NCBI RefSeq assembly: GCF_010730955.1
Contig: NZ_AP022577.1
Span: 310,001-374,000, forward strand
From: Mycolicibacterium aubagnense
GTDB taxonomy: Bacteria > Actinomycetota > Actinomycetes > Mycobacteriales > Mycobacteriaceae
Direction: 5' to 3'
DNA: 64,000 nt
Shown here: in pieces, positions 1-64,000 of the stretch
Layout of the letters: each line of letters opens with the position of its first letter
How positions within the stretch are numbered: position 1 is the first letter of the stretch
Made by a program: the position numbers and the translations under genes
Notes under the pieces: generated by a model
The model's database searches: none
What the model was told of the DNA's origin: nothing
The model's input: only the letters and a program-made list of their open reading frames with translations

Positions 1-84
1 GCTGCCGGTGCTTTGGCCTATGAGCTTCTTCAGGGTGCCCTTGGCCGCCTCGGCTTTGTTGGCGATTGTCTTACCGATGCTCAT
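1..84 (-). CDS. CsbD-like small stress protein, 3' part outside the window
   Basis: Reading down from an ATG at 84, the frame gives MSIGKTIANKAEAAKGTLKK and runs off the left edge after 28 codons. The Lys/Ala/Gly-rich start with repeated KAEAAKG-type motifs is typical of the N-terminus of CsbD-family proteins, small hydrophilic general-stress proteins. An AAGGAAGG ribosome binding site precedes the start. It lies 64 bases downstream of a small membrane-protein gene on the same strand and may be co-transcribed with it. Only the N-terminus is visible, so the family call is tentative. Confidence 0.55.
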   Translation of the reverse strand, partial: MSIGKTIANKAEAAKGTLKKLIGQSTGS

Positions 85-148
85 TCGCTGTCGCCTTCCT
101 TCTTTGGTCCGCCGCGACTGCGGCTGTGCTTGCGATCCGGGCCGGGCA

Positions 149-598
149 CTAACGCGGCCTGCCGGGATGCGCGGTGTCCGCCGGTCGTCGACCGTGCCAG
201 CGTCCGAACAAGGTAGACGTGCCGCCTTCCACGGTCGATTTCTTGTGGTCCACCACTGCGCTGGTGGTCGTGTCGGCCTGCTGGTGTTCGATCCGTTGGT
301 CGCGCTCCTCGTTGAGGAACGCCGTCTCACGTTGCGAATCCTTGAGCTGGTCCCGGGCGTCTCGCCCGCGTCCTGCGGTGCGTCGTGCGCCTGCCAGCAA
401 AATCGCAAGACCCAACATCGCCACTGCGCCGTCCACGATCCCGAACAGGAAGACGGTGCCGGTCGACCCGGTGACGTGATAGCCCAGGAGGGAGAAATTC
501 TCGGCCAGCGGATGGGTGGCAGTCGTATTGGTGAGGATGCCGGCGAACCCTGCGATCGCCGCCATGAGCAGAACAATCAGACCGATGATGACGATCAT
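149..598 (-). CDS. Small two-helix membrane protein with charged C-terminal tail, function unknown
   Basis: 149 residues. The first 25 residues form a hydrophobic segment (MIVIIGLIVLLMAAIAG...), and a second helix lies around residues 43-66. A strongly charged tail rich in Arg, Asp, Glu and Gln follows (for example DQLKDSQRE and NEERDQRIEH), which could be helical or coiled and is probably cytosolic. I chose the ATG at 598 because AGAGGTG lies just upstream and the hydrophobic segment then begins at residue 1; a frame twelve codons longer adds only polar residues. It precedes the CsbD-like gene on the same strand, which suggests a role in envelope stress, but I do not recognise the family. 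Confidence 0.6.
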   Translation of the reverse strand: MIVIIGLIVLLMAAIAGFAGILTNTTATHPLAENFSLLGYHVTGSTGTVFLFGIVDGAVAMLGLAILLAGARRTAGRGRDARDQLKDSQRETAFLNEERDQRIEHQQADTTTSAVVDHKKSTVEGGTSTLFGRWHGRRPADTAHPGRPR

Positions 599-627
599 GG
601 TGCACCTCTGAAACTTTCTAGAAGCCC

Positions 628-656
628 AGTACACGCCCTATTTCGACCCTTGTCAA
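628..656 (-). promoter_or_regulatory. Putative sigma-A-type promoter of the small membrane-protein gene
   Basis: On the minus strand TTGACA (651-656) and TGTACT (628-633) are separated by 17 bases, and the likely transcript start is about 20 bases before the ATG at 598. The -35 is a perfect consensus; the -10 is weak. Confidence 0.4.
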
Positions 657-817
657 CAGCGTCGAATTACATCGTCTGTCTACATTGTTGACAGCCAGTT
701 GGGCCGCGATCGTGGATGGTGCGATGGCAGACTCGAGGGGGCTTGCAGAGTCCGTGGCCGGGGGGCCAATGCGGGCGCTGAGGATGCTGAACGCCCTGGC
801 CTAAACGCCGGTCGCTC

Positions 818-854
818 GTCGATGATCGTGAGGATCGCGCCGGCGATCATCGAC
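818..854. terminator. Inverted repeat downstream of the HNH gene, probable terminator
   Basis: Two perfect 11-base arms, GTCGATGATCG (818-828) and CGATCATCGAC (844-854), flank a 15-base loop. The repeat is about 100 bases past the stop of the DUF222/HNH gene and has no T-run, as is common in mycobacteria. It is the only structure I see in the roughly 310-base gap at 640-953, which otherwise holds no convincing gene. Confidence 0.45.
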
Positions 855-953
855 ACAGCGGCAAGCGGGACTCGGCGAAGGGCGCCGCATTTACTCGCCG
901 CGCAGCTCATCAGCTGATCGCGGTGGCGATTGTGGGGCACGGCGTGCCTCCAG

Positions 954-2357
954 TCAGCTTGTGGGACTGCCACTTTCGTCGTCGTCATCGCCCCCGCTCT
1001 CGGGTGGGTAGAGCGTCGGGTGGTGGTATTGATTCGTTCGGGGTTGGCCGATGTCGAGCAGTGGTGGTGGGGTCCAGTGGGTTCGGCCGTTTTTCATGGT
1101 GGTGGTCCAGCCGCCGGTGTAGGCCAGACAGTTGTCGCAGCCGCACGCCAGGCCCAGGTTGGTGATGTTGGTGTGGCCGCCGTCACACCAGTCGGTGTCG
1201 ACGTGGTGAGCTTGGGAGCGGGAGGCGGGGGCGGTGCAGCCCGGTTTGGTGCAGCCGCGGTCGCGGGCGAACAGGGCGAAGCGTTGGGCGACGGTGGCGG
1301 TGCGCCGCGCTCGGCCCAGGTGCAGCGGTTGTGCGTTGTGCTGGTCGAAGACGACGAGGTAGTGGTCGGCCCCTGCGGTGGCGGCCATCTGGACCAGATC
1401 ACCGACCGGGATTTTCGACCCCGTGTGGGTGAGCGCGACCCCGGCGCGCTTCTCCAGCTCGGTGACGGTGGTGGTGGCCACCACGGTGACAGGCAGACCG
1501 TTGTGCTCACCGAGCATGCCCGAGGACAGCAGCATCCGGCACATCGCGGCGAACGCGTCGTGGCGACGCTGGGCGGGGCTGCGGGTGTCGGAGTTGATCT
1601 GCTCGGCTGACGGGGTACCCGACACGCAGGGCTGCGCATCGGCGGGATTACACATGCCCGGGGCCGCGTATTTGTCCACCAATGCGTCGAAGTACGCGCG
1701 CGCTTCGGGGGTCAGGACGCCCTGCAGATCCGACATCGAGTCCGGTCGTTGCCTGCCCACGGTGAGGCCGCGCTGGCGGGCCCGTTCGGCATCATCAGGC
1801 AACGGCCCATCCTGATCGAGTAGATACAACAGCGCCTCGGCGGCGGCACGCAACTCTTCGGGGGTCTGGTGCCGCGCCCCGGCGACCAGGGACTGCTCGA
1901 ACTGCCGGCGGGTCGCCAGGTCCACCCAGGTAGGCAGTTTTGTCATGGCGTGGCCGAGCACTTTGACATGTTCGGGATTGATCGCCCCGGCTGCTTGCGC
2001 GGCGGCCGCGGCCTCCCACTGCGGCGGCAACGGTTCGCCGGTCAACCCCGTGCGGGGTCCGAGATGTTCGGCATCGCGGACCCGGCGGTTAGCTTCGGTG
2101 GTGTTGATGTGCAGCCGGATGCGCAGCACCTCGGCCCAGTTTTTCGCCCCAATCTCGCGGGCGGTGGCCTGGGCTTGTGCGGCAACCAGGATGTGATGAT
2201 CGGCCGTCTCGGCCGCACACCTCAGCTGTTCGCGCAGGGACTGCAGTTCCAGCAGGTCGGCGATGTCCAGGCCGGTGTAGTCGAGACCATTGACCGCGGC
2301 GACCGCGTCCTCCAGTGCCGCGTAGGCGGTGAGGATGGTGGCGCGGTCGGTGGCCAT
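954..2357 (-). CDS. DUF222 / HNH endonuclease-domain protein (13E12 repeat family)
   Basis: 467 residues. The first ~330 residues have the DUF222 character of the mycobacterial 13E12 family: a helical, Ala/Leu/Arg-rich N-terminus with RVRDAEHLGPR and SPAQRRHDAFAAMCRMLL motifs. The C-terminal part is an HNH nuclease fold (CTKPGC, then QAHHVDTDWCDGG, then NITNLGLACG), with the His pair and Cys pairs expected for metal binding. Family members are often multicopy and are sometimes linked to mobile elements; their physiological role is unclear. The ATG at 2357 lies two bases from a perfect LexA box and six bases from a -10-like TAGTGT, so the mRNA is probably leaderless and SOS-controlled. The frame is intact. 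Confidence 0.88.
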   Translation of the reverse strand: MATDRATILTAYAALEDAVAAVNGLDYTGLDIADLLELQSLREQLRCAAETADHHILVAAQAQATAREIGAKNWAEVLRIRLHINTTEANRRVRDAEHLGPRTGLTGEPLPPQWEAAAAAQAAGAINPEHVKVLGHAMTKLPTWVDLATRRQFEQSLVAGARHQTPEELRAAAEALLYLLDQDGPLPDDAERARQRGLTVGRQRPDSMSDLQGVLTPEARAYFDALVDKYAAPGMCNPADAQPCVSGTPSAEQINSDTRSPAQRRHDAFAAMCRMLLSSGMLGEHNGLPVTVVATTTVTELEKRAGVALTHTGSKIPVGDLVQMAATAGADHYLVVFDQHNAQPLHLGRARRTATVAQRFALFARDRGCTKPGCTAPASRSQAHHVDTDWCDGGHTNITNLGLACGCDNCLAYTGGWTTTMKNGRTHWTPPPLLDIGQPRTNQYHHPTLYPPESGGDDDDESGSPTS

Positions 2358-2359
2358 AT

Positions 2360-2375
2360 TCGAACACTAGTTCGA
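2360..2375 (-). promoter_or_regulatory. LexA (SOS) box overlapping the -10 of the HNH gene
   Basis: TCGAACACTAGTTCGA is an exact match to the mycobacterial SOS box (TCGAAC, four bases, GTTCGA). On the minus strand its centre provides TAGTGT (2364-2369), placed six bases before the ATG as expected for a -10 of a leaderless transcript. LexA bound here would directly block RNA polymerase. Confidence 0.85.
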
Positions 2376-2505
2376 CCGACTGACAACTCGCTGTGACGAA
2401 TGAGCCGCTAGTCGCCCACTGTGACCAGCGAAAACAAAGTGGCCAAAGTTTTTTCGGCCGCGCGTCAGCGGAGTGGGACTCGGGGCACACTTTGGAGAGG
2501 CCGGC

Positions 2506-2874
2506 TTACGGAACCAAGCCGCGAACCGACTTCAGCACGCCCCGTACCGCGCTCTCGGTGACCGTGATGGGTGAGAGGACGGTCTCGGCGACGCCGACGA
2601 TGGCTTCGACGCGCGTCACGATCGCTTCCATCCGGCCGACCACGCCGAAAATGCGGGGCGCGAGTTCATCGATCTGGGTGATGGTCTCATTGAATCTCGA
2701 CATCGTCGTATCGAGGTCGCCCGTCAGCGTGCTGAGGGTGGCCAGTGTGCCTTCCATGTCGACCAACAGTGCGTCGACCTGGGAGACGGTGACGTCGGCG
2801 TTGAGTGCCGCCTGCGTCAGCGTCCGGATGCGGCCGCCGACCGGACGGGTCCGCCCATCGCCTTTGTCGACCAT
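2506..2874 (-). CDS. Conserved mycobacterial protein of the Rv1444c type
   Basis: 122 residues from the ATG at 2874, which follows the pgl stop codon after two bases; this spacing implies translational coupling. The central region is a long amphipathic helical stretch with regular hydrophobic spacing (VTVSQVDALLVDMEGTLATL and the following TLTGDLDTTMSRFNETI), suggesting a coiled coil. There is no signal peptide, membrane segment or catalytic motif. It occupies the position of Rv1444c after the pentose-phosphate genes and has similar length. The function is unknown; position suggests a partner of the pathway enzymes or of an envelope structure, but that is inference only. Confidence 0.7.
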   Translation of the reverse strand: MVDKGDGRTRPVGGRIRTLTQAALNADVTVSQVDALLVDMEGTLATLSTLTGDLDTTMSRFNETITQIDELAPRIFGVVGRMEAIVTRVEAIVGVAETVLSPITVTESAVRGVLKSVRGLVP

Positions 2875-2876
2875 GG

Positions 2877-3611
2877 CTACAGTTTTGCCGCCGCAGCTGC
2901 GTCGAGCAACCACACGGTCGCCTCGGACCCGATCGCACCCGCCGCCGGAAAATCAACGGCTGCCGCGCCACCGACAGCCGCTGCCACGGCATCGGCCTTC
3001 TCGGCACCGGCCACGACGAGCCACACCTGGCGGGAGCGGCGGACCGCGGGGAGCGTCAGCGTGATCCGCCGCGGCGGCGGTTTGGGGGAGTCGGTGACGG
3101 CGACGACGTACCGCGCGGTCTCCCGCACCGCGTCGGTGTGCGGGAACAATGAGTTGACGTGACCTTCGCCGCCCATGCCCAGCAGGTGCACGTCGAATTC
3201 CGGTGTCGGCGAACCATTCCCGGCGACCAGGGCCAGCTCGCGCGCGTAGGCGGCCGCTGCGGCATCGATATCGTCGCCGAACTCACCGTCGCTCGCGGCC
3301 ATCGCGTGTACGTTCTCCGCCGGAATGGCAACGGAATTCAGCAGTGCCTCCCGCGCCTGCTTGATGTTCCGATCGGCATCGTCTGCCGGCACGAACCGAT
3401 CGTCACCCCAGAACAGGTGCACCTTGGTCCAGTCGATGGGGTGGCCGCCGACATGTTTGAGCAGCTTGATGCCGGTGCCGCCACCGGTCAGCACGATGTA
3501 GGCCACGCCGCGGGCTTCGATCGCGTCGTTGATCGCCGCCACGAGGCGGTCGCCCGCGGCAGTCACCAAAGTATCGGCGTCGGAATACTTCTCGATGATC
3601 TGCTCAGACAT
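2877..3611 (-). CDS. pgl: 6-phosphogluconolactonase
   Basis: Hydrolyses 6-phosphogluconolactone to 6-phosphogluconate, the second step of the oxidative pentose phosphate pathway. 244 residues, normal for the family. Visible motifs are [11 protein letters not shown] (substrate loop), [18 protein letters not shown] and [14 protein letters not shown], all hallmarks of the glucosamine-6-phosphate isomerase/6PGL fold. The ATG at 3611 (MSEQIIEKY) overlaps the end of opcA by eight bases; the longer frame upstream reads through opcA and is not protein-like. It is the fifth gene of the tkt-tal-zwf-opcA-pgl operon and is equivalent to M. tuberculosis devB (Rv1445c). Confidence 0.94.
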
Positions 3612-4515
3612 AAACGACCTTGTCCAGGCCCACCAGGGCGCGATGATAGATCTCGTCGGCATCGAGCCGCCGCATCTCTTCGGCGAGGCAATCGCGAGCT
3701 TCCCTGCGGGCCAAGGGAATCCGGGCATCGGGCCGGCCGGTGCGGGTGAGGGAAGCGGTGACACCGGTTTGCGGACGGCTCAGCGTGATGGTCTCGGTCG
3801 GCCGGACCAGTTCCACCTTGAGGTCGCCGACCGCGCGCTGGACGGGCCCGTCGATGCAACTGGCCAGCCAGCCGGCCAGAATGTCCAGTGCGGGTTCGTC
3901 TTTCAGGCCCGACACCAGTGCCGACGTGATCGGCTCGTAGGGCGCCTGATCGACCGCCGACGCCAGCAGCGCACGCCAGTACGTGACCCGGCTCCAGGCC
4001 AGGTCGGTGTCGCCCGAGGTGTAGCCGGCCAGCCGGCTCTTGATGCACGTCTGGGGGTCTTCCCCGTTGGTGGCATCGGTGATCCGGCGGATCGCGAGCT
4101 TGCCCAGCGGATCGGCTGCCGGGACGGCCGGCGCAATGTCCGGCCACCAGGTCACCACTGGGGTGTCGGGCAGTAGGAACGGCATGACGACGCTACTCGC
4201 GTGGCCCGCCAGCGGGCCGGAAAGCCGAAGCACCACAACCTCATTGGCGCCGGCGTCGCGACCCACCCGCAGCTGCGCGTCCAGTCTGGCCTCGGTGGCC
4301 AGCCGGTCGCCGGGAATGACGACGATAACCCGGCAGGGGTGCTCGCGGCTGGCTGTGTTGGCCGCCTCGATCGATTCTTCCAACATCGCCTCGGTGTCCG
4401 GGGCGACCACGAGTGTGAGTACGCGGCCGAGGGTGATGGCGCCGCCCTCTTCGCGCAGCGCGACGATCTTCTTGTTGATGGCACCGGTGTTGGTGTCGGG
4501 CAGATCGAGAATCAC
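3604..4515 (-). CDS. opcA: Glucose-6-phosphate dehydrogenase assembly protein OpcA
   Basis: OpcA promotes assembly and redox-dependent activation of glucose-6-phosphate dehydrogenase in cyanobacteria and is linked to zwf throughout actinobacteria. I take the GTG at 4515 as the start: it overlaps the zwf stop in a GTGA quadruplet, and it gives (V)ILDLPDTNT and 303 residues, the length I recall for the M. tuberculosis protein. An ATG at 4527 would add four residues. Characteristic stretches include [29 protein letters not shown] and [10 protein letters not shown]. No catalytic site is expected. It sits between zwf and pgl, as usual. Confidence 0.93.
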
Positions 4516-6071
4516 GGCCGCCTCCATTCGCGGCCAGACCGCCGCAGCATCTCGAATGCCGACTCCGGCCCCCACGTACCCGACTCGTAGGCCTCGGGCC
4601 GTCCGCCGGCCTCATCCTGCGCGGCCCAGTGCTCCAGCGCGGGATCCAGGATTTTCCAGGACAATTCGACTTCGGCGTTCACCGGGAACAGCGACGGCTC
4701 GCCGAGCAGCACGTCGAGGATCAAGCGCTCGTATGCCTCAGGGGAATCCTCGGCGAACGCCGAACCGTAGGAGAAGTCCATGCTGACGTCGCGGACCTCC
4801 ATGAGGTGACCCGGCACCTTCGAGCCGAACCGCAGGGTGATGCCTTCGTCCGGCTGCACCCGAATGACCAATGCGTTCTGACCGAGCTCGTCGGTCATGG
4901 TGGCATCGAACGGCAGGTGCGGCGCCCGCTTGAACACCAACGCGATCTCGGTGACCCTGCGGCCCAGCCGCTTTCCGGTGCGCAGGTAGAACGGCACGCC
5001 GGCCCAGCGGCGGGTGTCCACCTCGACGGTGATCGCCGCGTAGGTCTCGGTGGTGGAGGTTTTGGAAAAGCCTTCCTCATCCAGCAATCCGACGACCTTC
5101 TCGCCGCCCTGCCAACCCGCCGCGTACTGGCCGCGCGAGGTCGTCTCGTCCAGCGGCTCGGCCAGTCGGGTCGCCGAGAGCACCTTGATCTTCTCGGCCT
5201 GCAGCTCGGCAGGGGAGAAGCTCACCGGTTCCTCCAGCGCCGTCAGCGCCAGCAGCTGCAAGAGATGGTTCTGGATGACGTCCCGGGCCGCCCCGACACC
5301 GTCGTAGTAGCCGCCGCGGCCGCCGAGCCCGATGTCCTCGGCCATGGTGATCTGCACGCTGTCGACGTAGTGGGAGTTCCACACGGGCTCGAACAGTTCG
5401 TTGGCGAACCGCAGCGCCAGGATGTTCTGGACGGTTTCCTTGCCCAGGTAGTGGTCGATGCGGAACACCGACGATTCCGGGAACACGCTGTTGACGACGC
5501 CGTTGAGAGCTTCCGCGCTGGCCAGGTCGTGGCCGAACGGCTTCTCGATCACCACGCGGCTCCAGCAGCCGTCGGGTTTGTTGGCCAGTCCCGACTTGGA
5601 CAGCTGCTCGCACACCTGCGGGAACGCGTTCGGCGGAATCGACAGGTAGAAGGCGTGATTGCCCCCGGTGCCGCGTTCCTCGTCGAGCTTGCGCAAGGTA
5701 TCGCGGAGTCGCTCGAACGCGGAGTCATCGTCGAAGGTGCCCTGCACGAACCGGAAGCCCTCGGCCAACCGGTCCCAGACCTCCTGGCGGAACGGGGTGC
5801 GGGCATGCTGCTTGACCGCGTCGTGCACGACGTTGCCGAAGTCCTCGTCGGCCCAGTCCCGGCGGGCGAAGCCGATCAAGGCGAAGCTCGGCGGCAGCAG
5901 ACCACGATTCGCGAGGTCGTAGATCGCCGGCATCAGCTTCTTGCGGGCCAGATCGCCCGTGACGCCGAAGATCACCACCGCGCACGGGCCGGCGATGCGG
6001 GGCATGCGCTTGTCGCGCTTGTCCCGCAGGGGGTTGACCCAATCCGCCGGCCGCCCGCTGCAGTCGCTCAT
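4512..6071 (-). CDS. zwf: Glucose-6-phosphate 1-dehydrogenase
   Basis: Oxidises glucose 6-phosphate to 6-phosphogluconolactone with NADP (or coenzyme F420-independent NAD), supplying NADPH. 519 residues. The nucleotide-binding motif [18 protein letters not shown] is near residue 35, and the signature [13 protein letters not shown] carries the substrate-binding Lys and the catalytic His region. The ATG at 6071 overlaps the tal stop as ATGA, which fixes the start; the same frame stays open far upstream across tal but that part is antisense-like and not real. It corresponds to zwf2 (Rv1447c). Confidence 0.96.
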
Positions 6072-7177
6072 TTCAGTGCGTCGAGTTGACCCTGTGTGGC
6101 CTCGAGCAGTTCGGCCCAGGATTTCTCGAACTTCTCCACGCCTTCGGCCTCGAGGAGATTGAACACGTCGGCCAAGTCGATGCCGACTGCCGACAGCTCC
6201 TCGAACACGGCCTGCGCCGCGGAAGCGGTGCCGGAGATGGTGTCTCCGGTGACCTGACCGTGGTCGGCGACCGCGTCCAGGGTCTTCTCGGGCATGGTGT
6301 TGACCGTGTTGGCGGCGACCAGTTCGGTGACGTACAGCGTGTCCGGGTAGTCCGGGTTCTTGACGCCGGTCGAAGCCCACAGCGGACGCTGCACGCGAGC
6401 GCCGGCGGCCTTGAGATTCTCGAACTGCGGGCCGCCGAAGACATGCTCGTACGCCGCGTACGCCAGCCGGGCGTTCGCGACGCCGGCCTTGCCGCGCAGG
6501 CCCAGCGCCGAGCCGCCGATCTTCTCCAGCCGCGCGTCGATCTCGGTATCCACGCGGGACACGAAGAACGAAGCGACAGAATGGATCCTGGACAGGTCGT
6601 GGCCGGCTTCGCGGGCCTTCTCGAGCCCGGTCAGGTAGGCGTCCATCACGGCGCGGTGCCGCTCCACCGAGAAGATCAGGGTGACGTTGACCGAGATGCC
6701 CTCGGCGATCACCGCGGTGATCGCCGGCAGGCCGGCCAGCGTTGCCGGAATCTTGATCAGCAGGTTCGGCCGGTCGACGATCTTCCACAGCTCGATGGCC
6801 TGCAGGATGGTCTTGTCGGTGTCGTGCGCCAGCCGCGGGTCGACCTCGATGGACACCCGGCCGTCGACGCCGCCGGAGGCTTCGTACACCTTGGCCAGCA
6901 GGTCGCAGGCGTTGCGGACGTCGTCGGTGGTGACGGTCCGGATGGTGGCGTCCACGTCGGCGCCGCGGGACGCCAGCTCGTGCACCTGCTCGTCGTAGGC
7001 CGTGCCCTTCGACAATGCGGCCTGGAAGATCGAGGGGTTGGTGGTGACGCCCACGACGCTGCGGGTATTGATCAGCTCGGTGAGGTTCCCCGATTGCAGC
7101 CGCTCACGCGACAGGTCATCGAGCCACACGGAGACACCGGCGGCGCTCAGCGCCGCGAGGTTCGGGTTCTGAGTCAT
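6068..7177 (-). CDS. tal: Transaldolase
   Basis: Transfers a dihydroxyacetone unit between sedoheptulose 7-phosphate and glyceraldehyde 3-phosphate. 369 residues, the long actinobacterial transaldolase type. The N-terminal [19 protein letters not shown] and [13 protein letters not shown] motifs are diagnostic, and the Schiff-base Lys is in [16 protein letters not shown]. An AGGAGAG ribosome binding site precedes the ATG at 7177. It lies 49 bases after tkt and overlaps zwf by four bases, so tkt to pgl is one transcription unit. Confidence 0.96.
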
Positions 7178-7226
7178 CTGAATGCTCTCCTAGGTCGGCG
7201 GATCAGTTATCGGTGACGGCGAGCCG

Positions 7227-9320
7227 TCAGTTGTCCAACGAGCGTTCCGCCGCTGCGACCACCGCTTCCGCGGTGAAGCCGAACTCCCGGAACAGGGTCT
7301 TGTCGTCGGCCGATGCGCCGTAGTGCTCGATCGAGATGATCTCGCCGGTGTCACCGACCAGCTTGTGCCAAGGCTGGGCGATACCGGCCTCGACCGCAAC
7401 TCGTGCCGAGACGTCCGGCGGCAGCACTGCATCGCGGTACTCCTTGGGCTGCGCCTCGAACCACTCCAGACACGGCATCGACACCACGTAGGCGACGATG
7501 TCCTTGTCCGCCAACAACTTCTGTGCCTCGACGGCCAGCTGCACCTCGGAGCCGGTCGCGATGATGATCACGTCGGCGTCGTCGGCCGGGTTACCGCCAC
7601 CGAGCACGTAGCCGCCGCGGGCCGCGCCCGCGGCGTCGGTGCCCTCCAGGACGGGTACCCCTTGACGGGTCAGGATGAAACCGGTCGGGTTGTTGCCGTG
7701 GGTGCGCTGCAGGATGGTGCGCCAGGTGTAGGCGGTCTCGTTCGGGTCGGCGGGACGGACCACCGACAGGTTCGGGATCGCGCGCAGCGCGGCGAGGTGC
7801 TCGATGGGCTGGTGCGTCGGGCCGTCCTCACCCAGACCGATGGAGTCGTGGGTCCAGATGTAGATCGGGTCGATGTTCATCAGCGCGGCCAACCGCACCG
7901 CCGGCCGCATGTAGTCGGCGAACTGCAGGAAGGTACCCGCGAACGGGCGCGTCGGGCCGTGCAACACGATGCCGTTGAGGATCGAGCCCATGGCGTGCTC
8001 GCGGATGCCGAAGTGCAGCACGCGGCCGTACCAGTCGGCGGTGTAATCCTCGGTCGAGATCGACGGCGGACCGAACGACTTCACGCCGTTGATGGTGGTG
8101 TTGTTGCTGCCCGCGAGATCGGCTGAACCGCCCCACAATTCGGGCAGCTTGCCGGCGACGTCGTTGAGCACCTTGCCGAACGCGGCGCGGGTGGCGACGG
8201 CCTTGCCGCCGGGCTCCCAGTAGGTCAGGTCGGCGTCCCAGCCCTCGGGCAGTTCGCCGGCGTGCAGGCGGTCGAGCAGCTTCTTGCGCTCGGGCTCCTT
8301 GGCGGCCCAGGCATCGAAGGCAACCTGCCACTCGTCGTGCGCCTTCTTGCCGCGGGTGACGAGCTCGCGGGTGTGGGCGATGACCTCGGGCTTGACGTCG
8401 AAGCTCTTGTCCGGGTCGAAGCCGAGCACCTTCTTGGTGGCCGCGACCTCGTCGGCGCCGAGCGCCGAACCGTGGACCCCGCCGGTGTTCATCTTGGTGG
8501 GGGCCGGGTAGCCGATGATGGTGCGCACCGAGATGAACGACGGGCGGTCGGTCACCGCGCGCGCGGCCGCCAGAGCCACTTCGATGGCCACCACGTTCTC
8601 GCCGCCCTCGACCTCCTGGACGTGCCAGCCGTAAGCGCGGTAGCGGGCGCAGACGTCCTCGGAGAGCGCGATGTTGGTGTCGTGCTCGATCGAGATCTTG
8701 TTGTTGTCCCACAGCACGATCAGGTTGCCGAGCTGCTGTGTACCGGCCAGCGACGACGCCTCGCTGGTGACGCCCTCTTCCATGTCGCCGTCAGAGGCGA
8801 TGACGTAGATGAAGTGGTCGAACGGGCTCTCCCCGGGGGCGGCCTCGGGGTCGAACAGCCCGCGCTCGTAGCGCGCCGCCATCGCCATGCCGACAGAGGA
8901 GGCCAGGCCCTGGCCCAGCGGGCCGGTGGTGATCTCCACGCCCTTGGTGTGGCCGTACTCGGGGTGGCCCGGGGTCAGCGAGCCCCAGGTGCGCAGCGCC
9001 TCGATGTCGGCCAGCTCGAGGCCGAAGCCGCCCATGTACAGCTGCAGGTACAGCGTCAGGCTGGAGTGTCCACATGACAGCACGAAGCGGTCACGGCCGA
9101 TCCAGTGGGTGTCCGACGGGTCATGGCGCATCTGGCGCTGGAACAGGGTGTAGGCCAGCGGGGCCAGGCTCATGGCGGTTCCGGGATGGCCGTTGCCGAC
9201 CTTCTGAACCGCGTCCGCGGCCAGCACTCGCACAGTGTCGACGGCGGCCGAGTCGAGCTCGGTCCAGTCGTCAGGGTGGTGCGGGCGGGTGAGTTCGGAA
9301 ATCTCTTCGACTGTGGTCAC
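7227..9320 (-). CDS. tkt: Transketolase
   Basis: Thiamine-diphosphate enzyme of the non-oxidative pentose phosphate pathway. 697 residues from the GTG at 9320 ([19 protein letters not shown]), which has AGTAGGAG upstream and matches the M. tuberculosis N-terminus as I recall it; a 15-codon upstream extension is unlikely. Motifs: [19 protein letters not shown] (N-terminal substrate/TPP region), [18 protein letters not shown] and WDNNKISIE (TPP/Mg binding), and the pyrimidine domain [21 protein letters not shown] followed by [18 protein letters not shown]. It is the promoter-proximal gene of the pentose-phosphate operon, divergent from ctaB. Confidence 0.96.
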
Positions 9321-9440
9321 GGGCGCACTCCTACTGAGGGACGTCTCGGGCTCGGCACATCGCAAGCGAGCTGCATGACTACCCTAGTGCGCGGCGCCGG
9401 TGCGGTGCAGACCGCTTCACCTTTGACCTGTCCGGGATTG

Positions 9441-9461
9441 GGTTTCTGTTCACCTGAAACC
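9441..9461. promoter_or_regulatory. Inverted repeat in the tkt-ctaB intergenic region
   Basis: GGTTTC (9441-9446) and GAAACC (9456-9461) form a six-base dyad with a nine-base spacer, in the divergent promoter region of tkt and ctaB. It could be an operator for either gene; no regulator is identifiable. Confidence 0.3.
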
Positions 9462-9483
9462 ACCCTGCGGTGTCGAGCACACA

Positions 9484-9515
9484 GGTAGCCGGTCTACCAT
9501 CGTCTGTAGTAGAGG
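9484..9515. promoter_or_regulatory. Candidate operator upstream of ctaB, shared in part with ctaA
   Basis: Two linked elements lie 34-65 bases before the ctaB start. One is a dyad GGTAG (9484-9488) / CTACC (9494-9498). The other is CTGTAGTAGAGG (9504-9515). The 12-base second element recurs exactly upstream of ctaA at 23610-23621. Confidence 0.45.
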
Positions 9516-9548
9516 CTGCGCGGCCGTGACATCCGAGGAGATATCTGC

Positions 9549-10565
9549 GTGAGCATTCGCGAGCGCCGTTCTGTCCACGGGGCGCACGGTTTCGGTCCCG
9601 GAGCTGCGGCGTCCGACGAGTCCGGCGCTGCTTCGGGGACCAAGTCGCCGAACCGCGTTCGGGACACGTTGCTGGCCTACCTCGCCCTCACCAAGCCGCG
9701 GGTCATCGAACTGCTGTTGGTGACCACGATCCCGGCGATGTTGCTTGCGCACCGCTTCGACGTGGTGGCCAGCCACGGCCCGATCAAACCGCTGCTGATC
9801 CTGAACACCCTGTTGGGCGGCATGCTCGCCGCCGCGGGCGCCAACACCCTCAACTGTGTCGCTGACGCCGATATCGACAAGGTGATGAAGCGCACCGCCC
9901 GCCGGCCATTGGCCCGCGCGACGGTACCCACCCGACACGCGCTGATCTTCGGTCTGGTGCTGACGGTCACCTCGTTCCTGTGGCTGTGGCGCACCTCGAA
10001 TCTGCTGTCGGGCCTCCTGGCCCTGGCGACCATCGCCTTCTATGTCTTCGTCTACACGCTGCTGCTGAAGCGCCGCACCTCGCAGAATGTGGTGTGGGGT
10101 GGCGCGGCCGGCTGCATGCCGGTGATGATCGGCTGGTCCGCGGTGACCGGCACCATTGCGTGGCCGGCGCTGGTGATGTTCCTGATCATCTTCTTCTGGA
10201 CGCCGCCGCACACCTGGGCGCTGGCCATGCGCTACAAGGAGGACTACGAGGCAGCCGGGGTACCGATGCTGCCGGTCGTCGCCACCGAGCGCGAGGTCAC
10301 CAGGCAGATTCTGATCTACACCTGGGCGACCGTCGTGACGACGCTGGCGCTGGCATTGGCCACCGGTTGGCTGTACGCGGCCGTCGCTCTCGTCGCCGGT
10401 GCCTGGTTCCTGGTCATGGCGCACCAGCTGTACTCCGGTGTGAAGCGCGGTGAGCCGGTCAAGCCGCTCCGCCTGTTCCTGCAGTCGAACAACTACCTGG
10501 CGGTGGTGTTCTGCGCACTCGCTGTCGACTCGGCACTGGCGCTGCCGATGGTGTTCGGCCGCTGA
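9549..10565 (+). CDS. ctaB: Protoheme IX farnesyltransferase (heme O synthase)
   Basis: Adds a farnesyl group to heme B to make heme O for the aa3 cytochrome oxidase. 338 residues with about nine membrane helices. A soluble N-terminal tail of roughly 35 residues precedes the UbiA-type core. The Asp-rich prenyl-diphosphate site is [20 protein letters not shown], and the second family motif is [17 protein letters not shown]. The GTG start at 9549 has GAGGAG eight bases upstream. It acts before ctaA (14 kb downstream in this window), which converts heme O to heme A. Confidence 0.95.
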
Positions 10566-10588
10566 GCCGGCCGACCCGCCACGGGCGC

Positions 10589-10594
10589 TAGCTT
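10589..10594 (+). promoter_or_regulatory. -10 box of a probable leaderless transcript
   Basis: TAGCTT lies six bases before the ATG at 10601, the spacing expected when transcription begins at the start codon. Confidence 0.35.
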
Positions 10595-10600
10595 AGGGGC

Positions 10601-11545
10601 ATGCCCCAACTCGTCAGCCCGGATAACTTCGCCCGCGCCGAATCTGATCTGTACTTCTCCGGTATCGCCAGGGACAGCGGGGGCGCCGGCAGCTTTCTGC
10701 ATCACCGTGAACTCAGCCCGATCGATCACCAGGTCGTCATCCGGCAGAACCGCGACACGCTCTACTCGGCCGCGGTCTTCGACCTCGATGCCGGGCCCGT
10801 GACCGTCACCCTGCCGAACAGCGGTGACCGCTTCATGTCGCTCCAGATCATCAGCGAGGACCACTACACGACCCAGGTGGCCTACGCCCCGGCCGCGGTG
10901 ACCCTGACGCGCGACGAGGTGGGCACCCGCTACGTCGCCGCGGCGATCCGCACGTTGGTCGATCCGAACGACGCCGCCGACCTGGTCAGCGTGCACGCGC
11001 TGCAGGACGCCGTCACCGTCGCACAGGATGCACCGGGCAGCTTCGTCGCCCCTGACTGGGACCCGGTCAGTCAGAAGACCGTGCGCGACGCGCTCGTCAC
11101 GCTGGCGACCACGCTGCCCGACACCAAGGGAATGTTCGGCACCGCAGCCGATACGGATCCGGTGCGCCACCTGATCGGGTCGGCGAATGCCTGGGGCGGC
11201 AATCCCGCACGCGACGCGTTCTACCTGACCGCGGTGCCGACCGCGAACGACGGCACCACGGTGCACCGGCTCACCGTCAAAGACGTTCCGGTGGACGGAT
11301 TCTGGTCGGTGACGGTCTACAACAAGGACGGTTACTTCACCGCCAACGACCAGAACGCGTACTCGGTCAACAACATCACCGCCACCCGCGACGCCGACGG
11401 CAGCACCACCATCCAGTTCGGCGGCACCGACGGCCCCAACCTGCTGCCGATCACGCCGGGCTGGAATTACACCGTGCGGCTGTACCGGCCCCGCCCGGAG
11501 ATCCTCGACGGCGGCTGGGTGTTCCCGGTGGCCGAGCCGGTTTAG
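10601..11545 (+). CDS. DUF1254/DUF1214 domain protein
   Basis: 314 residues. The N-terminal half matches the DUF1254 pattern (QVVIRQNRDTLYSAAVFDLDAGP and then FMSLQIISEDHYTTQV). The C-terminal half matches DUF1214 (VPVDGFWSVTVYNKDGYFTANDQNAYSVNN and the WNYTVRLYRPRPEILDGGW end). These domains usually occur together in secreted or cytosolic proteins of unknown biochemistry. No signal peptide is seen here. The ATG at 10601 follows a leaderless -10. The stop overlaps the qor stop tail-to-tail (11542-11545). Confidence 0.85.
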   Translation: MPQLVSPDNFARAESDLYFSGIARDSGGAGSFLHHRELSPIDHQVVIRQNRDTLYSAAVFDLDAGPVTVTLPNSGDRFMSLQIISEDHYTTQVAYAPAAVTLTRDEVGTRYVAAAIRTLVDPNDAADLVSVHALQDAVTVAQDAPGSFVAPDWDPVSQKTVRDALVTLATTLPDTKGMFGTAADTDPVRHLIGSANAWGGNPARDAFYLTAVPTANDGTTVHRLTVKDVPVDGFWSVTVYNKDGYFTANDQNAYSVNNITATRDADGSTTIQFGGTDGPNLLPITPGWNYTVRLYRPRPEILDGGWVFPVAEPV

Positions 11546-12516
11546 GGCACCAGCACCACCGAGCCGACGGTCAGGCGGGCCTGCAGGTCGGCGTGCGCGC
11601 GGGCGGCCTCGGCCAGCGGATAACGCTGGCTCACCGTCACGTTGATGGTGCCGTCGGAGATGGCCTGAAGTAGTTCCCCTGCCCGCCAGGAGAATTCGTC
11701 GGTGTTACGGGTGTAATGCGCAAGGGTCGGCCGCGTCAGGAACACTGAACCGGCGCTGTTGAGGCGCTGTGGATCAATCGGCGGCACGGGGCCGCTGGAG
11801 GCTCCGAACAGCGCCAGGGTGCCCCGCACCGCGAGGCTCGCCAGACTGGCCTCGAACGTGGAGGCGCCGACCCCGTCGTACACCGCGGACACCCCGTTGC
11901 CGTCGGTGAGTTCGCGGATCTTGGCGCCGAACTCGGCGGGATCATCCGGGTAGTCCAGCACCTCGACAGCGCCGGCCTGACGCGACAACTCGGCCTTGTC
12001 CTGGTTGGAGACCGTGGTGATGACCCGGACGGCCAAGCTGGTGGCCCACTGCGTCAGGATCAGCCCGACGCCGCCGGCGCCCGCGTGCAGCAGCACGGTG
12101 TCGCCCTGCTGCACCGGGTAGGTCGACTTGATCAGGTAGTGCGCCGTCATGCCCTTGAGCAGGGCGGCCGCGGCGACCTCGGGCTCGACGCCGTCCGGGA
12201 CGTAGGCCACGTAGTCTGCTGGCGCGACGCAGTATTCGGAGTAGGTGGCGTCCGCCGCGGCGGTGACCACGCGGTCGCCGACTGCCAGGGCCGCCACGTC
12301 GTCGCCCACCGCGGCGATGGTTCCGCAGACCTCCTGGCCCGGGATGTACGGGACCGGACGCGGGTAGAGCCCGGAGCGGAAGTACGTGTCGATGAAGTTG
12401 ACGCCGATGGCCTCGGCCTTGATGAGGACCTCGCCCGGGCCGGGTGTGGGCTCGGGACGTTCGACGTAGGACAGGACTTCGGGACCGCCGAGTTCGGCGA
12501 CTTCGATGGCGTGCAT
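11542..12516 (-). CDS. qor: Quinone oxidoreductase, zeta-crystallin type
   Basis: NADPH:quinone reductase of the medium-chain dehydrogenase superfamily. 324 residues from the ATG at 12516 (MHAIEVAELGGPEVL), preceded by AGGTGG. Domain order is a GroES-like N-terminal half (GVNFIDTYFRSGLYP, PGQEVCGTIAAVGDDV) and a Rossmann half with the nucleotide motif HAGAGGVGLILTQWA around residue 145. No structural or catalytic zinc Cys cluster is visible, which fits the quinone reductase subgroup. It corresponds to Rv1454c. The longer open frame upstream runs antisense to the neighbouring gene. Confidence 0.93.
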   Translation of the reverse strand: MHAIEVAELGGPEVLSYVERPEPTPGPGEVLIKAEAIGVNFIDTYFRSGLYPRPVPYIPGQEVCGTIAAVGDDVAALAVGDRVVTAAADATYSEYCVAPADYVAYVPDGVEPEVAAAALLKGMTAHYLIKSTYPVQQGDTVLLHAGAGGVGLILTQWATSLAVRVITTVSNQDKAELSRQAGAVEVLDYPDDPAEFGAKIRELTDGNGVSAVYDGVGASTFEASLASLAVRGTLALFGASSGPVPPIDPQRLNSAGSVFLTRPTLAHYTRNTDEFSWRAGELLQAISDGTINVTVSQRYPLAEAARAHADLQARLTVGSVVLVP

Positions 12517-12522
12517 GCCACC

Positions 12523-12528
12523 TATCAT
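12523..12528 (+). promoter_or_regulatory. -10 box of the ATP-grasp gene, leaderless
   Basis: TATCAT ends six bases before the GTG at 12535, in the 18-base gap between the divergent qor and ATP-grasp starts. Confidence 0.45.
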
Positions 12529-12534
12529 TCCAAC

Positions 12535-13473
12535 GTGAAACTCGCGAGGCCCGATATCCGCCATCCCCGGGTCGTTTTGGCAGGTTGTCAGGCTCTCGTC
12601 GAAGGCGACGGCGATGACGACGGGTTGGTCGGCGCGCTGCGTGACCGCGGTTTGCACGCCCACTGGCTGGCTTGGGACAACCCGGCCACGCTGCAGGCCG
12701 ATCTCGTGATCCTGCGGGCCACGTGGGACTACACCGAGCGGCACGACGAGTTCCTGGCATGGACCAAGAAGGTGCGCAATCTGCTGAACGCGCCCGAGGT
12801 GGTCGCGTGGAACAGCGACAAGCACTACCTGCTGGATTTGGCGGCGGCCGGGGTGCCGACGGTGCCCAGTGCTTTCTTCGCTCCCGGCGAGCCGGTGTCG
12901 GTGCCGGGCGGCGAGGTGGTGGTCAAGCCTGCGGTCGGTGCGGGTTCGGTTGGTGCGCAACGATTCACCGATGCCGTCGCGGCCGCTGAGCATGCTGCCG
13001 CGCTACAGGCCAACGGCCGCACCGTCGTGATTCAGCCGTACGACGAGCGCATCGAGGCCGGAGAGACGGCGCTGGTGTTCCTGGCCGGCAAGCAGTCGCA
13101 CGCCTTCATCAAAGGGCCGATGTTGCCGCCGCCGGGCGGCAGTGTGGCGATGCATGATTCCGGCACCTACGCCGAGGAACAGCTGCAGCCGGCTGACCCG
13201 GACTTCGAGATGTGGGACGTCGGCCACGCAACCCTGGCCGCGGCGGCCGCGCATCTCGGCATCGAGCCGACGGAGTTCCTGTACGCGCGTGTCGACGTCA
13301 TCGGTGACCGCCGCGACCCGAGACTGCTGGAACTGGAGCTCGTCGAGCCGGGGCTGGGGTGGCGGCAGCTGGCCGCGCCGGAACGTGCGCTGGCGCAACG
13401 GCAATTCGCCGTCGGTGTCGAGTCAGCGCTCGAGCGGCTCGGCCTCGGTCCGTTCTCGGGCCGGGGCCGCTGA
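12535..13473 (+). CDS. ATP-grasp domain protein of the Rv1455 type
   Basis: 312 residues starting at GTG 12535 (VKLARPDIRHPRVVLAG). The fold signature is an ATP-grasp: an N-terminal pre-domain (HAHWLAWDNPATLQADLVILRATWDYTER), the GEVVVKPAVGAGSVGA nucleotide loop, VIQPYDERIEAGETALVFL, and C-terminal acidic metal ligands in FLYARVDVIGD and LLELELVEPGLGW. Such enzymes activate a carboxylate with ATP for ligation to an amine, but the substrate is unknown. It is divergent from qor. It corresponds by position to Rv1455, and the ORF ends 26 bases before accessory cluster 1. Confidence 0.8.
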   Translation: MKLARPDIRHPRVVLAGCQALVEGDGDDDGLVGALRDRGLHAHWLAWDNPATLQADLVILRATWDYTERHDEFLAWTKKVRNLLNAPEVVAWNSDKHYLLDLAAAGVPTVPSAFFAPGEPVSVPGGEVVVKPAVGAGSVGAQRFTDAVAAAEHAAALQANGRTVVIQPYDERIEAGETALVFLAGKQSHAFIKGPMLPPPGGSVAMHDSGTYAEEQLQPADPDFEMWDVGHATLAAAAAHLGIEPTEFLYARVDVIGDRRDPRLLELELVEPGLGWRQLAAPERALAQRQFAVGVESALERLGLGPFSGRGR

Positions 13474-13499
13474 CCCCGAGCCGCGCCGGGATGCGGGCG

Positions 13500-14555
13500 T
13501 CAGTCCTCGATCCGCTTGCCGCTCGCCGCGTCGAAGCGGTGTACTTCGCGGGCCGAGAGCCGCACTGACGCACCCGGCTTGATGTCGCTCAGCGATGCGG
13601 CTTCCACCACACTGGTGAGCTGCATGTTGCCCGCGCGCACCGTGACGATGGCACGCGGCCCCAGCAGCTCCACGAGTTCCACCGACGCCAGATCGGCACT
13701 GCCGGCCGCCGGGGTGAGGATGACGTCGTCGGGGCGTACTCCAATCGTCACCGCCCCGGTGTCCGGTCCGCGGACCTCGATACGCACGCCGGACGCGGTG
13801 CGTAGCTCTCCGCCGCGGACCGCGCCGTCGATCAGGTTCATCTTGGGGCTGCCGACGAAGGTGGCGACGAAGGTGTCGGCCGGCCGTCGGTAGACCTCCT
13901 CGGGCGGACCGGCTTGGGCGATGCGCCCGTCGCGCATCACCACGATGCGGTCCGACAGCGTCATCGCTTCTTCCTGGTCGTGGGTCACATACAGCGCGGT
14001 GATGCCCAGCTTTCGTTGCAGCCGCAGCAGTTCGGTGCGCGTCTCCACCCGCAGCTTGGCATCGAGATTGCTCAGCGGCTCGTCGAACAGGAAGACCGCG
14101 GGTTCACGGATGATGGCTCGGCCGATCGCGACACGCTGCTGTTGTCCGCCGGACAGATCCTTGGGTTTGCGCTCGACCAGCTTGCCCAGACCGAGCGACT
14201 CTGCGATCTCGTCGGCCCGCTTCAATGCCTCGACGCGGGGAATTTTCTTGGCCCGCAACGGAAAAGCAATGTTCTCTCGTACTGTCAGGTGCGGGTAGAG
14301 GGCATAGTTCTGGAACACCATGGCGATATCGCGTTCCTTGGGTTCCAGCGTCGTCACGTCGCGATCGCCGATGTGGATGCTGCCGGAGGTGATGTCCTCC
14401 AATCCGGCCAGCATCCGCAGCGAGGTGGTCTTACCGCACCCGGACGGACCGACCAGCACGGTCAGGCTGCCGTCGGCCAACTCCAGGTCGAGGTCCGAGA
14501 CCACAGTCGTTGTCCCGTAAGACTTTCCGACCTTGGAGAACGTAACCGATGTCAT
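13500..14555 (-). CDS. ABC sugar importer ATP-binding subunit (MalK/MsmK/SugC type)
   Basis: Energises a CUT1-type carbohydrate importer. 351 residues from the ATG at 14555, which has AAGGA seven bases upstream; a TTG two codons earlier also fits. Walker A is GPSGCGKTT (about residue 38), the Q-loop FQNYALYPHLTVREN, the signature LSGGQQQRVAIGRAI, and Walker B VFLFDEPLSNLD. The C-terminal third is the MalK-like regulatory/TOBE region starting at GSPKMNLIDG. It is the last gene of the operon kinase-SDR-binding protein-permease-permease-ATPase. Confidence 0.93.
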   Translation of the reverse strand: MTSVTFSKVGKSYGTTTVVSDLDLELADGSLTVLVGPSGCGKTTSLRMLAGLEDITSGSIHIGDRDVTTLEPKERDIAMVFQNYALYPHLTVRENIAFPLRAKKIPRVEALKRADEIAESLGLGKLVERKPKDLSGGQQQRVAIGRAIIREPAVFLFDEPLSNLDAKLRVETRTELLRLQRKLGITALYVTHDQEEAMTLSDRIVVMRDGRIAQAGPPEEVYRRPADTFVATFVGSPKMNLIDGAVRGGELRTASGVRIEVRGPDTGAVTIGVRPDDVILTPAAGSADLASVELVELLGPRAIVTVRAGNMQLTSVVEAASLSDIKPGASVRLSAREVHRFDAASGKRIED

Positions 14556-14573
14556 ATCCAAATCCTTGTTCGT

Positions 14574-15389
14574 CTAGTACTTGACCGCGCCGCCGCTGAT
14601 CCCTTGGACCAGGCGCCGCTGGATGAAGAAGCTCGCTACCACGACCGGCACGATCGCGATCATGATGGCGGCGCTCATGGTGCCGATCTGCACCCCGCGG
14701 AAGGTGTTGAAGTTCGCGATCGCCACCGGCAGGATCGCCGAGTTGCCGGGGGCCAGGATCAACCCGTAGAACAGGTCGTTCCAGGACAGCGTGAACCCGA
14801 AGATGCCCGCCGCTCCGATACCCGGGTACACCTGGGGAAGCACCACCATCCGGAAGGCCTGCCACCGGCTGAAACCGTCGACGCGGGCCTGCTCCTCCAG
14901 GGATGCGGGTACGGCCTCGAAGAAGCCGATCAAGAACCAGGTGACCAGTGGCAGAACGAAAGACAGGTGCGCGAAGATCACCGGTGTCAAGGTGTCGGTC
15001 AACCGCAGCGCGTGCGCCATGGTCAGGAACGGAAAGACCATGACCGCGGGCGGTACGACCTGGGCGGCCAGCATGCCGAATCGGGTCAGCGAACCGCCCG
15101 CGCGGTACTTGGCGATGACGTAGGCGCCCATGCTGCCCACCACGAGGCTGATCGACACCGTCGCGATGCCGACCAGCGCGCTGCGGCCCGCGGCGGCGAA
15201 CACCCCCGACTCCAGCACGGCGCGCCAGTTGGTCAGGCTGGGAGAGAACGCGATCAGGAACGGGTCCGCCATCTGGTCCGGGGTCTTGAAACTGGCCAGC
15301 GCCACCCAGGCGATGGGGAACAGGACAAACACGAATGCCGCTGTGAGCACAGAGATTCGGAGGATCTCCAGCCATCGGGGTCGGGTCAT
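14574..15389 (-). CDS. ABC sugar importer permease (MalG type)
   Basis: 271 residues with six predicted membrane segments, beginning LRISVLTAAFVFVLFPIAW. The EAA loop that contacts the ATPase is EEQARVDGFSRWQAFRMVVLPQVYPG, in the MalG form. The ATG at 15389 overlaps the stop of the partner permease as ATGA, which fixes the start; the same frame remains open upstream but is antisense-like there. It pairs with the MalF-type permease to form the membrane channel. Confidence 0.92.
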   Translation of the reverse strand: MTRPRWLEILRISVLTAAFVFVLFPIAWVALASFKTPDQMADPFLIAFSPSLTNWRAVLESGVFAAAGRSALVGIATVSISLVVGSMGAYVIAKYRAGGSLTRFGMLAAQVVPPAVMVFPFLTMAHALRLTDTLTPVIFAHLSFVLPLVTWFLIGFFEAVPASLEEQARVDGFSRWQAFRMVVLPQVYPGIGAAGIFGFTLSWNDLFYGLILAPGNSAILPVAIANFNTFRGVQIGTMSAAIMIAIVPVVVASFFIQRRLVQGISGGAVKY

Positions 15390-16255
15390 CAGACGGCGTT
15401 CCTTTCGGCAGTCCGGTTGCGTTCCATGGTGCGGAACGCCACCACGATCACCACCAGCACCACCGCCAGCACGATGAAGGCCATCGCGCTGGCCTGCGCG
15501 AGCCGGAAGAACTGGATGCCTTCGAGATACATGTAGTACTGCAAGGTCTGGGTTTGGGTGCCCGGGCCGCCGCGGGTCGTCGCATAGACGTACTCGAAAA
15601 CCCGTAGCGCATCGAGCCCGCGCAGCAATACGGCCACAGTCAGCACTGGTGCGAGCATCGGTATCAGGACGCGGCGCAGCCGGTAGATGGGTCCGGCTCC
15701 ATCGACACGGGCAGCCTCCATGGGCTGCTTGGGCATCGACTCCAGACCGGCCAGGATCAGCAGCACCATGAACGGTGTCCACTGCCAGACGTCGATGAAG
15801 GCCAGGGTGAACAGCGCCCGTCCGGAACCGAAGAAGTCGTAGTCGGCTCCGATGGCATGCAGCAGCGCGGGGACGGCGCCGATCTGGTCGTTGAGCAGGA
15901 ACCGGAAGATCAACCCGACTGCGATCGGGGTGACGAACATGGGCGCGAGCACGATGGCCCGGGACAGATCCTTGCCCCAACGCTGCTGGTGCAGCGCGAG
16001 CGCCAGGGCGAAACCGATCACCAACTCGGCAGTCACCGCGATCACCACGTAGAGCGCGGTGGTGGCGAAGGCCTCCCAGAATGCCGAATCGGCCAGCGCG
16101 TGGGTGAAATTGGCCACGCCGACGAAGCCGGGCTGTCCATGGTCGGTCAGCTTGTAGTTCGTCAGCGACAGATAAACCGCATAACAGAGCGGGAATCCGA
16201 CGGCCACACCGAACAGGGCGAGTAGCGGCGTGAGCATGCCGTACTTGAACTTCAT
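15389..16255 (-). CDS. ABC sugar importer permease (MalF type)
   Basis: 288 residues from the ATG at 16255 (MKFKYGMLTPLLALFGVAVG). Six membrane segments are likely. The EAA loop is PMEAARVDGAGPIYRLRRVLIPMLAP, and a typical C-terminal TRGGPGTQTQTLQYYMY segment is present. It lies 40 bases downstream of the binding-protein gene. A 40-codon upstream extension exists but lacks protein character. Confidence 0.92.
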   Translation of the reverse strand: MKFKYGMLTPLLALFGVAVGFPLCYAVYLSLTNYKLTDHGQPGFVGVANFTHALADSAFWEAFATTALYVVIAVTAELVIGFALALALHQQRWGKDLSRAIVLAPMFVTPIAVGLIFRFLLNDQIGAVPALLHAIGADYDFFGSGRALFTLAFIDVWQWTPFMVLLILAGLESMPKQPMEAARVDGAGPIYRLRRVLIPMLAPVLTVAVLLRGLDALRVFEYVYATTRGGPGTQTQTLQYYMYLEGIQFFRLAQASAMAFIVLAVVLVVIVVAFRTMERNRTAERNAV

Positions 16256-16295
16256 ATGGACAGCCCCGTCGTCACGGCCGCCGGATTCCGTACCC

Positions 16296-17633
16296 TCACT
16301 TCTGAATCCGCTCCGCGGCGGCCTGCGCGTCACGCAGCGCGTCGGCGACGCTCTTGTTGCCCGCGACGGCGTCATTGAGCTCGGTGCCGACCGCCTGGAT
16401 CATCTCTTCGCCGCCCTTGCCTTTGCTCAACGGTGAGGCATTGGCCAGGATCTGTCCGACGGTCTTGTAGTAGTCGGCACCGTACTTGTCGCCGAGCACC
16501 TTGGGGTTGGTCAGCGAGCTCTTGCGGATCACGGCGCCACCGTCGGCGACGCGCAGGGCATCGATCTCGGGCGACGTCACCCACGAGGCGAACGCCCATG
16601 CGGCGTCGGGCGCACCCGAGTTGGCGGGGATGGCCCAACTCCACATTCCCAGAGCCGATTTGCCGCCCGGGATCGGAGCAAGGGCGTACTGGCCGGCCCG
16701 TGGCCCGGAAGCTCCGGCGGGGTCATTGAGGGCGGGCAGGTTCCAGTTGTACGCGACCATCGAGGCGGCTTTGCCGCTGGAGACCGAACGGAACGCCTCG
16801 TCGAAGCCCCAGGACAGGCTGTTGGCGGGGGCGGCGGTGCGGTATGCCTCGATGTAGGCGTTGAGCGCCCGGGCCGCCTGCTCCGTATTCAGGGTGGGCT
16901 TGCCGTCCGCGCCATAGATCGACCCGCCGGCGGCGAACAGCCAGTTGGCCCATTCCTCGAAAATCTTGTAGCCGCGCTGGGGCTGCATCGCGATGCCGGC
17001 CCGGTCGGCGGTCTTGAGCTTCTGTGAGGTGGACACCAGGGCGTTCAGATCGGTCGGGACGGTCAACCCGGCCGACTTGAGATCCACGCTGTTGTAGATG
17101 TAGCCGAGCGCGTAGTTGTAGAACGGAACTCCGTAGGTGGTACCCCCGACATTGGTGATCGCAGTGAGCGACGGGAAGAAGTCCTCGGGCTGATAACCGG
17201 TGGTCGCGGCGATCCGACCGTTCAGTGGCGCCAGGAACCCGGCGGCGGCGAAATCGTCCATCCACGGGTTGTCCACCACGATCAGGTCATAGGCCGGCTG
17301 GGCCGCCTGGAACGAGGACACCAGACGGTCGCGCATCTGGTCGTATGTCATGGTCTCGATCTGGACCTTGATCTTGGGGTACTTCTGATTGAACTGTCCG
17401 ACAAGCCTTTTCACGGCATCGGTGTCCGGCACATTCTCCATCAGCATCCGGACGGTGGCGCTGGTATCGGTTGGCACGTCACCCGTCGTGGAGGCGTTCT
17501 GCTTGCCGGAATCGCCGCTACCGGCGCACCCGGCGAGGGCCAGTCCGACCACGGCGATGATCGCGGGCAACCATCGCGTCGGCCTGGATGGTGCCCGTCG
17601 GGCCGGCCGGCGATGCAACATCGGAATTTTCAT
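16296..17633 (-). CDS. Sugar/polyol-binding lipoprotein of the ABC importer
   Basis: 445 residues. A basic N-terminus is followed by a hydrophobic segment and the lipobox LALAGC, giving Cys36 as the lipidated residue. The mature part has the extracellular solute-binding family 1 pattern (MENVPDTDAVKRLVGQFNQKYP, then YDLIVVDNPWMDDFAAAGFL, and ADAAW-type helix near the C-terminus). The substrate cannot be read from sequence; the adjacent SDR and FGGY kinase suggest a polyol or pentose-related compound. Confidence 0.92.
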   Translation of the reverse strand: MKIPMLHRRPARRAPSRPTRWLPAIIAVVGLALAGCAGSGDSGKQNASTTGDVPTDTSATVRMLMENVPDTDAVKRLVGQFNQKYPKIKVQIETMTYDQMRDRLVSSFQAAQPAYDLIVVDNPWMDDFAAAGFLAPLNGRIAATTGYQPEDFFPSLTAITNVGGTTYGVPFYNYALGYIYNSVDLKSAGLTVPTDLNALVSTSQKLKTADRAGIAMQPQRGYKIFEEWANWLFAAGGSIYGADGKPTLNTEQAARALNAYIEAYRTAAPANSLSWGFDEAFRSVSSGKAASMVAYNWNLPALNDPAGASGPRAGQYALAPIPGGKSALGMWSWAIPANSGAPDAAWAFASWVTSPEIDALRVADGGAVIRKSSLTNPKVLGDKYGADYYKTVGQILANASPLSKGKGGEEMIQAVGTELNDAVAGNKSVADALRDAQAAAERIQK

Positions 17634-17695
17634 TCGTGCTCACTTTCCCTTGTCCGGGTGGGGTGGATCGAGGCGTTCACTGCGCGCGGTTCGGC

Positions 17696-18493
17696 TCAAT
17701 CCATGTAGGCACCGCCGTTGACGGACAGTGCTTCCCCGGTGACGAATCGGGCGTCCTCGGAGGTGAGGAACGCCACCACGCGGGCGACATCGTCGGGGGT
17801 CTGCAAGCGGCCCAGCGGGGTGGCGTCGATCCAGGACTGGCGCACGCCCTCGGGGGTGGAGCCGCTGAGGGCGGCCTCCCATTCCAGTTCTCGAGACTGC
17901 ATGGGGGTGGCGACGAAACCCGGGCAGACGCTGTTGACGGTGATGCCATGGGCGGCAAGCTCATACGCCATCGCCTGGGTCAGACCCAACACACCGAACT
18001 TGGAAGCGACGTAGTCCGACAGGAACGGCACCCGGCCCTGTTTGGCCGCCATCGAAGCGGTGTTGACGATCGTGCCACGTACTCCGGTGCGGATCATCGC
18101 GCGGGCTGCGGCCTGTCCGCACAGGAACACGCCCTTGAGGTTGATGTCGAGGCTGCGGTTGAGCTGCTCGGCGGAGACCTCGACGAAGCTGGCCATCGCC
18201 GAGATGCCTGCGTTGCTCACCCACGCATGTAGCCCGAGCCGGTCGGCGACATCGTCGGCCAGCCGGGTCGCGGCCGCGGCGTCGGTGACGTCGAGCCGGG
18301 AGGCTTCGTGCCCGGGCCCGGACAAGCCCTGCCGGGTCTGCTCGGCCGCGGCCTCGTCGATATCGGTGACCACGACCCGCCAGCCGCGGGTCGCCAGCGT
18401 GGTGGCGATCGCCCGACCGATGCCCGAACCGGCACCGGTGACGACGACGGTCTGCGTGGTGGCAGTGTTTTCTGAGCTGTCAGCGGTGGTCAT
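17696..18493 (-). CDS. SDR-family dehydrogenase, probable polyol dehydrogenase
   Basis: Classical short-chain dehydrogenase of 265 residues. The cofactor loop is TGAGSGIG, with Asp at the end of strand 2 (VVVTDID), which favours NAD over NADP. The catalytic Ser is in NTASMAAKQG and the Tyr/Lys pair in DYVASKFG. The ATG at 18493 overlaps the kinase stop (ATGA). With the kinase and importer it would oxidise an imported polyol to a ketose that the kinase then phosphorylates. Confidence 0.9.
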   Translation of the reverse strand: MTTADSSENTATTQTVVVTGAGSGIGRAIATTLATRGWRVVVTDIDEAAAEQTRQGLSGPGHEASRLDVTDAAAATRLADDVADRLGLHAWVSNAGISAMASFVEVSAEQLNRSLDINLKGVFLCGQAAARAMIRTGVRGTIVNTASMAAKQGRVPFLSDYVASKFGVLGLTQAMAYELAAHGITVNSVCPGFVATPMQSRELEWEAALSGSTPEGVRQSWIDATPLGRLQTPDDVARVVAFLTSEDARFVTGEALSVNGGAYMD

Positions 18494-19977
18494 GACCGGG
18501 CCTTTCGGGCGATGCGGTGGGAAACGGGAGTGAGCACGTCACCGAGTTCGCGCCACTGGGCATACGCCTCGGCGTACCGGTCGACGTGCTGTGGGGTGGG
18601 CAGGACTGGCTCACCCACGGTCTGGAAAGCCGCGGTACGGTCCCAGGTCTCGAGCAGGCCGATGCCGACGGCGGCGATGATCGCCGCGCCGAGTGAGGCA
18701 CCGGGATGGCCGATGACCGGAGAGAGCGGAGTGCCCAGCACATCGGCGAGAATCTGCTTCCACAGCACCGATCGGCTGCCGCCGTTGGTGACCAGAGCGC
18801 GGCTCAGCGGTATGCCCATCGTGGCGAAGACCTCGGTGTGATGCTTGAAGCCGTAGGCGATGGCTTCAAGCACCGAGCGATACATGTCGGCACGGTTGTG
18901 GGCGAGATCGAGTCCGACGAAAGCGCCGCGCAGATCCGGGTCGTGGAGCGGGCTCTTCTCGCCGAGAAAGTAGGGGAGACAGAGGATTTCTGCTGGTTGA
19001 CGGCTGTCGGCCTCGTCGTCCAGGGCCAACAGGTCGATACCGCCGGACAGGGTCTGGAACCAGCGGATCAGGCTGCCGCTGGTGGCCATGCACCCGTTGG
19101 GGAGCCACCGGCCGGGCACCGGATGGGCGTCGAGATAGAGCCGGGCGTCGATGACCGGGTGATCAGCGGCGGCCAGGATGTCACCTGCGCCACCAAGCTT
19201 CACCAGCCAGTCGCCTTCGGCGTTGATCCCGGCGGCGTAGGCCGACAACACATGGTCGGCGCCACCGACGATCAGCGGGAGGCCGGCGGGCAGACCGGTC
19301 GCGGCCGCCGCGGCGGCACTCAGTTCGCCGGCCTGCGCACCGGGAAGCAGCACCGAGGGCACCAGGTCGGATGGCAGATTGGCGGCGGTATACATCGGGG
19401 CGAAGCGCTGGCCGTCGACGGTGCTCAGCCCGGATTCGATCGCCCAGTTCAACTCGACGTGTGCGGGGGCGCCGAGGGCCATCAGCACCCAGTCGTAGGA
19501 GCCGACCAAATGGGTTGTGGCACGCCAAGTTTCGGGCTCATTGCGTTGCAACCACAACGCGGTGGGCCCCACCGACTGCTGGGTGACCGCTGAGCCGGTG
19601 GCGCGCAGCGCCGCGTCGTCGTCGAGGGCGTCCTTGAGTTCGGCGATCTCGGCGGTGGCGCGAGCGTCGTTCTGCAGCATCGCGCGGCGGACCGGGGCGC
19701 CGGTGCTGTCCACCGGTACGACGGCCGGGACCATGCCGGTGGTCGACAGCGCGCCGATCCGTTCGGGGGCGACGCCGGACTCGGCGAGCACGGCGCGGAT
19801 GCCGTCGTGCACGTTGTGCAGCCACTGTGTGGGATCGGCCTCGGCCTGTCCGGGGCCGGTCGAATACAGCTGAGCTTCGCCGGTGGCCTGGGCGACGATG
19901 CGCGCGTGGCCGATATCGACGAGCACGGTTTTGGTGCCGGTGGTGCCGATGTCGATGCCGATGGTGAACTCCGGCAT
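18490..19977 (-). CDS. FGGY-family carbohydrate kinase, xylulokinase-like
   Basis: 495 residues, the usual length. The phosphate-1 motif is GIDIGTTGTK at residues 6-15, the N-terminal domain includes STTGMVPAVVPVD, and the C-terminal ATPase domain has GGADHVLSAYAAG, LPYFLGEKSPLHDPDLRGAF and TNGGSRSVLWKQILADVLG. AGAAGGGA precedes the ATG. It is the first gene of the six-gene minus-strand operon and is divergent from the BtpA-family gene across an AT-rich regulatory gap. D-xylulose is a reasonable but unproven substrate. Confidence 0.9.
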   Translation of the reverse strand: MPEFTIGIDIGTTGTKTVLVDIGHARIVAQATGEAQLYSTGPGQAEADPTQWLHNVHDGIRAVLAESGVAPERIGALSTTGMVPAVVPVDSTGAPVRRAMLQNDARATAEIAELKDALDDDAALRATGSAVTQQSVGPTALWLQRNEPETWRATTHLVGSYDWVLMALGAPAHVELNWAIESGLSTVDGQRFAPMYTAANLPSDLVPSVLLPGAQAGELSAAAAAATGLPAGLPLIVGGADHVLSAYAAGINAEGDWLVKLGGAGDILAAADHPVIDARLYLDAHPVPGRWLPNGCMATSGSLIRWFQTLSGGIDLLALDDEADSRQPAEILCLPYFLGEKSPLHDPDLRGAFVGLDLAHNRADMYRSVLEAIAYGFKHHTEVFATMGIPLSRALVTNGGSRSVLWKQILADVLGTPLSPVIGHPGASLGAAIIAAVGIGLLETWDRTAAFQTVGEPVLPTPQHVDRYAEAYAQWRELGDVLTPVSHRIARKARS

Positions 19978-20059
19978 GCCGTCCCTTCTCTTAGGTCCTG
20001 CGGTCGCTCTGCAGGTACTCGTCGCAGTGGGACCACACTAGCTGACGCTGTTAGATTCT

Positions 20060-20117
20060 CACATGATTTGTGTAATAGTCACGTAAAATCACGTAAATAT
20101 GTACGATTAATGTGATT
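20060..20117. promoter_or_regulatory. AT-rich operator region of accessory cluster 1
   Basis: Between the divergent kinase and BtpA-family genes are a dyad CACA-TGATT-TGTG (20060-20072), a tandem TCACGTAAAA/TCACGTAAAT (20079-20098) and ATTAATGTGATT (20106-20117). TGTGATT also appears, as its complement AATCACA, upstream of the DeoR gene. These are plausible binding sites for that regulator. Confidence 0.5.
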
Positions 20118-20170
20118 CAGTAACGCACATCAATGACGTACCCCGATGAACGAAAGTAGAGAGGCGCCCC

Positions 20171-20986
20171 ATGACCAACTGGCTTGACGAGGTATTTGGC
20201 GTGCGAAAGCCCGTAATCGCGATGCTGCACCTGTCGGCGCTGCCGGGTGACCCTGGATTCGACTCGGCCGCGGGCATTCGCGCGGTGGTGGACCGGGCTC
20301 GTGGCGAATTGGCCGCGTTGCAAGAGGGTGGCGTTGACGGCGTGATGATCTCCAACGAGTTCAGCCTGCCGTACCTGACCAAGACCGAACCGATCACGGC
20401 GATCACCATGGCCCGGATCATCGGCGAGCTGCTGCCCGACTTCTCGGTGCCCTACGGCGTGAACGTGTTGTGGGACGGCCGGGCCTCGATCGATCTGGCC
20501 GTGGCCACCGGCGCGCAGTGGGTCCGGGAGATCTTCACGGGGGTCTACGCCAGCGACTTCGGTCTGTGGAACACCAATGTCGGTGAGGTCGCCCGGCACC
20601 GTCATCGGGTGGGTGGCGACGGGGTCAAGCTGCTGTTCAATATCGTCCCGGAGTCGGCGGTCTACCTGGCCGACCGTGATCTGGCGTCGGTCACCGCGAC
20701 GACGGTGTTCGCCACCAAACCCGACGCCATCTGCGTCTCCGGGCTGACCGCGGGGGCATCGACAGATACCCAGGCGCTGCAGGTGGTCAAGAACAATGCG
20801 GGCGCGGTGCCGGTGTTCGTCAACACCGGGGTGCGGGCACACAATGCCGCCGACCAGCTGTCGATCGCCGATGGTGCCGTCGTGGGCACCTACTTCAAGG
20901 AGGACGGCGTGTTCGAAAACCGTGCCGTGGCCTCCCGGGTCGGCGAATTGATGGCGGCGGTCACGGAGTTCCGGCGGACGCTATGA
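20171..20986 (+). CDS. BtpA/SgcQ-family TIM-barrel protein
   Basis: 271 residues. The family pattern is clear: an N-terminal KPVIAMLHLSALPGDPGFD, GVDGVMISNEFSLPY, the central LLFNIVPESAVYLADRDL, and the C-terminal phosphate-binding-like GAVVGTYFKEDGVFENRA. The family includes cyanobacterial BtpA (photosystem I biogenesis) and E. coli SgcQ from a carbohydrate operon, where the biochemical activity is unproven. Here it sits opposite a kinase/SDR/ABC operon and overlaps the phosphatase gene by four bases. An isomerase or epimerase acting on a sugar phosphate is a reasonable guess only. Confidence 0.83.
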   Translation: MTNWLDEVFGVRKPVIAMLHLSALPGDPGFDSAAGIRAVVDRARGELAALQEGGVDGVMISNEFSLPYLTKTEPITAITMARIIGELLPDFSVPYGVNVLWDGRASIDLAVATGAQWVREIFTGVYASDFGLWNTNVGEVARHRHRVGGDGVKLLFNIVPESAVYLADRDLASVTATTVFATKPDAICVSGLTAGASTDTQALQVVKNNAGAVPVFVNTGVRAHNAADQLSIADGAVVGTYFKEDGVFENRAVASRVGELMAAVTEFRRTL

Positions 20987-21720
20987 ACGAACAGCTGCGG
21001 GTGCTGGCGGTCGAGGCCGCCCGGTATGGGGCCGCGGTGTGTTTGCAGCAGTGGGGCGAACCGGTAGCGGCGCAGACCAAGAGTGCCGCGGGCGATGTGG
21101 TGACCACCGTGGATCGTGCCGCCGAGGAGGCGGTGCGAGCGGTGTTGCTCAGCGCCCGGCCCGACGATGGAGTACTCGGCGAGGAACTGCCCGAGCATAT
21201 CGGTGCCGGGCCGGTGCAATGGGTCGTCGACCCGCTCGACGGCACCACCAATTACACCCGGCGAATCCCGTATTTCGCCACGTCAGTGGCGGCGAGGTCG
21301 ACGGCCGACGGTAGCTGGCTGGCCGGCGCGGTATGCGCGCCGGCGCTGGGCGTCCTCTGGAGCGCCGCAAAAAACCTTGGGGCACAAACTGATTCGGGAT
21401 CGGGTGGCAATCGCCTCCCGCTGATCATGGTGGAATCGTCGGCGCGCCTGCTCGGTACCGGGCTGTCCTACGATCCGTCGCATCGCCGTCGCCAGGTTCG
21501 TGAGCTCGGTGCTCTGATGACCGACTACACCGATATGCGCCGCTTTGGTGCTGCGGCCATCGATCTGTGTCTGGTGGCACAGGGCAGCCTCGATGCGTTC
21601 GTCGAGGACGACCTCGCGATCCACGACTGGGCGGCAGGTGCGCTGATCGCCGAGGAGGCCGGGGTCCGGGTGTCGCGGCCGGCGGGATGCGCCACGGTGT
21701 TGTCAGCGCTCTGGAGCTGA
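20983..21720 (+). CDS. Inositol monophosphatase-family phosphatase
   Basis: 245 residues, starting at an ATGA overlap with the preceding gene. Metal-binding motifs are complete: GEELPEHI (Glu ligand), WVVDPLDGTTNYTRRIP (motif 1), and IHDWAAGALIAEEAGV (motif 2). The family removes phosphate from inositol phosphates, histidinol phosphate, PAP or sugar phosphates. Its place in a carbohydrate cluster suggests a sugar phosphate. The last 18 bases overlap the converging DeoR gene. Confidence 0.88.
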   Translation: MNEQLRVLAVEAARYGAAVCLQQWGEPVAAQTKSAAGDVVTTVDRAAEEAVRAVLLSARPDDGVLGEELPEHIGAGPVQWVVDPLDGTTNYTRRIPYFATSVAARSTADGSWLAGAVCAPALGVLWSAAKNLGAQTDSGSGGNRLPLIMVESSARLLGTGLSYDPSHRRRQVRELGALMTDYTDMRRFGAAAIDLCLVAQGSLDAFVEDDLAIHDWAAGALIAEEAGVRVSRPAGCATVLSALWS

Positions 21721-22506
21721 CCGTTCGGCGTTGACGCAGACCACCGAAACGCCGGCTGACTGCAGCGCCTCGACGGTGGGATGCGTCGGAGGCCCGTCGG
21801 TCACCAGGATCGAAATCGCTGACACCGGCGCGACATTGATCAGCTGGACCCGACCGAGCTTGGTGGCATCGGCGGCCACGATCACCCGGTCCGCGGACCG
21901 CATGGCGGCCTGCTTCACGTTGCCTTCCTCGCGGTGGTACTCCGAGGCGCCACGCTTCCCGTCCACCCCGGCGATGCCCATGACGTAGGTGTCGCAGTTG
22001 TAGCGCAGGTAGAAGTCCTCGGCCTCGGCGCCGATCAGGCTCAGCTCGCCGGGGCGGACTCTTCCTCCGGTGAGCAGGATGGTGGTATCGGGCTCGTCGG
22101 CGAGCTCGACGGCGACCAGCACGCTCGGGGTGATCACGGTGAGTCCCAGATCGCGGCCCCTGATGGCACGGGCGACGGCCAGCACCGTGCTGCCACTGTC
22201 CAGGATCACGGTTTCACGCGGGGTCAGCAGATCGGCAACCGCGCGGGCGATGTGCAATTTCTCGTCGGCGGCGTCCGCGGCACGCGCGGCGAACGACGGT
22301 TCGGTTGACTTGCCGCCGAACGCGATTGCGCCGCCAAGAACCCGCCGCGCGATGCCCTGATCCTCCAGGCGCTCGATGTCGCGGCGAATCGTCATGGCCG
22401 AGACGTCGAACTCGTCGGCCAGCGTCGAGAAGTCCACTTCGCGGTCGGCGTGAATACGTGCGGCGATCGCCGCACGCCGGGACTGGGCGTTCATGCCGGG
22501 TGCCAT
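21703..22506 (-). CDS. DeoR-family transcriptional regulator
   Basis: 267 residues from the ATG at 22506 (MAPGMNAQSRR); an ATG at 22494 is also possible and no ribosome binding site decides. The N-terminal DeoR winged helix reads FSTLADEFDVSAMTIRRDIERLEDQG, and the C-terminal DeoRC sugar-phosphate sensor domain contains ILDSGSTVLAVARAI, LLTGGRVRPGELSLIG and ADATKLGRV. These regulators usually repress sugar or nucleoside catabolism and release DNA on binding a phosphorylated sugar. It is the obvious regulator of accessory cluster 1. Confidence 0.9.
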   Translation of the reverse strand: MAPGMNAQSRRAAIAARIHADREVDFSTLADEFDVSAMTIRRDIERLEDQGIARRVLGGAIAFGGKSTEPSFAARAADAADEKLHIARAVADLLTPRETVILDSGSTVLAVARAIRGRDLGLTVITPSVLVAVELADEPDTTILLTGGRVRPGELSLIGAEAEDFYLRYNCDTYVMGIAGVDGKRGASEYHREEGNVKQAAMRSADRVIVAADATKLGRVQLINVAPVSAISILVTDGPPTHPTVEALQSAGVSVVCVNAERSAPER

Positions 22507-22535
22507 GGGGACAGCGTAAAGCACAGTTGTTAATT

Positions 22536-22552
22536 AATCACAGCAATCACAG
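22536..22552. promoter_or_regulatory. Tandem AATCACAG repeats upstream of the DeoR gene
   Basis: AATCACAG occurs twice with a nine-base period (22536-22543 and 22545-22552), 30-46 bases before the DeoR start in an AT-rich stretch. It is the complement of the TGTGATT core in the kinase/BtpA gap, suggesting autoregulation. Confidence 0.45.
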
Positions 22553-22594
22553 GTCTCTGCGCGTTCGGCGAGATAGCTTGTGATGTCCCAACAG

Positions 22595-23578
22595 TCAGTG
22601 CGCGGGTCGGACCGCATCGTCATTCGTCGGCGCCACCCGGTCACGCATCGACGCCCACAGCGCCGCGGTGCATGCCGTGCACGCGGCGGCACCGGCGACG
22701 TGGAATGCGACGAGGACGGCCGGGACCCCGGTGAAGAACTGCACGGCTCCGATTGTGGCCTGGCCGCACACCACCGCCACGAGGACCAGCAGGCGCTTGC
22801 GGACCGCGGCCGGCGCACCGACGGCGACCAGGCCGAAGCCCAGACCGACCAGCAGGGAGAGATAGATCCACAACAGCGACGAGTGTGCGTGGACCAGCGT
22901 GGTGATTTCGACCTGCAGCCGTGCCACGGGCCGTTCGATGCTCTTGTCGCCGGCGTGCGGCCCGGCGCCGGTCACCAACGTTCCCGTCACCAGTACCAGT
23001 GACAGCACCGTCGCGCTCAGGGCGGTCAGGCCGCGCAGCGCCTTCGGCACCAGCAGAACCGACACGCCCGCTCCGTCTTTGGAATCGGGGTCTTTGGGAT
23101 CGGGTTCGCCGATCTTCACGTAGAGCAGCACCGCGAGCCACACCATCAGCATCGACGCGATCAGGTGGATCGCAACGGTCCACCAGAGGAGGCCGGTCAG
23201 CACGGTGATGCCGCCCATCACCGCCTGCAGGACCGTCGAAGCCGGCATCAGCCAGGCGTAGACCAGGACCTCGCGTCGGCGGCGCGCCCGCGTGACGGCC
23301 AACACGGCGGCGATCGCGGTGATGACGACGGCGAAGGTGATCATGCGGTTGCCGAACTCGACGGCTTGATGGATGCGCGGCACTGCGGGGTGTGCGATCG
23401 GGACGAAGCTGCCCGGGAAACACTGCGGCCAGGTCGGGCACCCGAGGCCGGATGCGGTCACCCGGACGACGGAGCCCGTGACGGCGATCCCGGCCTGCGT
23501 CAGGACGACGAGCGCAGCGATCAGACGCTGCGCACGCAAGCTGGGGTCAGGCAGTAGATCAACCAGGCGGCGAAACAC
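22595..23578 (-). CDS. ctaA: Heme A synthase
   Basis: Oxidises heme O to heme A for the aa3-type cytochrome oxidase. 327 residues with eight predicted membrane helices in two four-helix halves. The Cys pair of the first external loop is in GLGCPTWPQCFPG, and heme-ligand-type His residues occur in IPRIHQAVEFGNR-like, VAIHLIASML, LVHAHSSLLW and VAFHVAGAA segments. The GTG at 23578 is the start. A charged linker rich in Asp and Lys separates the two halves. It corresponds to Rv1456c and follows the ABC transporter genes on the same strand after 54 bases. Confidence 0.94.
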   Translation of the reverse strand: MFRRLVDLLPDPSLRAQRLIAALVVLTQAGIAVTGSVVRVTASGLGCPTWPQCFPGSFVPIAHPAVPRIHQAVEFGNRMITFAVVITAIAAVLAVTRARRRREVLVYAWLMPASTVLQAVMGGITVLTGLLWWTVAIHLIASMLMVWLAVLLYVKIGEPDPKDPDSKDGAGVSVLLVPKALRGLTALSATVLSLVLVTGTLVTGAGPHAGDKSIERPVARLQVEITTLVHAHSSLLWIYLSLLVGLGFGLVAVGAPAAVRKRLLVLVAVVCGQATIGAVQFFTGVPAVLVAFHVAGAAACTACTAALWASMRDRVAPTNDDAVRPAH

Positions 23579-23601
23579 GGTCCAAGCGTAGGTGACGGCT
23601 A

Positions 23602-23621
23602 ACTACCACCTGTAGTAGAGG
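23602..23621. promoter_or_regulatory. Dyad upstream of ctaA sharing 12 bases with the ctaB region
   Basis: ACTAC-CACCT-GTAGT (23602-23616) is a perfect five-base dyad in the 54-base gap before ctaA. It extends into CTGTAGTAGAGG (23610-23621), identical to the element before ctaB. The half-site recalls BlaI/CopY-type operators. Confidence 0.5.
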
Positions 23622-23632
23622 GTCCGGGCTGG

Positions 23633-24415
23633 TCAGCTGAACCGGAACCAGCGCATCGCCGCCAGCCCGGCGATGATGCCCCAGGCGGCCAGCACCGCGA
23701 TGCCGAACCAGTCCACCGACAGCGTCATGGCCTGCGTCAGGGCTTCGGTCAGCGCGCCGGACGGTGTCAGCCGGGCCACCCAGCGCAACGCCTCGGGGAC
23801 CACGCGGTGCTCGATGGTCAGTGCGCCGAGCCCGGCGAGGATGAACCACAACAGATTCGCCAGGGCCAGCACGATCTCGGCCTTCAGGGTCCCGCCGAGA
23901 AGCAAACCCAGCGCGGCGAACGACGCGGTGCCGAGCGCGATGATCGCGGCGCCGAACAGCAGGCTCAGCGGGGTCGGCCGCCAGCCCAGCGCAATGCCGA
24001 TGCCGCCCAACAGGATTGACTGCAGAAACACCGTGGTGACCACGGCGAGCGACTTGCCGGCGATGATCCCCCAGACCGGCAGCGCGGTGGCACCGAGGCG
24101 TTTCAGAGCGCCGTACCGGCGGTCGAATGCGACGGCAATGGCTTGCCCGGTGAACGCCGTCGAGATGACCGCCAGCGCCATGATCGGCGGGGTGAACGTC
24201 CCCGGGCGATGGTCGCCCAACGAGCCGATCGGCAGCAGCGTGAGTCCGACCAGCAGCGTGATCGGGATGAACATGGTGAGCAGCAATTGCTCGCCGTTGC
24301 GCAGCAGCAATTTGAGCTCGAGGCCGTACTGCGCCGCCAGCATCGCAGGGACGGCCGCGGGCCTGGGGTCCGGGGTGAACGTCCCCGGGGCGAACCGATT
24401 CGTCTCGGTACTCAC
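23633..24415 (-). CDS. ABC-2 type exporter permease
   Basis: 260 residues with six predicted membrane helices. The order is a cytosolic N-terminus (GLELKLLLRNGEQLLLTMFIPITLL), a conserved ALKRLGATALPVWGIIAGK segment after the second helix, and a C-terminal LTPSGALTEAL region, as in ABC-2 permeases. The GTG at 24415 overlaps the ATPase stop as GTGA, fixing the start. It corresponds to Rv1457c. The substrate is unknown; the link with mptB and ctaA is conserved in mycobacteria. Confidence 0.88.
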   Translation of the reverse strand: MSTETNRFAPGTFTPDPRPAAVPAMLAAQYGLELKLLLRNGEQLLLTMFIPITLLVGLTLLPIGSLGDHRPGTFTPPIMALAVISTAFTGQAIAVAFDRRYGALKRLGATALPVWGIIAGKSLAVVTTVFLQSILLGGIGIALGWRPTPLSLLFGAAIIALGTASFAALGLLLGGTLKAEIVLALANLLWFILAGLGALTIEHRVVPEALRWVARLTPSGALTEALTQAMTLSVDWFGIAVLAAWGIIAGLAAMRWFRFS

Positions 24416-25341
24416 GACCGCAGCTCCCGTCCGGTCAGGTCGAGGAACACGTCCTCGAGGCTGCGTTGCTCGACGCGCAAGTCGGTGGCCAGCACATTCA
24501 GCCGCGCGGCCCAGGCGGTGACGGTGGCCAGCACCTGCGGGTCGATATGCCCCTCCACGAGGTATTCGCCGCTGGCGGCTTCGCTGGCTCGATAGCCCTC
24601 GGGCAGTGCAGAGACCAGCAGTGACAGATCCAGCTTGGGTGGTGCGGTGAAGCGCAGCTGGTTCTCGGCGCCGCCGCGCATCAGGTCGGCGGGAGTACCG
24701 GCGGCCACCGCGGCGCCGTGGTCGATGATCACGATGCGGTCGGCGAGTTCCTCGGCCTCGGTCAGCTGGTGGGTGGTGAGTACGACGGTCACCCCGTCGC
24801 GGCGCAGACCTTCGATCAACTCCCACACCACGATTCGGGCGTGGGCGTCCATGCCGGCGGTGGGCTCGTCGAGAAACACCAGTTCCGGACGTCCGACGAT
24901 GGCGCAGGCCAGCGCCAGGCGCTGCTGCTGGCCGCCGGACAGCCTGCGATAGGTGGTGCGCGCGGCTTCGGTGAGGCCGAGGGTGTCCATCAGCCATTGG
25001 GGATCCAGCGGGTTGGCCGAGTACGCCGCCACCAGATTCAGCATCTCGCCGGCCTTGGCGGCGGGATAGCCGCCGCCGCCCTGCAGCATCACGCCGATGC
25101 GTGCGCGCAGCTTGGCGTTGTCGGCCGTCGGGTCCAGGCCCAGGATCGAGATGCTGCCCGAGTCGGGTTTGTTGAAGCCTTCGCACATCTCGACGGTGGT
25201 GGTCTTACCGGCCCCGTTGGGTCCGAGCAGGGCCAGTACCTCGGCGCGGTGCACCTCGAGGTCCAGGTTGTTTACGGCCTGGACATGGCCGTAGCGCTTA
25301 CTGACGCCGCGCAGCAATACGGGCGTCTCACCGGAACTCAC
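24412..25341 (-). CDS. ABC exporter ATP-binding protein
   Basis: 309 residues. Walker A GPNGAGKTTT, signature LSGGQQQRLALACAI, Walker B LVFLDEPTAGMD and the switch TTHQLTEAEELADRI are all present, in the arrangement of CcmA/DrrA-type exporters. The GTG at 25341 overlaps the mptB stop (GTGA). The C-terminal ~80 residues form the extension usual for drug or polysaccharide exporters and end in RSLEDVFLDLTGREL. It corresponds to Rv1458c and works with the adjacent permease. Confidence 0.92.
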   Translation of the reverse strand: MSSGETPVLLRGVSKRYGHVQAVNNLDLEVHRAEVLALLGPNGAGKTTTVEMCEGFNKPDSGSISILGLDPTADNAKLRARIGVMLQGGGGYPAAKAGEMLNLVAAYSANPLDPQWLMDTLGLTEAARTTYRRLSGGQQQRLALACAIVGRPELVFLDEPTAGMDAHARIVVWELIEGLRRDGVTVVLTTHQLTEAEELADRIVIIDHGAAVAAGTPADLMRGGAENQLRFTAPPKLDLSLLVSALPEGYRASEAASGEYLVEGHIDPQVLATVTAWAARLNVLATDLRVEQRSLEDVFLDLTGRELRS

Positions 25342-27017
25342 GGTGATTCAGCGTAAGCGTCGGACCTGGCAGCGGCGCTACCAGGGGCGTCACCGTTGTC
25401 GGTTTGCGGCAATCCGCGCCACGGCAGGCGACCCCGGGTCAGCGCGATCAACAGCAGCACGATGACCGTGCTGGCCAGGGTGGCGTCGAGAATCTGGAAG
25501 AGGGCGAACCGGTCGCCGTTGGCCGTCGGGCCGAAGACGCCGACGACGAACGTCACCACGATGGTGGTGCCGCGGAAGCCCGGTCGCGTGGCCCAACACG
25601 CCAGCGGGATGATCGCCCACAGCAGGTACCAGGGCTGCACCACGGGGAACAGCAAGACCGTCGCACCCATGGCGACGCCGAGGCCGCCGAGCGGATGCAG
25701 GCGGCCGCGCAACACCGATACCAGCAGCCAGGTCACCAGCACGCCGATGACGAAGACGCCGATCCCGCGGGTCAAGCCGAGCACCGCGGTGGTGTGGTCG
25801 CCGAGCCCGAGCAGGATGCCGACCTGGCCGGTGCCGAGGGCGACCAACGTAGGCGGGGACATCCAGGACCGCACCACGTTCGCGGTGCCGAGGGTGAACA
25901 GCCAGCCGAAGCCCAGCCCACTGGCCCAGCCGATGAGTGCCATGACCGCGAGCGCGACCACGCCCAACGGCACGCAGGCCTGGAAGAAGGCCTTGACCGT
26001 CCCGCCCAGCCGGCGGGCGAGGGCCATCGCCACGAACCCCAGCGCCAGCAGCGACGGCAGCTTGATCTGCGACGACATGGCGATCAGCACGGTTCCGGTG
26101 AGCAGCATCGCCATCGGCCACCACTGGGCCCAGACCTCGCGGTGCCGCGGCCAGCTCAGTGGCCGTGGGATGAGGGGCTGCCCGGAATCGATGCCGCGCA
26201 TGGCGAATTCGGTGCCGGCCAGCATCAGCCCCAGCATCGGTGCCTCGTTGTGGATGCCGGCGATGAGGTGCATGAAGAGCAGGGGATTACAGGGTCCCAG
26301 CCACAGGGCGCTGACTTCGGCGACACCGCAGCGACGGGCCAGGCGTGGCGTTGCCCACACCGTGGCCGCGACGCCGAGTAGCACGACCAGTCGGTGCGAG
26401 AGCACTCCCGCGACGATGTTGTCGCCCGTCAGCTCCGAGATGCCGCGCCCGATCCACAGGAACAGGGGCCCGTAGGGGGCCGGTGTTTCTCGCCACAGAC
26501 TCGGCACCGTCAGCGTGAAGACGTGGTCCAGGCCGAGACCGGTGGCCGGGCCGACACGGTACGGGTCCAGGCCTATCCGGGCTATCTGGCTCTGCGCCAG
26601 ATAGGAGTAGACGTCCTTGCTGTACATCGGCGGGGCGATGAGCAGCGGCAGCGCCCACAGCATGAGCGTCTGGTCCAGCTGGCTGCGGGACATCCGGCGT
26701 TTGCCCAGCGTGTAGCGGCCCAGCATGAGCCAGGCCAGCGCCATCATGACGGCACCGGTGGTCGTCATGGTCAGCGAGACGGTCTGGATGCGGGACGGCA
26801 GGTTCAGCAGGCGGACCCCGAACGTCGGATCCTGCACGACGGGCCGGGCGCCGGCGCCGAGCGCTCCGATGGCCATCAGTACGGTTCCGGTGGCGCCGAA
26901 CCGACGGGTCCGGCGCAGCGAGGCGATCTCGGAGGCGTTGAGCGGGTAGCCGACGGACGGCTCGTCGGCATGCCAATGCGCGACGGCCGTGCTCAGGTGC
27001 TGAAGGCGGTCGGGCAT
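25338..27017 (-). CDS. mptB: Alpha-1,6-mannosyltransferase MptB
   Basis: Polyprenyl-phosphomannose-dependent GT-C transferase that starts the alpha-1,6-mannan core of lipomannan and lipoarabinomannan (demonstrated in Corynebacterium). 559 residues with 12 or more membrane helices. The acidic first external loop characteristic of GT-C enzymes is in [29 protein letters not shown], and [11 protein letters not shown] and [15 protein letters not shown] are further family signatures. The ATG at 27017 lies six bases after a minus-strand TAATCT, so the transcript is probably leaderless. It is divergent from sufR and corresponds to Rv1459c. Confidence 0.93.
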
Positions 27018-27023
27018 CAGAGC

Positions 27024-27029
27024 AGATTA
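27024..27029 (-). promoter_or_regulatory. -10 box of mptB, leaderless
   Basis: TAATCT on the minus strand, six bases before the mptB ATG. Confidence 0.5.
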
Positions 27030-27110
27030 GCCGTAGCCCCGTTCTGGATCGCTCAACTCCGCTGCGCCGGTGATAAGGGTTACCTTCCTAGATTCGCTCT
27101 CCGAATTCCG

Positions 27111-27127
27111 TCACAATGGTGTTGTGA
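27111..27127. promoter_or_regulatory. SufR operator overlapping -10 and start codon of the suf operon
   Basis: TCACAA-TGGTG-TTGTGA is a perfect six-base inverted repeat. It contains ACAAT-N5-TGTGA, one base different from the ACACT-N5-TGTGA site I recall for M. tuberculosis SufR. CACAAT (27112-27117) also has the position of a -10 for a transcript starting at the GTG (27124-27126), which lies inside the right half-site. Confidence 0.7.
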
Positions 27128-27885
27128 AATTGCCGTCCGGAGCGTCCGAAGCTGTCGGCACCGCGACCGCGGTGACGTCGGCAACGGCTGTCTCAGACGG
27201 TCACACCCGCTCGGCCATCGTGCAATTGCTGCTGGAAGGGGCCGTCACCGCGACCCAGATCGGCGAGCATCTCGGCATCTCCGCGGCCGGTGTGCGGCGT
27301 CATCTCGACGCGCTCATCGACGCCGGCGACGCCGAGTCCAGTGCCGCTGCGGCCTGGCAGCACAACGGCCGTGGCCGGCCCGCCAAGCGGTACCGGCTGA
27401 CTGCTGCCGGGCGCGCCAAGCTCGGTCACACCTACGACGACCTCGCCGCGGCCGCCATGCGCCAGCTGCGCGAGATAGGCGGCGACGACGCCATCCGCAC
27501 GTTCGCCCGGCGTCGCATCGACTCGATCCTGTCCGGCGTCACGGCAACACCGGACATCGCCGATACCGCGGACCAGGTGGCCGCGGCGCTGACCCAGGCC
27601 GGCTACGCCACCACGACCACTCCGGTGACGGGACCCATCGGCGGGGTACAGATCTGCCAGCACCACTGCCCGGTCTCGCACGTCGCCGAGGAGTTCCCCG
27701 AGCTGTGCGACGCCGAGCGCGAAGCGTTCGCCGAAGTGCTCGGCACCCACGTGCAACGTCTGGCCACCATCGTCAACGGGGACTGCGCGTGTACGACGCA
27801 TGTCCCGGTCACACCGGAACCCGCGGCATCAACTTCCTCAGCAGCCATCCACCCAGCGACCCAAGAAGAAGGAGTGTCGCAATGA
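27124..27885 (+). CDS. sufR: Fe-S cluster-binding repressor SufR
   Basis: Represses the suf operon when it carries an Fe-S cluster. 253 residues from the GTG at 27124; a longer frame from 27070 would put the operator inside the gene. The ArsR/DeoR-like winged helix is [23 protein letters not shown] (residues 42-64) followed by the [10 protein letters not shown] wing. The cluster-binding Cys residues are Cys178, Cys182 and Cys195 (ICQHHC and PELCD), with Cys221 and Cys223 in GDCAC. The stop overlaps the sufB start as ATGA. Equivalent to Rv1460. Confidence 0.93.
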
Positions 27886-29309
27886 CGACCACCCCGGAAC
27901 AGTTGACCCAGGAGGAGACCATTGCCTCCCTGGGCACGTACGGCTACGGCTGGGCTGACAGTGATGCCGCCGGCGCCGCCGCGACCCGTGGGCTGAATGA
28001 GGCTGTCGTCCGCGACATCTCGTCGAAGAAGAACGAGCCGGAATGGATGCTCGACTTCCGGCTGAAGTCGCTGCACATCTTCGACAAGAAGCCCATGCCG
28101 CGGTGGGGCAGTGACCTCGACGGCATCGACTTCGACAACATCAAGTACTTCGTGCGGTCCACCGAGAAGCAGGCGGCGACCTGGGACGACCTGCCCGCCG
28201 ATATCAAGAACACCTACGATCGCCTGGGCATCCCGGAAGCGGAGAAGCAACGCCTGGTGTCCGGTGTCGCGGCGCAGTACGAATCTGAGGTCGTGTACCA
28301 CCAGATCCGCGAAGACCTCGAGGCGCTGGGCGTCATCTTCCTCGACACCGATTCGGCACTGCGGGAGCACCCGGAGATCTTCAAGCAGTACTTCGGCACC
28401 GTGATCCCGGCCGGTGACAACAAGTTCTCGGCGCTGAACTCCGCCGTGTGGTCGGGTGGCTCGTTCATCTACGTGCCGCCGGGCGTGCACGTCGACATCC
28501 CGCTGCAGGCCTACTTCCGGATCAACACCGAGAACATGGGCCAGTTCGAGCGGACGCTGATCATCGCCGACGAGGGCTCCTACGTGCACTACGTGGAGGG
28601 TTGTACCGCGCCGATCTACAAGTCGGACTCGCTGCACTCGGCCGTCGTCGAGATCGTGGTGAAACCCGGTGCGCGCGTGCGGTACACGACCATCCAGAAC
28701 TGGTCGAACAACGTCTACAACCTGGTGACCAAGCGGGCCCGCGCCGAGGCCGGCGCCACCATGGAGTGGATCGACGGCAACATCGGTTCCAAGGTCACCA
28801 TGAAGTACCCGGCGGTCTGGATGACCGGCGAGCACGCCAAGGGTGAGGTGCTCTCGGTGGCGTTCGCGGGTGAAGGCCAGCACCAGGACACCGGTGCCAA
28901 GATGGTGCACCTGGCGCCGAACACGTCGAGCAACATCGTGTCGAAGTCGGTGGCCCGTGGTGGCGGCCGGTCGTCGTACCGCGGACTGATCCAGGTCAAC
29001 AAGGGCGCGCACGGCTCGAAGTCGAGCGTGAAATGCGATGCGCTGCTGGTCGACAACATCAGCCGCTCGGATACGTACCCGTACGTCGACATCCGCGAGG
29101 ACGACGTCACGATGGGTCACGAGGCCACGGTCTCGAAGGTCAGCGAGGATCAGATGTTCTATCTGATGAGCCGCGGCCTGACCGAGGACGAGGCCATGGC
29201 GATGGTGGTGCGCGGCTTCGTCGAGCCCATCGCCAAGGAACTCCCAATGGAATACGCGCTCGAGCTGAACAGGTTGATCGAGCTGCAGATGGAAGGCGCT
29301 GTCGGATAG
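27882..29309 (+). CDS. sufB: Fe-S cluster scaffold subunit SufB
   Basis: SufB with SufC and SufD forms the scaffold on which Fe-S clusters are built. 475 residues from the ATG at 27882 in the ATGA overlap with sufR. Conserved blocks include [49 protein letters not shown] with the conserved Cys, and the C-terminal [16 protein letters not shown]. The coding sequence is uninterrupted: the intein that interrupts M. tuberculosis SufB (Rv1461) is absent. The frame is open far upstream but only this part is SufB. Confidence 0.96.
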
Positions 29310-30484
29310 TGAGTTTGACTGAACCCGTTGAGGGCATTGTCACCAACAAAGGTGAGCTGTTCACGTCCTTCGACGTCAACGCTTTCGAGGTGCCGGGCGG
29401 CCGCGACGAGCTCTGGCGGTTCACGCCGCTGAAGCGTCTGCATGGCCTGCACGACGGCTCTGCCGAGGCCACCGGCGCTGTGCGCGTTGAGGTTTCGGAG
29501 CGCGACGGCGTCACGGTCGAGACCGTCGGCCGCGATGATGCACGCCTGGGCCAGGGTGGTGTGCCCGCGGACCGGGTTGCCGCCCAGGCCTATTCGTCGT
29601 TCACCGAGGCGACTGTGGTGTCGGTCGGTCGCGACGTCCAGGTCGCCGAGCCCGTCGAGATCACCATCGCCGGCCCCGGCGAAGGCAAGATCGCGTACGG
29701 CCACCTGCAGCTGCGGGTCGCCGAACTCGGTGAAGCCGTCGTGGTCATCGACCAGACTGGCAGCGGAACCTACGCCGACAACATCGAATTCGTCGTCGGT
29801 GACGCGGCCCGGCTGACCGTCGTGTCGATCGCCGACTGGGCCGACGACGCCGTGAACGTCAGCACCCACCACGCGACGCTGGGCAAGGACGCCGTGCTGC
29901 GGCACGTCGCGGTCACCCTCGGCGGCGACGTCGTGCGGCTGACCTCGCGCACCCGCTACCTCGGCCAGGGCGGCGACGCCGAGATGCTCGGCCTCTACTT
30001 CGCCGACGACGGCCAGCACTTCGAGTCGCGACTGCTGGTCGATCACGCGCAGCCGAACTGCCGCTCCAACGTGCTCTACAAGGGTGCGCTGCAAGGGGAT
30101 CCGGATTCGCGCAAGCCCGACGCCCACACCGTCTGGATCGGCGACGTGCTGATCCGGGCCGCCGCCACGGGCACCGACACCTTCGAGGTGAACCGCAACT
30201 TGGTGCTCACCGACGGTGCCCGCGCCGACTCGGTGCCCAACCTGGAGATCGAGACCGGCGAGATCGTCGGCGCCGGACACGCCAGTGCCACCGGACGTTT
30301 CGACGACGAGCAACTGTTCTACCTGCAGGCCCGCGGTATTCCCGAGGACCAGGCCCGCCGCCTGGTGGTCCGGGGCTTCTTCGGCGAGATCATCCAGAAG
30401 ATCGCCGTGCCGGAAGTCCGCGACCGCCTGACCGCCGCCATCGAACACGAACTTGAACTGACTGAAGGACGCAACAACTCATGA
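29309..30484 (+). CDS. sufD: Fe-S cluster assembly subunit SufD
   Basis: Partner of SufB in the SufBC2D complex. 391 residues from the GTG at 29309, which shares one base with the sufB stop (TAGTG). The central beta-helix region has HLQLRVAELGEAVVVIDQTG, and the C-terminal core has DDGQHFESRLLVDHAQPNCRSNVLYKG and the conserved FYLQARGIPEDQARRLVVRGFF. Sequence upstream of 29309 in the same frame is antisense-like and overlaps sufB. It overlaps sufC by four bases. Confidence 0.95.
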   Translation: MSLTEPVEGIVTNKGELFTSFDVNAFEVPGGRDELWRFTPLKRLHGLHDGSAEATGAVRVEVSERDGVTVETVGRDDARLGQGGVPADRVAAQAYSSFTEATVVSVGRDVQVAEPVEITIAGPGEGKIAYGHLQLRVAELGEAVVVIDQTGSGTYADNIEFVVGDAARLTVVSIADWADDAVNVSTHHATLGKDAVLRHVAVTLGGDVVRLTSRTRYLGQGGDAEMLGLYFADDGQHFESRLLVDHAQPNCRSNVLYKGALQGDPDSRKPDAHTVWIGDVLIRAAATGTDTFEVNRNLVLTDGARADSVPNLEIETGEIVGAGHASATGRFDDEQLFYLQARGIPEDQARRLVVRGFFGEIIQKIAVPEVRDRLTAAIEHELELTEGRNNS

Positions 30485-31248
30485 CCACACTGGAAATCAA
30501 GGACCTGCACGTCTCGGTCACCGCACCCGACGGTGCCGACGTTCCGATCCTCAAGGGTGTCAACCTGACCGTGAAGTCGGGCGAAACCCACGCGGTCATG
30601 GGCCCCAACGGTTCTGGCAAGTCGACGCTGTCGTACGCCATCGCCGGCCACCCCAAGTACACCGTCACGTCCGGGTCCATCACCCTGGACGGCGAGGACG
30701 TGCTGGAGATGAGCGTGGATGAACGGGCCCGTGCTGGGCTTTTCCTCGCCATGCAGTACCCGGTCGAGGTGCCCGGCGTCTCGATGTCGAACTTCCTGCG
30801 CACCGCCGCGACCGCGGTCCGTGGCGAGGCCCCCAAGCTGCGCCACTGGGTCAAAGAGGTCAAGACGGCGATGTCCGAGCTGGACATCGACCCGGCGTTC
30901 GGCGAGCGCAGCGTCAACGAAGGTTTCTCCGGTGGTGAGAAGAAGCGCCACGAGATCCTGCAGCTGGGCCTGCTCAAGCCGAAGATCGCCATCCTCGACG
31001 AGACCGACTCGGGTCTCGACGTCGACGCGCTGCGCGTCGTGTCCGAGGGCGTCAACCGCTACGCCGAAGCCGAACACGGTGGTGTTCTGCTGATCACGCA
31101 CTACACCCGCATTCTGCGCTACATCCGTCCACAGTTCGTGCACGTCTTCTTCGACGGCCGGATCGTCACGTCCGGTGGTCCGGAGCTGGCCGACGAGCTC
31201 GAAGAGCACGGCTACGAGCGCTACACCGCCGCGGCTGCCGAGGCCTGA
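30481..31248 (+). CDS. sufC: Fe-S cluster assembly ATPase SufC
   Basis: 255 residues, an ABC-type ATPase without a membrane partner. Walker A is GPNGSGKST, the signature SGGEKKRHEILQ, Walker B KIAILDETDSGLD, and the switch His is in LITHYTRIL. The D-loop form DETDSGLD is typical of SufC. It starts in an ATGA overlap with sufD and drives conformational change of the SufBD scaffold. Confidence 0.96.
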   Translation: MTTLEIKDLHVSVTAPDGADVPILKGVNLTVKSGETHAVMGPNGSGKSTLSYAIAGHPKYTVTSGSITLDGEDVLEMSVDERARAGLFLAMQYPVEVPGVSMSNFLRTAATAVRGEAPKLRHWVKEVKTAMSELDIDPAFGERSVNEGFSGGEKKRHEILQLGLLKPKIAILDETDSGLDVDALRVVSEGVNRYAEAEHGGVLLITHYTRILRYIRPQFVHVFFDGRIVTSGGPELADELEEHGYERYTAAAAEA

Positions 31249-31274
31249 CCGTGGTGCGGACGCGAGGAGCATAG

Positions 31275-33003
<1,729 letters not shown>

Positions 33004-33007
<4 letters not shown>

Positions 33008-33378
33008 CTGAAGCCACACCCGAAGCCACCACCGCGGCCAACGTGGTCGACGATCCCGAACTGCTCGACGCCGTCGAGGAGGCCATGCGCGACGTCGTCG
33101 ACCCCGAGCTCGGCATCAACGTCGTCGACCTCGGCCTCGTCTACGGCATGACCCTCGAAGAGGGCGACGAAGGCACCGTCGTGAAGCTCGACATGACGCT
33201 GACGTCGGCGGCCTGCCCGTTGACCGACGTGATCGAGGACCAGTCGCGGACCGCCCTGGTGGGCGCCGGCTTGGTCACCGACCTCAAGCTGAACTGGGTG
33301 TGGAACCCGCCGTGGGGCCCGGACAAGATCACCGACGACGGCCGCGAGCAGCTTCGGGCGCTGGGCTTCACCGTCTAG
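33004..33378 (+). CDS. sufT: SufT / MIP18-family Fe-S maturation protein
   Basis: 124 residues from the ATG at 33004. DUF59 (MIP18) signature: VEEAMRDVVDPELGINVVDLGLVYG, then SAACPLTDVIEDQ with the conserved Cys, and LNWVWNPPWGPDKIT. SufT proteins help mature Fe-S enzymes rather than build the cluster. It is the last gene of the seven-gene suf operon, equivalent to Rv1466, and is followed by a 128-base gap. Confidence 0.92.
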
Positions 33379-33395
33379 TTCTCGGTTTTCCCGCC

Positions 33396-33404
33396 TGTGG
33401 ATAA
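33396..33404 (-). other. DnaA-box-like nonamer in an intergenic gap
   Basis: TGTGGATAA (complement TTATCCACA, the E. coli-type DnaA box) lies in the gap after sufT. It is a single site with no cluster around it, so replication relevance is doubtful. Confidence 0.25.
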
Positions 33405-33506
33405 CTCTCGGTTCTGAGGCCTTTTCGCGGCATTCTTGTCGGTCGCCTTCCCTAGCTTCCAGCGCAACAGGACCACTCAGGTCCGATGCGACAGGAAGGC
33501 ACCACG

Positions 33507-34175
33507 ATGAATGCCGACATCGAACAATTGCGAGCCGCGTGCGAACGTGATCTCGGTGATCCGGCCGGCTGGCCGAAGCCGGTCAGGTATCCGAACTCGT
33601 TGGCGCTGTGCATGATTGACGCCATCTACGCCACTGGTGCACGGCATCTGACCGTCGACAGGATCATCGGTCGGTACCGCAGCTACCGGGCTGGACAAGG
33701 CGGTGACGCCGACACCGACGGTGCGCGGGAACTCCTCGCCAACGTCGAGGCGCTCGGCGGACCGCAACAGTGGGCGGGCCAGATCGGCAATCGGCGGCCG
33801 ACATCCACGGCGAAGGACGCACCGCTGCGATCGGTGGCACTGACAGAGGCGGCGCAGGCCCTGGTTGGTTTGGGCATTCGCACCGCCGAAGAGCTGCGCG
33901 TGGTTGCCGCGGATCCCGAGCCGGCGAAGGAGGCCAAGAGCGCGTGGTGTGCCGTGCCGGGTCAGCGTTCGGGCTTCACCTGGCGCTTCCTACTGATGCT
34001 GGCGGAGTTGCCCGGCGCCGACCGAACAGTAGCGGGATACGTCGCGCGCGAGAGCGGTGACGACGGCTCCGTCGACGCGGGGGAGCTGCTCACCGCGGTT
34101 GCGGACGCGGCGGGATGGGACGTCGATGCGCTGCACCAGGCGATCTGGCGATTCGAATCACGCCGTCCGGGGTGA
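33507..34175 (+). CDS. Unrecognised soluble protein
   Basis: 222 residues from the ATG at 33507, which has AGGAAGG at the right distance; an in-frame start at 33486 is less likely. I see no signal peptide or membrane helix. The N-terminal half (YPNSLALCMIDAIYATGARH, then VDRIIGRYRSYR) and the middle (VALTEAAQALVGLGIRTAEELR) recall helix-hairpin-helix DNA-repair folds, but no catalytic Lys/Asp motif is evident. The C-terminus ends in a mostly helical segment. It stands alone, followed by a strong hairpin, and has no counterpart at this place in the M. tuberculosis order as I recall it. Confidence 0.7.
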   Translation: MNADIEQLRAACERDLGDPAGWPKPVRYPNSLALCMIDAIYATGARHLTVDRIIGRYRSYRAGQGGDADTDGARELLANVEALGGPQQWAGQIGNRRPTSTAKDAPLRSVALTEAAQALVGLGIRTAEELRVVAADPEPAKEAKSAWCAVPGQRSGFTWRFLLMLAELPGADRTVAGYVARESGDDGSVDAGELLTAVADAAGWDVDALHQAIWRFESRRPG

Positions 34176-34192
34176 GTTGCCGTCGGCCGCGT

Positions 34193-34217
34193 GCCTGCCG
34201 GTCAGTGACCGGCAGGC
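34193..34217. terminator. Strong 11-bp hairpin terminator
   Basis: GCCTGCCGGTC (34193-34203) and GACCGGCAGGC (34207-34217) are perfect complements around a three-base loop, 18 bases past the stop of the unrecognised gene. There is no T-run, as in many mycobacterial terminators. Confidence 0.7.
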
Positions 34218-34263
34218 GGGCGTCGGTGGAATCGGTTGAGCCGTGGCGGTGTTGCATAGGCTC

Positions 34264-35364
34264 ATGACCGTCGATGCATCTGGACTCTTCGCCCCACTCG
34301 CCCTGCGGAACCTGACCGTCCCCAACCGGTTCGCAATGGCTCCCATGACCCGGCAGGCGTCCCCAGGAGGTGTCCCAGGGCCTGACGTGGCGGAGTACTA
34401 CGCCCGCCGGGCTGCCGGCGGGGTGGGCCTGATCATCACCGAAGGCGTACGGCTGGGCGACCCGTCGGCGGCCGGCTCCCAGGACATCCCGACGCTGGTC
34501 GGCGCCGGGGCGCTCGACGGCTGGCGCAACGTCACCGGCGCGGTGCATCGCCACGGTGCGACCATCGCGGCGCAGCTGTGGCACCAGGGCGCCGAACGCG
34601 GGGACCGCGACGGGGTGGCCCCGGTCAGTCCGTCGGGCGTCAATGGCCACGGCGAACCGATCGGCCGGGCGTTGGCAGCCGATGAGCTGCCCGCCGTCGC
34701 GCAATGGTTCGCCGAGGCGGCGCGAGGCGCCAAGGAGGTCGGCTTCGATGCGGTCGAACTGCACGGCGCGCACGGCTATCTGCTCGACCAATTCCTATGG
34801 ACCCGAACGAATCTGCGCACCGACGAATACGGTGGCTCGGTAGCGAACCGGACCCGCTTCCCGGCCGAGGTGGTCGCGGCGGTGCGTGCCGCGGTCGGCC
34901 CCGACTACCCGATCATCTACCGGTTCTCGCAGTGGAAGGGCACGGACTACGCGGCCACCATCGCGGACGATCCGATGCAGCTGCAGGAACTGCTGGCACC
35001 GCTCGTCGACGCGGGGGTCGACGCGCTGCATCCCTCGACCCGCCGGCATTACATGCCGGCGTTCCCCAACGTCGACCCGGCCCTCACGCTGGCCGGCTGG
35101 ACCAAGAAGGTCACCGGGACGCCCGTCATCGCGGTCGGTTCGGTGGGCCTGCAGACCGCATTCCGGTCCGAGAAGCCCGGCCAGGTCATCGAGCCGGGAC
35201 CGGTGGACCAGTTGGTGGAACAGTTCGACGCGGGCGAGTTCGACATGATCGCGATCGGCCGGGCACTGCTCGCGGACCCCGGTTGGGTCAACCGCCTGCG
35301 CACCGGCACCCTGGACGGGTTCAATGGCTACGACGCGGCCAGTGCGCTGGCTCGGTTGGCCTGA
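34264..35364 (+). CDS. Old Yellow Enzyme-family NADH:flavin oxidoreductase
   Basis: FMN-dependent ene-reductase, 366 residues from the ATG at 34264 (MTVDASGLFAPLALRN). Family blocks are VPNRFAMAPMTRQAS, QLWHQGAERG, FDAVELHGAHGYLLDQFLW with the His/Asn-like substrate pair position, TDEYGGSVANRTRFPAEVV, and the FMN phosphate region FDMIAIGRALLADPGW. Substrates of this family are alpha,beta-unsaturated carbonyls or nitro compounds; the natural substrate is unknown. It stands as a single gene before trxA. Confidence 0.92.
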   Translation: MTVDASGLFAPLALRNLTVPNRFAMAPMTRQASPGGVPGPDVAEYYARRAAGGVGLIITEGVRLGDPSAAGSQDIPTLVGAGALDGWRNVTGAVHRHGATIAAQLWHQGAERGDRDGVAPVSPSGVNGHGEPIGRALAADELPAVAQWFAEAARGAKEVGFDAVELHGAHGYLLDQFLWTRTNLRTDEYGGSVANRTRFPAEVVAAVRAAVGPDYPIIYRFSQWKGTDYAATIADDPMQLQELLAPLVDAGVDALHPSTRRHYMPAFPNVDPALTLAGWTKKVTGTPVIAVGSVGLQTAFRSEKPGQVIEPGPVDQLVEQFDAGEFDMIAIGRALLADPGWVNRLRTGTLDGFNGYDAASALARLA

Positions 35365-35409
35365 CCAGATACTGGGAACAAGCAGGTACACAGCAACGTT
35401 GGGAGAAGC

Positions 35410-35775
35410 GTGAGCACCAAGGACATCACCGCCGCCGAATTCAACGGCATCATCAGTGACAACGACATCGTGCTGGTGGACTTCTGGGCGTCATGGTGCG
35501 GGCCGTGCCGGGCGTTCGCTCCGACGTTCACCGCATCGTCTGAGAAGCACCCCGACGTCTTCCACGCCAAGGTGGACACCGAGGCCGAGCAGGGTCTGGC
35601 CTCCGCGGCCGAGATTCAGGCCATCCCGACCCTCATGGCGTTCAAGAAGGGGCAGCTGGTATTCCGGCACTCGGGCATGCTCGCGGCGAACCAGCTCGAC
35701 GAGGTCATCAGTCAGATCAAGGAATTCGACATCGAAGCCGCGCTGGCCGACGACAGCGCGACCACCGACATCTGA
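35410..35775 (+). CDS. trxA: Thioredoxin
   Basis: 121 residues with the thioredoxin fold: strand VLVDFWASWCGPC with redox Cys30 and Cys33, and the cis-Pro segment IQAIPTLMAFKKGQ. GTG start at 35410 with GGGAG upstream. It corresponds in position to Rv1470 (trxA), but the gene that follows it in M. tuberculosis, trxB1, is not here; echA12 follows directly. Confidence 0.94.
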   Translation: MSTKDITAAEFNGIISDNDIVLVDFWASWCGPCRAFAPTFTASSEKHPDVFHAKVDTEAEQGLASAAEIQAIPTLMAFKKGQLVFRHSGMLAANQLDEVISQIKEFDIEAALADDSATTDI

Positions 35776-35815
35776 GCAATCCGCACTGCCGGCGGGTGTG
35801 ATCTTTCGCACCCGC

Positions 35816-35821
35816 TAGCGT
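35816..35821 (+). promoter_or_regulatory. -10 box of the enoyl-CoA hydratase gene, leaderless
   Basis: TAGCGT ends seven bases before the GTG at 35829. Confidence 0.35.
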
Positions 35822-35828
35822 GCAGGAC

Positions 35829-36650
35829 GTGAGCAAACAGACCCCACTGGTACTCGTCGACCATCCGCGCCCCGGCGTCGCACTGGTCACCCTGAACCGC
35901 CCCGAGCGGATGAACTCCATGGCCTTCGACGTCATGGTTCCGCTCAGGTCGGCGCTCGACGAGATCACCAACGACAACACCGTCCGCGCGGTCGTCCTCA
36001 CCGGGGCCGGACGCGGGTTCTCTTCGGGTGCCGACCACAAGTCGGCGGGGTCGGTGCCGCACGTGGCCGGGCTGACCCGCCCGACGTTCGCGCTGCGCTC
36101 CATGGAGGTGCTCGACGACGTCATCCTGGCTCTGCGCAAGCTCCACCAGCCGGTTATCGCTGCGGTGAACGGCGCCGCGATCGGCGGCGGGCTGTGTCTG
36201 GCGCTGGCCTGCGACATCCGCGTCGCCGCCGAGGGCGCCTACTTCCGGGCCGCCGGCATCAACAATGGGCTGACCGCCAGCGAGCTGGGACTGTCTTATC
36301 TGCTGCCGCGGGCCATCGGCACCTCCCGGGCGTTCGAGGCGATGCTCACCGGCCGCGACATCGATTCCCAGGAGGCCGAGCGGATCGGCCTGGTGTCCCG
36401 CACGGTGGCCGACGATGAGCTCCTGCAAACCTGCTTCGACATGGCCGAGAGGATTGGCGGGTTCTCCCGTCCGGGAATCGAGTTGACCAAGCGGACTCTC
36501 TGGAGTGGACTGGACGCCGGTAGTCTGGAGAGCCATATGCAGGCCGAAGGCCTGGGTCAGCTCTTCATCCGACTGCTCACCGCCAACTTCGAAGAGGCGG
36601 TTGCCGCGCGCGCCGAGAAACGACCCGCGGTCTTCACAGACGACAAGTAG
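35829..36650 (+). CDS. echA12: Enoyl-CoA hydratase/isomerase family protein (EchA12-like)
   Basis: Crotonase fold, 273 residues from the GTG at 35829 (VSKQTPLVLVDHP); a GTG three codons earlier is possible. The oxyanion-hole segments are AGRGFSSGADHKSAG and the NGAAIGGGLCLALACDIRVAA block, and the C-terminal helices are complete. The first catalytic Glu position of hydratases is occupied by INNGLTASELG-type sequence, so a true hydratase activity is not certain. It is placed as Rv1472. Confidence 0.88.
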   Translation: MSKQTPLVLVDHPRPGVALVTLNRPERMNSMAFDVMVPLRSALDEITNDNTVRAVVLTGAGRGFSSGADHKSAGSVPHVAGLTRPTFALRSMEVLDDVILALRKLHQPVIAAVNGAAIGGGLCLALACDIRVAAEGAYFRAAGINNGLTASELGLSYLLPRAIGTSRAFEAMLTGRDIDSQEAERIGLVSRTVADDELLQTCFDMAERIGGFSRPGIELTKRTLWSGLDAGSLESHMQAEGLGQLFIRLLTANFEEAVAARAEKRPAVFTDDK

Positions 36651-36705
36651 ACGTGGGTGGCGCGCCGAATGGCCGGAGCGCAGCGACCCGGGATAGGAGC
36701 ACAGC

Positions 36706-38331
36706 GTGATCACCGCAACGGACCTGGAGGTCCGCGCCGGAGCGCGCACGCTGCTGGCCTTCGAGGGCTCCGCCCTGCGCATCCAGCCGGGGGACCGGAT
36801 CGGTCTGGTCGGCCGCAACGGTGCCGGCAAGACCACCACGCTGCGCATCCTGGCCGGTGAAGGCCAGCCTTATGCGGGCTCGGTCGAGCGGATCGGGGAA
36901 GTCGGTTACCTGCCACAGGATCCGAAGGAAGGCGATCTGGACGTCCTGGCCCGCGACCGGGTGCTCTCGGCCCGCGGACTGGACACTCTGCTTGCGGACC
37001 TCGAGAAGCAGCAGGCCATCATGGCCGAGGTGGTCGACGAGGCCGCCCGGGACAAGGCAGTGCGCCGGTACGGCGTTCTGGAGGAACGGTTTTCGGCTCT
37101 GGGCGGGTACGCCGCCGAGAGCGATGCCGGTCGAATCTGCGCCAGCCTGGGCCTGCCGGACCGGGTGCTGACCCAGCCGCTGCGGACCCTGTCCGGTGGT
37201 CAGCGTCGCCGTATCGAACTGGCCCGCATCCTGTTCGCCGCATCGGAGGGTTCGGGCTCCAACACCACGCTTTTGCTGGACGAGCCGACCAACCACCTCG
37301 ACGCCGACTCAATCGGCTGGCTACGCGGGTTCCTGCAGAGCCACACCGGTGGCCTCGTGGTGATCAGCCACGACGTAGAACTCCTCGCCGATGTGGTGAA
37401 CCGGGTGTGGTTCCTCGATGCCGTGCGTGGCGAAGCCGACGTCTACAACATGGGCTGGCAGAAGTACCTCGACGCCCGCGCCACCGACGAGCAGCGCCGC
37501 CGCCGCGAGCGTGCCAACGCCGAGAAGAAGGCCGGTGCGCTACGGGCGCAGGCCGCCAAGATGGGCGCCAAGGCCACCAAAGCCGTTGCAGCGCAGAACA
37601 TGTTGCGCCGCGCCGAGCGCATGATCGCCGAGCTCGATGCCGAGCGGGTGGCCGACAAGGTCGCCAAGATCAAGTTCCCGACCCCGGCGCCGTGCGGTAA
37701 GACCCCGCTGATCGTCAAGGGCTTGACCAAGACCTACGGGTCGCTGGAGATCTTCACCGGCGTGGACCTCGCGATCGACCGCGGTTCGCGCGTCGTCGTG
37801 CTGGGTCTCAACGGCGCCGGTAAGACGACGTTGCTGCGTCTGCTGGCCGGCGTGGAGACCGCCGACGCCGGCGGCATCGAGCCGGGCTACGGCCTCAAGA
37901 TCGGGTACTTCGCCCAGGAGCACGACACCCTCGACAACGCGGCGACGGTGTGGGAGAACATCCGGCACGCCGCCCCGGACACGGGCGAGCAGGATCTGCG
38001 CGGCCTGTTGGGTGCGTTCATGTTCACCGGCCCGCAGTTGGAGCAGCCTGCCGGCACGCTGTCCGGTGGTGAGAAGACCCGGCTGGCTCTCGCGGGGCTG
38101 GTCGCCTCGACCGCCAATGTGCTGCTGCTCGACGAACCGACCAACAACCTGGACCCGGCGTCGCGCGAGCAGGTGCTCGACGCCCTGCGCAGTTACGCGG
38201 GCTCGGTGGTGCTGGTGACGCACGATCCGGGTGCGGCCGAGGCGCTCAATCCGCAGCGGGTGTTGCTGCTGCCCGACGCCACCGAGGACTTCTGGTCGGA
38301 TACCTACCGCGATCTCATCGAATTGGCCTGA
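36706..38331 (+). CDS. ABC-F family ATPase (Rv1473-like)
   Basis: 541 residues with two ATPase domains and no membrane helices, so an ABC-F protein acting on ribosomes rather than a transporter. Domain 1: Walker A GRNGAGKTTT, signature LSGGQRRRIELARIL, Walker B LLLDEPTNHLD. A basic linker of about 80 residues (EQRRRRERANAEKKAGALRA) follows. Domain 2: GLNGAGKTTL, LSGGEKTRLALAG, LLLDEPTNNLD. ABC-F proteins protect ribosomes from antibiotics or regulate translation; the role of this subgroup is unproven. GTG start with AGGAG upstream. Confidence 0.93.
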   Translation: MITATDLEVRAGARTLLAFEGSALRIQPGDRIGLVGRNGAGKTTTLRILAGEGQPYAGSVERIGEVGYLPQDPKEGDLDVLARDRVLSARGLDTLLADLEKQQAIMAEVVDEAARDKAVRRYGVLEERFSALGGYAAESDAGRICASLGLPDRVLTQPLRTLSGGQRRRIELARILFAASEGSGSNTTLLLDEPTNHLDADSIGWLRGFLQSHTGGLVVISHDVELLADVVNRVWFLDAVRGEADVYNMGWQKYLDARATDEQRRRRERANAEKKAGALRAQAAKMGAKATKAVAAQNMLRRAERMIAELDAERVADKVAKIKFPTPAPCGKTPLIVKGLTKTYGSLEIFTGVDLAIDRGSRVVVLGLNGAGKTTLLRLLAGVETADAGGIEPGYGLKIGYFAQEHDTLDNAATVWENIRHAAPDTGEQDLRGLLGAFMFTGPQLEQPAGTLSGGEKTRLALAGLVASTANVLLLDEPTNNLDPASREQVLDALRSYAGSVVLVTHDPGAAEALNPQRVLLLPDATEDFWSDTYRDLIELA

Positions 38332-38428
38332 CGCGATTCATCGAATCGCCCGCGCCGAGCGACTGCAGTTTCTTACGCTGAATCCCGTCAGCCCGGCATA
38401 CCGCCGGGGGAGAGTCAGGGGACCGGCG

Positions 38429-38623
38429 ATGAGGCAATCCAAGGCATCTCGCGACCAGTTGATGACCCAGCTGCGCAACGCCTACGAAAGTGGCGCCAGC
38501 ATCAGGTCGTTGGCGGCCACGTCCGGCAAATCCTACGGGTCGGTGCACAGCATGTTGGTGCAGTCGGGCGCCGTCATGCGCAGCCGCGGCGGCCCGAATC
38601 ACCGCAGCCGCAAGGTCGCCTGA
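38429..38623 (+). CDS. Small helix-turn-helix protein (Rv1473A-like)
   Basis: 64 residues from the ATG at 38429. The centre is a helix-turn-helix, YESGASIRSLAATSGKSYGSVHSMLVQSG, and the ends are basic (NHRSRKVA). It is the size and position of Rv1473A, a proposed transcriptional regulator. GGGG lies just upstream, 97 bases after the ABC-F stop. The DNA target is unknown. Confidence 0.8.
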   Translation: MRQSKASRDQLMTQLRNAYESGASIRSLAATSGKSYGSVHSMLVQSGAVMRSRGGPNHRSRKVA

Positions 38624-38649
38624 ACGCCCTTGCGGCTCAGCCCCTTTCG

Positions 38650-38712
38650 CCGCGAATAGACATTCGCGGAGCCGTCTTGCGCGTTCGGCGGTGCGCACAA
38701 GACGGTCTCCGC
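38650..38712. terminator. Two overlapping hairpins, bidirectional terminator
   Basis: First dyad: CCGCGAAT (38650-38657) / ATTCGCGG (38662-38669) with a four-base loop. Second: GCGGAGCCGTCTTGCGCG (38666-38683) against the strand 38694-38712, near-perfect with one bulge and one mismatch. The two share 38666-38669, so both cannot form fully at once. They lie between the converging HTH gene and the monooxygenase gene. Confidence 0.65.
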
Positions 38713-38736
38713 GGCTTCATAAGCCGTTAGCGGACG

Positions 38737-40449
38737 CTAGATTTCGTCCGTCAGCCGGAGCGGGGCGATGACGTCGAAGACATCGCCGGGGCCGGGATTT
38801 GTCGGGGATGTCGCCCCGCCGAGTTGGTCCATCACGGCCCACACGGCGTTGAGTGCCGTGGTGATCGCGCCCTCGGCCCATCCCGCCGTCCACGAGATAT
38901 CGTCCCCGGCCAGGTAGATACCGCGATGGCGCGCGTCGAGATCGCGCTGCATGAAGTGGGTGTAGAGCGTCTCCTGGTAGCGGTAGTGGCCCGGCAGGTT
39001 CGCCTTGAACGCACCCATGAAGTTGCGCTCGGTCTCCCACGACACCGTCTTCGGTGTCTCGATGATGTGACTGCGGATGTCGACGTTCGGGTAGATCGCC
39101 TGTAGTGACTTGAGCATGAGGTCCATGCGCTCGGTCGCGTTCAGCGGCACGATCTTCCGGGAGTCGTCCTCCCAGGTGTACGAGAGGCAGATGACGCCGG
39201 GCTTCTCGTTGCCGGCCGCGTCGAGCCCCTGATCCAGCAGATAGGTGCCACGGCTCATCCGGTCGGTCAGCGTCATCGACATGACGTCGCGGCCCTGGGC
39301 GTCCTTGTCCTTCCAGAACGGGCGGTCGACCAAGACGAACACCTTCGACGAACCCATGTAGTGCGTCTGCTCGATGGCCGACCACACGTTCGGCGGGAAC
39401 AGGTCGTCGTCGCAGCGAATGTTGTTGAGCAGCATCCACGATTGGGCGGTGACGATGACAGCGTCGTAGGTGCGCGTCTCCCCGTCGGCGTCGGTGATCG
39501 TGTAGCGGTTGGGATGGGTACGCCGGATGTCGGTGACGGCGCCCCGGGTCCGGCCGCCGTGCAGTGTTTCGAGCGACGTGCCGGCCGGCCAGTGGGCGAG
39601 GCGTTCAGGGGAGCGCTGCCACAGGCGAAGCGGTAGCTGCTGGGAACCGCCCACCACGCCGCGGTGGTTGTCGTCGGCCTCGGTGAGGACGACGCGCAGA
39701 ATCTCGAGCATCGAGCTCGGGTAGTCGGTGTCCCAGCCGCCGGTGCCGAAGCCGACCTTGCCGAAGATCTCGCGCAGCTCGAAGGACTGGAAGTGGTGCG
39801 ACTTGGTCAGGAAGCCCCAGAACGTCTCGTCGTCGAGTTCACGAACCAGCTTGTCCCACGCCGACTTCAGCGCCTGGGTGTCGCGCTCGCGGATGGCGTG
39901 CTGGATCGCGTGCAGATCGGCGCCGTCCTCGAGCGTCTTGCGCCATGCGTCGGCCACGTCGGTGAAGGCCGGTGGCAGGTCGGCGAGTTTCTCGGCGTAG
40001 TACGTCCGGCCCTTGAGGTCGACGACGGTGCTGGGCGCCGCGACCGAGAGCGGGTTCGGGAATTCGATGGTCTCGATGCCGACCTTGTCGAAGTACTCGT
40101 AGAGCGTCGTCGAGGTGGGCGGGAACCGCATGGCACCCATTTCGGCCACCGCGTCGGGGGCGTGCTCGAACGGGATGGACCGCATCCGGCCGCCGATCTG
40201 ATCAGCCTCGTAGACAACGGGTTTGAGGCCCATCTTCATGAGCTCGTAGGCGGCGGTGATGCCGGCGCAGCCGGCGCCGACGATCGCGACCTCGGTGCCG
40301 TGGCGGTCGGCGGGGATGGAGCCGAGGCCCTCGGCCGAGGACACGTAGTCGTCGTAGGCGAAGGGGTAGTCCGGCCCGAACATCGTGATGGGCTTGGCTG
40401 CCGGCTCGTCGGACAGCTGGGTTTCTGCGATGGGCTGGGGGACCGTCAT
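38737..40449 (-). CDS. FAD-dependent amino-acid 2-monooxygenase (arginine or lysine type)
   Basis: 570 residues, similar in size to lysine/tryptophan 2-monooxygenases, which oxidatively decarboxylate an L-amino acid to the one-carbon-shorter amide. After a ~50-residue N-terminal tail (with FAYDDYVSSAEGLGSIPADR, typical of this subgroup) comes the FAD motif VAIVGAGCAGITAAYELMKM and VVYEADQIGGRMRS. A C-terminal FAD segment GIYLAGDDISWTAGWAEGAI follows. The neighbouring amidase (ATGA overlap at 40446-40449) and the ureohydrolase at 44953 point to arginine as substrate. The substrate is inferred from context, not from residues. Confidence 0.85.
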   Translation of the reverse strand: MTVPQPIAETQLSDEPAAKPITMFGPDYPFAYDDYVSSAEGLGSIPADRHGTEVAIVGAGCAGITAAYELMKMGLKPVVYEADQIGGRMRSIPFEHAPDAVAEMGAMRFPPTSTTLYEYFDKVGIETIEFPNPLSVAAPSTVVDLKGRTYYAEKLADLPPAFTDVADAWRKTLEDGADLHAIQHAIRERDTQALKSAWDKLVRELDDETFWGFLTKSHHFQSFELREIFGKVGFGTGGWDTDYPSSMLEILRVVLTEADDNHRGVVGGSQQLPLRLWQRSPERLAHWPAGTSLETLHGGRTRGAVTDIRRTHPNRYTITDADGETRTYDAVIVTAQSWMLLNNIRCDDDLFPPNVWSAIEQTHYMGSSKVFVLVDRPFWKDKDAQGRDVMSMTLTDRMSRGTYLLDQGLDAAGNEKPGVICLSYTWEDDSRKIVPLNATERMDLMLKSLQAIYPNVDIRSHIIETPKTVSWETERNFMGAFKANLPGHYRYQETLYTHFMQRDLDARHRGIYLAGDDISWTAGWAEGAITTALNAVWAVMDQLGGATSPTNPGPGDVFDVIAPLRLTDEI

Positions 40450-41240
40450 CGGGTGTGGTTCTCCTGGTAGAGGTCTCGGCGGCGATCGCTGAGATGGGTG
40501 TTGACGGCGCGGGACACGGCTACCGCGCCGGGATCGACGTGAGTGACGAGGAGTTCCTCGGTGCGGCCACCGCGACTCAGTTCGGTTGTGTCGGGCGCGA
40601 TGGTGCAACTCAGTCCGCAGTACTCGAGGCCGTTCTCGAACCCCGTGCGGTTGACGTACGACAGAAACAGCTGGCTTTCGTAGGCGCGTGCCGGAACGAT
40701 GTGCGTCGCAACGAAACTCCACGGCTCCATCAGTCCGGTGGGGACGACGAGCCACTGGGTGCCGGCGTCGGCGTGGGCGCGGGCGTTCTCGGGGAATTCG
40801 ATGTCGTAGCAGATCAGCAGTCCGCAGGTGATGCCATCGAGCTCGAACTGCGTGACCCACTGCGGGCCCGGGGTGAAGAAGTCGCGGTCGAAGCCGTACA
40901 GATGGGTCTTGCGGTAGTTGGCCAGCGATTGGCCGTCGCGGTCGACGACCTGGACGCTGTTGTACGGCTTACCCGTTGTCGCTTCGGGATAGCCGTAGAC
41001 CACGGCGACTCCGGTGTCGCGCGCAATCTGCTGGACTGCCTGGAAGATCGGGCCGTCGGCGGGCTCGGCGCGCTCGGCGATCGCGGTGCCGATGTTGTAA
41101 CCGGTGGCGGACATCTCGGGTGTGATGACGATCCGGCAGCCGGTGGCGGCGGCCCGTCTGGCCGCCGACGCGATGGCGGCGAGGTTCTCGGCGACGGTCC
41201 CGGATTCCTGGGGACCTTGGAACGTGCCGACGGTGATCAT
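40446..41240 (-). CDS. Nitrilase-superfamily amidase, candidate 4-guanidinobutyramidase
   Basis: 264 residues with the complete Glu-Lys-Cys triad: Glu42 (VITPEMSATG), Lys111 (NYRKTHLYG) and Cys144 (GLLICYDIEFPE). It would hydrolyse the amide made by the adjacent monooxygenase to the free acid and ammonia. It is translationally coupled at both ends: the APC permease stop abuts its ATG (TAG then ATG), and its own stop overlaps the monooxygenase start. This order permease-amidase-monooxygenase supports uptake and degradation of one amino acid. Confidence 0.88.
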   Translation of the reverse strand: MITVGTFQGPQESGTVAENLAAIASAARRAAATGCRIVITPEMSATGYNIGTAIAERAEPADGPIFQAVQQIARDTGVAVVYGYPEATTGKPYNSVQVVDRDGQSLANYRKTHLYGFDRDFFTPGPQWVTQFELDGITCGLLICYDIEFPENARAHADAGTQWLVVPTGLMEPWSFVATHIVPARAYESQLFLSYVNRTGFENGLEYCGLSCTIAPDTTELSRGGRTEELLVTHVDPGAVAVSRAVNTHLSDRRRDLYQENHTR

Positions 41241-42680
41241 CTATGCAGTGTCCACTCGTAGCTTGGATTTCTTGATGCTGTAGCCGAAGTAGACCGCGAG
41301 GCCGAGGGCACCCCAGATGCCGAACGCGATCCACGTCGCGATGGGCAGCGCCCACATCAGGTAGCAGCAGAAGAGAAAGCCCAGCACCGGCGCGACGGGG
41401 AACAGCCGCAGCCGGAACGTGCGGTCGAGGTCCGGCCGCGTCCGCCGCAGGATGATGACGGCGATGTTGACCAGGGCGAAGGCGAACAGGCAGCCGATCG
41501 AGGTGGCATTGGCGAGTTCACCCAGCGACACGAAGCCGGCCAGCAGCGACACGACGACGCCGCAGATGACGATGTTCCAGGTCGGCACGAAGGTCCTGGG
41601 GTTGATCTTGGCAAACAGCGCGGGCACCAGACCGTCGACGGCCATGGTGTAGAGGATGCGGGTCTGTCCGTACTGGACGGCGAGGACGACGCTCGCGATG
41701 GCGATGACGGCCCCGATGGACAGGATGATGGCCGGCACGTTGCTGCTGGTGATGCCGCTGAGCGCGACGGCCAGGGTGGCGCCCTCGTCGGCGCTGAACT
41801 TGGTCCAGCTCATCGCGCCGAGCGCGGCCAGCGCGACAGCGAGGTACAGGACGGTGACGATCAGCAGCGAGGCCATGATGGCGCGCGGCAGGTCGCGCTT
41901 CGGGTTCTTGGCCTCGTTGCCGGCCGTGGACGCCGCGTCGAAGCCGATGTAGGAGAAGAAGACCTGCGAGGCCGCCGCGGACACGCCGACGAAACCGAGC
42001 GGCATGAACGGGGTGAGGTTGCCGGCCTTGAACGCGGTGAAGGCAACGGCGCAGAAGAACACCAGGACGACGCACTTGAGGATGACCATCGCGGTGTTGA
42101 CGACGGCAGATTCGGACGCCCCTTTGAGCAGCAGGATCGACGCGAGCACGACGATCGCGATGGCCGGCAGGTTGATGACGCCGCCCTCGCCGGGCGCGCC
42201 GGTGACGGCGGCGGGGAGTTCGATGCCGAGGAGCTGCTGCAGCAGCGTGTTGATGTAGCCGCCCCAGCCGACGGCCACAGCCGCGACGGACACGCCGTAC
42301 TCGAGCATCAGACACCAGCCGCACACCCAGGCCCAGAACTCACCCATGGTGGCGTAGGCGTAGGAGTAGGAGCTTCCGGAGACCGGGATGGTGCCGGCGA
42401 GCTCGGCGTACGACAGTGCCGAGAACAGCGCGGTGACGGCGGCGAGGATGAACGAGAGCAGGACCGCAGGACCGGCTTTCGGCACGGCGGCACCGAGAAT
42501 GACGAAGATTCCGGTGCCGAGCGTGGCGCCGATCGACAGGGCGGTCAGATGGACGAATCCCATCGACCGTTTGAGGTGGGGTCCGTCGGTGGTTTCGTTC
42601 GCGGCGACGATGTCGTCAACCGACTTTTGTGCGCTCATGGCGCGCAGAATGCCCGGCCGTCGGGCCTGGATGATGGCCAA
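41241..42680 (-). CDS. APC-family amino-acid permease
   Basis: 479 residues with about 12 membrane helices, cationic amino-acid transporter (CAT-like) type. Signatures: GFVHLTALSIGATLGTGIFVILGAAV at the first helix, PVSGSSYSYAYATMGEFWAWVCGW, and FFSYIGFDAASTAGNEAKNPKRDLPRAI. The last motif is characteristic of the CAT subgroup, which carries arginine and lysine. I list the TTG at 42680, which has GGAG seven bases upstream; an ATG at 42638 would shorten it by 14 residues. First gene of the minus-strand unit. Confidence 0.9.
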   Translation of the reverse strand: MAIIQARRPGILRAMSAQKSVDDIVAANETTDGPHLKRSMGFVHLTALSIGATLGTGIFVILGAAVPKAGPAVLLSFILAAVTALFSALSYAELAGTIPVSGSSYSYAYATMGEFWAWVCGWCLMLEYGVSVAAVAVGWGGYINTLLQQLLGIELPAAVTGAPGEGGVINLPAIAIVVLASILLLKGASESAVVNTAMVILKCVVLVFFCAVAFTAFKAGNLTPFMPLGFVGVSAAASQVFFSYIGFDAASTAGNEAKNPKRDLPRAIMASLLIVTVLYLAVALAALGAMSWTKFSADEGATLAVALSGITSSNVPAIILSIGAVIAIASVVLAVQYGQTRILYTMAVDGLVPALFAKINPRTFVPTWNIVICGVVVSLLAGFVSLGELANATSIGCLFAFALVNIAVIILRRTRPDLDRTFRLRLFPVAPVLGFLFCCYLMWALPIATWIAFGIWGALGLAVYFGYSIKKSKLRVDTA

Positions 42681-42775
42681 GGGAGAGCTCCGTGGAGAGG
42701 AGGGCGCGCCACGAGATTTGTGACTCGCGTAACAGAGTGCGGTACGTCACTCCGATCTGTCAACACGTGGAGTGA

Positions 42776-42796
42776 CCTAGGAAACAATTGTTGCCT
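42776..42796. promoter_or_regulatory. Candidate operator between APC and NCS1 permease genes
   Basis: GGAAACAA-TTGTTGCC (42780-42795) is a palindrome with one mismatch, inside CCTAGGAAACAATTGTTGCC. The same CCTAGGAAACAA string stands before the XRE-cupin gene. It lies 62-77 bases before the NCS1 start and 100-115 bases before the APC start, suitable for controlling both. Confidence 0.6.
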
Positions 42797-42857
42797 TCAC
42801 TGCGTCCGCTGCCTACTCTATGGAGCAGTGATCTGAGCCACATCAAAGGGGATGGCC

Positions 42858-44261
42858 ATGGCAGGTGCAATCGAGACCCGGTCCATCGACTGGATCCCGA
42901 ACCGGGAACGCCGGGGCAAGGTGCATCACCAGGCGCCGTTCTGGTTCACCGGGAACTTCGTGTTGACCACGATGGTCACGGGCTTCCTCGGGCCGGCCAA
43001 CGGCTTGTCCGCCGGGTGGTCGGTGCTGGCCGCGGTCGCGGGCGCCTGCTTCGGGACGCTCTTCATGTGCTTCCACGCCAACCAGGGCCCCACAATGGGC
43101 CTGCCGCAGATGATCCAATCGCGTGCCCAGTTCGGCTCGCGCGGCGCCCTCGTCCCGTTTGTCGCCGTGATCTTCGTGTACATCGGCTTCAACGTCTTCA
43201 ACACAATCCTGGCGACCTCGGGCTTCAAGACGGTCTTCGCCGGCCCCAACTGGCTCTGGTACCTCGGGCTGATGGTGGCGGCCATCGTCATCGCCGTCGT
43301 CGGCTTCGACCTCATGATGGTCGTGCAGCGGTGGCTGACCTACCTGCTGATCATCGTGTTCGGCGTCCTGACCGTCTATGCGCTGTCGACGTTGCACTTG
43401 AATGCCGCCGTTCCGGACGGCGGCACGTTCGCCCTGACGGTTTTCCTGATGCAGTTCGCCGCGGCGGCCGGCTATCAGATCTCCTACGCGGTGTACGTGT
43501 CCGACTACTCGCGATACCTGCCCGAGAACACCTCGGCCAAGCACGTCATCTGGTGGACGTATCTGGGCGCGGCCGGCTCGTCGGTGTGGCTGATGTCGTT
43601 CGGCGCGGTGCTGGCATCGGCACTGCCGACGCCGGACGCGATCGCCTCGATCCAGACTGTCGGCAACCAATTATTGCCCGGCTTCGGCACTTTCACCGTC
43701 GTGGTGTCCTCGGTGGCGCTGGTGACGATCATGTCCGTCAACGCCTACGGGGCGAGCCTGACGAGCATGAGTGCCCTCGACGCCTTCCGTCCGATCACCC
43801 CGACCGTGCGGTTGCGCGTCATCGGCATCGCGCTCACGTCGTTCATCGCGTTCGTCGTCGCGTTGTCGCTGCCCGCGGGTTACCTCGAGTCGTTCAACGT
43901 CTTCGTGCTGCTCATGCTGTACTTCCTGATCCCGTGGACCGCGGTCAATCTGGTGGACTTCTATTTCGTCCGGCACGGGCACTACTCGATTGTCGACATC
44001 TTCCGGCCGGATGGGATCTACGGCCGCTGGTCGTGGCGTGGACTGGCCGCCTACCTCCTGGGCATGGTGTCGATGGTGCCGTTCGTCTCGCTGACGTTCT
44101 TCGAGGGTTCCATCGCCAAGATGCTTGGGGGAGTGGATATCTCGTTCATCGTAGGCCTGGCGGTGTCGGGGCTGGCGTACTACATCCTGACGCGCGGCGT
44201 CGATCTGAGTGGCGAGCATGCCGCTGTCGACCGCAGCCGTCAGGAACTGGCCGCCGCATAG
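42858..44261 (+). CDS. NCS1-family nucleobase/cation symporter
   Basis: 467 residues with about 12 membrane helices. Starts at the ATG at 42858, since AAAGGGG lies six bases upstream; an ATG two codons earlier would abut that site. Family features are the WFTGNFVLTTMVTGFLGP first helix, ANQGPTMGLPQMIQSRAQFGSRG and YVSDYSRYLPENTSAKHVIWW. NCS1 proteins import cytosine, purines, allantoin, hydantoins or thiamine. In this cluster a guanidino compound or urea-cycle metabolite is possible but unproven. Confidence 0.88.
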   Translation: MAGAIETRSIDWIPNRERRGKVHHQAPFWFTGNFVLTTMVTGFLGPANGLSAGWSVLAAVAGACFGTLFMCFHANQGPTMGLPQMIQSRAQFGSRGALVPFVAVIFVYIGFNVFNTILATSGFKTVFAGPNWLWYLGLMVAAIVIAVVGFDLMMVVQRWLTYLLIIVFGVLTVYALSTLHLNAAVPDGGTFALTVFLMQFAAAAGYQISYAVYVSDYSRYLPENTSAKHVIWWTYLGAAGSSVWLMSFGAVLASALPTPDAIASIQTVGNQLLPGFGTFTVVVSSVALVTIMSVNAYGASLTSMSALDAFRPITPTVRLRVIGIALTSFIAFVVALSLPAGYLESFNVFVLLMLYFLIPWTAVNLVDFYFVRHGHYSIVDIFRPDGIYGRWSWRGLAAYLLGMVSMVPFVSLTFFEGSIAKMLGGVDISFIVGLAVSGLAYYILTRGVDLSGEHAAVDRSRQELAAA

Positions 44262-44267
44262 CGGCGG

Positions 44268-44864
44268 CTATTCGGCCTCGGCCAGCCGCCGGTGGGCCAG
44301 GGCCGGGGTCAGCACCCACAACACCTTCGCGCCGGACTGTGCGTCGGCGTGGAAGGCATGCGGGCGATCGGCCTCGAAGGTCAGCGCATCGCCCTGGTTG
44401 AGGGTGATGCGGCTGCCGTTGCCCTCGACGAAATCGATGTGCAGCCGGCCCTCGATGACCATGGCGAACTCCACCTCGGCCGGTAGCGAGTAGGTGTCGG
44501 TGCCGCTGCCGCCGCCGGGTTCGATGTCGCTCAGCAGGACCTGGAAGCGCCGCTCGCCCGTCGGGGTCAGCTGAAACTCGCTCATCTTCGTGCCGCCGAA
44601 TTCGATGGGCGGGTACGCCCCGGCGCGGACCACCTCGCCGACGGGTGTTTCGTCGAAGAGCGAGCCGACCTGCAATTCCAGCGCGTCGCAGATGCGGATG
44701 AGCGCGGCGACCGACGCGTTGGACTGGCCGCGCTCGACCTTTGACAGATAGCCCTTGGTCACGCCACTGGTCGCGGCGAGTTCGTCGAGAGTCATGCGCT
44801 TGGCGCTGCGCGCAGCCTTCAACCGAGCGGCGATGGTCAGTTGTGTTGCCGGGGAACCGCCCAC
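44268..44864 (-). CDS. XRE-family regulator with C-terminal cupin sensor
   Basis: 198 residues. The N-terminal Xre helix-turn-helix is RMTLDELAATSGVTKGYLSKVERGQSNAS (residues ~22-50). The C-terminal cupin (about 115-190) has the paired strands TYSLPAEVEFAMVIEGRLHIDF and LNQGDALTFEADRPHAFHADA. E. coli PuuR, which controls putrescine use, has the same architecture. GTG start at 44864 with AGGAGG five bases upstream. It is the obvious regulator of the cluster and is divergent from the ureohydrolase. Confidence 0.9.
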   Translation of the reverse strand: MGGSPATQLTIAARLKAARSAKRMTLDELAATSGVTKGYLSKVERGQSNASVAALIRICDALELQVGSLFDETPVGEVVRAGAYPPIEFGGTKMSEFQLTPTGERRFQVLLSDIEPGGGSGTDTYSLPAEVEFAMVIEGRLHIDFVEGNGSRITLNQGDALTFEADRPHAFHADAQSGAKVLWVLTPALAHRRLAEAE

Positions 44865-44872
44865 AATTTCCT

Positions 44873-44917
44873 CCTAGGAAACAAAGGTTGACAATAATTC
44901 TACTGCCGGAAACAATG
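44873..44917. promoter_or_regulatory. Promoter-operator of the ureohydrolase gene with two GGAAACAA sites
   Basis: GGAAACAA occurs at 44877-44884 and 44908-44915. TTGACA (44888-44893) and AACAAT (44911-44916) with a 17-base spacer form a good promoter for the gene at 44953; the second GGAAACAA covers its -10. The first copy is within CCTAGGAAACAA, exactly as before the NCS1 gene. Confidence 0.6.
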
Positions 44918-44952
44918 AGACCCAAGCCACACGCCACGAATTTGGAGAACCG

Positions 44953-45963
44953 ATGAGCTTCGACCGGTACATCAAGACCACCGCACCCGACGGCCGCGAG
45001 ATCGTCGGCCAGGTCGATGCCAGCCGCTTTCCGCGCTATGCCGAACCGGCGACGTTTGCCCGCGTCCCGCGCCTGGATCAGGTGTCGGCACCGGACGTCA
45101 CGATCCTCGGCGTCCCATTCGACACCGGCGTGTCCTACCGCCCTGGTGCCCGCTTCGGTCCCGGCCACATCCGCGCGGCCTCGAAGCTGCTGCGGCCCTA
45201 CAACCAGGCGCTCGACGTGTCGCCGTTCGCCAATCAGCAGGTCGCCGACGCCGGCGACATCGGGGTCAACCCGTTCAACATCAACGAGGCGATCGAGACC
45301 ATCGACTCCGAGGTGACCGCGCTGCGCAAGGACGGCAGCGCCGTGCTGACGCTCGGCGGCGACCACACCATCGCCCTGCCCATCCTGCGCTCACTGCACC
45401 GCGACCACGGCCCCATCGCCGTGCTGCATTTCGACGCCCACCTGGACACCTGGGACACCTACTTCGGCGCGGCGTACACGCACGGCACCCCGTTCCGCCG
45501 GGCCAGCGAAGAGGGCCTCATCGACATGGAGCGCTCGCTGCACCTGGGTATCCGCGGCCCGCTCTACAGCAAGCAGGATCTCGAGGACGACGCGATCCTC
45601 GGTTTCCAGGTGATCCGGTCCGACGACTACGAGGTCGACGGGCTGGCCAGCGTGCGTGAGCGCATGGTCAAGCGCTTGACCGGCCAGGGCGGGCGAAGCG
45701 ACGGGAAAAGCGGCCCTCCGGTCTACGTCTCGGTCGACATCGACGTGCTCGACCCAGCGCACGCGCCCGGCACGGGCACGCCGGAAGCCGGGGGCCTGAC
45801 CTCGCGGGAACTGTTGCACTCGCTGCGTTCGCTCACCGGCCTGAACGTCGTCGGCGCCGACATCGTCGAGGTATCACCGGCCTATGACCACGCCGAGATG
45901 ACGGGAATCGCGGCCGCGCATGTCGGCTACGAGCTGCTGTCGGTGATGAGCGCGAACCGGTAA
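44953..45963 (+). CDS. Ureohydrolase (agmatinase/guanidinobutyrase family)
   Basis: 336 residues, Mn-dependent arginase fold. Metal ligands are all visible: His138 (GGDHT), Asp161, His163 and Asp165 (DAHLDTWD), and Asp262 and Asp264 ([18 protein letters not shown]). The family removes urea from agmatine, 4-guanidinobutyrate or related compounds. No arginine decarboxylase is in the cluster, whereas an amino-acid monooxygenase and amidase are, so 4-guanidinobutyrate is the likelier substrate and GABA the product. ATG start with GGAG five bases upstream. Confidence 0.92.
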
Positions 45964-45970
45964 CTGCCGC

Positions 45971-46537
45971 TTACGGTTTGCGGCGCACCGACGCCTCGAC
46001 GATGTCGAGCACGGCGGCCAGGTCTTCGCCGGTCTGGCCCGAGGCGAGCCGCGCGATGAGGCCGTCGAGCACGAGGTCGAGATAGATGTGCAGCACTTCG
46101 GTGGGCACGTCGTCACGCAACGTGCCGGCGGCCTTCTTGCGCTCCAGGCGGGCGATGGTGGCCTGGTTGAGTTCCTCGTAGCGCTGCTGCCACTCGGCGC
46201 GGAACTCGGCGTCGGTGCGCAGCCGGCGGGCGATCTCCAGCCGGGTGCCCAGCCATTGGTAGTTCTCGGGTTTGGCGAGCATGTTCCGCATCACTTGGAC
46301 GAGGCCGTCCTTCTCGACGGTCTCGGCCATGCGCTCACCGTCCTCTTCGGCGAGCGCGAAGAACAGCGCGTCCTTGTCGCGGAAATGATGGAAGATCGCA
46401 CCGCGTGACATCGCGGTGGCTTCTTCCAGAAGCCGGACGGTCGCACCCTCGTACCCGAACTCGGAAAAACAGCGTCGGGCGCCGTCGAGGATCTGCGCTC
46501 GGCGGGCGGCGAGGTGGTCGTCACTTACTTTGGGCAC
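45971..46537 (-). CDS. TetR-family regulator (Rv1474c-like)
   Basis: 188 residues from the GTG at 46537, which has AGGAG upstream and gives the length I recall for Rv1474c. The N-terminal helix-turn-helix is GYEGATVRLLEEATAMSRGAIFHHFRDKDALF. The C-terminal ligand domain is helical and Leu/Arg-rich. It lies directly downstream of acn on the same strand, as in M. tuberculosis, and is likely tied to aconitase regulation. It converges on the ureohydrolase gene with a seven-base gap. Confidence 0.9.
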   Translation of the reverse strand: MPKVSDDHLAARRAQILDGARRCFSEFGYEGATVRLLEEATAMSRGAIFHHFRDKDALFFALAEEDGERMAETVEKDGLVQVMRNMLAKPENYQWLGTRLEIARRLRTDAEFRAEWQQRYEELNQATIARLERKKAAGTLRDDVPTEVLHIYLDLVLDGLIARLASGQTGEDLAAVLDIVEASVRRKP

Positions 46538-46555
46538 CAGGACTCCTACTGGTGA

Positions 46556-46598
46556 GCGGGTGGGTGGCACCCCGTCGTCCGGGGCACCACCCAACCGC
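46556..46598. terminator. Hairpin between acn and the TetR gene
   Basis: Arms 46556-46573 and 46581-46598 pair along 18 bases with three mismatches around a seven-base loop (GTCGTCC). It follows the acn stop by about 20 bases and precedes the TetR start, so it probably attenuates read-through. Confidence 0.55.
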
Positions 46599-46615
46599 TT
46601 CAGCCAGATATCGGA

Positions 46616-49444
<2,829 letters not shown>

Positions 49445-49582
49445 CTAGATCTCGCCGCGACGGGCTGTGTCAGCGGCGCGTTGCAACCCTAACAGTACGC
49501 TTGTCCTGTAGGCACCCGGGGGCGCCTTCCACAGTCTTGTTGGGTTCTGGGTGTGCCGTCAGGGAGTTCGTCGAAATTCCAG

Positions 49583-49588
49583 TACCGT
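49583..49588 (+). promoter_or_regulatory. -10 box of the Rv1476-like gene, leaderless
   Basis: TACCGT ends seven bases before the GTG at 49596; no ribosome binding site is present. Confidence 0.45.
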
Positions 49589-49595
49589 TTGCCCC

Positions 49596-50243
49596 GTGAC
49601 AACTTTTGCGGCGATGCCGTTCATCCCGGCATTCATTCCGCCGGACGTCTGCGCCACGGTCGGGCAGGACCCGGTCACAACCCCCGTCGACGTCTGCATG
49701 GCGACGGTGATCACGCAGGTGCGCGATGGTGGGGTGAGCGCGCCGGGTATCGCGCCGGCGAAGCCTCCGGCCACACCGCAGGAAGCGAACCAGGCCGCGG
49801 CGGCCGCGAAGGAAGCCGCCGCCCTGCGCCAGGTGGTTGCCGACGCCCACGCCAAGGGCATCGACCTCAAGATCGTGGTGCTGCCCACGAGTCCGGGCAT
49901 CGACACCCCGTTGCGCGACGTCGCCGCCGATGTCGGTCATCACTACCCGGAGTCGACGGTGTTGACGCTCAGCCCTGGCTTCGCCGGCGCGGTCAGCCCG
50001 ACGTATGACCGCGTGCTCCTGGAGGCGGGTCAGGACCTGGCGAAGACACCGAGCGTCGTGCAGTCGTCGAAGAATTTCGTGAGCCAGCTGGAAACGCCGA
50101 TATTTCCGTGGACATCGTTCACTCTGGTGGTCATCCTCGGCGTGGTAGCGGCTGCTGTCGGCACTCGGTTCCTGCAGGTCCGAGCCCGCAAAGCCAGCGC
50201 CACGGCCGCGCCGGTGAATGGCGCCGAGACCGCAACGGAGTAG
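49596..50243 (+). CDS. Rv1476-like membrane-anchored protein
   Basis: 215 residues from the GTG at 49596 (VTTFAAMPFIPAFIPPDVC). A soluble domain of about 170 residues contains KEAAALRQVVADAHAKGIDLKIVVLP, which resembles a TPM-like or Rossmann-type fold. It is followed by one membrane helix (SFTLVVILGVVAAAVGTRFL) and a basic tail. Thus a type II or C-tail anchored topology is likely. It has the position of Rv1476 just before ripA and probably belongs to the envelope machinery. Confidence 0.8.
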   Translation: MTTFAAMPFIPAFIPPDVCATVGQDPVTTPVDVCMATVITQVRDGGVSAPGIAPAKPPATPQEANQAAAAAKEAAALRQVVADAHAKGIDLKIVVLPTSPGIDTPLRDVAADVGHHYPESTVLTLSPGFAGAVSPTYDRVLLEAGQDLAKTPSVVQSSKNFVSQLETPIFPWTSFTLVVILGVVAAAVGTRFLQVRARKASATAAPVNGAETATE

Positions 50244-50340
50244 CTGGGCGCGGTGCGCCGCGAATTCGAATATCACTATTCGGTCACACCTTTTTCAATT
50301 ACACCGATGTGATTTGTTACTAACGTTTCATTTGTGCAAC

Positions 50341-50403
50341 CTGTGACGTACGGTGCAGTTGGTACCGCATGTTGCAGTTGTGATGAATTTCGATTTCTGT
50401 GAC
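50341..50403 (-). promoter_or_regulatory. Candidate MtrA half-sites upstream of ripA
   Basis: GTCACAG occurs twice on the minus strand (50341-50347 and 50397-50403), matching the core of the MtrA motif. They are 56 bases apart in the 237-base AT-rich gap before ripA. Apart from these and the GTGA repeats, I see no gene in the gap. Confidence 0.35.
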
Positions 50404-50480
50404 TAACGGGACCAACGGATTGAGCCCGCATGCGCCTGTCGCGGGCAGCAGCGCGCTGGAGCCATAGGAGACCGGAGTCA

Positions 50481-51938
50481 ATGGGACCCAGAGTCAGGGG
50501 ACACGGCATTCGCCCCTTTGTCGTCGGGCTGGGCAGTCGCGTGGGCACCGGATCGCTCGTGTTCGGCATTGCGACCGCGGCAGTCATCGGACCCGGCGTC
50601 GGCCTCGCCGCAGCCCAGCCCGGCGGCAGCGAGATCGCCGCTCTGGTCACCGACCTCGCCAACGCCAACCAGAAACTCGAGGACCTGGGCGCCTCGATCC
50701 AGACCCGGCAGGAATCGGTCAACAAGGCCATCGCCGACGTGCAGACCGCCCGCGACAACGCCGCCACAGCGCAACAGTCCATCGAGGAGAACCAGCGCCA
50801 GCTGGCCGACGCCAACGCTGCGATCGCCGCAGCACAGGCTCACTTCGACAAGTACGCCGAGGCCGCCTACATCAATGGGCCATCCGCCAACTACCTGACC
50901 GCCACCGATCCCGGCGAGATGATCAACACGGCCGCCACCGGTCAGGCCCTGACCATCAGCTCGCAGGAGGCCATCACCGACCTGCAGCGCACCCGGACCG
51001 AACTGGCCAATCGCGAATCCGCCGCCCGGCTGGCCAAGCAGAAGGCCGACCAGGCCGTCAAAGACGCGCAGGCCAGCCAGGACGACGCGGTCAAGGCCCT
51101 GACGGACGCCCGGTCCACCTTCTCCGAGCAGCAGACCCAATTGGATCAGCTGGTCAGCCAGCGCAACGCCGCTCAGGCCAAGCTCGACGCCGTACGCACA
51201 CAATGGGCGGGGAAGAACAGCGGTCCGGCCCCGGCGGCCGGTACGCCTGCGGCCGACCCCGGCCGCTACGCCGCCAACTGGGACGGCGCGCCCGGCGCCG
51301 CCGGCGGTCCCCAGAAATGGGACGACGGCGGCTGGGACCCGACCCTGCCCAAGATCCCCAGTGCCAACATCCCCGGCGATCCGATCGCCGTCATCAACAA
51401 CGTGCTCGGCATGACGGCCACCTCGGCGCAGGTCACCCAGCAGATGGGGCACAGCTTCCTGCAGAAGCTCGGTCTGGTTCCGGCCGACGTCACCAAGACC
51501 GGCTACACCAATGGCGCCATCCCGCGCGTCTACGGCAAGCAGGCCTCCGAATACGTCATCAAGCGCGCCATGTCGCAGATCGGGGTGCCGTACTCGTGGG
51601 GTGGCGGCACCGCCGCCGGCCCGAGCACGGGCATCGACTCGGGCTCCGGCACCGTCGGTTTCGACTGCTCCGGCCTGATCATGTATGCCTTCGCGGGCGT
51701 CGGGATCAAGCTGCCGCACTACTCGGGAAACCAGTACGAAGCGGGCCGCAAGATCCCCACCTCGCAGGCCCGTCGCGGCGACGTCATCTTCTACGGCCCG
51801 GGTGGCAGCCAGCACGTCACGCTGTACCTCGGCGACGGCAAGATGCTCGAAGCGCCGTACACCGGTTCGGACGTGCACATCTCCCCGGTTCGTACCAGCG
51901 GCATGACGCCGTACGTGATCCGCTACATCGAATACTGA
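50481..51938 (+). CDS. ripA: Peptidoglycan endopeptidase RipA
   Basis: Cleaves the D-glutamate-meso-diaminopimelate bond of septal peptidoglycan for daughter-cell separation. 485 residues from the ATG at 50481. A signal peptide ends near residue 45 (GLAAAQP). Residues 50-240 are a long coiled coil, followed by a Pro/Ala/Gly linker. The NlpC/P60 domain has Cys396, His445 and Glu457 (GFDCSGLI, GSQHVTLYL, KMLEAP), each exactly 13 beyond the M. tuberculosis Cys383/His432/Glu444. It is followed by ripB after 43 bases. Confidence 0.96.
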   Translation: MGPRVRGHGIRPFVVGLGSRVGTGSLVFGIATAAVIGPGVGLAAAQPGGSEIAALVTDLANANQKLEDLGASIQTRQESVNKAIADVQTARDNAATAQQSIEENQRQLADANAAIAAAQAHFDKYAEAAYINGPSANYLTATDPGEMINTAATGQALTISSQEAITDLQRTRTELANRESAARLAKQKADQAVKDAQASQDDAVKALTDARSTFSEQQTQLDQLVSQRNAAQAKLDAVRTQWAGKNSGPAPAAGTPAADPGRYAANWDGAPGAAGGPQKWDDGGWDPTLPKIPSANIPGDPIAVINNVLGMTATSAQVTQQMGHSFLQKLGLVPADVTKTGYTNGAIPRVYGKQASEYVIKRAMSQIGVPYSWGGGTAAGPSTGIDSGSGTVGFDCSGLIMYAFAGVGIKLPHYSGNQYEAGRKIPTSQARRGDVIFYGPGGSQHVTLYLGDGKMLEAPYTGSDVHISPVRTSGMTPYVIRYIEY

Positions 51939-51981
51939 CTCAGGGCGAGCGAACCGACAGGAAGAAACAGGGGTTATCGCA

Positions 51982-52704
51982 TTGCAGGGCAAGGAATTTC
52001 ACCGGAGAGACGTCCTCGCGGGTGTCGGCGCACTGGCGCTGACATTCGCGATCGGCCGTGCGCCGCGTGCCGTTGCCGACCCCGACGGCGGGTGGGACCC
52101 GACGCTGCCCGCGAAGGCCAGCTCTGGCGCTCCCGGTGACCCGGTCGCCATCGCCAACGCGTCGTTCCAGGTCAGTCAGCTGGCTCTGCAGACCACGCAG
52201 AACCTCGGCCAGAGCTTCCTGTCCAGCCTGGGGTTGGGCGGCAAGCCCAGCGGTGGTGGCGGCGGGACGGCCATGATGATGCCGGGCGGCCGCGTCGGCG
52301 GTAAGCAGGCCATCGAATACGTGATCCGGCGCGGCGGCTCCCAGATGGGCGTGCCGTACTCCTGGGGCGGCGGCACCCTGACCGGCCCGGGGCCCGGCGT
52401 GGACTACGACGCCGGCAAGATCGGCTACGACTGTTCCGGGTTCACGCGCTACGCCTACGCCGGCGTGGGCGTCCAGATCCCGAAGTACTCGGGCGACCAG
52501 TACAACACCGGCCGCGCCATCGCGCCGTCGGAAGCCAAGCGCGGTGACCTGATCTTCTACGGACCCGGCGGCAGCCAGCACGTCACGATCTACCTCGGCG
52601 GCGGAAAGATGCTGGAAGCGTCCGGCAGCGCCGGAAAGGTGACGGTCAGCCCGGTCCGGATGGCCGGCATGTCGCCGCACCTGTCCCGCATCATCGAGAC
52701 CTGA
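51982..52704 (+). CDS. ripB: Peptidoglycan endopeptidase RipB
   Basis: 240 residues from a TTG at 51982. The N-terminus HRRDVLAGVGALALTFAIG has an Arg-Arg pair ahead of the hydrophobic segment, so Tat export is possible. There is no coiled-coil domain, unlike RipA. A short GGWDPTLPAK linker shared with RipA precedes the NlpC/P60 domain, with Cys151, His200 and Glu212. Equivalent to Rv1478. RipA and RipB act redundantly in septal hydrolysis. Confidence 0.94.
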   Translation: MQGKEFHRRDVLAGVGALALTFAIGRAPRAVADPDGGWDPTLPAKASSGAPGDPVAIANASFQVSQLALQTTQNLGQSFLSSLGLGGKPSGGGGGTAMMMPGGRVGGKQAIEYVIRRGGSQMGVPYSWGGGTLTGPGPGVDYDAGKIGYDCSGFTRYAYAGVGVQIPKYSGDQYNTGRAIAPSEAKRGDLIFYGPGGSQHVTIYLGGGKMLEASGSAGKVTVSPVRMAGMSPHLSRIIET

Positions 52705-52773
52705 TAATCACCTAAGTCCGTCGTGCCGACGTCGACGGATACCCAACTGCCTGGAATAGTTGAGTCCGGGCAC

Positions 52774-52790
52774 GCCGCTATATTGGCGGC
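52774..52790. promoter_or_regulatory. Dyad with TATATT upstream of moxR1
   Basis: GCCGC (52774-52778) and GCGGC (52786-52790) flank TATATTG, in the 163-base gap before the moxR1 start. The AT core could be a -10. Confidence is low because no -35 lies at the right distance. Confidence 0.3.
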
Positions 52791-52867
52791 TACCCGCTAG
52801 ACCAGCGACTTTATGTACGACGAATCAGCCGAAACAGTCGGTCTGAATAAACCTGGGAGGAAGCTAG

Positions 52868-54015
<1,148 letters not shown>

Positions 54016-54019
<4 letters not shown>

Positions 54020-54990
54020 CCGCTCCCGGGTCTGATCAGCCGGCTGCGCCGCGGTCCGGCCGGTCGGTCGATCTGCCGTCATTGCAGCGCGGCCAGATTC
54101 GTGACCCCGAACTGTCGGCTGCACTGCGCAAGCTCGAGCTCACCGTCCGACGCAAGCTGGACGGTGTCCTGCACGGTGACCACCAGGGTCTGATGCCCGG
54201 ACCGGGTTCCGAGCCGGGCGAGTCCCGGCTCTACCAGCCCGGCGACGATGTGCGCCGGATGGACTGGTCCGTGACTGCCCGCACCACCCATCCCCACGTC
54301 CGGCAGATGATCGCCGACCGGGAGCTCGAGACCTGGCTGGTTGTCGACATGTCGGCAAGTCTGGATTTCGGCACCGCCGGCTGCGAGAAGCGGGATCTGG
54401 CCGTCGCCGCGGCGGCCGCCATCGCCTTCCTCAACAGCGGCGGCGGCAACCGGCTCGGCGCCATCATCTCCAACGGCGACACCGTGCGCCGGGTGCCGGC
54501 GTTGTCCGGTCGGCTGCATGAGCAGGAGTTGCTGCGCGCCATCGCCACGACGCCGAAGGCGCCGGTCGGCGTCCGCGGCGATCTGGCGGCGGCCATCGAT
54601 GCGCTGCGGCGGCCGGAACGGCGTCGCGGTATGGCGGTCATCATCAGCGACTTCCTGGGGCCCATCAACTGGATGCGCCCGCTGCGCGCCATCGCCGGGC
54701 GGCACGAGGTGTTGGGCATCGAGATCATCGACCCGCGTGATGTGGAGCTGCCGGCCATCGGCGACGTGGTGCTGCAGGACGCCGAGTCCGGCATCACCAA
54801 GGAATTCACCATCGACGAGCAACTCCGTGACGACTTCGCCCGCGCCGCGCAGGCCCACCGCGACGAGGTGGCCCGCACCCTCCGCCGATGCGACGCTCCG
54901 CTCCTGACGCTGCGCACCGACCGGGACTGGATCGCCGACGTCGTTCGGTTCGTGGCGAGCCGCCGCCGCGGCGCCATGGCGGCCCGGTAG
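54016..54990 (+). CDS. DUF58 protein (Rv1480-like, MoxR partner)
   Basis: 324 residues from the GTG at 54016, overlapping moxR1. DUF58 features are SRLYQPGDDVRRMDWSVTARTTHPHVR, and a vWA-like fold begins at TWLVVDMSASLDFG (DMSAS is the MIDAS-like metal site). The C-terminal half has GMAVIISDFLGP. It should be a client or adaptor of MoxR1. In M. tuberculosis a membrane vWA protein (Rv1481) and Rv1482c follow; here fabG1 follows directly after 86 bases. Confidence 0.9.
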
Positions 54991-55058
54991 CCGTCAGGAG
55001 TTGCTCAGGCCGCCGGGCGGCTCGCCGCAGCGCGCCGATTTCGGCCTGCACCGGCTGA

Positions 55059-55853
<795 letters not shown>

Positions 55854-55898
55854 CCCCACATTCTTTGGCTTACCAGAACTGCAGAAGGAGTCAGCACA

Positions 55899-56708
55899 AT
55901 GGCAGGTTTGCTCGAAGGCAAGCGGATCCTGGTCACCGGGATCATCACCGACTCGTCCATCGCGTTCCACATCGCGAAGGTCGCCCAGGAGCAGGGCGCC
56001 GAGCTGGTGCTCACCGGCTTCGACCGGATGAAGCTCATCCAGCGCATCGCCGACCGGCTGCCGAACCCGGCACCGCTGCTCGAGCTCGACGTGCAGAACG
56101 AGGAGCACCTGGCCTCGCTCGGCGAGCGCGTCACCGAGGTGATCGGCGCGGGTAACAAGCTCGACGGCGTCGTGCACTCCATCGGCTTCATGCCGCAGAG
56201 CGGCATGGGTGTCAACCCGTTCTTCGACGCCCCGTACGAAGACGTCGCCAAGGGCATCCACATCTCGGCGTACTCGTACGCCTCGCTGGCCAAGGCCCTG
56301 CTGCCGATCATGAACGAAGGCGGCGGCATCGTCGGTATGGACTTCGACCCGACCCGCGCCATGCCGGCATACAACTGGATGACGGTCGCCAAGAGCGCTC
56401 TCGAGTCGGTCAACCGGTTCGTGGCGCGCGAGGCCGGCAAGTTCGGCGTGCGGTCCAATCTCGTTGCGGCAGGCCCTATCCGGACCCTGGCCATGAGCGC
56501 CATCGTCGGTGGCGCGCTGGGCGACGAGGCCGGCCAGCAGATGCAGCTGCTGGAAGAGGGTTGGGACCAGCGCGCGCCGATCGGCTGGAACATGAAGGAC
56601 CCGACGCCGGTGGCGAAGACCGTCTGTGCGCTGCTGTCCGAATGGCTGCCCGCGACCACCGGTTCGATCATCTACGCCGACGGTGGCGCCAGCACCCAGC
56701 TGCTGTGA
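55899..56708 (+). CDS. inhA: Enoyl-ACP reductase InhA
   Basis: NADH-dependent enoyl reductase of FAS-II, the target of isoniazid. 269 residues, the same length as M. tuberculosis InhA. Ser94 (VVHSIGF), Tyr158 and Lys165 (AYNW, VAKSAL), and the GIITDSSIA cofactor loop with Ile16 and Ile21 are unchanged. AGAAGGAG precedes the ATG. A large hairpin follows the gene. No resistance-type substitution is visible in the residues named. Confidence 0.97.
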
Positions 56709-56751
56709 TGAGCGCCTGCGCGAAGAACCGACAGCGCTGATTTGAACTCGT

Positions 56752-56808
56752 CGAAACGGCGTTCCAGCAGGCGTGCTCTCGCACTTTGCCTGCCGGAACG
56801 CCGTTTCG
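56752..56808. terminator. Near-perfect 21-base-arm hairpin after inhA
   Basis: Arms 56752-56772 and 56788-56808 are complementary with one mismatch (CGAAACGGCGTTCC and its complement, plus GCAGGC/GCCTGC) around a 15-base loop that can pair further (GTGC/GCAC). It lies between inhA and hemH. Confidence 0.8.
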
Positions 56809-56828
56809 CGTCGTAGGAGGGCGAACTC

Positions 56829-57842
56829 GTGGACTTTGACGCACTACTGCTGCTGTCGTTCGGCGGGCCCGACGGCCCCGACGACGTCCGTCCGTTCCTG
56901 GAGAACGTGACGCGCGGACGTGGGGTGCCGGCCGAGCGCCTGGATGCCGTCGCCGAGCACTACCTGCATTTCGGGGGAGCGTCGCCGATCAACGGCATCA
57001 ACCGGGCGCTGGTCTCGGAGCTCGAGGCGGCGATGCCGGATCTGCCGGTGTACTTCGGTAACCGCAACTGGGATCCGTATATCGAAGACACGGTTACGGC
57101 CATGCGGGACAACGGAGTTCGTCGCGCCGCGGTGTTCACCACCTCGGCGTGGGGCGGTTACTCCAGCTGCCGGCAGTACGTCGAGGACATCGGACGGGGC
57201 CGCGCCGCGGCCGGACCGCAAGCGCCGGAACTGGTGAAGTTGCGCCAGTACTTCGACCATCCGCTGTTCGTCGAGATGTTCGCCGAAGCGATCGGCGAAG
57301 CCGCCGCCCAGCTGCCCGCCGAACTGCGCGACGATGCCCGGCTCGTGTTCACCGCACACTCGATTCCCGTCAGGGTCGACGAACGGGACGGGCCGCGGCT
57401 CTACAGCCGCCAGGTCGGCTACGCCACCCGGCTGGTCGCCGCCGCCGCCGGATACGACGAGTACGACCAGGTCTGGCAGTCGCGGTCCGGGCCGCCCCAA
57501 ATCCCTTGGCTGGCCCCGGATATCGGTGATCATCTGGCGACGCTCGCGGACGCCGGCACCAAGGCCGTCATCGTATGCCCCATCGGGTTCGTCGCCGACC
57601 ACATCGAGGTGGTGTGGGACCTCGACAACGAGCTGGCCGAGCAGGCCGCCGAAGCGGGAATCACGTTGGCGCGCACCACGACTCCCAATGCCGACCCGCG
57701 CTTCGCCCGGTTGGCCGCGTCGCTGGTCGAGGAGCTGCGCACGGGAGCGGCGCCGGTGCGGGTCGAGGGCGCGGATCCGGTGCCCGGTCACGGCTGCAGC
57801 ATCAACGGAGCATCTTGCCTGCCGGGCTGCTGCGGCGACTGA
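56829..57842 (+). CDS. hemH: Ferrochelatase (coproporphyrin-type, [2Fe-2S])
   Basis: Inserts ferrous iron into the porphyrin; actinobacterial enzymes act on coproporphyrin III. 337 residues from the GTG at 56829. The metal-binding His is in [16 protein letters not shown], and the Glu is in [13 protein letters not shown]. Cys114 (YSSCRQY) and the C-terminal Cys323, Cys330, Cys334 and Cys335 ([16 protein letters not shown]) fit the [2Fe-2S] cluster of this group. The stop converges on a secreted-protein gene 18 bases away. Equivalent to Rv1485. Confidence 0.94.
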
Positions 57843-57860
57843 CGCCGAACGCCGGAGTCG

Positions 57861-58271
57861 TCACAGCCAGTCGTTGCATGCGTGGATGCTGATGGTCGAC
57901 CCCGGCCCCGCGCCGTCGAGGGCCGCGGCGTCGGCTGCGTCCATGGTCGGGCCGAGGCGTCCTGCGATGGCCTTGCCGTCCGCGCCATCGGCGACGGAGA
58001 GACAGCCCAGACCCGACACCACGACCTGGCAGTCATTCGTTTTGCCCTGGACGTCGCACCACAGGACAGCGGCGTCCTCGGCCTCGTGTTGGGTCTCGTA
58101 GTTGTAGCGGATGACTTCCTGCCCGGTCGACAGTGACGCCGCGATGGCACCCCAGCAGCCCGGCTTGCATTCGAAGTCGATATCCGCCTTGGCTGCTGGA
58201 ATGACGGCGGTCGTGCCACCGACCAGCAAGACGGCCGCGATGAGCGTGCCGGCGGTGCGGATGGTGTTCAT
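57861..58271 (-). CDS. Secreted DUF4189-domain protein
   Basis: 136 residues from the ATG at 58271; a GTG five codons earlier is possible. The signal peptide MNTIRTAGTLIAAVLLVGG ends near KADIDFE. The mature part has six Cys (CKPGC, WCDVQ, NDCQV, GLGCL and HACND) and the DUF4189 pattern AIAASLSTGQEVIRYNYETQHEAEDAAVLWC. This domain is common in exported mycobacterial proteins with disulfides; function unknown. No counterpart lies here in M. tuberculosis as I recall it. Confidence 0.85.
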   Translation of the reverse strand: MNTIRTAGTLIAAVLLVGGTTAVIPAAKADIDFECKPGCWGAIAASLSTGQEVIRYNYETQHEAEDAAVLWCDVQGKTNDCQVVVSGLGCLSVADGADGKAIAGRLGPTMDAADAAALDGAGPGSTISIHACNDWL

Positions 58272-58420
58272 AGCGTGAGTAGACACCCGGGCCGGTGGCT
58301 ACCGATCCCAAACTGCGTGACGCGGTACGCGGATCGAGGCGACGGACAGTCAGCGCCGGCAGACCCTGAATCGTCGATTCGGTGCGTGGCAGGACCGTCT
58401 TCCGCCTGGTCGCGCCGGGG

Positions 58421-59260
58421 TTAGTAACGCTCCCACGCGGAGTGCAGGATGGCCGTCACCGCGGCCAGCCGGGCGGAGCGCACGACGTCGGCGAGCGGCC
58501 GCATGGCCTCGCTGGCGATCTGCATCTCCGATGCGCTCTGCAGGCCGATGGGCGCCAGCCCGGCGCTGACGGTGATGATCGCATCGATGTGGGCGGCCGT
58601 CTCCAGCACCCGCACCGCCCGGGTGGGGGCGTGGTCCGGCAGCCGGTGCAGTTGTCCGGCCTCGAGCAACTGCTCGACCATTTCGCGCGGATCCTCGATG
58701 TCTGAACCGGGTTCGGCCCGCAAGCGCCCCAGCGCGTCGGCGGCGGACCGGACCGCGTCGCGCAGCCGGTACTCCTCGTCACCGAGGTCGAAGTGACCGA
58801 CCACCGGCGCGCTCGGCAGCGAGTACACCGTCCAGGACAGCGCCTTGACCTCGGCGTCGTCCGTGTCGTCCTCGTATTCGAAATCGGGGACCAGCCCGAC
58901 GGCTTCGCCGTAGTTCGAGGTGACGACGACGGCTTCGCCCGCGTCGATGGCGTCCTGCTGGAACCGGGTGCCGGGGGTCAGGCCGCGGACGTCCCCGGGT
59001 ACGGGCAGTACCAGGTTCATGGCCGGCTCGGCGCGTGCCGTGCCGGCGGCATGCCGCAGCGTCTGGAGCAACGTGACGCCGCCGTAGTTGGTCAGGTCCG
59101 GCCACGGCAGGCCGGTCCGGCTGGCCGCCACTGCGTCGTAGGCCGCAATGGAATGCCGTGGCGCCCAAAGCGACAACGCATCCAGGACGTCGTCAGGTGC
59201 GGCCAGGCCGGCATGCCAGGCATTGGCCCAAACCGTCAGCGAAACACTCGGACTCCACAT
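58421..59260 (-). CDS. Rv1486c-like conserved protein
   Basis: 279 residues from the ATG at 59260 ([18 protein letters not shown]); a longer frame of 14 codons is not protein-like. The sequence is rich in Asp/Glu and hydrophobic helices ([24 protein letters not shown], then [22 protein letters not shown]). No signal peptide, membrane helix or catalytic motif. It matches Rv1486c in size and position, divergent from nfeD. Function unknown. Confidence 0.82.
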
Positions 59261-59307
59261 GATGCACGCAGTGTAAAACGCTCCGGCCCGTAACGCCTGC
59301 AAGGCGC

Positions 59308-59313
59308 TACTCT
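59308..59313 (+). promoter_or_regulatory. -10 box of nfeD, leaderless
   Basis: TACTCT ends six bases before the ATG at 59320. Confidence 0.5.
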
Positions 59314-59319
59314 GGTCGC

Positions 59320-59751
59320 ATGCCGGTGCCGTTGCTGTGGCTCATCTTGGCGATCGGGCTCGCCGGTGCCGAAGCGCTCACCGGTGACATGTTCCTGCTC
59401 ATGCTGTCCGGCGGCGCCCTGGTGACGGCGGGCCTCGGCTGGGCCACCGACTGGCCCATCTGGGCCGACGGCGCGTCTTTCCTCATCGTGTCGGTGCTGC
59501 TGCTGGTCCTGGTGCGGCCGGCGTTGCGCAGGCGATTGGGCGCCCCGGGCCTGCCCGAGCCGGTGAAGGCCTTGGAGGGCAAGACCGCACTGGTCCTCGA
59601 TCGAGTGGCCCGCCATGAAGGGCAGGTAAAACTCGACGGCGAAATCTGGACGGCGCGTCCGCTGGACGACGACGATGTCTTCGAGCCCGGCGATCACGTC
59701 ACGGTGGTGCGGATCGACGGCGCAACCGCGGTGGTCTTCCGGACCATCTGA
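59320..59751 (+). CDS. NfeD-family membrane protein
   Basis: 143 residues. Two or three membrane segments ([53 protein letters not shown]) are followed by the C-terminal OB-fold ([21 protein letters not shown] to [10 protein letters not shown]). NfeD and SPFH proteins form a membrane microdomain pair; here the SPFH gene follows after 18 bases. Equivalent to Rv1487. Confidence 0.93.
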
Positions 59752-59769
59752 ACGCAAGGAGAGCTGAAA

Positions 59770-60975
59770 TTGACTGGTGCACTTGTTCTTCTGCTGATGC
59801 TGGTGGCGCTGGCCATCGTGGTGGTGGTCAAATCGGTGGCGCTCATCCCGCAGGCCGAGGCGGCGGTCATCGAGCGGCTGGGCCGCTACAGCAAGACGGT
59901 CTCGGGGCAGCTGACGCTGCTGTTGCCGTTCATCGACAAAATCCGGGCCCGGGTCGACCTGCGTGAGCGGGTGGTGTCGTTCCCGCCGCAGCCGGTGATC
60001 ACCGAGGACAACCTGACGGTCAACATCGACACCGTCGTCTACTTCCAGGTGACCAGCCCGCAGGCCGCGGTGTACCAGATCAGCAATTACATCGTCGGCG
60101 TCGAGCAGCTGACCACCACGACGCTCCGCAACGTGGTCGGCGGTATGACGCTGGAGCAGACGCTGACTTCTCGCGACTCGATCAACGCCCAGCTGCGCGG
60201 TGTGCTCGACGAGGCCACCGGCCGGTGGGGCCTGCGGGTCGCCCGGGTGGAGCTGCGCAGCATCGATCCGCCACCGTCGATCCAGGAGTCGATGGAAAAA
60301 CAGATGCGGGCCGACCGGGAGAAGCGCGCCATGATTCTGATGGCGGAAGGCAGCCGGGAGGCATCGATCAAGCAGGCGGAGGGTGCCAAGCAGTCGCAGA
60401 TCCTGTCGGCGGAGGGTGCCAAGCAAGCCGCGATCCTGGCGGCCGAGGCCGACCGGCAGTCCCGCATCCTGCGGGCCCAGGGTGAACGCGCCGCGCAGTA
60501 CTTGAATGCGCAGGGTCAGGCGAAGGCCATCGAGAAGACGTTCGCCGCCATCAAGGCCGGCCGGCCCACGCCGGAGCTGCTGGCCTACCAGTACCTGCAG
60601 ACCCTCCCGCAGATGGCGAAGGGCGAAGCGAACAAGGTGTGGGTCGTGCCCAGCGACTTCGGTTCTGCGCTACAGGGTTTCACCAAACTGCTCGGAGCGC
60701 CGGGGGAGGACGGGGTGTTCCGCTACACGCCGTCGCCCGTCGACGAGACTCCGGTGCACGATGACGACGACGAGGTCGCCGACTGGTTCTCCACCCAGAC
60801 CGATCCGGCCATTGCGCAGGCGGTGGCGAAGGCCGAGGCCGAGGCCCGCATCCCGGTGCAGCAGCCGGGCTACAGCGCCCCGCCGTTGTCGGTGCCGCCG
60901 GCCCCGCCGACGCAGCCGATCGAATCACGCCAGACCCCGGAAATCGACCCGCCCGCCGGGCAACACGCGAGGTGA
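59770..60975 (+). CDS. SPFH/band-7 (stomatin-like) membrane protein
   Basis: 401 residues from a TTG with AAGGAG upstream. An N-terminal membrane helix (VLLLMLVALAIVVVVKSV) precedes the band-7 domain (ERVVSFPPQPVITEDNLTVNID and VYFQVTSPQAAVYQISNY). A heptad-like Ala/Glu/Lys/Gln repeat follows (EGAKQSQILSAEGAKQAAIL), and a Pro-rich acidic tail ends it. Partner of NfeD; such pairs organise membrane microdomains and modulate proteases. The stop overlaps the next gene (GTGA). Equivalent to Rv1488. Confidence 0.93.
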   Translation: MTGALVLLLMLVALAIVVVVKSVALIPQAEAAVIERLGRYSKTVSGQLTLLLPFIDKIRARVDLRERVVSFPPQPVITEDNLTVNIDTVVYFQVTSPQAAVYQISNYIVGVEQLTTTTLRNVVGGMTLEQTLTSRDSINAQLRGVLDEATGRWGLRVARVELRSIDPPPSIQESMEKQMRADREKRAMILMAEGSREASIKQAEGAKQSQILSAEGAKQAAILAAEADRQSRILRAQGERAAQYLNAQGQAKAIEKTFAAIKAGRPTPELLAYQYLQTLPQMAKGEANKVWVVPSDFGSALQGFTKLLGAPGEDGVFRYTPSPVDETPVHDDDDEVADWFSTQTDPAIAQAVAKAEAEARIPVQQPGYSAPPLSVPPAPPTQPIESRQTPEIDPPAGQHAR

Positions 60976-61340
60976 CGATGAGCCTCTTGACGTCCCGCAA
61001 GACGTACACCGCACTGGCATTGTTTCTCGCCGGCGATGCAGCGGCGTGTGCCGTGCCGGTCGCGCCCATCGAGAAGTCGCTGACCGGGGTGAACTTCCCG
61101 CTGGAGTACCGGTGGGTCCTGGTCGGCTCCAAGGCGGCGGCTGCCGTGGGTCTGCTTGCCGGACAACGGAATTCGGCACTGGCGCGGCTGACCACGGCGA
61201 TGCTGGCGCTGTACTTCACGCTCGCCGTCGCCGCGCACATCAAAGCCCACGACAAGCCCCAGAACGCCGCCCCGGCGGTGCTGTTCCTGGCGCTGTTCAG
61301 CGCGATGACGGCGAAAGGACTGCCCGAGCGCGAGGCCTAA
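60972..61340 (+). CDS. DoxX-like small membrane protein
   Basis: 122 residues from a GTG overlapping the SPFH stop; an ATG at 60978 is the alternative. Four hydrophobic segments: YTALALFLAGDAAACAVP, WVLVGSKAAAAVGLLAG, LTTAMLALYFTLAVAAH and AVLFLALFSAM. The pattern fits DoxX-like/YphA-type four-helix proteins. Coupling to nfeD-SPFH suggests membrane function. It converges with the DedA-type gene 37 bases on. Confidence 0.75.
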   Translation: MTMSLLTSRKTYTALALFLAGDAAACAVPVAPIEKSLTGVNFPLEYRWVLVGSKAAAAVGLLAGQRNSALARLTTAMLALYFTLAVAAHIKAHDKPQNAAPAVLFLALFSAMTAKGLPEREA

Positions 61341-61377
61341 GGCCGCAACCACGGTTCCACCATCGGCAGTGGGTCCG

Positions 61378-62109
61378 TCAGATGCCGGACGTCGAACCCA
61401 CGGTGTCCTGTGCGGCGGCGTGGGCGCGGCGATGGAGTCGGATCTCGTAGATGAGTCCGCAGATTCCGATGGTCGCCGTGCAGGCCGACACGACCAGCAG
61501 CGACGGCCGAATCTGCCCGGTGAGCGCGTCTCCGAGGATGACGACCGCCGCGGTGCCGGGCAGCAGGCCGACGAACGTGGCGATCGCGTATGGCAGCACC
61601 CGGACCGATGAGGCCCCGGCCGCATAGTTCAGCACCGAGAACGGCACGGCCGGGATCATGCGCATCGACAGGATCGCCGCCCAGCCGCGCTCCTTGAGCC
61701 GCGCATCGAGGCTGTCGATGTGCTTGTGCGACAACTTGCTCAACTGCCAGCCCAGCACCCGCACCAGCCAGAGCGCGATCAATGCGCTCAGCGTGCTGGC
61801 GATGACGGCGAGTGTGACGCCGAGGGCGGAACCGAACAGCAAGCCTGCGGCGAGGGTGAATGCGGTACGGGGGAACGGCAGCACGGTGACGACGGTGTGG
61901 GCCACCAGGAAGGCCAGCGGGAACCACGGCCCGGCCGCGGCCGCCCAGTCGCGCATCTCGACCGCGTTGGGCAACGGCACCCAGATCGCGACTGCGACGA
62001 GAATCACAATCGCCGTTGCGATGCCGATGGCCCGTCGCAGCGGCATCTGCGCCGCGGTGGCTTGCACGGCGGACAGGACCGTGCGCAGCGCGCTGACAAC
62101 GGAGTTCAC
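61378..62109 (-). CDS. TVP38/TMEM64 (DedA-superfamily) membrane protein
   Basis: 243 residues from the GTG at 62109; a TTG three codons upstream is possible. About six membrane segments. The VTT-domain core reads TVVTVLPFPRTAFTLAAGLLFGSALGVTLAVI, and AAILSMRMIPAVPFSVLNYAAGASSV has the conserved Arg and Pro. Such proteins are lipid scramblases or related carriers in bacteria and eukaryotes. Equivalent to Rv1491c, before mutA on the opposite strand. Confidence 0.88.
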   Translation of the reverse strand: MNSVVSALRTVLSAVQATAAQMPLRRAIGIATAIVILVAVAIWVPLPNAVEMRDWAAAAGPWFPLAFLVAHTVVTVLPFPRTAFTLAAGLLFGSALGVTLAVIASTLSALIALWLVRVLGWQLSKLSHKHIDSLDARLKERGWAAILSMRMIPAVPFSVLNYAAGASSVRVLPYAIATFVGLLPGTAAVVILGDALTGQIRPSLLVVSACTATIGICGLIYEIRLHRRAHAAAQDTVGSTSGI

Positions 62110-62225
62110 GTCTTCCAAGGGTACGGGGCGACCGGCTGATCACCGCTGTCAGGAGCGGGTGCGTTGGGAGGTCGATCGCGACAACTCGTCGCCGTCAGAG
62201 GTATGGACAGCCGGTGTGCGGTGGA

Positions 62226-62241
62226 GCTACTGGGTAGTAGC
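62226..62241. promoter_or_regulatory. Inverted repeat upstream of mutA
   Basis: GCTACT-GGGT-AGTAGC is a perfect six-base dyad in the 223-base gap between the divergent DedA-type gene and mutA, about 92 bases before the mutA start. Confidence 0.4.
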
Positions 62242-62332
62242 GACCTGCGTGATTTAGCCTGAAATTCAAGTGTGATAGGCATTTCTGCATGCAGTGCCAT
62301 ATGTCTGATGGCCGAAAGATTGGGAGTCGCCG

Positions 62333-64000
62333 GTGACTGTCGACGCGTCCACCGTTCGGGACCGCCACGCGCGGTGGCAAGAGAACGTCGCCGGCGTGCT
62401 CGCCAAGAGCACCCGCAAGGCAGTCGAGGATCTGCCGGTAGACCCCGAGCGTCTGCTCGACACCCCGACCTACGACGGATTCCCGGTCCGTCCGCTCTAC
62501 ACCAGCCTGGACGGCCTGGCCGAGCCCTCGCTGCCCGGACACTGGCCTTTCACCCGTGGCGGTGACGCCCACCGCGACGTGCTCGCCGGCTGGAAGGTGA
62601 CCGAGTCCTTCCCGATCTCCGGTGGTGACGACGACGCCACCGGCGCCGTTGTCAATGGGGCCATCCTGCTGGCCCTGACCGACGGCACCAGCGCCCTCGA
62701 GGTGCGGGTCGGAACGGGCGGCGTGCCCGTCGACCAGCTGGATCGCGTATTCGAGGGTGTCTTCCTGGACCTCGTTCCGGTGCTCCTCGATGCCGGCGCC
62801 GACGTTGCCGGTGCCGCGGACCAGCTACTCGCGCTGGTGAAGCCGTTCGACGCCGACCAGCGTGCCCGGCTGTCGATCGACCTCGGCGCCGACCCGCTGA
62901 CGGCGCCGCTGTCGGGTCGTGCCGCCGCGGCCCAAGACGACGTGGTCGCCACCGCGGCGAAGCTGACCGAGTATGACGGGGGAGTGCGTGCCGTCACGGT
63001 CGACGCTGCCGCGTTCCACAACCTCGGTGCCAGTGCCTCGCTGGAGCTCGCGGGTGCCATCGCCGCCGGTGTCGCCTATCTGCGCCTGCTCACCGAGAGC
63101 GGGCTGTCCGCCGCCGACGCGTTGCGGCAGATCAGTTTCCGCTTCGCCGCTGACGACGACCAGTTCGCCACGATTGCCAAACTCCGTGCGGCCCGGCGAC
63201 TTTGGGCCCGCGTCGCCGAGGTGGTCGGGGCGCCCGACTCGGGCGCGGCAACAATTCACGCCGTCACCTCGAAGGCCATGATGTCGCAGCGCGACCCGTG
63301 GGTGAACATGCTCCGCACCACGCTCGCCGCGTTCGCCGCCGGCGTGGGCGGTGCCGACACCGTGCTGGTCGAGACGTTCGATGCCGCCATTGCCGGCGGA
63401 TTGCCCGGAACCGCAGTCACCTTCAGCCGTCGCATGGCCCGCAACACCCAGCTGCTGCTGCTGGAGGAGTCGCACCTGGGCCGGGTCGTCGACCCGTCGG
63501 GTGGCTCGTGGTTCGTCGAGGACCTCACCGACCAACTGGCGCAGCAGGCCTGGGCGAAGTTCCAGGACCTGGAATCGCGTGGCGGTTTCGTCGCGGCCCG
63601 TGACCACCTGAGTGCCCAGATCGCTGAGGTCGCGGCCCGTCGTGCCGACGACGTCGCGCACCGGCGCACCGCCCTCACCGGTGTGAACGAGTTCCCGAAC
63701 CTCGCCGAAAATGCACTGGCCCAGACGGATTCATTTCCCGGCGTGGTCCGGTACGCGGCGGCCTTCGAGGCGCTGCGCAACCGCTCCGACGCCTACCTGG
63801 CCGAGACCGGCAAGCGGCCGCAGGTGGTGCTGCTGCCCGTCGGACCGCTGGCCGAGCACAACATCCGCACCACATTCGCCTCGAACCTGCTGGCCTCCGG
63901 AGGTATCGAAGCCGTCAATCCCGGCACCGTCGACGCTGCGGGTGTCGCGGCCGCCGCCGCGGGCCATGTCGCGGCAGTGGTCTGCGGCACCGACGCCCGG
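62333..64000 (+). CDS. mutA: Methylmalonyl-CoA mutase small subunit, 3' end outside the window
   Basis: Small (beta, non-catalytic) subunit of the B12-dependent mutase that interconverts methylmalonyl- and succinyl-CoA. The GTG at 62333 has GGGAG upstream and gives VTVDASTVRDRHARWQENVA; 556 codons are present without a stop up to the right edge. Mutase signatures: WPFTRGGDAHRDVLAGWKV, SFRFAADDDQFATIAKLRAARRLW, RDPWVNMLRTTLAAFAAGVGGAD, EESHLGRVVDPSGGSWFVE. The B12-domain remnant begins near the end (VVLLPVGPLAEHN) and is cut. mutB should follow. Confidence 0.95.
   Translation, partial: MTVDASTVRDRHARWQENVAGVLAKSTRKAVEDLPVDPERLLDTPTYDGFPVRPLYTSLDGLAEPSLPGHWPFTRGGDAHRDVLAGWKVTESFPISGGDDDATGAVVNGAILLALTDGTSALEVRVGTGGVPVDQLDRVFEGVFLDLVPVLLDAGADVAGAADQLLALVKPFDADQRARLSIDLGADPLTAPLSGRAAAAQDDVVATAAKLTEYDGGVRAVTVDAAAFHNLGASASLELAGAIAAGVAYLRLLTESGLSAADALRQISFRFAADDDQFATIAKLRAARRLWARVAEVVGAPDSGAATIHAVTSKAMMSQRDPWVNMLRTTLAAFAAGVGGADTVLVETFDAAIAGGLPGTAVTFSRRMARNTQLLLLEESHLGRVVDPSGGSWFVEDLTDQLAQQAWAKFQDLESRGGFVAARDHLSAQIAEVAARRADDVAHRRTALTGVNEFPNLAENALAQTDSFPGVVRYAAAFEALRNRSDAYLAETGKRPQVVLLPVGPLAEHNIRTTFASNLLASGGIEAVNPGTVDAAGVAAAAAGHVAAVVCGTDAR

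What the first reader, a model, noticed from the sequence alone, without database searches (positions are those of the whole stretch)
38737..45963. A complete candidate arginine 2-monooxygenase pathway as one gene cluster
Seen: an FAD amino-acid monooxygenase, an amidase with a full Glu-Lys-Cys triad, a CAT-type amino-acid permease (three coupled genes), then an NCS1 permease, an XRE-cupin regulator and a ureohydrolase with all six metal ligands. Known: arginine can be degraded by arginine 2-monooxygenase to 4-guanidinobutyramide, then by an amidase to 4-guanidinobutyrate, then by guanidinobutyrase to GABA and urea. Inferred: the cluster encodes that route. Lysine to 5-aminovalerate would explain the first two enzymes but not the ureohydrolase. 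Its combination with an NCS1 permease and a PuuR-like regulator seems unusual.
Basis: partly seen in the sequence, partly recalled or inferred. Interest (0 to 1): 0.75.

Follow-up and report, generated by a model that had tools for sequence, protein, structure and literature searches.

The report
Arginine-degrading gene cluster with own regulator
This stretch of an environmental-type mycobacterial genome very probably encodes a complete oxygen-dependent route that turns the amino acid arginine into GABA and urea, together with its own regulator; the route itself is known chemistry, but its genes usually carry generic or misleading labels.

Summary
The arginine 2-monooxygenase reading is well supported, not proved. 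(1) Across 251 genomes of the family, this type of monooxygenase lies within 5.7 kb of the ureohydrolase in 58 of 59 genomes (the exception is a fragment at a contig end); a second type, which groups with the solved lysine enzyme 3we0, does so in 0 of 18. (2) The ureohydrolase has the carboxylate-capping Arg of guanidinobutyrase GbuA; agmatinases 7lol and 4dz4 lack it. (3) Some relatives sit beside GABA aminotransferase or a TPP enzyme resembling 5-guanidino-2-oxopentanoate decarboxylase. (4) An operator-like site, GGAAACA-N3-GTTGMC, occurs exactly twice in the 6.3-Mb genome, before both operons of this cluster, and follows the XRE gene across genera. Corrections: the regulator is not PuuR; the ureohydrolase is outside the GbuA clade and has Tyr at GbuA Met161; known pocket contacts do not separate arginine from lysine enzymes. 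NCS1 is confined to the mycobacterial version. New here: the cluster, the operator and a likely annotation correction.

The parts
38737..40449 (-). FAD-dependent amino-acid 2-monooxygenase, 570 aa, proposed arginine 2-monooxygenase (type A)
   Evidence: PF01593; best solved relative 3we0, 717.8 bits; start and ATGA overlap with the amidase
40446..41240 (-). CN-hydrolase amidase, 264 aa, proposed 4-guanidinobutyramide amidase
   Evidence: PF00795, 156.7 bits; PEM, RKTHLY, ICYD motifs
41241..42680 (-). CAT-type amino-acid permease, 479 aa from TTG or 465 aa from ATG 42638
   Evidence: PF13520, PF13906; TIGR00906 cationic amino acid permease 298.2 bits, below its cut-off, and other APC models score higher, so cargo is open
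42780..42795 (.). Operator-like site GGAAACAATTGTTGCC between the divergent CAT-amidase-monooxygenase operon and NCS1
   Evidence: one of only two GGAAACANNNGTTGMC sites in the genome
42852..44261 (+). NCS1-type permease, 469 aa, cargo unknown
   Evidence: PF02133, 164.4 bits; no close solved relative, best Mhp1 hydantoin transporter at E 0.089
44268..44864 (-). XRE-cupin transcriptional regulator, 198 aa
   Evidence: HTH and Cupin_2 domains
44877..44892 (.). Operator-like site GGAAACAAAGGTTGAC; overlaps a TTGACA (44888-44893, -35-like) in the regulator/ureohydrolase intergenic region; a further GGAAAC lies 31 bp on at 44908
44953..45963 (+). Ureohydrolase, 336 aa, proposed 4-guanidinobutyrase; only arginase-family gene in the genome
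   Evidence: PF00491, 306.7 bits; single match in the genome; six metal ligands and RPYN cap

Best explanation
A catabolic regulon for the arginine 2-monooxygenase pathway. The CAT permease probably brings in arginine; the FAD enzyme converts arginine with O2 to 4-guanidinobutyramide and CO2; the amidase gives 4-guanidinobutyrate and ammonia; the ureohydrolase gives GABA and urea; GABA aminotransferase and urease elsewhere in the genome finish the job. The XRE-cupin protein probably binds two GGAAACA-N3-GTTG sites, one overlapping a -35-like box before the ureohydrolase, and most likely represses until a pathway compound binds its cupin domain. Shown: gene order, coupling, residues, linkage across genera, operator-like sites. 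Inferred: all substrates, binding by this regulator, direction of regulation, effector, NCS1 cargo.
For: Type-A monooxygenase next to the ureohydrolase in 58 of 59 genomes against 0 of 18 for the second type. 3we0 falls with the second type, 100/99. Ureohydrolase: best solved relatives are hydrolases of guanidino acids; GbuA-type Arg cap in 47 of 52 relatives including the window, absent in 7lol and 4dz4; Arg role from passages of PMC9772407. GABA aminotransferase near 5 of 22 type-A loci and 6 of 20 ureohydrolase loci without linked monooxygenase, 0 of 18 second-type loci. Operator-like site twice in the genome, both here; in 12 of 15 type-A loci with the XRE gene and 0 of 7 without. GABA aminotransferase and urease over cut-off in the genome. 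A Streptomyces 'agmatinase', Medi2865, hydrolyses 4-guanidinobutyrate to GABA in print (passages of PMC5704753).
Against: No activity shown. 3we0 itself acts on arginine and ornithine as well as lysine (passages of PMC5832979), so family membership does not fix the substrate, and Asp238 is shared by all types. Ala254 and Gly515, seen in type A, also occur in 7 of 18 second-type sequences. The ureohydrolase has Tyr at Met161 of GbuA, as in 3-guanidinopropionase, and lies outside the GbuA clade. NCBI's agmatinase equivalog model accepts it, 217.6 against 174.3, though it also accepts GbuA, GpuA and PAH. A rule in print (passage of PMC12462448) would call a PF01593 gene beside PF00795 a lysine monooxygenase. 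GABA aminotransferase is not next to the window cluster itself. An Orn/Lys/Arg decarboxylase is present, so agmatine could be made.
Confidence: 0.8

Rival explanations
1. Lysine degradation: monooxygenase and amidase make 5-aminovalerate (DavB/DavA-like), and the ureohydrolase is an unrelated neighbour.
For: Nearest solved enzyme is lysine-active 3we0; Asp238 conserved; the rule quoted in PMC12462448 (passage) would give lysine.
Against: 58 of 59 linkage with a ureohydrolase that lysine does not need, 0 of 18 for the type that includes 3we0; shared operator-like sites before both operons.
Confidence: 0.07
2. Same pathway logic, but the ureohydrolase prefers another guanidino compound (3-guanidinopropionate, or 4-guanidinobutyramide before the amidase acts), so the steps or side substrates differ from the textbook order.
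For: Tyr at the Met161 position as in 3-guanidinopropionase; G067 and G050 carry amidase next to ureohydrolase while only a second-type monooxygenase lies elsewhere in the genome.
Against: Passages of PMC10833137 give Tyr also in the strict Aspergillus guanidinobutyrase; an Arg cap suits an acid better than an amide; GABA aminotransferase neighbours fit a C4 product.
Confidence: 0.06
3. The ureohydrolase is an agmatinase and the cluster joins two unrelated functions.
For: TIGR01230 agmatinase model passed; related plasmid genes are annotated speB where annotated; a decarboxylase of the Orn/Lys/Arg family is present.
Against: The same model passes GbuA, GpuA and PAH; no RPYN cap in the agmatinases 7lol and 4dz4, which form their own clade; no SpeA over cut-off.
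Confidence: 0.03

Closest known systems
Arginine monooxygenase and 4-guanidinobutyramide hydrolase of azalomycin-producing Streptomyces (PMC5082578, passages)
   Same: First two steps, arginine to 4-guanidinobutyramide to 4-guanidinobutyrate
   Different: There the acid is activated with CoA as a polyketide starter; here a ureohydrolase, a regulator and permeases make it a degradation route. The proven sequences were not at hand
L-amino acid oxidase/monooxygenase of Pseudomonas sp. AIU 813 (3we0, 5yb6-5yb8)
   Same: Same enzyme family; all catalytic-cage and Asp238 contacts kept
   Different: Groups with the second type; Ala515, Gln258, Cys254 and second-site Glu140, Gln349 differ
Guanidinobutyrase GbuA of Pseudomonas aeruginosa (3nio)
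   Same: Metal ligands and RPYN carboxylate cap
   Different: Separate clade; Tyr instead of Met161; in PAO1 it serves the arginine dehydrogenase pathway (title of a reference seen)
Medi2865 ureohydrolase of Streptomyces mediocidicus (PMC5704753, passages)
   Same: Actinobacterial protein annotated agmatinase that turns 4-guanidinobutyrate into 4-aminobutanoate
   Different: Its sequence was not at hand; orthology to the window gene is inferred from single 63-64% relatives in S. morookaense, S. abikoensis and S. triculaminicus

Membership tests
Basic amino-acid 2-monooxygenase (L-AAO/MOG type) | Arg102, Tyr416, Phe473, Trp516, Trp418, Trp235 and Asp238 (3we0 native numbering) | tested here: met
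   All identical in the window; list of contacts from passages of PMC5832979
Basic amino-acid 2-monooxygenase (L-AAO/MOG type) | Preference for arginine over lysine | not testable with these tools
   Context only:
Lysine 2-monooxygenase clade (with 3we0) | Grouping with 3we0 in a tree | tested here: not met
   3we0 with the 18 second-type rows and L210, 100/99; window outside
4-guanidinobutyrase | Six metal ligands of the ureohydrolase fold | tested here: met
4-guanidinobutyrase | Arg cap for the carboxylate (GbuA R72) | tested here: met
   role from passages of PMC9772407
4-guanidinobutyrase | Met161-position residue as in GbuA | tested here: inconclusive
   Tyr in the window; Tyr also in strict Aspergillus GBase and in GpuA (passages of PMC10833137)
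4-guanidinobutyrase | Clade with GbuA 3nio | tested here: not met
   3nio groups with a Caballeronia gene; the window is in a separate clade of 48 rows
4-guanidinobutyrase | Hydrolysis of 4-guanidinobutyrate | not testable with these tools
   No assay
Agmatinase | Passing NCBI's agmatinase equivalog model | tested here: inconclusive
   Passed, but GbuA, GpuA and PAH pass too, so it does not discriminate
Agmatinase | Clade with solved agmatinases 7lol and 4dz4 | tested here: not met
   long branches flagged
PuuR regulator | NCBI PuuR model cut-off | tested here: not met
   38.5 bits, cut-off 211

The most novel reading that the evidence does not exclude
A self-contained regulon of just two operator sites: an XRE-cupin sensor dedicated to arginine-monooxygenase intermediates, reading GGAAACA-N3-GTTG with a second half-site three helical turns on over the ureohydrolase promoter; and, in mycobacteria, an NCS1 permease recruited to carry a guanidino acid, which would be a new cargo for that transporter family as far as I recall.
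Probability: 0.35. Interest if true: 0.6.

Novelty: new member of a known kind. Interest (0 to 1): 0.45.

Why it matters
It gives testable genes and a regulator for a classical pathway, separates arginine-type from lysine-type monooxygenases by context, and suggests that a large actinobacterial group annotated as agmatinase consists of guanidino-acid hydrolases. The two-site operator makes the regulator directly testable.

Tried and rejected
Agmatinase label as evidence: rejected after the control. Asp238 as an arginine marker: rejected, present in all 31 type-A, 18 second-type and 12 Streptomyces rows. Gly515/Ala254 as arginine markers: weakened, since 7 of 18 second-type rows share them. Met161 as decisive: rejected (passages of PMC10833137). 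Rooting the monooxygenase tree with tryptophan monooxygenase: its branch is so long that only unrooted splits are used, and the bootstrap had not settled. NCS1 cargo: left open, no close solved relative. Not used: structure prediction, fold search, two of three protein-homology searches, two of twelve genome searches, and any genome sample beyond the family other than 12 of the 73 Streptomyces loci.

Dropped before counts: a 47% fragment of G056 was left out and two pieces in G143 were merged; the lists are capped but sorted by E-value. In one search three loci (L169-L171) gave no row, and two short matches (L248, L251) gave none.
Full report
Observation. The window lies at G000:C1:310001-374000 of a 6.32-Mb genome in two contigs. 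The CAT stop abuts the amidase start and the amidase stop overlaps the monooxygenase start. The ureohydrolase is the only arginase-family match in the genome.

The monooxygenase. The nearest solved structure is L-AAO/MOG of Pseudomonas sp. AIU 813 (3we0, 717.8 bits), then tryptophan 2-monooxygenase (208.5 bits). Passages of PMC5832979 describe 3we0 as acting on lysine, ornithine and arginine, with monooxygenase kcat/Km of 74, 200 and 24 per s and mM (lysine at pH 7, the others at pH 9). Its contact residues were mapped with an offset of 20 for the tag; all 15 named residues then carry the expected letter in 3we0. The window keeps Arg102, Trp235, Asp238, Tyr416, Trp418, Phe473 and Trp516, and differs at Ala515 (Gly), Gln258 (His) and Cys254 (Ala), and at second-site Glu140 (Lys), Glu344 (Asp) and Gln349 (Pro). 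The paper ties Gly at 515 to wider pockets in the aromatic enzymes; that this would suit a guanidinium group is my inference, and 7 of 18 second-type rows also have Gly there. In a 67-row tree 3we0 falls with the 18 second-type rows and an alphaproteobacterial row (100/99); 12 Streptomyces rows, one from the violaceusniger group, and a Haloechinothrix row join that branch (99/99); the window groups with the mycobacterial and Smaragdicoccus-Nocardiaceae rows (100/100), and the remaining type-A rows are not resolved into one clade.

Linkage. Of 251 genomes of the family, 77 have a monooxygenase match of at least 50% identity. Of the 59 at 60% or more, 58 have the ureohydrolase within 5,643 bases; the remaining one is a fragment at a contig end. 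Of the 18 at 53-58%, none has it near: 11 have it further off or on another contig, 7 have none at 50% or more. Fisher p is 1e-16 without correction for kinship. Of 21 sampled genomes of the window's own genus only G000 has a monooxygenase of this level, so the cluster is patchy there. A Tsukamurella tyrosinosolvens plasmid has XRE regulator, 'agmatinase', permease, carbon-nitrogen hydrolase and oxidoreductase in one row. In Streptomyces the amidase, the monooxygenase and often the permease are together without a ureohydrolase in the stretch held; in 12 of 12 such genomes searched a 63-65% ureohydrolase lies elsewhere.

The ureohydrolase. Best solved relatives are guanidinobutyrase 3nio (255.4 bits), proclavaminate amidinohydrolase (243.0) and 3-guanidinopropionase (240.4), then agmatinases (185.8 and below). 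Passages of PMC9772407 describe GbuA R72 as a cap from the neighbouring subunit that could reach the carboxylate of the substrate, and passages of PMC8125230 give Trp68 or Glu at the matching place of agmatinases. The window has Arg in the RPYN context of GbuA; 47 of 52 relatives aligned have Arg there, the five exceptions being relatives at 39-56% identity, and 22 of 23 further ones, the exception at 34%. At Met161 the window has Tyr; passages of PMC10833137 give Tyr for 3-guanidinopropionase and for the Aspergillus enzyme that it calls highly specific for 4-guanidinobutyrate. In the tree the actinobacterial sequences form their own clade of 48 rows (100/97), the two agmatinases another (100/100), GbuA and GpuA a third (95/85); several long branches were flagged. 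PMC5704753 (passages) reports that Medi2865, annotated agmatinase, hydrolysed 4-guanidinobutyrate to 4-aminobutanoate.

Neighbours. GABA aminotransferase lies near 5 of 22 type-A loci and 6 of 20 ureohydrolase loci without a linked monooxygenase, against 0 of 18 second-type loci; it is not near the window's cluster. A TPP enzyme lies near the ureohydrolase in 2 of those 20 loci, 1 of the 22 and 8 of the 12 main Streptomyces genes. The one from L179 is best matched by the 5-guanidino-2-oxopentanoate decarboxylase model, 335.7 bits, below its cut-off of 500; the Arthrobacter one is matched second best by it. I take these as other routes to 4-guanidinobutyrate, so that compound is the common denominator.

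Regulation. GGAAACA-N3-GTTGMC occurs twice in the genome, both in this cluster, and the pattern read backwards never; 0 of 100 shuffles of the window reach two. The shorter GGAAAC-N4-GTTG is in 12 of 15 type-A loci that have the XRE gene, 0 of 7 without it, 6 of 6 named mycobacterial loci, 0 of 20 loci without linked monooxygenase, and 1 of 18 second-type loci, 4 kb from the genes. Fisher p for the first contrast is 0.0007, uncorrected for kinship. In 7 of the 15 loci sites precede both operons. The three XRE loci without an exact match (L200, L202, L203) show diverged forms by eye. The site before the ureohydrolase overlaps TTGACA, and another GGAAAC follows 31 bp on in the window, L190, L191, L193, L194 and L195, 32 in L198. 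This fits a repressor covering the -35 box; that the XRE-cupin protein is the binder is inferred from co-occurrence.

Downstream and alternatives. The genome has one GABA aminotransferase over the curated cut-off and urease alpha. No SpeA passes its cut-off, but one Orn/Lys/Arg decarboxylase is present, so agmatine cannot be excluded. A rule in print for Pseudomonas (passage of PMC12462448) tells lysine from tryptophan monooxygenase genes by a PF00795 neighbour; applied here it would say lysine, which shows that the rule needs a third class.

NCS1. It is in the window and in 5 of 6 named mycobacterial loci; in the sixth (L013, a MAG) XRE and CAT lie too close to hold it. None of the other 21 type-A loci has a match at 24% identity and 55% length. 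A Caballeronia plasmid with a ureohydrolase of the GbuA clade has a cytosine permease four genes away, a weak hint that such permeases may carry a guanidino acid.

Known and new. Arginine monooxygenase and the amide hydrolase are in print for Streptomyces (passages of PMC5082578; passages and a legend of PMC10322714). From recall only, the full route was worked out in actinobacteria decades ago. Searches for 'arginine 2-monooxygenase', '4-guanidinobutyramide', 'arginine monooxygenase', '4-guanidinobutanamide', 'arginine oxygenase' and guanidinobutyrase or guanidinobutyrate combinations listed no title or abstract start that describes a degradation cluster of this make-up with regulator and operator. 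The library holds open-licence papers only, so subscription and older work is not covered.

Noticed in passing
L169-L175, L184, L185: In most of these loci the ureohydrolase lies a few genes from a Rieske oxygenase, a D-2-hydroxyacid dehydrogenase and an amino-acid-type ABC transporter, in several also a class II aldolase and gabT/gabD: possibly another guanidino-compound degradation cluster.
   Followed up: partly
L186 and L187 (genomes G067, G050): Type-A amidase (59-60%) next to the ureohydrolase (77-78%) without a type-A monooxygenase; only a second-type monooxygenase elsewhere in the genome.
   Followed up: no
L202 and L203 (genomes G042, G061): Two different ureohydrolases flank one monooxygenase cluster.
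   Followed up: no
L222, L255-L257: Sodium:solute symporter, ureohydrolase and TPP decarboxylase-like gene in a row in Arthrobacter and Streptomyces: a second module around the same hydrolase family.
   Followed up: partly
window 44953-45963 and relatives: NCBI's agmatinase equivalog model accepts the solved guanidinobutyrase, guanidinopropionase and proclavaminate amidinohydrolase above its cut-off, so the name agmatinase is given too widely.
   Followed up: yes
window 45971-46594: A TetR-type regulator lies between the ureohydrolase and a large gene at 46616-49432 that I take for aconitase by recall.
   Followed up: no
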